34,987 nucleotides of DNA. Source: Herpetosiphonaceae bacterium (GTDB lineage Bacteria > Chloroflexota > Chloroflexia > Chloroflexales > Herpetosiphonaceae). The notes beneath the pieces are model-generated. The model was not told the DNA's origin and did no database searches. It saw nothing but the letters and a program-made list of their open reading frames with translations. Within the stretch, counting starts at the first letter, position 1. Each line of letters begins with the position of its first letter. The position numbers were made by a program, and so were the translations under genes. Location of the stretch: the NCBI GenBank assembly GCA_013538855.1, contig JABXJS010000048.1, forward strand, positions 1 to 34,987, read 5' to 3'. Shown here in pieces: positions 1 through 34,987 of the stretch.

Positions 1-248
1 CCAGGCCACGCGGCGACGGGCCAACAGCGCGCGGGCCGCCGACGCAGCAGGTGCTTACACCACGGCGGGCGGGCGGCTGCGGGCGCTATTTTTCAGAAAC
101 AACAGCGTCGTGGTTGGCCGCAGGCGTGGCATGCAGCATGCGCCTGCGGCTCAGCGGCCCGCCCGTTATGCGCGATTGCCTGCGACACTGCCGCCGTGTT
201 GCGCGGCGCTGAGCGCCAAAGTGGCCGCAAAAATCGCTGGAATACATG

Positions 249-276
249 TTGCAGCTTCGGGAAAGTATGCTATACT
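249..276 (+). promoter_or_regulatory. copZ-copA promoter
   Basis: A -35-like TTGCAG (249-254) is followed after 16 bp by TATACT (271-276), which is preceded by TGC to make an extended -10. The transcript would start near 283, just before the C/G palindrome. Confidence 0.6.
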
Positions 277-285
277 AGCGCTATG

Positions 286-306
286 GACACCCCCCCCCGG
301 GGGGTG
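286..306 (+). promoter_or_regulatory. C/G-tract palindrome, candidate copper-responsive (CsoR-type) operator
   Basis: CA followed by nine C, six G and TG lies at 288-306, immediately downstream of the -10. GC-tract inverted repeats of this general form are the known operator type of the CsoR/RcnR copper and nickel repressors. The position over the transcription start would suit repression relieved by copper. No csoR gene is in the window, so the regulator is inferred. Confidence 0.45.
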
Positions 307-338
307 CGATCAAGAAGCTCAATTGCTTAGGAGGCACC

Positions 339-569
339 ATGAAGACCGAGACCTTCAACGTTCCCGCCGTATCGTGCAACCACTGCGTCAACGCCATCAC
401 GCAGGAGGTTGGCGCGCTTGATGGTGTGAGCAAGGTTGATGTCAACCTGAACACCAAAGTAGTCACCGTCGAGGCCAACGACAGCGTCAAGCGCGACCAG
501 ATCAGCGCCGCTATCGGCGAGGCCGGCTACGACGTTGTGCCGTTTACGAACTCTATTCCTTTAAGCTAA
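339..569 (+). CDS. copZ: Heavy-metal-associated domain protein, copper chaperone CopZ-like
   Basis: A 76-residue single-domain HMA protein. Such proteins bind Cu(I) and pass it to the N-terminal domains of copper ATPases in the cytoplasm. The metal site is C13-N-H-C16, in a CNHC context rather than the MxCxxC of many homologues; the histidine between the two cysteines is also common in bacterial chaperones. The rest follows the usual beta-alpha-beta-beta-alpha-beta pattern, with GYDV near the end, and length matches the family. AGGAGG at 329-334 fixes the ATG at 339. The gene lies 49 bp ahead of copA and probably shares its transcript. Control is likely through the promoter and C/G palindrome upstream. 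Confidence 0.9.
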
Positions 570-618
570 ATGTCTGCGGCGCGGCCACTACGGCGCGCCG
601 CTGCCCTGGGGGCACACA

Positions 619-3159
619 ATGGCTCGACAATCAATCACCCTTCCCGTCACCGGCATGACCTGCGCCTCGTGCGTTGGCCGTGTCGAGCGCAATATCAAAA
701 AAGTTCCCGGCGTCGAGCTGGCCAGCGTCAATCTGGCCACCGAGGATGCCACCGTCGAGTATGACGCGGCGGTGGCCAACCCGCAGACGCTGATTGCCGC
801 CGTTGAAAAAGGCGGCTATGGCGTGCGCACCGCCGAGCGCACCTTTGGCGTGAGCGGCATGACCTGCGCCAGCTGTGTGCGGCGGGTCGAGAAGGCGCTC
901 ACCAAGGTGCCCGGCGTGCTCGATGCCCAGGTCAACCTGGCCACCGAGGAGGCCAGCGTCACCTACCTGCCTAACCAAGTTGCCGTGGCCGATCTCCAGG
1001 CGGCGGTGGCCAACGCTGGCTACACGCTCAACGAGCAAGATGATGCGCTGGCCGACGAGGAGGCCGATGCTCGCAGCGTCGAGATCGCCCGCAAGCGCCG
1101 CCAGCTTACCGTTGGCGTGGCACTGGGCCTGCCGCTGATGATCATCTCCATGCTCCACGACTTCGGCGTGATCGCGCCGATCTGGCTGGGCCAGGCGCGG
1201 GAGATGGCGGGTATGGCTGGCCACAGCGCGCCGGCGTTCTACAACCTCTGGCCGTGGATCTTCGGCGCGCTGGCGACGCCGGTGGTGTTCTACAGCGGCG
1301 CTGATTTCCTGCGCGGCGCGTGGATCAACCTCAAGCATGGCTCCGCGACGATGGACACGCTGATCGCGCTTGGCTCGCTGACCGCGTACATTTTTAGCTG
1401 GTCGGTGCTGCTGTTCAAGCTGCCGAGCCATGTCTACTTCGAGACAGCGGCGATGATCATCACGCTGATTCTGGTGGGCAAGTTCCTAGAGGCGCGCGCC
1501 AAGGGCGAGACCTCGGCGGCCATTCGGGCGCTGATCAACCTTCAGCCGCCGACGGCGCGTGTGCTGCGTGCAGGCCAGGAGGTCGAGGTGCCCGTGGCCG
1601 AGGTGCACGCTGGCGACATTCTGGCGGTGCGCCCAGGCGAGAAAATCCCCGTCGATGGTGTCGTCACCACGGGCCGCTCGGCGGTCGATGAGTCAATGCT
1701 CACCGGCGAGCCGCTGCCTGTCTCCAAGCAGGCTGGCGACCCAGTCTTTGGCGCGACGCTCAACACCTCTGGTGCCTTCCAGCTGCGTGCGACCCGCGTT
1801 GGCAAAGATAGCGCGCTGGCGCAGATCATCGCGCTGGTCAAGGCGGCGCAAGGCTCCAAAGCGCCAGTGCAGAAGCTGGTTGATCGGATCTCAGCCGTGT
1901 TTGTGCCGGTGGTCATCGGCATCGCGCTGCTGACGTTCGCGGCCTGGTTCTGGCTCAGCAGCGTCGGCTTCACGCAGGCGCTGATCTTCGCCGTGGCGGT
2001 GCTAGTGATCGCCTGCCCGTGTGCGCTAGGCTTGGCCACGCCAACGGCGATCATGGTCGGCACCGGCGTGGGCGCGGCCCATGGCATCCTGATCAAAAAT
2101 GCCGAGAGCCTGGAGCGCGCCAGCAGCCTGACCACGGTTGTGCTCGATAAGACCGGCACCATCACCGCAGGCAAGCCCACGCTCACCGATGTGCGCCTGG
2201 TGCCGGGCGCGACGCTTGACGAGCCAGCGCTGCTCGCGCTCGTTGCAGGCGTCGAGGCCTCGTCGGAGCATCCGCTTGGTGCGGCGATTGTGGCTGGTGT
2301 GCGCGAGCGCGGCATCAGCGTGCCCAAGGCCAGCGACTTCAACGCGATTGTTGGCCATGGCGTCGAGGGCCAGGTCGAGGGCCACAGCGTGCTCGTCGGC
2401 AGCCCGCGTCTCCTGCGCGAGCGCGGCATCGACCTTACGGCGGTTGATGCGCTGATCGCCGAGCTACAGGCCAGCGGTCGCACCGCGATGCCGGTGGCGC
2501 TTGATGGCGCGCTGCAGGCCGTGCTGGCGGTCGCCGATCCGATCAAGCCCTCGTCGGCGCAGGCGGTGGCGGCGCTGCACAAGCTGGGCCTGCACGTGGT
2601 GATGCTGACCGGCGACAACGAGCGCACCGCTCGCGCCATCGCCGCCGAGGCGGGCATCAGCGAAGTGATTGCCGAGGTGTTGCCGGCCGATAAATCCGCC
2701 ACGATTGCCAAGCTTCAGCAGTCTGGCGCAGTGGTGGCGATGGTCGGCGACGGCATCAACGACGCGCCAGCGCTGGCGCAGGCCGATGCTGGCATCGCGA
2801 TTGGCACCGGCACCGATGTGGCGATCGAGGCCAGCGATGTGACGCTGCTGCGCGGTGACCTGCAGGGCGTGCCGCAGGCGGTGGCGCTATCGCGGCACAC
2901 CATGGCCACCATCCGCTGGAACTTGTTCTGGGCGTTTATCTACAACGTCATCGGCATCCCCATCGCCGCTGGCGTGCTGTTCCCGCTCACCGGCTGGCAG
3001 CTCTCGCCGCTGATCGCCGCCGGCGCGATGGCCTTCTCATCGGTGTTCGTCGTAACGAACTCGCTGCGTCTGCGCCGCGCATCGCTGGCTCAGGATCAAG
3101 CCGCAGCGCCAGCCGAGCGCCCGTCCGCCCCAAAGCCCTCATCGGCCCCGACGGCATAG
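619..3159 (+). CDS. copA: Copper-exporting P1B-type ATPase CopA
   Basis: An 846-residue P1B-1 ATPase that pumps Cu(I) out of the cytoplasm using ATP. Two N-terminal HMA domains each carry GMTCASC (residues 12-18 and 80-86). The membrane part contains the ion-binding CPC at 466-468. The actuator TGE starts at residue 362, the phosphorylated aspartate is D510 in DKTGT, the HP dipeptide that marks P1B pumps is at H551, and GDGINDAPA starts at 710. All key residues are present and length is normal. The C-terminal tail is rich in Ala, Pro and Ser. The Shine-Dalgarno is poor (GGGGG about 6 bases before the ATG), which may keep the pump less abundant than the chaperone. It ends at a strong terminator. 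Confidence 0.97.
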
Positions 3160-3181
3160 CCTAGGCCACAGCTAAAAGATC

Positions 3182-3214
3182 AACTCCCGCCAGTGTACTC
3201 AGCTGGCGGGAGTT
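3182..3214. terminator. Bidirectional terminator between copA and a convergent gene
   Basis: Perfect 12-bp inverted repeat AACTCCCGCCAG (3182-3193) and CTGGCGGGAGTT (3203-3214) with a 9-base loop. It lies between convergent genes and can serve both; the U-run is short. Confidence 0.8.
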
Positions 3215-3238
3215 CGTGTTTACTACCTAGAGATCAAA

Positions 3239-3751
3239 CTACGGGGATAAGTGCCGCCACGATGTGGCTGACCGCTTGTGCTCGTACAGCTCCTGCTGTG
3301 TTGGTGTGGACTGCGGCCGCGGGAGGTTGACCAACCCCACCAGCTCGTCGATCAGCATCTGCGCCTCGTGCGCGGCGATCAGCGCCTGGCGCAGGCTTTT
3401 TTGTTGATCCAGCCCGTTGCTGCTAAACGCATCGCTGATGCGTGCGTTGATGTCCTGAACCGTTGCATCAAGATCTTTGACTGCTGAAACTGTTTGATTC
3501 ATCACTGCTGGCGAGACATTGATCACTGGCGCATCTGGTGCTGGCGGCGCTGCTGGCTTGCGGCGCTGGTACTGATCGACCAGCCACCATGTAGTTGCGC
3601 CGACGACGCCAATAACGCACCAATCGACGGCGTAGGTGCCCCATAGACCGCCTGCTTCAAGCAACGTGTGATCAACAATATCCCATACAATGTACCCGCC
3701 AAAGGCTCCTATCAACAACGGCCATGAGCGCCGTTGTAGCCGTTTCATCAT
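3239..3751 (-). CDS. Small membrane protein of unknown function
   Basis: 170 residues, not recognised. Visible features are a basic N-terminus (MMKRLQRR), two hydrophobic segments at about residues 9-30 and 38-60 separated by an acidic turn, then QYQRRKP, a Pro/Ala linker, and a soluble helical region from about 80 to 140 (PAVMNQTVSAVKDLD, NARISDAF) that could form a coiled coil. The sequence suggests a membrane anchor with a cytoplasmic helical tail. AGGTGA lies 6-11 bases before the start codon; a second ATG directly follows the first. Upstream are a candidate promoter and three 11-bp-spaced direct repeats, so expression may depend on a response regulator. Confidence 0.7.
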   Translation of the reverse strand: MMKRLQRRSWPLLIGAFGGYIVWDIVDHTLLEAGGLWGTYAVDWCVIGVVGATTWWLVDQYQRRKPAAPPAPDAPVINVSPAVMNQTVSAVKDLDATVQDINARISDAFSSNGLDQQKSLRQALIAAHEAQMLIDELVGLVNLPRPQSTPTQQELYEHKRSATSWRHLSP

Positions 3752-3783
3752 ACATCACCTATGTAACGTTTGCCCCACTGTAT

Positions 3784-3811
3784 GTAGTATCAGCATGTGG
3801 TATAAACTCAA
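3784..3811 (-). promoter_or_regulatory. Candidate promoter of the small membrane protein gene
   Basis: On the minus strand TTGAGT (3811-3806) is followed after 16 bp by TACTAC (3789-3784), preceded by TGA. The -10 is weak (3 of 6 consensus), consistent with a need for an activator bound at the repeats just upstream. Confidence 0.4.
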
Positions 3812-3838
3812 GATGAAAATTAGATGAAAACGTGATGA
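3812..3838 (-). promoter_or_regulatory. Three direct repeats at 11-bp spacing, candidate OmpR/PhoB-type box
   Basis: GATGA occurs at 3812, 3823 and 3834 on the plus strand (TCATC read in the direction of the gene); the first two share the longer AGATGAAAA. The 11-bp period places all copies on one face of the helix, directly upstream of the -35. OmpR/PhoB-family activators bind such arrays; which regulator acts here is unknown. Confidence 0.5.
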
Positions 3839-3857
3839 GCTATCTGTGTGAGCACGC

Positions 3858-5027
3858 TCAAGGCTCAAGCAGCTCGTGGGGCGCTAGCTCGTTGAGGCGC
3901 TGGAGTGCACGACACAACAGCGTCGTGGCGACTGTGACTTGATTCAGGTCGATCTGTTCAACCTGATCGTCAGTCCGCCGAAAGCCTGCTGCAGTACCGT
4001 TGGTGTTCAGTCCAACGAGGCTGACTGCATGGTAGCCGCGCTTGAGCAGCCGGGCGCTATCCAGGCGCTCACCCCGATAGGCCTTACGGTCCAGCGGTGC
4101 GCTCATCGAGCGCAGCTCATGAAAGAGCTTGACCAGCGCCGCGTCTGGCGGTAGCTCACGCCACAGCCCTTCGCCTGCCACGAGCGTTAAAATGCCGCGG
4201 CCAACCCAGGGCACGTTGATAAACCAGGTATCTTCTTGTGGAAATGGGTAGCTCTCCAGCAACGCCTGTAGCCCAGCTCCAGCCGCCGCACCTGCGCCGA
4301 GCGCCACCATCCAAACCTCTAAATTATCAAGGTCTTGGGTTTGGGCTACACAGCCCAGCGCCGCTGCAACACCAGCAGCATCAACAGCTCCGGCTGTCCA
4401 GCGCGCCGAGCGCTGCCGCAGCACCGTGATCACCGCCGCTGAGCTTAAGATCAGTCCAGGTGCGCTGAGCAGCATGCGATCAACGCTATGCAGCCAGTGT
4501 AGCCCGAGTACCAGGTTAAGCAGCAGCAGCCCGAGCGGCACCGCCAGCAGCCGCCAGCGCAGATACATCTGCCAGCGCTCGGGAATGGCCCGCGGTGAGT
4601 CTAGATGGCACAGCAGCACAACCCGCCAGCGCGGCGCGCCGTCTGCCGCCCGACTGCCAATCACATTCTGGCTTGGTCGTAGGCCCAGCAGCGCTGCCAG
4701 TGTTGGTGGGCCGCGCAGCTCGCGCCAGGCCAGCCACAGCAGCGTCAAGCCTAACAACAGCGATGGGAGCGGCAGCCACACGCCAAGCAGCGTGGCCACC
4801 ACTCCCATTGCCGCCAACAGTCCCAGTCCAACCGTTGGCACTTGGGCTGCCGAAAATGTTTGTACGCCAACTTCAAGGCCCTGCTGGCGCATCTGGGCTG
4901 CGACCAGCGCAGCCGCGCGCGCCTCGGCTGTCGATGTAGCTGGGCGCGGCCCAACTTCAGCACCCAACGTGTGGATCAGGCGCTCTGGTGCCGAGCGCGC
5001 ATTGCCGCTCGTTGGGCCAAACTGCAT
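3858..5027 (-). CDS. Membrane protein with degenerate M28 peptidase-like fold
   Basis: About 389 residues, resembling M28 (aminopeptidase Y/S type) metallopeptidases but lacking most of the active site. Counting from the upstream ATG at 5048, the first ligand motif survives as H148-L-D150-S and the second as AVDAAGVA (D223). The usual Glu-Glu motif is replaced by ALGAGAAAG (249-257), the later Asp motif by FINVPWVG (276-283), and the terminal His by FRRTDD (356-361). Two hydrophobic blocks, at about 71-108 and 167-210, suggest membrane insertion, the second inside the peptidase-like domain. The likely start is the ATG at 5027, which overlaps the upstream gene's stop as TAATG, implying translational coupling to the secreted protein. 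Neither start has a good ribosome binding site. Probably a non-catalytic binding protein. Confidence 0.65.
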   Translation of the reverse strand: MQFGPTSGNARSAPERLIHTLGAEVGPRPATSTAEARAAALVAAQMRQQGLEVGVQTFSAAQVPTVGLGLLAAMGVVATLLGVWLPLPSLLLGLTLLWLAWRELRGPPTLAALLGLRPSQNVIGSRAADGAPRWRVVLLCHLDSPRAIPERWQMYLRWRLLAVPLGLLLLNLVLGLHWLHSVDRMLLSAPGLILSSAAVITVLRQRSARWTAGAVDAAGVAAALGCVAQTQDLDNLEVWMVALGAGAAAGAGLQALLESYPFPQEDTWFINVPWVGRGILTLVAGEGLWRELPPDAALVKLFHELRSMSAPLDRKAYRGERLDSARLLKRGYHAVSLVGLNTNGTAAGFRRTDDQVEQIDLNQVTVATTLLCRALQRLNELAPHELLEP

Positions 5028-7420
5028 TAGCGATCGCCGTAGCGCCATAGCTCATAGTGCTGCCCGACATTGCCCATCTCTACTTGCCAGTCAGGATCGT
5101 TGTCCGGCGTGTAGGTGAGCACGCGGCGCTCAAACGCCTGCACGAGCACGTCGTGCTCGACGCCGCCCACGCGCACACGTGTCCAGTACGGCTCGCTGAT
5201 CGGGAAGCCGAGCGCGAACACCCAGTCCATGACGAGGTCATTGTTGATGCTGCTGCCGTTCTGCACTGGCCCGCGGCGGTTCATAAACTCCCAGAATGCG
5301 CCAGCAACATTGTGGCCTGTCTCGGGCACATAGTGCACGAGGCGCGCCGCTGCACGCTGTGGGCCTTGGTAGGTGCCAACCTTGCCAGCGCGGCTCAGTG
5401 TCTCCGCCGCATAGGCGCCGGTTTGATCACTGGTCTTGCCTAGATGGTTGGCAAAGCTCGCGTAGGTTGGCCCTTGTGTATCGTCTAGGTCGCCAGCGAT
5501 GTTAATCTGGGCGGCCCCGCGATTCACGAAGTTCTGATTGCCAAGCTGTGTCTTGCCTGTGATAAGCTCTTTGGCCAGCAGACCGTTGGTTACAAACCAG
5601 ACGCTTGATCGGTCGGCGCTGAAATCGGTGATCTCCATGCGCGACTTGTCGAAGTACTGCACTTGGCGGATGCCCCCAGGGGCCTCATCGTAGACTTCAA
5701 CGCGCGCTGTGCCGCTGCTTGGCCCCCACAGCCACGAGCGCGTCGCCTGCCCTTGGGCCACCGGTCCGTCGGCGCGCTGCCACACGCGGCGGAAGGCTGA
5801 ATCAACAAAGTTGCCGCTCTGGCCATTGACAAGGTTGGGCATCTTGAGCTGTCGCTGTTGCGGCGTTGCTGTTGGGTACGGCGCTGTTGTTGCAGTGGGC
5901 GTGCCTGGCCCCGGCGTAGCCGACGGTTGGTCGGTTGGCTCTGGCTCTAGCGTCGGTAGCTCCTCCGTCGGTGTGGCATTGCCGCCGCCGCCATTGTTGC
6001 CTCCGCCGCCGTTGTTGCCGCCGCCGCCATTGTTGCCACCACCGCCATTGTTGCCGCCGCCATTGCCGCCATTAGCGTTGCTGATCAGCTGGAAGGTGAG
6101 CGTGTAGCCAATAAACTGATTGCCTACATCGCCGACATTCTTGACCTGTGCATAGTAGAAGCCGTCAACTGGTGCGGAGAAATCGACGCGCGAGGCGAGG
6201 CTTGTGCCGTAGTCGTCGTTGAAGTCTAGGATGGTGGTGCCATCACGATCGGTCACAACCAGCACGGTGTCTGCACCCACTGTGAGGTTCGAGGTAAAGA
6301 TCGAGTAGGACTTGCCCTCTTTGGCGAAGAACTTCACCCAGTCGGCATCGCCCTTCGGACACAGCTTGTGCTCATCGTGAATCTCGTTGACCACCATCAG
6401 TGGCGCGATATCCGGCAAACCATCCGGCTCGTACAAGTCCTCGCAGATCTCGCCGATTAGCGTTGGTGTTGGCCCATAGCTTTCTGATTCGAGCACGATC
6501 GTATAGAACGAGTCAGGAAAGCCCGTCAGGGATGCATCGCGCACTTTGATGTAGTACTGGCCGTTGCGCGGCGCACGCCACGATTGAATGCGCGGCTTGA
6601 TGTCCATCGGGTCGTTGTTGCGCAGATAGTAGTCGTCGTTAAAGGCCAGCTGGTTGCCCTGCTCATCATACAGCGTGAGCGACGGGTCGAGACCTGGCTC
6701 GGCCTCTGGGATGTCGATGGTGTAGACTTTGCCTTCAAGGCCGCCAAACGTCAGCCAGTCCTCATCGCCAACTGGACATAAAACGTGCTCCTGCGGGACA
6801 TCCAAATAAATAATATTGGCGGCCCACGGTGCGCCATCTGGCTCGTAGCCATCATTGCGGTAGCCCTTGTTGCCATCGCAGGTTGGGCCGAGCGTTGGCG
6901 TGGGCGTCCCGGTCGCCGCCGTGTTGGTTGGGGTTGGTGTTACCGTTGGGGTGCTAGTGGGAATGGGCGTTGCCGTTGGAGTTACAACGGTGACCCGGAT
7001 CTGGGCCTGCGTTGATACGCCCGAAGGTGCTGCATCTGCTTGCACGATAATGGTGTACGTGCCTACCGCTGTTCCAGCAGGAATATTGACCAGCACATCA
7101 AAGGAGCGCGACTGCCCCGCAGCAACATTGGCCACCGGGTTAGGATTGGCGTTGATCGTCCATCCTGCAGGCTGTGTCGGAAACGAGATGGTGTAGCTAT
7201 CGATAGGATCGCCTGCAGCACCTTCGTTGTAGAGCGTAAAGGCCACTACTTGGGCGGTATTCGCCACAGCAGTGATGTTAACCAGGGTTGGATCAATGCT
7301 CACAGAGGGCACATTCGGCACCCGCTGCTCTGGCATCTGAGGCGTAGACGGACGCGCCCACACCGATAAAGGTACTAGCAGGACGGCCATCAGGCCGAGC
7401 ATGATTGTTCGTAGCTTCAT
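5027..7420 (-). CDS. Secreted multi-domain surface protein with PPC domains and Thr/Pro and Gly/Asn linkers
   Basis: 797 residues starting at the ATG at 7420, where GGAGAAG is well placed; an upstream in-frame ATG at 7456 lacks this. A signal peptide (MKLRTIMLGLMAVLLVPLSVWA) leads to an immunoglobulin-like domain of the NEW3 type (about 25-145), a Thr/Pro linker, two PPC-type domains each beginning YEPDG with FNDDY inside, a GGGGNN repeat stretch, a second Thr/Pro linker, and a C-terminal region of about 230 residues with RSWLWGP, VQYFDKSRMEI, EPYWTRV and VLVQAFERRVLTYTP. I associate that last domain with Chloroflexota exported proteins. No catalytic motif is visible, so it is probably an adhesive or structural surface protein. 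It is followed with TAATG overlap by the M28-like gene. Confidence 0.8.
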   Translation of the reverse strand: MKLRTIMLGLMAVLLVPLSVWARPSTPQMPEQRVPNVPSVSIDPTLVNITAVANTAQVVAFTLYNEGAAGDPIDSYTISFPTQPAGWTINANPNPVANVAAGQSRSFDVLVNIPAGTAVGTYTIIVQADAAPSGVSTQAQIRVTVVTPTATPIPTSTPTVTPTPTNTAATGTPTPTLGPTCDGNKGYRNDGYEPDGAPWAANIIYLDVPQEHVLCPVGDEDWLTFGGLEGKVYTIDIPEAEPGLDPSLTLYDEQGNQLAFNDDYYLRNNDPMDIKPRIQSWRAPRNGQYYIKVRDASLTGFPDSFYTIVLESESYGPTPTLIGEICEDLYEPDGLPDIAPLMVVNEIHDEHKLCPKGDADWVKFFAKEGKSYSIFTSNLTVGADTVLVVTDRDGTTILDFNDDYGTSLASRVDFSAPVDGFYYAQVKNVGDVGNQFIGYTLTFQLISNANGGNGGGNNGGGGNNGGGGNNGGGGNNGGGGNATPTEELPTLEPEPTDQPSATPGPGTPTATTAPYPTATPQQRQLKMPNLVNGQSGNFVDSAFRRVWQRADGPVAQGQATRSWLWGPSSGTARVEVYDEAPGGIRQVQYFDKSRMEITDFSADRSSVWFVTNGLLAKELITGKTQLGNQNFVNRGAAQINIAGDLDDTQGPTYASFANHLGKTSDQTGAYAAETLSRAGKVGTYQGPQRAAARLVHYVPETGHNVAGAFWEFMNRRGPVQNGSSINNDLVMDWVFALGFPISEPYWTRVRVGGVEHDVLVQAFERRVLTYTPDNDPDWQVEMGNVGQHYELWRYGDR
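5985..6078 (-). repeat. In-frame tandem repeat encoding GGGGNN units
   Basis: Roughly five imperfect 18-bp units (plus strand CCGCCGCCGCCATTGTTG with third-position changes) encode a Gly/Asn-rich flexible linker between the PPC domains and the C-terminal domain. Such arrays can change copy number by slippage in 18-bp steps without breaking the frame. Confidence 0.8.
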
Positions 7421-7449
7421 GATCTTCTCCGCGCGCACGGCTAGCCTCG

Positions 7450-7470
7450 CGGCCATCCCACTGATGGCCG
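7450..7470 (-). other. Hairpin in the 5' leader of the secreted protein gene
   Basis: Perfect 8-bp arms CGGCCATC (7450-7457) and GATGGCCG (7463-7470) with a 5-base loop lie between the predicted transcription start and the ribosome binding site. It could affect message stability or translation. Confidence 0.45.
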
Positions 7471-7479
7471 TGTGGCTGC

Positions 7480-7488
7480 ATTATAGCA
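7480..7488 (-). promoter_or_regulatory. Extended -10 promoter of the secreted protein gene
   Basis: Minus-strand TGCTATAAT: a perfect -10 with TGC extension. No good -35 is seen. The transcript would start near 7473, about 50 bases before the start codon. Confidence 0.65.
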
Positions 7489-7504
7489 CGGAGCTACACA
7501 CTGC

Positions 7505-8107
7505 TTACCAAACGATCAGCCCCTGCTGCGCGCCGACGCGGATGGCCTCGGTGCGCGACATCACCCCCAGCTTACCGAAGATCGATGACAGGTGGAATTT
7601 CACGGTGTGCTCGCTAATCGTAAGGCGGCTAGCGATCTGACGGTTGGTCAAGCCCTCGGCGAGCAGCTGCAGCACCTCTTCCTCACGCGCTGTGAGTGGT
7701 TCGATATCCTGCACGCTGCTGGCGAGATTCGTCACCCGCATGGTTTGGGCCAACATGGTTGGTGGCAGCACACATAGCCCTGCGCTAAGCGCCACCACAG
7801 CCGCCCACACCTCCGCTGGCGACGCATCACTCGGGAGCAGCCCCCAGGCCCGCTCGTCGTCAGGAAACTGCTGCCACTGATCGCCAATCAGCAGCACTGC
7901 GCTATGCGGCGGCAATGTGCTCAGATTGCCATCGAGCAGCAGCAATACCTGAACATTGGGCGTGTCAGCAGCTAGCTCTGAACTCGTGCCCACGACACGC
8001 ACGTCACGCTCCTGCAGCAGGGCGCGCAGTCCCGAGCGCCCTAACGCCGAACGGCCCACGATCCAAACTCGTGGGCCGTCGGCGTCCAAACGTTGCTCTG
8101 GCAGCAT
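7505..8107 (-). CDS. LuxR-family transcriptional regulator with degenerate receiver domain
   Basis: 200 residues. The C-terminal LuxR-type helix-turn-helix is intact (about 136-200: LTAREEEVLQLLAEG, NRQIASRL, SEHTVKFHLSSIFGKL). The N-terminal region looks like a receiver domain that has lost its phosphorylation chemistry: the acidic pair at the end of strand 1 is replaced in VWIVGRSAL (14-22), only D59 remains in LLLLD, and the usual K-D/S at strand 5 reads LPSD (91-94). It is therefore probably not controlled by phosphorylation. AGGAGG before the ATG overlaps the stop codon of the protease gene upstream, with a gap of 12 bp, so the two are almost certainly co-translated. Confidence 0.85.
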   Translation of the reverse strand: MLPEQRLDADGPRVWIVGRSALGRSGLRALLQERDVRVVGTSSELAADTPNVQVLLLLDGNLSTLPPHSAVLLIGDQWQQFPDDERAWGLLPSDASPAEVWAAVVALSAGLCVLPPTMLAQTMRVTNLASSVQDIEPLTAREEEVLQLLAEGLTNRQIASRLTISEHTVKFHLSSIFGKLGVMSRTEAIRVGAQQGLIVW

Positions 8108-8119
8108 CGTTGGAACCTC

Positions 8120-9001
8120 CTATGGACGTTCACCAATAGTGACATTCAGCGTGTGCTGCTGATCGCCACGGATTACATCGACCGGGATGCTTTTGCCGAC
8201 CCGATCTCCGCTCAGCGTATCTTGCAGCTGTGAGGGGTCGGTGATGGCGATGCCGTCAAGGCCGACGAGCAGATCGCCAACCAGCAAACCGCCGGTCGCA
8301 GCTGGGCTGTTATCCTCAACCCGCACAATCAACAGACCACGCTCCTGCGCCCGTCCAGCACGCTGGTTCGGTGGCAGATTAATCGTCTGCGAGCTGATGC
8401 CAAGATAGCCGCGGCGAATCCGTCCATGGTTAAGCAGCGACTCTGCCACCCGGGCCACGACGGCGGCGGGAATTGCCACCGGCTCACCGCCGGCGAGACC
8501 TGATGTGAACAGGCCCACAACTTCGCCGCTCAAATTAACCAGTGGCCCGCCAGAGAAGCCAGGGTACGGCGTTGCATCGGTGCGAATAAACTGCTCTAGC
8601 GAGCCGCGGCGCATGCGCACAGGGCCGCCGATCACATTGATGAGACCGAGGCTCGCCTGCGGGCCACCTGGTCCAGGGCGGCCAACGGCGAGCACGATCT
8701 GGCCGACGCGCGGCTCAGTGCTGGCAAATGCCGCGGTTTGCAGCTGTGCGCCTGCAACTCGCAGCACGGCCACGTCACTGATCGGATCACGCCCCGCAAC
8801 TTCGGCCTGATGCTCGGTGCCATCGGCGGTGACGATGGTAACCTCGTCACGCTCAATCACATGATCGGCGGTCACAACGAGATCGGCCTTCCAAACGATG
8901 CCGCTGGCAGCCTGGCGCGCACGCCCTTTGACCGTGACGACTCCCGCAGCAGCCTGCTCAACAGCATCGGCGAACGAATTTGATAGCGCTTGTACATCCA
9001 T
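8120..9001 (-). CDS. Trypsin-like serine protease with PDZ domain (HtrA/DegP-like), no export signal
   Basis: 293 residues. The catalytic triad is complete: H47 in TADHVIE, D76 in DPISDVAVL and S150 in GFSGGPL. A PDZ domain fills about 190-290 (GYLGISS, LLIVRVEDNSPAATGGLLVGDLL). HtrA proteases normally have a signal peptide or membrane anchor; here the protein begins MDVQALSNSFADAVEQ with no hydrophobic stretch, so it looks cytoplasmic. AAGGAGG about 8 bases before the ATG supports this start rather than a missed longer N-terminus. It is also shorter than classic DegP (one PDZ, no long LA loop). It forms a pair with the LuxR regulator downstream, suggesting linked control or cleavage of a regulator. 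Confidence 0.9.
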   Translation of the reverse strand: MDVQALSNSFADAVEQAAAGVVTVKGRARQAASGIVWKADLVVTADHVIERDEVTIVTADGTEHQAEVAGRDPISDVAVLRVAGAQLQTAAFASTEPRVGQIVLAVGRPGPGGPQASLGLINVIGGPVRMRRGSLEQFIRTDATPYPGFSGGPLVNLSGEVVGLFTSGLAGGEPVAIPAAVVARVAESLLNHGRIRRGYLGISSQTINLPPNQRAGRAQERGLLIVRVEDNSPAATGGLLVGDLLVGLDGIAITDPSQLQDTLSGDRVGKSIPVDVIRGDQQHTLNVTIGERP

Positions 9002-9097
9002 GACAGTACCTCCTTAACTTGCCTGCTGCTCATAGTGTACGCAGACGGCGCTATCGCAACATCGGTCAAGTAGGCAGGCGCGATCCTACCCATCCGG

Positions 9098-10096
9098 TCA
9101 GGATGCTGGCTGCTGCGGTCCCGTAATGATCACCTTGCCCTGCCGCCCTGGCGCGAGCGAGCGCTCAACCATGCCGCTCACATCATCTAAATCAAAGGTG
9201 CTGTCGATGACTGGGTTAAGCGTGCCATTGGCAAAGAGTTGACCGATCTGACCAAAGACACTGGCCACATGCTCGGGCGTGCGCTGCTGGAACCAGCGCA
9301 CTAGCCAAAAGCCGCGAATAACGGCCTCGGAGAAGATCAGCTGGCCGCCAATTTGCAGCGGCTGCTGGCTCATCAAGCCGTAGAGGATGAAGGTTGCGCG
9401 TGGTGCAAGCGCCTCTAAAATAGCGCTGCCAGTTGCACCACCAACTGCATCTATAACCTTGTGGATGCCTTTGCGCCCGGTGATCGCGTGCCACGCCTTG
9501 GCGATGTCGTCACTATCCGTGGCGATAACACCAAGCGCGCCGGCATCCAGCAGCTCTTGGCGCTGCTCGGCCCGCCGTACAGTTGCAACAACCTTGAAGC
9601 CGCTATGCTGGGCGAGCTGAAGCATTGCCCGCCCAAGGTGCGAGGCCCCAGCTGTGACCAGCACTGGCTCGTCGGCCTGCAGATCAAGCTCCTCCAAGGC
9701 CAGAATCCATGCAGTGAGATAGTTGACCCAGGCGCAGGCGGCTTGCTCATCGCTGAGGCTGGGTGGTGTGGGCAACAAAGCTGCTGGTTTGAGCGTCACA
9801 TACTCACACCATGTTCCGGTGGCTCCAGGCAGCACGGTTACTCGATCACCAGGCTTGAAGTTTGTGACATCTGCGCCGACGCGCTCGACGACCCCAGCGC
9901 CCTCGTTGCCGGCTGTAGCTGGCAGCTTTGGCCGAATGCCGTAGGTGCCCATGACTGTATAAAGATCGGAGGGATTGACGGAGCGGGCGGTCAGTCGCAC
10001 GAGCACCTCGTCAGCGGCAGGCTCGGGCTGTGGGATATCTTCGACCGTCAGTACTTGGGCGGGGGCACCAAATTGATGGAACCGAATAGCTTTCAT
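9098..10096 (-). CDS. Zinc-free MDR-family NAD(P)H oxidoreductase (enoyl reductase/quinone reductase type)
   Basis: About 332 residues of the medium-chain dehydrogenase/reductase superfamily. The N-terminal GroES-like domain carries NPSDLYTVMGTYG and LPATAGNEGAG; the Rossmann domain carries VLVTAGASHLGRAMLQLA, where quinone reductases and 2-enoyl thioester reductases have AxxGxxG. The catalytic zinc cysteine/histidine pattern of alcohol dehydrogenases is absent. NPSD plus GTYGxxPxLP resembles the trans-2-enoyl-CoA/ACP reductase (MECR/ETR) branch, so 2-enoyl reduction is the best guess and quinone reduction the alternative. Two ATGs compete: that at 10102 abuts AGGAG with no spacing, whereas the one at 10096 has AGGAG six bases away and is preferred. 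A promoter lies directly upstream. Confidence 0.8.
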   Translation of the reverse strand: MKAIRFHQFGAPAQVLTVEDIPQPEPAADEVLVRLTARSVNPSDLYTVMGTYGIRPKLPATAGNEGAGVVERVGADVTNFKPGDRVTVLPGATGTWCEYVTLKPAALLPTPPSLSDEQAACAWVNYLTAWILALEELDLQADEPVLVTAGASHLGRAMLQLAQHSGFKVVATVRRAEQRQELLDAGALGVIATDSDDIAKAWHAITGRKGIHKVIDAVGGATGSAILEALAPRATFILYGLMSQQPLQIGGQLIFSEAVIRGFWLVRWFQQRTPEHVASVFGQIGQLFANGTLNPVIDSTFDLDDVSGMVERSLAPGRQGKVIITGPQQPAS

Positions 10097-10127
10097 GGAC
10101 ATCTCCTACTAAATGCAATTGTATGGT

Positions 10128-10157
10128 ATCCTACGAGTGGAGGTAGAACCCTGTCAA
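10128..10157 (-). promoter_or_regulatory. Promoter of the MDR oxidoreductase gene
   Basis: Minus-strand consensus -35 TTGACA (10157-10152), 18-bp spacer, TAGGAT (10133-10128). Transcription would start about 25 bases before the start codon. Confidence 0.55.
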
Positions 10158-10235
10158 CCGTGGACTGCAACCGCTTGCCAAGCCGCTGAAGGCCACAAAC
10201 GTTGATAGAAGATTAACGTACAATTGACGTTCATG

Positions 10236-10244
10236 TGCTATAAT
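10236..10244 (+). promoter_or_regulatory. Extended -10 promoter of the lipoprotein gene
   Basis: TGCTATAAT, a perfect -10 with TGC extension. A TTGACG at 10224-10229 is only 9 bp away and cannot be its -35. Confidence 0.65.
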
Positions 10245-10309
10245 ATGGTCGCAATGATCCATAGTTATGTTGATTGTTGATCGGACACCTGTTGTACGGT
10301 GGATCTAGC

Positions 10310-10990
10310 TTGGGGCTAATAGACAAACGCGCAACTCAAGGGACGCAGAAGTCGGTGTTATGGGCACAACGGCTCTTTTGTGCTTTTTGTTGCTTAATGA
10401 GCCTTAGTGCCTGTGGGAATATCAGCCCACTGGCTATCCAAACACCACGTCCAAGCGCTGGTAGTAGCAGTACTCAGGTTGTTCCCACAACAGCAGCGGC
10501 AACAAGCCCTGCGGGTACCACGCCACAGCCAACCGAAGTCGGTTCCTTCCCGACTGTACCAATCGCTGGCACACCGGTAGAAGTTATCCCAACGCAAGCA
10601 AGCCTGGAGCCAACGACTGCTGCTGTGCCAACTGTGAATGTTGTTCCGCCACCGAGCGGCCAAGCTGCCTGGGAGGCGATTAAGCAGAACTATCAAGGGT
10701 TTGATGGAACGCGCGTCTACAGCCTGCCGAGCAATACAATGCTCTGGTGGTACGACTCACTCACGGCACAGTTTGTGCCGCTAGGTTGGATTAACGCGCA
10801 GGTTGAAGCCATTGGTCAATTTCAGGTGCGCTGGCAGGGGGTTGATGCACTGCTGGTGCCCTACACGATCAACTCCAGCTATGGATTGAAACTCGATCCG
10901 AGCGTGGTCGATCGCATTCGGCGCGCCGGGTACACTGGCGATACAATCGAGGCTTTTGTATACCTCGCACCTGATATTGTTCCTCAGTAG
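10310..10990 (+). CDS. Putative lipoprotein with Ser/Thr/Pro linker, unknown C-terminal domain
   Basis: Function not recognised. The N-terminal hydrophobic stretch ends in the lipobox LSAC, followed by a low-complexity region rich in Thr, Pro, Ala and Ser of about 85 residues, then a compact domain of about 110 residues (AAWEAIKQNYQGFDG, MLWWYDSLTAQFVPLGWINAQVEAIG, GVDALLVPYTINSSYG). It should be lipid-anchored on the outer face of the membrane. The start is uncertain because no ATG is usable: TTG at 10310 has GGTGGA at good spacing and gives a charged N-region, TTG at 10274 is longer, and GTG at 10355 gives the shortest signal peptide. It is followed after 30 bp by the four-TM protein, probably as one transcript. 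Confidence 0.7.
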   Translation: MGLIDKRATQGTQKSVLWAQRLFCAFCCLMSLSACGNISPLAIQTPRPSAGSSSTQVVPTTAAATSPAGTTPQPTEVGSFPTVPIAGTPVEVIPTQASLEPTTAAVPTVNVVPPPSGQAAWEAIKQNYQGFDGTRVYSLPSNTMLWWYDSLTAQFVPLGWINAQVEAIGQFQVRWQGVDALLVPYTINSSYGLKLDPSVVDRIRRAGYTGDTIEAFVYLAPDIVPQ

Positions 10991-11020
10991 CTGCGGAACA
11001 GGCAAAGGAGAACGACGCTT

Positions 11021-11893
11021 ATGAGCAGTCGCTATCTAGAAATGGTACGTGGACAACGACGCAAAAGCGGTGGCTTCCAATTTAGCGCGAAGACACTGCT
11101 GGCCGTGTTGGCTGTCTGTGCGATGATCGGTTCCGCTGTGTATTGGTGGGGCATCCAGAAGATTCTAACTGACAATAAGCTGGTCGCCTCGGCCTTCACG
11201 GCCATCATGGTTCTGGCTCCACCCAGTTTGGTCAGCTTTCTGATCCCTTGGTCGCCGGCTGGCATGTTGCTCCAGAAGATCAACGCCCGCACGTGGGGCT
11301 ATCTTGTTGTTGTCGCATGTGCCGTTATTTTGGTCTACTACTCGTTTACTATTCAGTATCAGTGGTGGGCCTCGCAAGAAGTTGTCCAAAATTCCAACAT
11401 TGTGTTGCTGCAAGTGTTGGTTGGTCTGATTGGCTTTATTTTTATTCCAGCGTTGCTCTGGACACCGGTCAGCAGCGATGAGCTTGTCGAACAAATTAGA
11501 CAAGCGCACCTCGTGCGCCGCTATGAGCTACAAACGCAGGCCGATATCGCTATTCTGCGCAATACGCTGCTCCGCGCCCAAGAGAAGGCGCTGATTGGCT
11601 TTGCTAATCTCACCGTCAACGAGCGCGAGGAGCTGGCCTCGGTGATGCGTGGTCTTGTCCGGGGCATCGACCAGACGATGAAAGAGCTAGCCAGCAGCGT
11701 GAAAACGGTGAGCGGTGCAACTGTGCCGTTTGCATCACTTGAAGATAACCAAGATATCAAAGGCTATCTCGACTACATCTCCGATAGTCTCACTGAAACA
11801 GGGCTGCTCCCTGGCGGCAATACCCGCCGCGATACTCCCTCTGGCAATACAGGTTCTCTGGATCGCCAGCCGGGTGGCTATGGCTCTCGCTAA
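11021..11893 (+). CDS. Four-TM membrane protein with cytoplasmic helical tail, unknown
   Basis: 290 residues, not recognised. Four hydrophobic segments lie at about 25-45, 54-77, 92-111 and 126-147. They are followed by a charged helical region (about 150-235: DELVEQIRQAHLVRRYELQ, RNTLLRAQEKAL, NEREELASVMRG) with coiled-coil character and a disordered Gly/Ser/Arg tail. AAAGGAG 10-16 bases before the ATG supports the start. Neighbouring genes on the same strand are a lipoprotein (30 bp upstream) and an 80-residue acidic protein (42 bp downstream), so the three may form one envelope-associated unit. Confidence 0.75.
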   Translation: MSSRYLEMVRGQRRKSGGFQFSAKTLLAVLAVCAMIGSAVYWWGIQKILTDNKLVASAFTAIMVLAPPSLVSFLIPWSPAGMLLQKINARTWGYLVVVACAVILVYYSFTIQYQWWASQEVVQNSNIVLLQVLVGLIGFIFIPALLWTPVSSDELVEQIRQAHLVRRYELQTQADIAILRNTLLRAQEKALIGFANLTVNEREELASVMRGLVRGIDQTMKELASSVKTVSGATVPFASLEDNQDIKGYLDYISDSLTETGLLPGGNTRRDTPSGNTGSLDRQPGGYGSR

Positions 11894-11935
11894 TCGATCT
11901 TAACCAACATACACTTTTGGTGAGGAGGCTTGTAT

Positions 11936-12178
11936 ATGCGCGGTAGGAAATACTCTAATGAGTCGGGTATGCTCGACGACGATCTGGAAGAGTTGGCCGA
12001 TGAGCTGGCAATTAAGTTGTATGCAACGATGGGACCAAAGGTCTATCTCCTCGGCCGTGCAGATATTGCTGAACTCGTCGAGCAGTACATCGACGATCTG
12101 ACTCCTGCCGATCAAGAGGCTGTGCCCTGGCTTATGTGGGATTTGTTCCAAGAGGGCATGGAGCTAGAGTTCGGATAG
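11936..12178 (+). CDS. Small acidic protein of unknown function
   Basis: 80 residues, not recognised. AGGAGG at 11923-11928 sits 7 bases before the ATG at 11936, making this preferable to the in-frame TTG at 11930. After a basic start (MRGRKYSN) the protein is strongly acidic and mostly helical (LDDDLEELADELAIKL, IAELVEQYIDDLTPADQEAV). No cysteines or membrane segment. It is the last gene before a strong terminator, so it probably ends the transcript that starts with the lipoprotein. Confidence 0.75.
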   Translation: MRGRKYSNESGMLDDDLEELADELAIKLYATMGPKVYLLGRADIAELVEQYIDDLTPADQEAVPWLMWDLFQEGMELEFG

Positions 12179-12206
12179 TCTCTCATGCTGTTTTGTGCTA
12201 TGTGAT

Positions 12207-12238
12207 CACCGCCGTTCATCCTTGAATGGCGGTGTTTT
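12207..12238 (+). terminator. Rho-independent terminator
   Basis: CACCGCCGTTCA (12207-12218) pairs with TGAATGGCGGTG (12223-12234), 12 bp with one G-T pair, a 4-base loop and TTTT at 12235-12238. It ends the lipoprotein, four-TM and small acidic protein unit. Confidence 0.85.
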
Positions 12239-12258
12239 GCTGGTCTGCTGAGGTTGTG

Positions 12259-14277
12259 ATGCAGGTGCGTTTTGATGTTGAGTGTCCGCTGTCGCTGGCT
12301 GAGCTTGCTCCACGCTTGAAACGCTGGCCGCTGGCCGCTGGTGCTGATATGACGCTGCTGTGGCTTGGGCACCCATGGCAGGTGCGCACCGATCATCAGC
12401 CGCACCACTGGTGCTGGATTGCCCATACCCCCGATGCGACGGCCTGGTGCGTTATGCACCTCCGTGGTGTGCCATCAGTGAACTTTAGTCACCTCATCTG
12501 CGAAGTTCAGGCCGATCTGCGAGCGCTGCCACGCACTGCTCAGCGCTCGTTTGCCCACTCGATCCAGTCCGCTCTGCTCCAGCTCTGTCGGCCTACGCTT
12601 GACTGGGCCGCTGCCGCTGATGCTAGCTTGGAGCAGCGTTATCCACGCACAGTGGCTGCCTTTAAGGCTATGAATGCTCTCACTGAGCTTCAGCGCATTC
12701 AACAGCTTGATGCGCGCTGGGCGCAGTTTGAGTACGGTGAACGGCCGCCGCTACGCCACAGTATCGAAACAGCGCTGCCGCCTAGCGATCTGCATGTAGA
12801 TATAGTCTACGCTGGCGGCGGGCTGAGCTTGCTGCACGCTGCGCTCATGGCTCAGCGTGGCTATCGTGTGCTGCTTTTTGATCAGTATGCGGTTGGTTGT
12901 GCCCACCGCGAGTGGAATATTTCGCGCGTGGAGCTTCAGCACTTGGTCGATACGGGCTTGATCGATTGGCCCACACTTGAGCAGTCGATCATTATGGCTG
13001 AGTACGCCGATGGCGTTGTGCGTTTTTTTGCCGCCGGATCGGATGTTGCCCCCGCAGCAATTTATCTGCCTGATGTGCTTAATGTCGCCCTTGATGCTGG
13101 AGCCTTGCTCCAACATATGCGCCAACGCTTAGAGCAAGCCGGTGGTATTATCTGGGAGGGGTGGCGCTTTGAGCATGTGTTTGCATCAAAACAGAACAGT
13201 GCTGGCGTAGCGGTGCAGCTGCGCTCTGGTGATGTCGTTCGTACAGTCGCTGCCCGGCTGATGATCGATGGCATGGGCGCGACATCGCCGCTGACGCTGG
13301 CAACGCAGCCGTTTAGTGGCGTCTGCCCCACCGTCGGCACAGTGGTGCGCGGTGTGGCGGATCACGATCCCGCCTTTGGTGATATTCTTATCAGCGTGGC
13401 CGATACGCAGCGTGGTCGTCAGTTGATCTGGGAAGGCTTTCCTGGCCGCGACGATGAGCTAACTGTCTATGTGTTTTACTATGACTTAGTTGGCACAGAT
13501 GCGCAGCAGCAGCACTCCCTGCTTGAGCTGTTTGAGGATTATTTTGCCCTCTTGCCAAGCTATAAGGCACCGGGACCAGATTTTGCCCACCTACGGCCTG
13601 TGTATGGCTATATTCCTGGTCGCCATGCGCTCCAGCGACCGCTCCCGCTGCCTGGTGTGCTGCCAGTTGGCGACGCCTCTGCCCAGCAGTCGCCGCTGAC
13701 GTTCTGTGGCTTTGGATCGTTTGTGCGCAATCTCCAGCGCACTGTCGATGGGACAGACTACGCCCTGCGCTACGGTCTGCTGGCTCCCGCTGATCTGCGT
13801 CGCGTCAGTGCCTACCAGGCCAACGTGAGCATGAACTGGGTTTTCAGCCGCTTCATGGCCCCGTGGGAGCGGCCACAGGATGTCAATGAGCTGCAAAATG
13901 TGTTTGCGGCTGTGCTCAATCAACTTGGCCCAGCGGTCTCGCGGCGTTTTTTTCAAGATCAAATGACGTGGAGCGACTACCGGGCGGTGATTCTTGGCAC
14001 GCTCGCGGTGTATCCGCCGATTATGCGGGTGGCTTGGCGTGTGTTGGGCCTAACGGATATTCGTCACTGGATCGGCGACTGGCTGCGCTTTAGCCGCGCC
14101 GCAATCCTGGCCCGTCTATTCAGCCCTGTGCTGCCGCTTCTGCTGCGGCTCGTCGAGCGCTGGCAGCCGCGCTGGGCCTTTGTGTTACAAACAACCTTTG
14201 CTGAGTGGCGCGCAATGGGTTGGGTGAAGCCGCAGCACCTACGACGTGCTGCAACCGATATCGAGCAGGTTGTGTAG
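12259..14277 (+). CDS. cruA: CruA/CruP-type lycopene cyclase, FAD-dependent
   Basis: 672 residues. An N-terminal region of about 175 residues without known motifs precedes a Rossmann FAD-binding domain starting DIVYAGGGLSLLHAAL (three glycines at 186-188). REWNISR (217-223) and FCGFGSFVRNL (482-492) are the features I associate with the CruA/CruP family, which cyclises lycopene ends to beta-rings at the membrane in green bacteria and relatives. Such a cyclase would serve gamma- or beta-carotene synthesis. The in-frame ATG at 12226 lies inside the terminator hairpin; TGAGG before the ATG at 12259 decides the start. The hybrid kinase follows after 12 bp, suggesting linked control. No other carotenoid gene is in the window, and a different flavoprotein role is possible. 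Confidence 0.75.
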   Translation: MQVRFDVECPLSLAELAPRLKRWPLAAGADMTLLWLGHPWQVRTDHQPHHWCWIAHTPDATAWCVMHLRGVPSVNFSHLICEVQADLRALPRTAQRSFAHSIQSALLQLCRPTLDWAAAADASLEQRYPRTVAAFKAMNALTELQRIQQLDARWAQFEYGERPPLRHSIETALPPSDLHVDIVYAGGGLSLLHAALMAQRGYRVLLFDQYAVGCAHREWNISRVELQHLVDTGLIDWPTLEQSIIMAEYADGVVRFFAAGSDVAPAAIYLPDVLNVALDAGALLQHMRQRLEQAGGIIWEGWRFEHVFASKQNSAGVAVQLRSGDVVRTVAARLMIDGMGATSPLTLATQPFSGVCPTVGTVVRGVADHDPAFGDILISVADTQRGRQLIWEGFPGRDDELTVYVFYYDLVGTDAQQQHSLLELFEDYFALLPSYKAPGPDFAHLRPVYGYIPGRHALQRPLPLPGVLPVGDASAQQSPLTFCGFGSFVRNLQRTVDGTDYALRYGLLAPADLRRVSAYQANVSMNWVFSRFMAPWERPQDVNELQNVFAAVLNQLGPAVSRRFFQDQMTWSDYRAVILGTLAVYPPIMRVAWRVLGLTDIRHWIGDWLRFSRAAILARLFSPVLPLLLRLVERWQPRWAFVLQTTFAEWRAMGWVKPQHLRRAATDIEQVV

Positions 14278-14289
14278 AAGGAAACGCTC

Positions 14290-16860
14290 ATGGCAAAACA
14301 ACAGATGCCGCTGCGCCGTGTTCGGCGTGCCGGTTGGTTGGGCTGGCTGCTCTTGGTGCTCCTGGCAGGCGCAGCACTTGGCTGGCATCTCTGGTGGCTC
14401 GATAGCGCGCGGATTCAAAATACATCGCTCACCTTTGAGCAGATGGTGATCGATGGCGCGCTGATCGGCGCAGCTGTCATCCTTGGCGGCCTCATTTTGC
14501 GTGGCCTCGTTGTGCGCGCCAGTCGGCGTGCCCGGCGTGCGTTGGATCAGGTTAGCACCCAGATCGAGACAGATCCAACCGGTGTGCCGCAGCTACAGAA
14601 AAATGATGATCCTGCTGTTCAGACAGTTGTTACCCATCTCGCCTCCCTCCAGCAGCAGGTCGCTGATCTTCAGCAGCAGTTAAGCGCCTCAAAAACAACC
14701 GATCTGCCTAAGCCTGCACCTCCCAACCCCAGCACCAAGCTGCTGCGCCATGTGCTGACATCGCTGGAGCTAGAGCCGCTGCTGACTCAGTTTGTCGATG
14801 CGCTAGCGCGCACATTTGAGCTGACCCTGGCTGCTGTAGGGTTGCTTGACGCCAACGGTATCCGCGTGCGCCATGGTGTTGTGCGGCAAGAAGATGGCGC
14901 ACTCGAAGGGCTGACGCCGCTTTGGCTGCCGCTCACCACCGGCATAGCTGGCGAGGCGGCCCAGTCGCGCCAAGCCGTGATTCGGCGTGCACCACCGTTT
15001 GATACCTCGCTGCGCGCCCCCGGTGCGGTGCGCACCCAGATGGCCCTGCCACTGCTAGAGAGTGGTCAGCTGGTGGGGATGCTGCTCGCTCAACTTGACC
15101 ACAGCGTTAGCGATGATGTCGTAACGCAGATTCAAGAGGTGAGCGAGTTGCTTGCAACGGCACTGACCAACGCACAGCAGTACGGCGCAGCGCGTGAGCG
15201 GGCAACCAGCCTGATGGCGATCAACGAGCTAGCGCGCACGATTAGCTCATCGCTGGAAATTGAGCGTATTTTAGGCACTGCGCTACAGCAGATTCGTCAG
15301 CTTGTGCCGTATGATCAGGCCTCGGTCACCATTTTCAACACCGACCAAAACTACTTTGAGGTTCAGGCCGCCAACGATGTGTTTCAAGGCTCGCTTGAGC
15401 GCGGCCAAGTGTTCGATGCTGTCGGCACCCCGCTGCGCACAGCCTTTGAGGCCGGCCATCCAGTGTACTTGGCTGAGCTCGATGACCGAACACTGCTCGA
15501 GTCGCTGCCGCCGCTTGATCCGGCCATGCACTCGCTGCTGATCTTACCGCTCGCTGCCGGTGAGGTCCGGCTCGGCACCGTCAACTTGGCCAGCCGCACC
15601 GCCAACGCTTTTAACGATAGCCATATTAGCTTGCTCGGCGGCTTATCGCACTTCTTAACCACGGCGCTGATCAATGGGCGGCTGTATCAGCAGCGGGCGC
15701 AGGCCCTTCAGCAGGTCGAAGCAACCCAAAACCATCTGCTGCTGGTGGAAAAGCTGCGTGCGCTTGGCGAGCTGGCTGGCGGCGTCACCCACGACTTCAA
15801 CAATTTGCTCGCTGGCATCATTGGCAATGTGCAGGTGTTGATGCTCGAGATCCAGGAGCCTGAGCAGCTTCAGACGCTGCGCCTGATCGAGAAAGCTGCC
15901 AAGGATGGCGCTGCGACTGTCAAGCGCATCCAAGGTTTTGCCCGCAATGATGGCGATCAGCCAGATGCGCCTGTGGATATGAGCGAGTTGGCTAACGATG
16001 CCCTTGATCTGACGCGCCTGCGCTGGCGCAATGCAGCCCAAGAGCAGGGTATTCATATTGAGCTACAGCGCGAAATCCAGTCTGTCCCGATGATCCGTGG
16101 CCACGCCCCAGAGCTGCGCGAGGTGCTGACAAATCTTATTATTAACGCCATTGACGCAATGCCCGAGGGCGGTATCTTACGGGTGGCAACCGGCCAGCGC
16201 GGAGCTGAGGTGTTCGTGTCTGTGGCCGATACAGGTGTGGGCATGAGCGATGAGGTGCGTAGCCGGATTTTCAATCCTTTCTTTACCACCAAAGGCGAGA
16301 AGGGCAATGGCTTGGGCCTTGCGGTCTCGGCGGCAATTATTCAGCGTCACGGCGGTCGTATTGATGTGCAGAGCAAAGAGGGCCGTGGTACAAACTTCGT
16401 GATTTGGCTGCCGATTCTGGAGATTGACTTTGATGAGGTGGCGGCCCACGACAGCGATGTGCCGAATATTCAAGGACGCATCTTGGTTGTCGAGGACGAG
16501 GAGCTGGTGCGGGTAGCGCTATCACGTATGCTTTCGGCCTGGGGCCACACTGTAACCGCCGCCGAAGATGGCCGCGAGGCGCTTGGCCACTACCGCCCAG
16601 GCGCGTTCGATCTCGTGATCTGTGACCTTGGCCTACCGGACATGCAGGGGTGGGATGTACTACGCCAAGTCCGCGAGCGCGAGGAGCGCATCCATACAGT
16701 GCTGCTCACCGGATGGGCACGCCAGATCGACCCTGCGGAGGCGCGACTGCGTGGCGTTGATCTGCTGATCAACAAGCCTTTTGATCAGTTGACATTGCGG
16801 CGCACGCTGGCACATCTGCTGGAGGGAACGCTGGATATGTCCCCACGCGTGATTGTGTAG
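14290..16860 (+). CDS. Hybrid sensor histidine kinase with two GAF domains and a receiver
   Basis: 856 residues. Two membrane segments (about 14-38 and 51-75) are followed by a coiled region rich in Gln, a GAF domain at about 150-290, a second GAF domain at about 305-465, an NtrB-like dimerisation/phosphoacceptor motif GGVTHDFNNLLAGIIGN with H501, and an ATPase domain (N box NLIINAIDAMPEGG, DTGVGM, GNGLGLAVS). The C-terminal receiver is complete: E735-D736-E737, phosphoacceptor D779 and K829. It senses an unknown signal and relays phosphate through its own receiver, with no output domain, so a separate partner is needed. AAGGAAA precedes the ATG. It is 12 bp after the lycopene cyclase gene; light or redox sensing is possible, but no chromophore cysteine motif is evident. 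Confidence 0.93.
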   Translation: MAKQQMPLRRVRRAGWLGWLLLVLLAGAALGWHLWWLDSARIQNTSLTFEQMVIDGALIGAAVILGGLILRGLVVRASRRARRALDQVSTQIETDPTGVPQLQKNDDPAVQTVVTHLASLQQQVADLQQQLSASKTTDLPKPAPPNPSTKLLRHVLTSLELEPLLTQFVDALARTFELTLAAVGLLDANGIRVRHGVVRQEDGALEGLTPLWLPLTTGIAGEAAQSRQAVIRRAPPFDTSLRAPGAVRTQMALPLLESGQLVGMLLAQLDHSVSDDVVTQIQEVSELLATALTNAQQYGAARERATSLMAINELARTISSSLEIERILGTALQQIRQLVPYDQASVTIFNTDQNYFEVQAANDVFQGSLERGQVFDAVGTPLRTAFEAGHPVYLAELDDRTLLESLPPLDPAMHSLLILPLAAGEVRLGTVNLASRTANAFNDSHISLLGGLSHFLTTALINGRLYQQRAQALQQVEATQNHLLLVEKLRALGELAGGVTHDFNNLLAGIIGNVQVLMLEIQEPEQLQTLRLIEKAAKDGAATVKRIQGFARNDGDQPDAPVDMSELANDALDLTRLRWRNAAQEQGIHIELQREIQSVPMIRGHAPELREVLTNLIINAIDAMPEGGILRVATGQRGAEVFVSVADTGVGMSDEVRSRIFNPFFTTKGEKGNGLGLAVSAAIIQRHGGRIDVQSKEGRGTNFVIWLPILEIDFDEVAAHDSDVPNIQGRILVVEDEELVRVALSRMLSAWGHTVTAAEDGREALGHYRPGAFDLVICDLGLPDMQGWDVLRQVREREERIHTVLLTGWARQIDPAEARLRGVDLLINKPFDQLTLRRTLAHLLEGTLDMSPRVIV

Positions 16861-16896
16861 GTGGTGCGGTGTTCTCGCAGCGTGTATGCGTCCATC

Positions 16897-16905
16897 TGGT
16901 ATGAT
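16897..16905 (+). promoter_or_regulatory. Extended -10 promoter of eno
   Basis: TGGTATGAT with no convincing -35. The predicted start near 16912 places the hairpin at 16914-16930 at the very 5' end of the message. Confidence 0.6.
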
Positions 16906-16913
16906 GGTGCTGG

Positions 16914-18242
<1,329 letters not shown>

Positions 18243-18258
18243 TCGATGAGCAATAGGA

Positions 18259-18289
18259 CAGGCCGCCACTTGCTACGAGTGGCGGCCTG
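18259..18289 (+). terminator. Strong hairpin after eno, possible partial terminator
   Basis: Perfect 12-bp arms CAGGCCGCCACT (18259-18270) and AGTGGCGGCCTG (18278-18289), 7-base loop, no U-run. It may reduce readthrough or stabilise the eno message end ahead of the yraN start at 18303. Confidence 0.6.
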
Positions 18290-18302
18290 CTGAGGACCCA
18301 CT

Positions 18303-18683
18303 ATGCCTGTTGATCGGCGCGCATTAGGGCGCTGGGCCGAGCAGCGCGCAGTTGAGCACCTACAGCGCGCTGGCTACACACTGCTTGAGCGTAACTGGGT
18401 TGGTGCATACGGCGAGCTTGACCTTATCGCTCGTCACGCCGATACGCTTGTGGTTGTCGAGGTGCGCTCGCGTCGCAACGCTTTTGTCGGCGCGGCCGAG
18501 GCATCAATTACGCCCACTAAAGCGCAGCGCTTGATCACCTTAACTTACGAGTACCTTCAGTCGCTGTCTGCCAATGGCACGCCTTGGCTGGGGCCATTTC
18601 GGATTGATATTATTGCGATTGCCATCAACAGGTCTGGCAGAGTCGAGTATCTTAATCATCTTGAGGCCGCCGTGGGCGAATAA
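18303..18683 (+). CDS. YraN family (UPF0102) nuclease-fold protein
   Basis: 126 residues, the usual family size. The family has a restriction-endonuclease-like fold and is thought to act in DNA upkeep or recombination, but its reaction is not firmly established. Recognisable are GRWAEQRAVEHLQRAGYTLLERNW, then GELDLIA (E38, D40) and VVVEVRSR (E53), which form the PD-(D/E)XK-like core. Most homologues have EVKxR, so the lysine position is an arginine here. The second half is standard (KAQRLITLTYEYL, FRIDIIAI). A clear Shine-Dalgarno is not seen (TGAGGA about 9 bases upstream). It is 33 bp ahead of ridA in a close-packed run. Confidence 0.88.
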   Translation: MPVDRRALGRWAEQRAVEHLQRAGYTLLERNWVGAYGELDLIARHADTLVVVEVRSRRNAFVGAAEASITPTKAQRLITLTYEYLQSLSANGTPWLGPFRIDIIAIAINRSGRVEYLNHLEAAVGE

Positions 18684-18716
18684 GCCGCGGTTTGCATCTA
18701 TTCAAAGGAGAACTGT

Positions 18717-19100
18717 ATGCAGCGTGAAGTTATCAGCACCACCGAAGCTCCAGGCGCGATTGGCCCTTACTCACAAGCCATTGGTCTAGATCAGTTGGTC
18801 TTTTGCTCTGGTCAGATCCCGCTCGATCCGCAGACTGGCTCTACTGTGGAAGGCGGTATCGTTGAGCAGACACATCAGGTGATGAGCAACATCAAGGCGG
18901 TGCTGGCGGCGGCAAATAGCTCGCTTGAGCGTGTCGTCAAAACAACAATTTTTCTGCAGGACATGAATGACTTCGCTGAGGTTAATCGGGTCTATGGCGA
19001 GTATTTTACCGCCGACCCACCAGCCCGCTCCACCGTGCAGGTGGCTCGCCTGCCCCGCGATGTCAAAGTTGAGATTGAGGTGATCGCACTGCGCGGCTAG
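18717..19100 (+). CDS. ridA: RidA family enamine/imine deaminase
   Basis: 127 residues. RidA hydrolyses reactive enamines and imines released by PLP-dependent enzymes, protecting other enzymes in the cytoplasm. Motifs include [17 protein letters not shown], the catalytic arginine R104 in ARSTVQV, and VEIEVIA with the acidic residues at the end. Length and motifs match the active RidA branch. AAAGGAG lies 7-13 bases before the ATG. It is flanked by yraN (33 bp) and a degenerate metallo-beta-lactamase-fold gene (30 bp). Confidence 0.95.
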
Positions 19101-19130
19101 CTCAATGTACACAAGCAGAGAGGAGCGAGT

Positions 19131-19967
19131 GTGAAGGAACTGTGGCAGCAGCGCTGGTTGCGGCTTGGCGCTGTATCGCTGGTGCTGGTAGCGCTGAGTA
19201 GTGGCTGGTCGTGGTGGCAGGCGCGGCCCGATGGCAAACTGCACATCATAGCGCCTGCGCTAGCTGGTGATTGCTTGATCGTTGTGACACCGCACGGCCA
19301 CACGCTCGTGATTGACGGCTGTAGCGATGGCGTGGAGCTACCAAGCCGCTTTGCGCAGATTATGCCGTACTGGCGACGATCAATTGATGTGCTCGTGATC
19401 ACGCGCGGTGATGCGCTACGCTTACCTGGTGCCTTGGCGTTGGCCCGCCACTACCACGTGGGAACAGCGCTGCTGCCGCAGTTTGATATTGATGATCCAA
19501 CAGCGCAGAGCCTGTACTCTGCGCTGCTCGTAGGTCAAACACGTCTGCTCGACACCCTTTCCGATACGTCGTTGACTATCGATGATGTGCGCCTAACAGT
19601 GGTGCTGCCTCCCGATGATCACGGCGGAGCAGTGCTCATGCTCGAGTATGCAGGACTGCGGGCGCTGCTGGCACCAAGCGTTGATGATCAGCAATCACGT
19701 CAGCTGCTGGCTGCTCCGTCAACAGCCCAGCTGTTGTACTGGCCTTGGCAGCGCGCTGATGATCGTCGAGTTGCCGAAGCTGTTGGTGCGCAGGTGGTTA
19801 TCTATGGCGAGGGTGCCGCAGACCGCCGCCAACCACGCTCGCTCCTTCAGCGCGGCTCAGATGATCGGCGCTTGCTTCACGAGGATATTCACGGTACGAT
19901 CAAATTGATTAGCGATGGGCGGGCGCTAGAGGTTTACACTGAGGATCGCAACCATGATGGGCGCTAG
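19131..19967 (+). CDS. Membrane-anchored degenerate metallo-beta-lactamase-fold protein (ComEC-like)
   Basis: 278 residues starting at GTG with AGGAG 5-10 bases upstream. One hydrophobic N-terminal segment (about 8-30) anchors or exports the protein. The following domain resembles the metallo-beta-lactamase part of ComEC: AGDCLIVVTPHGHTLVIDGC matches the family's GDxxLIxTPxGxxxLIDGG, and MPYWRRSIDVLVIT matches the strand before the metal motif. Where THxDxDH-type ligands should follow, the sequence is TRGDALRLPG (91-100), and later histidine ligands are also not evident. It is thus probably not a metal-dependent hydrolase and its role is unknown. It overlaps the Nudix gene by 14 bp. Confidence 0.75.
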   Translation: MKELWQQRWLRLGAVSLVLVALSSGWSWWQARPDGKLHIIAPALAGDCLIVVTPHGHTLVIDGCSDGVELPSRFAQIMPYWRRSIDVLVITRGDALRLPGALALARHYHVGTALLPQFDIDDPTAQSLYSALLVGQTRLLDTLSDTSLTIDDVRLTVVLPPDDHGGAVLMLEYAGLRALLAPSVDDQQSRQLLAAPSTAQLLYWPWQRADDRRVAEAVGAQVVIYGEGAADRRQPRSLLQRGSDDRRLLHEDIHGTIKLISDGRALEVYTEDRNHDGR

Positions 19968-20496
19968 TGCTGAATATGAGGAGTGGCAGGCCGAGGAGGT
20001 CGAGTGGGGTGCGACTATGCGCCTAGCGCTGACTGTCTGCCGTGGCCCCAAGCTCCCCGCCGACCAGCTGATCTCATCGGTGCGCGGTGTGGTTGTGCAA
20101 AGGGACAAAGTGCTCATGGTCCAGAACGCCGCTGGTGAGCGTCACATTATCCCCGGCGGCCGTCGCGAGCCAGGTGAGGACTATCTGACGACGCTACGGC
20201 GCGAGATCGGCGAAGAGACCGGATGTGTGCTCCTCCAACCTCAGCTTCTAGGATGGCTGCGCTTTCGCCATCTGACGCCACGTCCAACAAATTACCGCTA
20301 TCCTTATCCTGAGTTTGTGCAGTTAATTTATGTGGCTACATCACACGGGCTGGATCATCGCTTACGCCTAGCACAAGATTTTGAGCGCAGCGCTGAGTTT
20401 ATACCGTTGCATGTGCTTGATCCGCAGATGCTGCGACCGAGTGAGCAGCGACTACTCGCGTGGGTGCAGACGTGGGGTTACTTTTTAGCTCAGTAG
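19954..20496 (+). CDS. Nudix hydrolase
   Basis: 180 residues with a complete Nudix box (G69-x5-E75-x7-R83-E84-I-x-E87-E88-x-G90), so catalytically competent for a nucleoside diphosphate-linked substrate, with Mg2+. The substrate cannot be read from sequence. GAGGATCG upstream supports the ATG at 19954, which overlaps the preceding gene by 14 bp and points to coupled translation. A later ATG at 20017 would drop 21 residues. The N-terminal extension before the domain is acidic (EYEEWQAEEVEW). With RidA and MtnP nearby, a house-cleaning role is plausible. Confidence 0.9.
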   Translation: MMGASAEYEEWQAEEVEWGATMRLALTVCRGPKLPADQLISSVRGVVVQRDKVLMVQNAAGERHIIPGGRREPGEDYLTTLRREIGEETGCVLLQPQLLGWLRFRHLTPRPTNYRYPYPEFVQLIYVATSHGLDHRLRLAQDFERSAEFIPLHVLDPQMLRPSEQRLLAWVQTWGYFLAQ

Positions 20497-20506
20497 GAGG
20501 AGTCTA

Positions 20507-20785
20507 ATGCGTCGTAAAGCTGCACGAGCGATTCTACGTGAAACGAGCAGTCAGTTCGCTCCTGAGCCGCGCCTTATAACGTTTGGCAGTGATCGCGTGC
20601 CCAGCGACCACTGCACTTTATATGATCAGCCAGCACGCTTTGATCAATGCCTTGGCTGTGAGTACCGCCGGGGAACTAAAGGCTTAGGAATTCTGTGTGG
20701 GCACCGCTTTGGCATCGATCCAACCTATGTTGATGGTGTGCTCACCCAGATTCAGGATGATTCAATCACGCCTTTAGATACTTAG
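20507..20785 (+). CDS. Small four-cysteine protein of unknown function
   Basis: 92 residues, not recognised. AGGAGGAG precedes the ATG, and the gene starts 10 bp after the Nudix stop, so it is very likely real. Cysteines at 36, 48, 51 and 64 form C-x11-C-x2-C-x12-C with histidines beside the first and last (DHC, CGH). This could bind zinc or an iron-sulphur cluster. The N-terminus is basic (MRRKAARAILRE). Its last 20 bp overlap the convergent MTA phosphorylase gene. Possibly a small accessory factor of the Nudix or RidA cluster; that is inference from position only. Confidence 0.75.
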   Translation: MRRKAARAILRETSSQFAPEPRLITFGSDRVPSDHCTLYDQPARFDQCLGCEYRRGTKGLGILCGHRFGIDPTYVDGVLTQIQDDSITPLDT

Positions 20786-21638
20786 CCACGATCAACTCAA
20801 GTCGCTGGCGCGTGCGCGCAGGAATGAGGTCAGGCGCGGTCATGATTGCATACTGTAGCGCTGAGTGTGCTGCATAGGATGCTGCTGGATCGATCAACTC
20901 GGCAAGCTTGGCTACTGTGGCCCGTGCAGCCGCCACATTTTGGGCGATCGTCTCCATCACCATGGTTGCTGTTACACTATCATGGCCCTCGTACCAGCAA
21001 TCGTAGTCGGTAACAAGTGCTAGCGTGGCATAGGCAATCTCGGCCTCGCGAGCGAGCTTGGCCTCGGGCAGTAGAGTCATTCCGATGATGTCACAGCCCC
21101 AGCTGCGATATAGCTCGGACTCGGCTTTGGTTGAGAACTGCGGCCCTTCCATACAGCAGTAGGTGCCGCCAACATGCACCGTTGTTCCACTGCTCTCCTG
21201 TGCGGCCTGGGCGACAATGTGAGCGAGCTCTGGACTCAATGGATCGCTGAAGGGAATATGACCAACGATGCCATCTTCAAAGAAGGTGGACGGACGAATG
21301 CCCTTGGTTCGGTCAATCGCTTGGTCTGGAACAACAAAATGGCCAGGAACAAGCTGCTCACGCAAGCTGCCTACAGCGCTCACTCCAATAATGAAGCGTG
21401 CGCCAAGCTGCTTGAGGGCATAGATATTGGCACGATAGGGTACTTCCGAGGGATTCAGTCGGTGTCCGCGACCATGCCGCGGCAGAAATGCCACACGCTT
21501 GCCACTCAGCGTGCCGATTGTTAGCACATCGCTGGGCGCACCAAATGGTGTGTCAAGCTGGACTTCTTCGATATCGCTGAGCGCATCCATTGCGTAGAGG
21601 CCACTCCCGCCTATAATCCCTATACTTGCTTTGCTCAT
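20766..21638 (-). CDS. mtnP: S-methyl-5'-thioadenosine phosphorylase
   Basis: 290 residues. It cleaves methylthioadenosine with phosphate to adenine and methylthioribose-1-phosphate, salvaging the by-product of polyamine synthesis. Motifs are IGIIGGSGLY, LPRHGRGHRLNPSEVPYRAN, the phosphate-site region GVSAVGSL, CCMEGPQFSTKAESE, and GMTLLPEAKLAREAE, which points to the MTA phosphorylase branch rather than purine nucleoside phosphorylase. AAAGGAA lies upstream of the ATG. It has its own promoter with a TTGCCG -35, 17-bp spacer and TATACT. It meets the small four-cysteine gene tail to tail with a 20-bp overlap and no terminator between them. Confidence 0.94.
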   Translation of the reverse strand: MSKASIGIIGGSGLYAMDALSDIEEVQLDTPFGAPSDVLTIGTLSGKRVAFLPRHGRGHRLNPSEVPYRANIYALKQLGARFIIGVSAVGSLREQLVPGHFVVPDQAIDRTKGIRPSTFFEDGIVGHIPFSDPLSPELAHIVAQAAQESSGTTVHVGGTYCCMEGPQFSTKAESELYRSWGCDIIGMTLLPEAKLAREAEIAYATLALVTDYDCWYEGHDSVTATMVMETIAQNVAAARATVAKLAELIDPAASYAAHSALQYAIMTAPDLIPARTRQRLELIVAKYLKA

Positions 21639-21670
21639 GAAGGTTCCTTTCGTTGTAAGCGGCTAGCGCG

Positions 21671-21699
21671 AGTATAGCAAAGCCAGGCGGGTCCGGCAA
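21671..21699 (-). promoter_or_regulatory. mtnP promoter
   Basis: Minus strand TTGCCG (21699-21694), 17-bp spacer, TATACT (21676-21671) with TGC extension. Transcription starts about 25 bases before the mtnP start codon. Confidence 0.7.
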
Positions 21700-21714
21700 T
21701 TGAATGGAGTATAT

Positions 21715-22578
21715 ATGTCTGAGTTGCGACCAAAGCAGGTTGATGCCATGTCAACGGCCTTTGTGCGGATGGGATCAGGCCGTTCTCTCGTGTTTCTACA
21801 CGGCGGCCCTGGTGATAGCTACGACTATCTCACCGGTTTGACGAAGCTATTGCCGGATTTTGAGTCTGTGCTCTATAACCAGGTTGGTTCAAACATAACG
21901 CCTGATCCTGCGCAGCCTGCTGTGACGATTACCGATCTGGTGTCACAGCTAGAGCAGGTGCGTCGTGCGCTTGGCCAGGATCAACTCACGCTGGTTGGCC
22001 ACTCTTGGGGCGCGCTCTTAGCCTTGATCTACGGGAGCACCTTTCCTGACCATGTGAAGTGTTCTGTGCTGCTTGCACCTGGCCCTGTCACGCCTGTGTG
22101 GGATGCGATTGCCTATGCCAATCTGCTGCGGCCACTCAATCAGTTAGAGCGTGAGGCGCTGATGACGGCGCAAACGTTACGCCGTGAGGCGATTGAGGCT
22201 GGTGACTGGACGACACATCGCGATATTCATGTCGAGATTGTGACTGGCTTTTATGCTAAGGCGTGGTTCTATGCAGCCGAGGCCCGTGCAACATTTCAGC
22301 AGCAGTATCGTGAAACCTATAGCCACAATCCAATCGCTGCACGGCAGATCTGGCGCTCGCTAGATCGAGACCAGCTATGGCGGCAGCTGCCACAGCACAC
22401 AGCGCCAGCGCTGGTGGTCTATGGGTATCAAGATTTTGAGCCGATTACACAAGCGTTTGCGCTTCAGCAGCACATGCCCAATGTGCAGCTAGGCTGGCTC
22501 AACGAGTGTGGGCATGTTCCTTGGATGGAGCAGCCTAGCCAGCTGCAAACACTCATGCTGGATTTCCTAGAAGGCTAG
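21715..22578 (+). CDS. Alpha/beta hydrolase, proline iminopeptidase-like
   Basis: 287 residues starting at ATG 21715 with GGAG 5 bases upstream (an in-frame TTG at 21700 lies before it). The oxyanion region is FLHGGPGDSYDY, the nucleophile is S97 in GHSWG, the acid D240 in YGYQD, and the base H267 in ECGHVPW, so the triad is complete. HGGPG is characteristic of the prolyl iminopeptidase/epoxide hydrolase branch; the usual YDQRGxG is YNQVGSN here, so the substrate may differ. No signal peptide: cytoplasmic. The TPR gene follows after 8 bp. Confidence 0.88.
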   Translation: MSELRPKQVDAMSTAFVRMGSGRSLVFLHGGPGDSYDYLTGLTKLLPDFESVLYNQVGSNITPDPAQPAVTITDLVSQLEQVRRALGQDQLTLVGHSWGALLALIYGSTFPDHVKCSVLLAPGPVTPVWDAIAYANLLRPLNQLEREALMTAQTLRREAIEAGDWTTHRDIHVEIVTGFYAKAWFYAAEARATFQQQYRETYSHNPIAARQIWRSLDRDQLWRQLPQHTAPALVVYGYQDFEPITQAFALQQHMPNVQLGWLNECGHVPWMEQPSQLQTLMLDFLEG

Positions 22579-22586
22579 GTTTGGCT

Positions 22587-24062
22587 ATGCGGCACGTTGG
22601 GCGGAATGTTGGAGCACATATCTGGCGCTGGATTCCATCGCTAGCTGTGCTGCTGCTGCTAGCAGCGCTGATCTTACCGCATGATCGCGCCGATCAGCTG
22701 CGGCAGGCTCAGCTGAATCGGCAGCAGGGCCACTGGCGTGCTGCGCTAGGCGCGTATGTCGATCTCTATGCTGCGACACCTGCTGATCCGCTGGTGCTGC
22801 TGCCGCTTGCTGATGCCTACTTGGTACGTGGTGAATGGAGCACAGCAGAGACTGTGCTGCGCGAGCTGCTTAATCTGCGGCTTACGCCAGCGGAGCGTGA
22901 CGCAGGCTGGCTGCGGCTAGGCTGGTCGCGGCTGCAACAAGGTGCTCCACATGATGCCCAGACCTTCTGGAAAGCGGTTTCACCAGCTGAGGCTGGTCCA
23001 CTCGCTTTGCTACAGAGCGAGCAGGCGCTGTTGCAGGGCAAGCTTATCAGCGCCACAACCTACCTCAATCAGGCGGTTGATCTGCCGCCTGCGCTGCGCT
23101 CGTGGCGTGATTTTCGCGCGGCACAGCTAGCACTTCCGCAAGCTCCCACAACGACACTCGCGCTACTAGATCAATGGCAGCCATTAACGTCAGCCCATCC
23201 GCTTGTGCCTATGGATTTAGCAGCGCTGCACATGGAGGTAGCCGCTTTGCGCAGTGCCGCAGCGTGGGATTACGATGCGCGGCTGTTGGCGCTGGCCCGT
23301 CAGTGGGCTAGTGAAGGCTTACCGCAAGCCGCGCTAACGCTGCTGGATCAAGTTCCACCCTCAAGTGAGCTAGCTAGCCGCGCCGCCGATGAGGCCGCAC
23401 GGCTCGAATGGATTAATGGTGATTCAGCTGCGGCGCTGCTACGGCTACAGCATGCTATTGAGCAGTTTCCGAATGTTCCGGCGCTGCGGCGAACTCAAGC
23501 TGTGATTGCTGTTAGCGCCGATCAGCTTGATCTGGCTCAGAGCGCCTTGTCGGCAGCAGTGCTCGCTGAAGGCTGGAGCGCTGACAATCTGATTGCCGGA
23601 GCGAACGTTGCTGCGGCCCAGCAAGATTTTAACGCTGCGGCCGCGGCCTATGCGACGGCGATCGAGCTGGCTGAAGATCCTGGCGAGTATCAGGTTCAAG
23701 CAGCAAACTTCTATATTTCTGTGCCGCTGCGTGTCTGCTCTGAGGCGCGTGACTATGCCAACCAAGCGCTTGGCAGTGCGGTTGATCGCACAGCGCGGCT
23801 GCTAGCAGGCCAGCTTGCCGTGCGCTGTAATGATCCTACGGCGGCGCTCAGCGTCACAGCTCCATTGGCGGACGATGCTCTAGCTGATCCTGCGGTTGGC
23901 TATGTTCGCGGAGCAGCGCTGTGGCAGCTTGGCGAGCATGAGCAGGGCTACCGTCTGTTGGCTGCGGTGTGTGATCTTGCCCCGCGTAGTTTATGGCGGC
24001 AGCAGGCCGAGCAGATTATCGGTCTGCCATCAAGCCGGTTGCAGCCAGAAGATCTGCAGTGA
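22587..24062 (+). CDS. Membrane-anchored TPR-repeat protein
   Basis: 491 residues from the ATG at 22587, eight bases after the hydrolase stop. A single hydrophobic segment near the N-terminus (about 16-34: SLAVLLLLAALIL) anchors it. The rest is made of helical repeats with TPR spacing, e.g. ADAYLVRGEWSTAETVLRELLNL, AALLRLQHAIEQFPNVPALR and NFNAAAAAYATAIELAEDPGEYQ-like units; about eight to ten repeats are likely. TPR arrays bind partner proteins; the partner is unknown. No strong Shine-Dalgarno, so translation is probably coupled to the hydrolase. Its 3' end overlaps the convergent lipoprotein gene by 33 bp. Confidence 0.82.
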   Translation: MRHVGRNVGAHIWRWIPSLAVLLLLAALILPHDRADQLRQAQLNRQQGHWRAALGAYVDLYAATPADPLVLLPLADAYLVRGEWSTAETVLRELLNLRLTPAERDAGWLRLGWSRLQQGAPHDAQTFWKAVSPAEAGPLALLQSEQALLQGKLISATTYLNQAVDLPPALRSWRDFRAAQLALPQAPTTTLALLDQWQPLTSAHPLVPMDLAALHMEVAALRSAAAWDYDARLLALARQWASEGLPQAALTLLDQVPPSSELASRAADEAARLEWINGDSAAALLRLQHAIEQFPNVPALRRTQAVIAVSADQLDLAQSALSAAVLAEGWSADNLIAGANVAAAQQDFNAAAAAYATAIELAEDPGEYQVQAANFYISVPLRVCSEARDYANQALGSAVDRTARLLAGQLAVRCNDPTAALSVTAPLADDALADPAVGYVRGAALWQLGEHEQGYRLLAAVCDLAPRSLWRQQAEQIIGLPSSRLQPEDLQ

Positions 24063-24713
24063 TTTATTGCGCCATAGACCAACAGCAACGACAGAGCCAT
24101 AGCGCACATTATTGCTTTGACCAGGCAACCGTGAGATTAACTCGCGGTCGCTGAACGGCTGGGCAACTTTGATCTGCGCTGCATCGGCGGTTGGCACCCC
24201 GCCAGAGCCGACGGCCTCAACCAACAATGCTTCTTGCTCGTTCACAATAATTGTGCCATTTACCTGCACCACCTGCTCCTGATACACGCTGGAGTTATTG
24301 ACGAGATCGCGGAGCAGCACAGCGGTTGGGCTAAGAACCTTTACTTCGCTGGCTTGAAATGTGCGCTGATTGTTGGCCTCCTCGACTATTCCCACTGCAC
24401 GTACAATCCCGTACTCTGCTGCCCCTTGCTGCATGAGATCAGCACTGGGCACACCATTTATGCGCACCGTTAGGGCTGGATTCACCGCTTTGGGGGTGCC
24501 AAGCACGTTTAAGCCCGAGGCAAGCTGCGCTGAGCCTTGCTGCACAATAATCGGTGCAGTTATGACTACTGGCTGGCTGGTTATTGGGCCAACTGCCAGA
24601 TCGTTAATCGTCGCGTTAGGAACGGTTGACTGTGTAGGTTGCGTTGATTGAGGCGCTGTGCTGCAAGCAGTCAGTAGCAGTGCGAGCAGCATATACTTCC
24701 AAATACGTCGCAT
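24030..24713 (-). CDS. Putative lipoprotein, possible OB-like fold
   Basis: 227 residues, not assigned to a family. The signal peptide MRRIWKYMLLALLLTAC ends in lipobox LTAC, followed by a Thr/Gln/Ser linker. The mature part is beta-rich with repeated valine and glycine strands (VRAVGIVEEANNQRTFQASEV; VYQEQVVQVNGTIIVNEQEALLVEA split by NNSS), which is compatible with OB-like or similar small beta domains, but this is only a guess. GAGGAT precedes the ATG. The promoter (TGGTATCAT) lies about 35 bp upstream with an inverted repeat over its -35 zone. The 3' end overlaps the TPR gene by 33 bp. Confidence 0.75.
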   Translation of the reverse strand: MRRIWKYMLLALLLTACSTAPQSTQPTQSTVPNATINDLAVGPITSQPVVITAPIIVQQGSAQLASGLNVLGTPKAVNPALTVRINGVPSADLMQQGAAEYGIVRAVGIVEEANNQRTFQASEVKVLSPTAVLLRDLVNNSSVYQEQVVQVNGTIIVNEQEALLVEAVGSGGVPTADAAQIKVAQPFSDRELISRLPGQSNNVRYGSVVAVGLWRNKSLQIFWLQPA

Positions 24714-24746
24714 GATTCATCCTCTAGCTGACATGATTCGTAGCAT

Positions 24747-24755
24747 ATGATACCA
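24747..24755 (-). promoter_or_regulatory. Extended -10 promoter of the convergent lipoprotein gene
   Basis: Minus-strand TGGTATCAT. No good -35; the inverted repeat at 24773-24787 covers that position. Confidence 0.5.
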
Positions 24756-24772
24756 GCTCTCTTCTAGGAGGA

Positions 24773-24787
24773 AAGTTAGTCTAACTT
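24773..24787. promoter_or_regulatory. Perfect 7-1-7 inverted repeat, candidate repressor site
   Basis: AAGTTAG (24773-24779), one base, CTAACTT (24781-24787). It covers the -35 position of the lipoprotein promoter and lies 15 bp before the plus-strand TTGTTA, so one dimeric regulator could control both directions. Confidence 0.45.
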
Positions 24788-24801
24788 AGGACCATTGTGT
24801 C

Positions 24802-24830
24802 TTGTTATTATTTTACATAATGTATATTAT
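24802..24830 (+). promoter_or_regulatory. Distal promoter upstream of mvaA
   Basis: TTGTTA (24802-24807), 17-bp spacer, TATTAT (24825-24830) in the most AT-rich part of the window. The leader to mvaA would be about 175 bases. Confidence 0.55.
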
Positions 24831-24859
24831 AGTGATAGAGAACAAATTAATCCTCCCAA

Positions 24860-24895
24860 GATAGGCTCTCGATAGGTCGATGATAGGTTTTGACA
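24860..24895 (+). promoter_or_regulatory. Three GATAGG repeats at 11-bp spacing next to a consensus -35
   Basis: GATAGG starts at 24860, 24871 and 24882, and two bases after the last copy is a perfect TTGACA (24890-24895). At 16-18 bp spacing no good -10 exists (best TAAGCA). Repeats in helical phase directly before a -35 and a poor -10 are the usual arrangement for a promoter needing an OmpR/PhoB-like or SARP-like activator. Confidence 0.5.
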
Positions 24896-24922
24896 GTGCT
24901 TTTAACCGCTCTCTAAGCACTG
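24894..24922 (+). promoter_or_regulatory. Inverted repeat over the mvaA promoter spacer
   Basis: Perfect 8-bp arms CAGTGCTT (24894-24901) and AAGCACTG (24915-24922) with 13 bases between. It could be an operator or, if transcribed from the distal promoter, an RNA hairpin. Confidence 0.45.
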
Positions 24923-24926
24923 TGCG

Positions 24927-24935
24927 TGCTACACT
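24927..24935 (+). promoter_or_regulatory. Proximal extended -10 of mvaA
   Basis: TGCTACACT, matching the extended -10 form seen at other promoters here. The leader would be about 70 bases. Confidence 0.45.
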
Positions 24936-25013
24936 GAGTCTATCGCGTGTAAACGTGACACTAATGAACTGTACTTGGCTATGATATTTTTGCATGGTGG
25001 TGGAGGTTCACAC

Positions 25014-26315
25014 ATGAAGGAGAAAAATAGTCGGCTAGGGGGGTTTTACCAGCTCTCACCTGCTGATCGGTTGAACGCTGTCGGAGCTTTTGATGGTCTC
25101 AATCGCGATGATCTGCATGCCCTACGTGGCGAAAGCAGTCTGTCGCTTGATCGTGCCGACAAGATGATAGAAAACGTTGTTGGCACATTTAGCCTGCCGC
25201 TAGGCATTGCCACCAATTTTCGTATCAATGGCAAAGATAAGCTTGTGCCAATGGCCGTTGAGGAGCCGTCGATTGTTGCTGGTGCCTCATATGCGGCCAA
25301 ACTTGCACGGGCTGGCGGTGGCTTTTTCACCAGCAGCACGCCATCGCTGATGATCGGACAGGTGCAGCTGGTTGGTATCGACTCGATGGAAGGCGCAAAG
25401 CACGATATTTTAGCGCGCCGTGACGAGCTGCTTGCGCTCGCCAATCGCCAGAGCACAGCGCTGGTTGCGCTCGGCGGCGGGGCCAAAGATATCGAGGTGC
25501 ACACCTTCCCGAGCAGCCCGATGGGACCGATGCTGGTGGTTCATCTCATCATCGACTGTCTTGATGCGATGGGCGCTAACGCGATCAACACCATGGCCGA
25601 GGCGATTGCCCCCCGGCTGGAGGCGATCACCGGCGGGCGGGCCTATCTACGGATTCTGTCGAATCTGACAGATCGCCGCTTGGCCCGTGCGAAGGTGATC
25701 ATTCCTGCGCGGGCCTTAGATCGCGATAGCATGCGCGGCGAAGAGGTGATCGAAGGTATCTTGTGGGCCTACTCGTTTGCAGCAGTCGATCCGTACCGGG
25801 CCACGACACACAATAAAGGCATCTTGAACGGCATCGATCCTGTCCTGATCGCCACCGGCCAAGACTGGCGAGCAGTGGAGGCAGGCGCGCATGCGTATGC
25901 TGCCCGCGACGGTCGCTACACATCGCTGACTATGTGGGAGCGGGATAACGATGGCAACTTGATTGGCACCATCGAGATGCCGCTGGCTGTTGGAATAATC
26001 GGCGGGGCGGTCAAAGTGCACCCGACGGCACAAGCGGCGCTGAAGCTGCTAGACGTTCACTCGGCGCGCGAGCTGGCCGAGGTCTGCGTGTGTGCTGGCC
26101 TAGCTTCAAATTTGGCCGCACTGCGCGCACTGGCCTGCGAGGGCATTCAGCGCGGTCATATGAGCCTGCATGCCCGGCAGATCGCCATGAGCGCTGGCGC
26201 ACCGCCAGAGCTTGTTGAGACTGTTGCCGAGCGTCTGATTGAAGAGCGCTGTATCAAGCCCGCGCGCGCCGAGGAGATGGTGCGCGAGATGCTGGTGAAT
26301 ATGTATACCTCGTAG
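25014..26315 (+). CDS. mvaA: Class II hydroxymethylglutaryl-CoA reductase
   Basis: 433 residues. It converts between HMG-CoA and mevalonate, the committed step of the mevalonate isoprenoid route. Catalytic residues appear at nearly the positions of the Pseudomonas mevalonii class II enzyme: E83 in VEEPSIVA, K268 in THNKGI, D284 in GQDW and H386 in LHARQIA; DAMGAN (184-189) forms part of the cofactor site. The ATG at 25014 has GGAGG 6-10 bases upstream; an in-frame ATG at 24975 lies before this site and encodes Gly/His-rich residues foreign to the family. A biosynthetic role is likely because a lycopene cyclase is nearby and Chloroflexus relatives use mevalonate. The upstream control region is the most elaborate in the window. 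A terminator follows. Confidence 0.96.
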   Translation: MKEKNSRLGGFYQLSPADRLNAVGAFDGLNRDDLHALRGESSLSLDRADKMIENVVGTFSLPLGIATNFRINGKDKLVPMAVEEPSIVAGASYAAKLARAGGGFFTSSTPSLMIGQVQLVGIDSMEGAKHDILARRDELLALANRQSTALVALGGGAKDIEVHTFPSSPMGPMLVVHLIIDCLDAMGANAINTMAEAIAPRLEAITGGRAYLRILSNLTDRRLARAKVIIPARALDRDSMRGEEVIEGILWAYSFAAVDPYRATTHNKGILNGIDPVLIATGQDWRAVEAGAHAYAARDGRYTSLTMWERDNDGNLIGTIEMPLAVGIIGGAVKVHPTAQAALKLLDVHSARELAEVCVCAGLASNLAALRALACEGIQRGHMSLHARQIAMSAGAPPELVETVAERLIEERCIKPARAEEMVREMLVNMYTS

Positions 26316-26342
26316 CCGGTAAATCTCTCCCCAATCCATGCG

Positions 26343-26383
26343 CAGCGCGGCCCACTGAGTATCCTCGGTGGGCCGCGCTGTTT
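26343..26383. terminator. Strong terminator between mvaA and a convergent gene
   Basis: A 17-bp stem (26343-26359 with 26364-26380, one G-T pair), 4-base loop TATC, then TTT. Usable in both directions. Confidence 0.85.
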
Positions 26384-26402
26384 GCTATGGCTGCTGACAC
26401 GG

Positions 26403-27122
26403 CTAGGCTGCTGGCGGGCGCAAATATGTTTGCAGATCAAGCAGATCTTCGCTGCTCTCATCGAGCATGAACTCGTCGAAGTCAAAGTCCTCGAAGTCTT
26501 CGTCGCTTGGTGGCGAGAACTCGGCAAGCGCATTGAGCGTCAGGCGTAGCTCTTGGCTGAGCGCGTTCATCTCCTCGCGCAGCTCGTCCTCATCGTGAAG
26601 ATGGCTATCGAGCGTCCACTGCTGGCGACCGCTGACCTGGCCGACGAAAGCCTGATAGCTACTTGTAAACTGGATCTGCACGTCGATGTCGAGCGGGAGC
26701 TTGGTCCGCGAGAGCGGTGCTGTTAGCGCCTGGACGGAGCGTGCAAGCACAGGAATACCGGCCAAGTTAAGCCGCTGCTCCTCGCTGAGCGGAATATCGT
26801 AGACCACATTGAGGTCGAGCATGGCCTCATAGGCGCAACCATCATCATGATGAATGCAGTGCTCTTTGGGGGCGTGGTACATATCGCAGAGTGCATCGCT
26901 GCCTAAAACGGACAGGGCGGTTAAAGCGGAGTCCCAGGTAAAAGAAAGCGTAGCAAAAGGTACATTGAGTCGTGGTTCACGCACACCGCTGGGTAGGCAG
27001 GTGAGCGTAAAGGTGCGAGTCATGCTATGAGGGTCGAGTTGTTCTTGCGAAAACTGGATGTTCAACCCTGTTTGCTCCGCCCCGCTCAGTAACAGTGTCA
27101 CCAGCGATTCATACGTTAACAT
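26403..27122 (-). CDS. Unknown protein with Cys/His cluster and acidic tail
   Basis: 239 residues from the ATG at 27122, which has AAGGAG 7-12 bases upstream; the earlier in-frame start at 27191 has no such site. Not recognised. Features are C41, then a dense cluster C79, H83, H88, C89, H91, H92 and C96 (ALCDMYHAPKEHCIHHDDGC) that could bind metal, an amphipathic central region, and a very acidic end (SDEDFEDFDFDEFMLDES). No membrane segment. It has an extended -10 promoter with an inverted repeat beside it and a leader of about 135 bases. It diverges from the membrane protein-gyrB unit. Confidence 0.75.
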   Translation of the reverse strand: MLTYESLVTLLLSGAEQTGLNIQFSQEQLDPHSMTRTFTLTCLPSGVREPRLNVPFATLSFTWDSALTALSVLGSDALCDMYHAPKEHCIHHDDGCAYEAMLDLNVVYDIPLSEEQRLNLAGIPVLARSVQALTAPLSRTKLPLDIDVQIQFTSSYQAFVGQVSGRQQWTLDSHLHDEDELREEMNALSQELRLTLNALAEFSPPSDEDFEDFDFDEFMLDESSEDLLDLQTYLRPPAA

Positions 27123-27266
27123 CGTGCGCTCCTTATCGTGCGAGGCTGGAATTGTTAACCCTTCGTGTGCCACCGCGAGGTGATGTACCACCCCATCCGC
27201 TGGTTAGATCTTGATTGGCCAAAGGTGTTGGTTCGGCTTCTCTCAGCGTCATGTTATGTGTGGTTG

Positions 27267-27275
27267 ATTATAGCA
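27267..27275 (-). promoter_or_regulatory. Extended -10 promoter of the Cys/His protein gene
   Basis: Minus-strand TGCTATAAT, perfect -10 with TGC extension, no good -35. The TGC part lies inside the inverted repeat at 27272-27295. Confidence 0.6.
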
Positions 27276-27295
27276 CAGTGCCTCGAATCTGTGCT
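27272..27295. promoter_or_regulatory. Inverted repeat with AGCAC half-sites
   Basis: AGCACAG (27272-27278) and CTGTGCT (27289-27295) are perfect complements with 10 bases between, overlapping the minus-strand promoter. Candidate repressor site. Confidence 0.45.
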
Positions 27296-27346
27296 GAATC
27301 TTTTATGGCGATTGAAAGGCCGTATCTGGTATATAGATGCAATTTG

Positions 27347-27366
27347 GTGCTAAAAAATCATAGCAC
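27347..27366. promoter_or_regulatory. Second inverted repeat with the same half-site
   Basis: GTGCTA (27347-27352) and TAGCAC (27361-27366), 8 bases between. It shares the GTGCT/AGCAC half-site with 27272-27295 and sits about 40 bp before the gyrB-unit -10. Confidence 0.45.
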
Positions 27367-27402
27367 AAATGATCTATTTTTATGTCAGAATCGGCGATTT
27401 TA

Positions 27403-27411
27403 TGGTATAAT
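27403..27411 (+). promoter_or_regulatory. Extended -10 promoter of the membrane protein-gyrB unit
   Basis: TGGTATAAT, with the perfect hexamer ending at 27411. The expected transcription start, about 7 bases downstream, coincides with the GTG at 27418. Confidence 0.7.
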
Positions 27412-27417
27412 AGAGCG

Positions 27418-28383
27418 GTGAAACGGCAATTTACACAACCCAACCCACCCGCGCATAACGTGTCTTTGGCCGATACACTTATAGCAGGATTCAAGGTTTT
27501 GCGTCAGCGTCCATGGATGTTGCTGCTGCCACTGCTATTAGATGTATGGCTTCTTTTTGGTTTACCAATCACTCCTCAGCCATTGGCCACCAATCTCACG
27601 CCATCGGTCGAGCGCTTGCAGGCGGTGGTTGGCGACGATGCAGCTACGCTGACGAGCGTGTGGAGCAACGTCGCTGGTCTTGATCTACGCCACGTTGGCG
27701 TGGGCACCTATATGTTTGCGAGTCTCTCTCGTGCAATAACCGTTCCTAGCCAGAGCGGGGCAGTCTGGATTCCTGACAGCCTACCAGTGCTACTTGGGCT
27801 GTGGCTGGGCCTGAACAGCGTGGCTTTGGGGCTGAGCGTCCTGTTTCTGCTCCCGTTAGGTGATGTCGTGGCAGGGCAGCGGCGCTGGCAATGGGGGCGG
27901 CTCGCATCAACGCTGTGGCATCTGATCAAGCTGCTGCTGCTGCTGCTGTTTATCTACGCGCTGCTGCTGTTGCCAGTGCTGCTGAGCACAGTTGCCCTAC
28001 TATCGGTCAGCCCACTGGCAGTGCAAGTAGCGCTGGGCTTGATCAGCATCGCGCTGCTGCTCGTGTGGCTGCTGTGCTCATTTGGCATCGAGGCGGTTAT
28101 TGTTGGGCAAGTTGGGCCGTTAACCGCGCTGTATCAAAGCTATAATCTTGTTCGGCACAATTGGCGTGCGACGCTAATCTTTGTTGGGGCAACGTTTGTC
28201 CTAAGCCAAGGTGGGGCGCTTCTGCTTGGCCCGCTACTGACCACCCCGACGAGCATGGTGGCCGCTGCGGGGATATACGCAGCTCTTAGTACGACACTGG
28301 CGGCCGCGCGCATGGTCTTCTACCGAGATCACGTTGCGCATCTGGAGCACACAGTGCCGATCATTTTCGCAAGTGAGGGATAA
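27418..28383 (+). CDS. Multi-pass membrane protein co-transcribed with gyrB
   Basis: 321 residues from GTG 27418, function not recognised. About five to six hydrophobic segments: LLLPLLLDVWLLFGL, LGLWLGLNSVALGLSVLFLL, a long Leu-rich double segment (LLLLLFIYALLLLPVLLSTVALL), VALGLISIALLLVWLLCSF, and TLIFVGATFVLSQGGALLLG. The tail AARMVFYRDHVAHLEHT resembles permease-like DUF families of glycerophosphodiester phosphodiesterase membrane domains, weakly. The in-frame ATG at 27382 would lie upstream of the -10 and has no Shine-Dalgarno; GTG at 27418 falls at the predicted transcript start, suggesting a leaderless message. The stop TAA is directly followed by the gyrB ATG. Confidence 0.75.
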   Translation: MKRQFTQPNPPAHNVSLADTLIAGFKVLRQRPWMLLLPLLLDVWLLFGLPITPQPLATNLTPSVERLQAVVGDDAATLTSVWSNVAGLDLRHVGVGTYMFASLSRAITVPSQSGAVWIPDSLPVLLGLWLGLNSVALGLSVLFLLPLGDVVAGQRRWQWGRLASTLWHLIKLLLLLLFIYALLLLPVLLSTVALLSVSPLAVQVALGLISIALLLVWLLCSFGIEAVIVGQVGPLTALYQSYNLVRHNWRATLIFVGATFVLSQGGALLLGPLLTTPTSMVAAAGIYAALSTTLAAARMVFYRDHVAHLEHTVPIIFASEG

Positions 28384-30297
<1,914 letters not shown>

Positions 30298-30352
30298 CGC
30301 TCTGTGAGCTTGTAAGCGCGCACGCTGATCAATCCGCTGCGCACGTTATTGG

Positions 30353-30395
30353 AAACGCAAGGCTTGTGCTGATTGCACACCTTGCGTTTCTTTTT
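30353..30395 (+). terminator. gyrB terminator
   Basis: AAACGCAAGG (30353-30362) pairs with CCTTGCGTTT (30380-30389); inside, TGTGC (30365-30369) pairs with GCACA (30375-30379). TTTTT follows at 30391-30395. Confidence 0.88.
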
Positions 30396-30744
30396 CTGCT
30401 GGAACTTGCTATTATGAGCCTGATCACATCACAGCGGGGATTTCGATCCAGCGTAGTCAACGAAGGAGCTACAATTGCAGAAATCTGGTTGATTTTGACC
30501 TGAGCAAGCACGAACAGCGCGGCTTGGTTCTTCATGGCATAGCTTTTGCCTTCTTCTTGGCAGATGGCCCAACTCCACAGCGAGCGTGTGGTGAGCACAG
30601 CAGCATCCGATCACCGCCCTAAAGAATGGCGCGGAGTGCGCACGCTATGTGGCAGGCCAACATTCATATCAATACGCTTCATCAGTGAGCGCGGCTGAAT
30701 GCTCCAGGGCGCTGCGCTCAGCGTGAGGTGCGGAGGATCGACCA
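30396..30744. other. Intergenic region without a convincing gene; possible promoter and eroded insertion remnant
   Basis: About 350 bp between the gyrB terminator and the zinc peptidase gene. TGCTATTAT at 30407-30415 matches the local extended -10 form, so a transcript could cross the region. The minus strand is open from 30598 to 30329 and a stretch reads LAQVKINQISAI then LTTLDRNP, vaguely like the core of ISAs1-type transposases, but the frame runs into the gyrB terminator and has no proper start site. I do not call a gene. Confidence 0.4.
30407..30415 (+). promoter_or_regulatory. Possible extended -10 promoter upstream of the zinc peptidase
   Basis: TGCTATTAT, 10 bases after the gyrB terminator. 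It would give a leader of about 320 bases for the peptidase gene or a short RNA. Confidence 0.35.
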
Positions 30745-31626
30745 ATGCCTTTTAATAGTCAAAAACGTCTAGACCCATCGCAGGTTGAGGATCGGCGCGG
30801 GCGCGGCGGCGGCACCGCTATCGCGCTTGGCGGCGGCGGCATCGGCCTGGTTGTTTTGCTGGTGGCGATGCTGTTTGGCATCAATCCAGCCGATCTTGGC
30901 AATCCAGGCGCGCAGCCCTCAACATCAGGGCAGAGCGCTGGCTCAACCGTTGATATCCAGCAGGAATGTCAGACGGGCAGCGATGCCAATGAGCGCGAGG
31001 ACTGCCGTATTGTCGGCTTTGTCAATAGTATTCAGGACTACTGGAGCGCAGAGTTTGCCGATCGCGGGGCCAGCTACTCGCCCGCCACACTCGTGCTCTT
31101 CACCGGCGCAACACAGGCTGGCTGCGGCTATGCCAGCGCGGCGGTTGGCCCATTCTACTGCCCGCGCGACAAGCAGGTCTACCTCGATCTGAGCTTCTTT
31201 GATGAGCTGCGCGCGCGCTTCGGCGCACAGGGCGGCGATTTTGCACAGGCCTATGTGGTGGCGCACGAGTATGGCCACCACGTCCAGGACCTCATCGGCG
31301 TGCTCGATGCGGCGGCTGGCTCACGTGACACCGGGCCGAACAGCGGTGCGGTGATGACCGAGCTACAGGCCGATTGTTTTGCTGGTGTGTGGATTCGCAA
31401 TGCTACCGAGACAGGTTACCTCACTGAAGTAACCGATGCCGAGATCGCGCAGAGCCTCGATGCTGCGGCCGCCGTCGGCGATGACCGCATTCAGCAGCAG
31501 TCGCAGGGCTATGTCTCGCCTGAGTCGTGGACGCACGGCTCCTCTGAGCAGCGCCAGCTGGCTCTGCGCGACGGCCTGCAGTCGGGCAACATGGATACGT
31601 GCGATACGCCAGGCTGGACGCCGTAG
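30745..31626 (+). CDS. YpfJ-family neutral zinc metallopeptidase
   Basis: 293 residues, normal for the family. A Gly/Arg-rich N-terminus is followed by one membrane segment (about 27-45: [20 protein letters not shown]), a short Ser/Gln linker and the peptidase domain outside the membrane. The zinc motif is HEYGHH (H174, E175, H178), with E206 in [10 protein letters not shown] as the likely third ligand. The start [19 protein letters not shown] is typical of the family, whose substrates are not well known. GGAGG lies 7-11 bases before the ATG. Four cysteines (ECQTG, EDCRI, AGCGY, FYCPR) could form disulphides outside the cell. A 13-bp terminator follows. Confidence 0.93.
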
Positions 31627-31676
31627 CCGCAGCAAGCTGCATCCAGCTCCCTGTTTTTCACGCACATAATTCATAT

Positions 31677-31713
31677 ACACAGCCCCATCTGGCCTACACG
31701 GATGGGGCTGTGT
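31677..31713 (+). terminator. Terminator after the zinc peptidase gene
   Basis: Perfect 13-bp arms ACACAGCCCCATC (31677-31689) and GATGGGGCTGTGT (31701-31713), 11-base loop. The U-run is lacking. Confidence 0.7.
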
Positions 31714-31811
31714 GCTGCCTGCCACAGCTACTTTGTAGATCCTGCGCTGGCACAGTGCTTGCGGTCTAGGGCAGTGTTGAATAAGGATACGCTGTGAGGA
31801 AAGGAGCACGT

Positions 31812-32810
31812 ATGAATAATGTATCAACAATTGGGCTGTTTGAGGACCGTCGCGATGCCGAGCAGGCGCGCGAGCGCTTGGTCGCAAGCGGCTTTCAGCG
31901 CGACGACATTCGCGTAACCACCAACAAGACCGACCTGAACTCGGTGCTCAATCTGCCCCAGAATGACAAGGCGTTCTATAGCTCGTTCTTGGATCGCGAT
32001 GGCATCCTCGTCATCGTTCAGGCACCAGCTAACCGCATCAATGAGGCGGCGCAAATTCTGACCAACGCCGAGATGGGCGCGGTCAACGCCGATGAGCGCA
32101 ACGAGGAGTATCGCTCGCAGGGCTACACCAAGGCCAAGCTGCGCGACTTCAACGATAAAGACATTGTCCTGCCAGTCATTGAGGAGCAGCTCAAGGTCGG
32201 CAAGCGCGAGGTCGAGCGCGGCCGCATGCGCATCTACTCGGAGGTCGAGGAGGTGCCGGTCGAGGAGCAGGTCAAGCTGCGCAAGGAGGAGGTCCACGTT
32301 GATCGCCGCCCAGTCAACCGCGCTGCCGACAGCGACGACATCGATAATCTGCCCACCGGCAGCTTCGAGGTCCGCTCTACCACCGAGGAGCCGGTTGTCT
32401 CTAAGAACGCCCGCGTCGTCGAGGAGGTCGTGATCTCCAAAGATACCAGCGAGCGCACCGAGACGGTCCGCGATACGGTCAAGCGCTCCGATGTCGAGGT
32501 CGATAAGGTTGACGCTGAGCGCGCCGTCGGTGAGACCGACGACTATGGCCGCTACCAGGATCGCTTCCGCACCTACTATAACTCGTCGCTCAAATCAAGC
32601 GGCATGAGCTATAACGACTACGATCCCGCCTTCCGCTATGGTCATAGCCTGGCGACGACCAACCAGCTGCGCGGCCGCGACTGGAACACCATTGAGCCGC
32701 AGGCCCGCCAGCGCTGGGAAGAGCGCAACCCCAGCACATGGGATCGCTTCAAGGGCGCTGTCCAGCACGCCTGGAACACGGTTACGAATGATCGCGACAA
32801 CCGTCGCTAG
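31812..32810 (+). CDS. YsnF/AvaK-domain stress protein with YflT-like N-terminus
   Basis: 332 residues from ATG 31812, with AAAGGAG 6-13 bases upstream. The N-terminal 80 residues (STIGLFEDRRDAEQARERLVASGF, VIVQAPANRINEAAQIL) resemble the general stress protein 17M/YflT domain. The middle carries a YsnF/AvaK (DUF2382) domain from about 110 to 220, with IVLPVIEEQLKVGKREVERG, PVEEQVKLRKEEVHVDRRPV and ARVVEEVVISKDT. The C-terminal part has YNDYDPAFRYGHSLA and a WNTIEPQARQRWEERNPSTW motif seen in similar stress proteins. Highly charged, no membrane segment. The family is linked to desiccation and oxidative stress, mechanism unknown. A second YsnF gene and an antiporter follow. Confidence 0.88.
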   Translation: MNNVSTIGLFEDRRDAEQARERLVASGFQRDDIRVTTNKTDLNSVLNLPQNDKAFYSSFLDRDGILVIVQAPANRINEAAQILTNAEMGAVNADERNEEYRSQGYTKAKLRDFNDKDIVLPVIEEQLKVGKREVERGRMRIYSEVEEVPVEEQVKLRKEEVHVDRRPVNRAADSDDIDNLPTGSFEVRSTTEEPVVSKNARVVEEVVISKDTSERTETVRDTVKRSDVEVDKVDAERAVGETDDYGRYQDRFRTYYNSSLKSSGMSYNDYDPAFRYGHSLATTNQLRGRDWNTIEPQARQRWEERNPSTWDRFKGAVQHAWNTVTNDRDNRR

Positions 32811-32834
32811 CGCTCGTTGTCGAGCTATCGCTGT

Positions 32835-32882
32835 GCGCACTCCGCTGTGGCGGGACACAATCCGCGCCACAGCGGAGTGCGC
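32835..32882 (+). terminator. Very strong hairpin between two YsnF genes
   Basis: An 18-bp perfect stem (32835-32852 with 32865-32882), extended by GGA/TCC inside. No U-run. It may terminate partly or act as an RNA stability element between the two genes. Confidence 0.6.
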
Positions 32883-32903
32883 TAGAACAAGAGGAGCGCT
32901 TTT

Positions 32904-33491
32904 ATGACTGAACAACAGTCTGTTCTGGTTCATCGTGCCGATGGCGTCAGCGGGCGCATCATCGCCACCGACGCCAACAACGCCGTCCACGTGCGCTTTG
33001 ACGATGGCATCGAGGTGCTGCTGGCGGCCAACTTGCTGCACGCGCAGCCCGACGGCAGCCAGCGCGTTGATCTCAGCGCCGCTGATATTGCCAAGCTTCA
33101 GCCTGGCGTCGCCCGCGTGGTGCCCGTGATCGAGGAGACCGCCACGGTCCAGCCGCACACGGTCACCACCGGCGGCGTGCGCGTGGTGCTTGCTGCCCAT
33201 TCCGAGGAATCGACGATCTCAACACCGCTCACGACCGAGCAGGTCCACGTCGAGCGTGTGCCAGTGCAGCGCTTTGTGGGCGATGCGCACCCGCCTGAGC
33301 CGCGCTACGAGGGCGCTACGCTGATTGTGCCCATCGTCGAGGAGCGCGTCGTGGTGCAGAAGCAGTGGTTTGTCGTCGAAGAGGTGCGCGTTACCAAGAC
33401 CGTCGATGAGCATGTGCACGAGGAGAAGGTCACGCTTCAGCGCCAACAGGTTACGCTGGAGCCGCTCGATGCGGCTGACGAAAAGCCCTGA
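32904..33491 (+). CDS. YsnF/AvaK-domain stress protein, second copy
   Basis: 195 residues. The N-terminal 75 residues form a small beta-rich domain (GVSGRIIATDANNAVHVRFDDGIEVLL) resembling PRC-barrel-like modules. The YsnF/AvaK (DUF2382) domain follows: ARVVPVIEETATV, then LTTEQVHVERVPVQRFV, LIVPIVEERVVVQKQWFVVEEVRV and EKVTLQRQQVTLEP. GAGGAG lies 9-14 bases before the ATG. It lies 40 bp ahead of the antiporter gene and probably shares its transcript. Both YsnF genes use C/G-rich codons, unlike the 19-28 kb genes. Confidence 0.87.
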   Translation: MTEQQSVLVHRADGVSGRIIATDANNAVHVRFDDGIEVLLAANLLHAQPDGSQRVDLSAADIAKLQPGVARVVPVIEETATVQPHTVTTGGVRVVLAAHSEESTISTPLTTEQVHVERVPVQRFVGDAHPPEPRYEGATLIVPIVEERVVVQKQWFVVEEVRVTKTVDEHVHEEKVTLQRQQVTLEPLDAADEKP

Positions 33492-33531
33492 GCTTCGCGC
33501 ACCGCTTCAGGTAAGTGAATAGGGAGGCAAG

Positions 33532-34713
33532 ATGGTTATCTTTCTTGCGTTTGGTACACTGCTGCTTTTTGCTGTGCTCATGTCCGATCTGGCTGGGCGC
33601 AGCATTTTATCGACAGCGGTGCTTTTTTTAGGCGGCGGGCTGCTGCTGGGCTGGGGCGACTTGATCGTGGTCAATCCTGACGATCAGATGGTGGCGCAGT
33701 TTACGCAGCTCGCGCTGTTCAGCGTGCTCTACACCGATGCGATGCGCCTTGATATGCATAGCCTGCGCAGCACGTGGCGCTTGCCCTCGCGCGCGCTGGG
33801 CCTGGGCATGCCGCTGATCTTGATTGGCACGGCGGCGCTGGCCCACTGGCTGGTCGGCCTGTCGTGGACGCTGGCGCTGCTGGTTGGTGCGATCCTCAGC
33901 CCCACCGATCCGGTTTTCGCGGCGGCGATTGTTGGGCGCGAGGGTGTGCCGCTGCGGTTGCGCAGGCTGCTCAATATCGAGAGCGGCATCAACGATGGGT
34001 TGGCCCTGCCGGCGGTGATCTTTGCCTTGCATCTGGCTGGCTCGCCTGCGCACAGCTTGGCCAGCATTGGCCTGGAGCTTGTGCTGGGTATCGCTATCGG
34101 CGTGCTCATCCCCTGGCTCACCATCCGCTTCGTCCAGCTGTTTCTGCCGCCGCCGACCGGCGTGTACCGGCCGCTGGGCGCATTTGCTGTGGCGCTTGTG
34201 GTATTTGGCACGGCCAGCATGGTGCACGCCAACACGTTTTTTGCCGCCTTCGCCGCTGGCGTGACGATTAGCACGTCTAGCCCGCCCATGCGCGACGCCT
34301 TTCACGAGTTTGGCGAGACAATCGCCGAGCTGCTGAAGCTGTTTGCGCTGCTGCTGTTCGGCGCGCTGATCGCAATCACCAGCCTGACGGTCTCGCTGCC
34401 AGCGCTGCTCTTTGCGCTGCTGGTGCTGGTGCTGGTGCGCCCCCTTGCGCTCCAGCTAGCCTTGCTTGGTAGCATAATCACCTGGCAGGAGCGTTTAGTC
34501 GCCGCCTGGTTTGGGCCAAAAGGCTTTTCGTCGATCTTCTACGGCCTGCTAGCTTGGCGCGCCCATCTGCCTGGCGACTGGGCGGTCTTCAGCCTCGTCT
34601 CGCTCACGATTGTTATCTCTATCGTCGCCCACTCCTCCACCGATGTTGTCCTCGCCAGCTGGATCAAGCAGCTCAACCCTGAGTCGCCACCACCCTCATC
34701 ACAGCCATCCTAA
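33532..34713 (+). CDS. CPA1-type cation/proton antiporter (NhaP-like)
   Basis: 393 residues with about 11-12 hydrophobic segments. Family landmarks are SPTDP (123-127), LLNIESGINDGLALP with N154-D155, the ion-binding pair of electroneutral Na+/H+ exchangers, and FGPKGFSSIFYGLLA near the end. It exchanges Na+ or K+ for H+ across the cytoplasmic membrane and helps salt and pH balance. It lacks a long cytoplasmic regulatory tail. AGGGAGG sits 5-11 bases before the ATG. Grouping with two YsnF stress proteins suggests a salt or osmotic stress unit. A weak hairpin and then the 139-bp repeats follow. Confidence 0.92.
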   Translation: MVIFLAFGTLLLFAVLMSDLAGRSILSTAVLFLGGGLLLGWGDLIVVNPDDQMVAQFTQLALFSVLYTDAMRLDMHSLRSTWRLPSRALGLGMPLILIGTAALAHWLVGLSWTLALLVGAILSPTDPVFAAAIVGREGVPLRLRRLLNIESGINDGLALPAVIFALHLAGSPAHSLASIGLELVLGIAIGVLIPWLTIRFVQLFLPPPTGVYRPLGAFAVALVVFGTASMVHANTFFAAFAAGVTISTSSPPMRDAFHEFGETIAELLKLFALLLFGALIAITSLTVSLPALLFALLVLVLVRPLALQLALLGSIITWQERLVAAWFGPKGFSSIFYGLLAWRAHLPGDWAVFSLVSLTIVISIVAHSSTDVVLASWIKQLNPESPPPSSQPS

Positions 34714-34723
34714 TAGTGAATGT

Positions 34724-34746
34724 CCAGCGCCGTGGTTGGCCGCTGG
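34724..34746 (+). terminator. Weak hairpin after the antiporter gene
   Basis: CCAGCG (34724-34729) pairs with CGCTGG (34741-34746). No U-run; it overlaps the first copy of the tandem repeat. Confidence 0.35.
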
Positions 34747-34987
34747 CGGTCGCGGCGTGGGCCTGGCGGTGCCGCATCCGCCCGTGGGGCGGGATAGCAC
34801 AGCGCGGGATTGCGCTACATCGGACCAGACGGGAGCGCAGGGCTGGCGATTCAGCATGAACAGACCCGCCGTAGTTGGCCGCTGGTCGGCGCATCGTGGG
34901 CCTGGTGGTGCCGCATCCGCCCGTGGGGCGGGATAGCACAGCGCGGGATTGCGCTACATCGGACCAGACGGGAGTGCAGGGCTGGAC
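34729..34987. repeat. Imperfect tandem repeat, period 139 bp, cut by the window edge
   Basis: Two copies begin at about 34729 and 34868 in exact 139-bp register without gaps. The core from 34772 to 34848 matches the second copy with one change (C/T at 34836); the first 40 bp differ more, and the last 20-25 bp cannot be compared because the window ends. Each core holds CCGCCC-GTG-GGGCGG (34778-34792) and AGCGC-GGGATT-GCGCT (34801-34816), two small hairpins. No conserved reading frame is apparent. Confidence 0.8.

Follow-up and report, generated by a model that had tools for sequence, protein, structure and literature searches.

Head-to-tail half-sites about 11 bp apart make up the pho box, whose last half-site starts 16-17 bp before the -10 element and replaces the -35. 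In the SARP (AfsR) box of Streptomyces, direct repeats are 11 or 22 bp apart and the 3' one lies 8 bp from the -10; AfsR itself occupies a pair of 11-bp direct repeats, from -40 to -19, overlapping a poor -35 (PMC10936776). The operators of CarH are likewise tandem 11-bp repeats, of the form N4-T-N2-RCR-G, one of which holds TTGACA (PMC9304148). On the control of committed steps in bacteria that use the mevalonate pathway, we found little in the open-licence literature. Here, we describe a phased array of GAYAG half-sites upstream of mvaA, which encodes HMG-CoA reductase, in a DNA stretch of 34,987 nucleotides (the window), and we follow it across an order that we guess to be the Chloroflexales, with relatives of Herpetosiphon, Roseiflexus and Chloroflexus. 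Judged from sequence comparison, the array is very probably an unrecognised binding site for a regulator that sets carbon entry into isoprenoid synthesis, and it would represent a new cis-element with a small regulon of a known general kind. A search of the open-licence literature found no earlier description of the array, which is weak evidence of novelty.

The repeat array and its surroundings

Three copies of GATAGG start at positions 24860, 24871 and 24882 of the window, with the 11-bp period that the first-pass annotation had reported, and TTGACA begins two bases past the third copy (Table 1). A fourth member, GACAG (24892-24896), follows 10 bases after the third repeat, giving the series GATAG-11-GATAG-11-GATAG-10-GACAG. 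The GATAGG triple is the sole exact equal-spaced hexamer triple (7-25 bp) outside coding sequence in the whole window, and 20 dinucleotide shuffles of the window contain none. In a scan of the 6.3-Mb genome, the exact triple occurs once, and no second site appears with up to three mismatches; since a reversed control pattern gave 6 matches at three mismatches, only the exact match is informative in that scan. The exact triple is peculiar to this genome, and the form conserved in relatives is GAYAG at steps of 11, 11 and 10 bp. We therefore take the conserved element to be the phased GAYAG array, of which the GATAGG triple is the local version.

Table 1. Features around the mvaA promoter, in window coordinates
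Feature	Position	Strand	Remark
Divergent putative lipoprotein gene	24030..24713	-	from the ORF list; common intergenic region with mvaA
Repeat 1, GATAGG	24860..24865	+	relatives hold GACAG, GAAAG or GAGAG here, at offset -22/-21 from the core start
Repeat 2, GATAGG	24871..24876	+	GANAG at offset -11 in 23/36 distinct promoters
Conserved core GATAGGTTTTGACAG (repeats 3 and 4)	24882..24896	+	includes TTGACA, 24890-24895
Inverted repeat ACAGTGCTT / AAGCACTGT, 13-nt gap	24893..24923	.	this genome only
Extended -10 of the mvaA promoter, TGC-TACACT	24927..24935	+	TAnnnT position conserved in relatives
mvaA, HMG-CoA reductase	25014..26315	+	PF00368, E 1.6e-110

The start of mvaA is likely the ATG at 25014, and the TTG at 24975 given in the ORF list too early, because homology begins at residue 11-14 in relatives and a GGAGG lies at 25002-25006. 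The divergent gene matched no Pfam family, and a lipoprotein-like ORF in the same arrangement is also present at two other loci (L156 and L157). On the minus strand at 24747-24755, TGG-TATCAT resembles an extended -10 for the divergent gene, and in relatives TACCAT or TACCAC occurs on the plus strand at a similar location; the array may thus lie within a bidirectional promoter. In three genomes, the neighborhood of mvaA holds no consistent regulator gene.

The window's genome (G000) encodes a second HMG-CoA reductase, 79% identical, in a block with genes for a pentapeptide-repeat protein and a cytochrome P450 (locus L034, G000:C211). Its upstream region is without the array, the closest stretch differing at 5 of 15 positions, and this gene is perhaps a regulation-free copy serving specialised terpenoids. 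Despite the two reductases, neither an archaeal-type nor a bacterial-type HMG-CoA synthase was found in this genome, which would reflect either an assembly gap or a third enzyme type.

Conservation and promoter geometry

HMG-CoA reductase was found in 39 of the 41 genomes of the order, and the array core lies upstream of it at all 38 loci with readable upstream DNA, the window included. One genome, only 75% complete (G001), gave no reductase or synthase match and no array, at fabZ either. The core reads GAKAGNTTTTGRNRG, with GAKAGNTWTTGRNRG in the most divergent genus; across aligned relatives GAKAG is invariant, TTTTG nearly so, and GRCAG follows. Among the 36 distinct promoters, between-family identity is 89% over the 15-mer core GAKAGNTTTTGRSAG, as against 25-26% in the flanks and 33% in the spacer to the -10, both near chance, a contrast that argues for selection rather than recent ancestry. 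GANAG half-sites recur in these promoters at offsets -22/-21, -11, 0 and +10 from the core start, with none at further offsets above the listing threshold; a degenerate GRNRG at +31, which is 16 bp before the -10, occurs in only 11 of the 36. The last step of 10 bp is invariant in the mvaA arrays of the order, and some relatives, G017 among them, reproduce the window's 11-11-10 spacing without change. Thus the spacing of the repeats, whose conservation in relatives the first-pass annotation had named as the check on its proposal, is kept across the order, and the proposed phased-repeat site at the promoter of HMG-CoA reductase, the enzyme of the committed step in isoprenoid synthesis, gains support from it. 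With a sequence profile of the array (R1), we searched 120 genomes of the class and matched 52 of 53 in this order and none of the 67 from other orders. In one genome the array occurs a second time, about 1 kb ahead of the mvaA copy and beyond a 198-aa gene (L194 3618-3641, G097:C68).

That the repeats arose by chance beside an ordinary sigma-70 promoter is a barely credible reading of these data. The window's genome is indeed alone in having the exact GATAGG triple and the inverted repeat, but four families keep both the core and its distance to the -10, and the 41 genomes hold 54 exact core matches against 1 for the reversed pattern; this conservation rules out a chance origin of the core. 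Chance still stands as the explanation of the inverted repeat. The latter does exist next to TTGACA, with arms of 9 bp (24893-24901 and 24915-24923), the first of which opens with the final three bases of the hexamer, where 8-bp arms starting on the last two had been described. It had been offered as a second regulatory input, and we dropped it as a conserved second operator on finding it missing from all 35 other distinct promoters.

The TTGACA hexamer had been taken for a consensus -35 lacking a good -10. No -10 hexamer indeed lies 16-18 bp downstream of it in the window, but a conserved extended -10 does exist further on (Table 1), 34 bp from TTGACA in the window and 33 bp in most relatives. 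At this distance TTGACA cannot serve as its -35, and we assign the hexamer to the fourth repeat of the array. The distance from the core start to the TAnnnT -10 is 47 bp in 30 promoters and 48 bp in 6, the window among the latter, and TG precedes the hexamer in 30 of the 36. This distance is fixed in all 36 promoters while the spacer sequence drifts, as expected if a bound protein touches RNA polymerase. None of the array promoters has a correctly placed -35 element.

Further targets and the sign of regulation

The array also precedes the gene for HMG-CoA synthase, mvaS, in four of the five genera in which mvaS is no longer part of the mvaA operon, a tally that includes an unrelated bacterial-type synthase. 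The R1 profile finds it at separate mvaS genes in G009, G012, G015, G018 and six Herpetosiphon genomes, and the arrays in mvaS's own promoter include genera g5, g8 and g10 besides those six genomes. Where mvaS directly follows mvaA in an operon, it has no array of its own; an exception to the rule for separate genes is G003, with an archaeal-type mvaS that has no profile match. In G024, an array with steps of 11, 10 and 21 bp, followed 15 bp on by TACACT, stands before a gene that we assign to the bacterial type of HMG-CoA synthase from its own sequence and a weak match to the archaeal-type enzyme. An array before a replaced synthase of another type shows that the control logic outlives the enzyme. 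In Herpetosiphon and G015, the last mvaS half-site starts 16 bp before the -10, with 11 bp between the end of the pentamer and the -10, and the repeats at about -38 and -28 make the array cover about -38 to -24; in G012 the -10 is not at this distance.

A further array lies in the leader of fabZ in eight Herpetosiphonaceae genomes, with steps of 10 or 11-10 bp, 27-28 bp downstream of a conserved TACACT. The sites of five Herpetosiphon genomes are weak alone (10 bits) and align with the stronger site of G006. The fabZ operon belongs to fatty-acid elongation and has an OmpR-type response regulator downstream. At these loci (L276, L277 and L278-L283), fabZ and the response regulator are accompanied by a divergent gene for a polyprenyl-diphosphate synthase. 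Weak profile matches (E > 0.05) were discarded as extra targets, being mostly inside genes, that is, due to chance.

We propose that, throughout the order, a dedicated factor binds the array and activates entry into the mevalonate pathway. This is the best explanation of the pattern and, as a whole, a probable one; that a dedicated array-binding regulator exists is highly likely. Direct repeats spaced by one helical turn suggest that several protomers line up head to tail along a single face of the DNA, each on a GAYAG half-site roughly a turn from the next (11, 11 and 10 bp). Relative to the inferred start, the strong half-sites of mvaA would occupy about -81 to -44, and a degenerate one would follow some 16 bp ahead of the -10. 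For most separate mvaS genes the array would be two turns nearer to the -10, so that its last half-site begins 16 bp ahead of it; the additional 21 bp at mvaA and in G024 would amount to two helical turns. With an extended -10 and no correctly placed -35 at mvaA, contact of the bound factor with RNA polymerase most likely takes the place of the -35, in the manner of PhoB and SARP proteins. The fixed -10 distance, the lack of a usable -35 and the 16-bp position of the last mvaS half-site make activation the likelier sign, and we expect, with somewhat less assurance than for its existence, that the factor is mainly an activator. Of the earlier suggestion of activation by a phased-repeat binder, the phased-repeat site is thus borne out, and activation is plausible from the rigid distance between array and -10.

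The array could instead be a repressor operator, where a sufficient supply of isoprenoid or acyl precursors would let the factor block polymerase at mvaA, mvaS and fabZ. The downstream position of the fabZ array in all eight genomes, the overlap of the mvaS array with the core promoter and the ability of extended -10 promoters to fire without a -35 speak for this reading. Nevertheless, the mvaA core occupies about -59 to -44, on the upstream side of the core promoter, and its rigid distance to the -10 is not needed by a repressor; we regard repression at all three genes as rather unlikely. For fabZ itself, an array downstream of the likely -10 suggests repression rather than activation, and one dual regulator would account for both effects. 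Such a factor would act as a branch switch at acetyl-CoA that activates mvaA and mvaS and represses the fabZ operon in Herpetosiphonaceae, an idea that we put forward tentatively and with considerable doubt. If true, bacteria would have a parallel, in logic alone, to the sterol-type coordination of the isoprenoid and fatty-acid pathways.

Candidate binding proteins

The activating factor that we favor stands about an even chance of having a DNA-binding domain of the OmpR/PhoB/SARP type, and an OmpR/PhoB-type winged-helix protein is the likeliest class, as suggested by the layout of its sites. Like OmpR/PhoB sites, the array has head-to-tail half-sites at steps of about 10-11 bp (in the window and G017, and in part at G024 mvaS), the last of which starts, at mvaS, 16 bp upstream of the -10 in place of a -35. 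Unlike the pho box, it has a GAYAG half-site on the sense strand and an invariant 10-bp last step, places at least four half-sites further upstream in the case of mvaA, and is directed to isoprenoid genes. Proteins with a Trans_reg_C domain are encoded in all six genomes searched, with 12-27 OmpR-type regulators per genome, so numerous that their presence in every genome proves nothing. Four of these regulators are core orthologues, and two of the four follow fabZ: core-1 in G000 and G003, core-2 in Herpetosiphon. A fabZ-linked regulator as the factor is only suggestive, since the two orthologues differ and at most one of them can be the factor. The first candidates would be these two regulators, orthologues of L092 2692-3396 and of L161 2472-3239, and the BTAD proteins discussed below. 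Among 25 loci, none of the OmpR-type regulators has an array in its own promoter, except via fabZ. With a defined DNA bait, a small target set and a checked distribution, the regulator can be fished out directly, and the array bears on carotenoid and quinone supply in phototrophic relatives and on the engineering of mevalonate flux.

Another phased repeat in the window, GATGA at 3812, 3823 and 3834 with an 11-bp period, lies upstream of a minus-strand gene (3239-3751) and reads TTTTCATC on the minus strand (3812-3838). The first-pass annotation had seen the architecture of the mvaA promoter here as well; the likeness holds for the repeat only, and the site is another phased direct-repeat site, probably for a different OmpR-type regulator.

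A SARP activator with a BTAD domain, rather than a response regulator, might bind the array. SARP targets are 11-bp direct repeats near the -10 (PMC10936776), and BTAD proteins are encoded in all 41 genomes of the order. In the array as in the AfsR box, direct repeats follow each other at one or two helical turns, immediately ahead of a -10 whose -35 is poor; the two differ in half-site and in position, the main mvaA repeats lying at about -81 to -44. The spacing of the array is 10-11 or 21 bp against 11 or 22 bp in the SARP box, and at mvaS the pentamer ends 11 bp from the -10 against 8 bp for the 3' repeat of the SARP box, a comparison in which the half-site edge is undefined. The BTAD proteins are mostly large and multi-domain, number only 1-5 per genome in the reduced genus g6 and show no link to the targets, making a SARP an improbable binder.

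CarH/LitR, a B12-dependent photoreceptor that controls isoprenoid pigments through tandem 11-bp repeats, is attractive in repeat length and pathway and, in our judgment, slightly less probable still. Repeat 4 of the array reads TTGRCRG, which recalls the TTGACA-holding repeat of CarH operators (PMC9304148). A CarH-size B12-binding frame occurs in nearly every array-bearing genome, and proteins combining MerR and B12-binding domains, encoded in G000, G007, G010, G013, G028 and others, are found among 18 loci examined, often beside a phytoene-synthase-like gene. However, the frame in G003 is not MerR-CarH, and the R1 profile finds no array in the 18 carH-type loci. The likely operators upstream of carH in the same genomes instead read TGTGCA-TTGACA-TGTGCA, with strict 11-bp steps, T-N2-RCR half-sites and TTGACA as a true -35, whereas the mvaA array has GAKAG in place of TnnRCR, an invariant 10-bp step and a TTGACA that is no -35. 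Nor does the mvaA array hold at least three N4-T-N2-RCR repeats in strict 11-bp steps, and its main repeats lie upstream of the -35 and -10 positions that a CarH-type site overlaps, with TTGACA 34 bp from the -10. Half-site and step thus disfavor CarH as the binder.

The putative CarH operators adjoin a phytoene-synthase-like gene across the order, with examples at L310 (5085-5328), L311, L308 (4340-4470), L322 (3900-4050) and L321. At L310 the TTGACA of the putative operator is 17 bp from TACAAT, and we predict that carH is under autoregulation by B12 and light.
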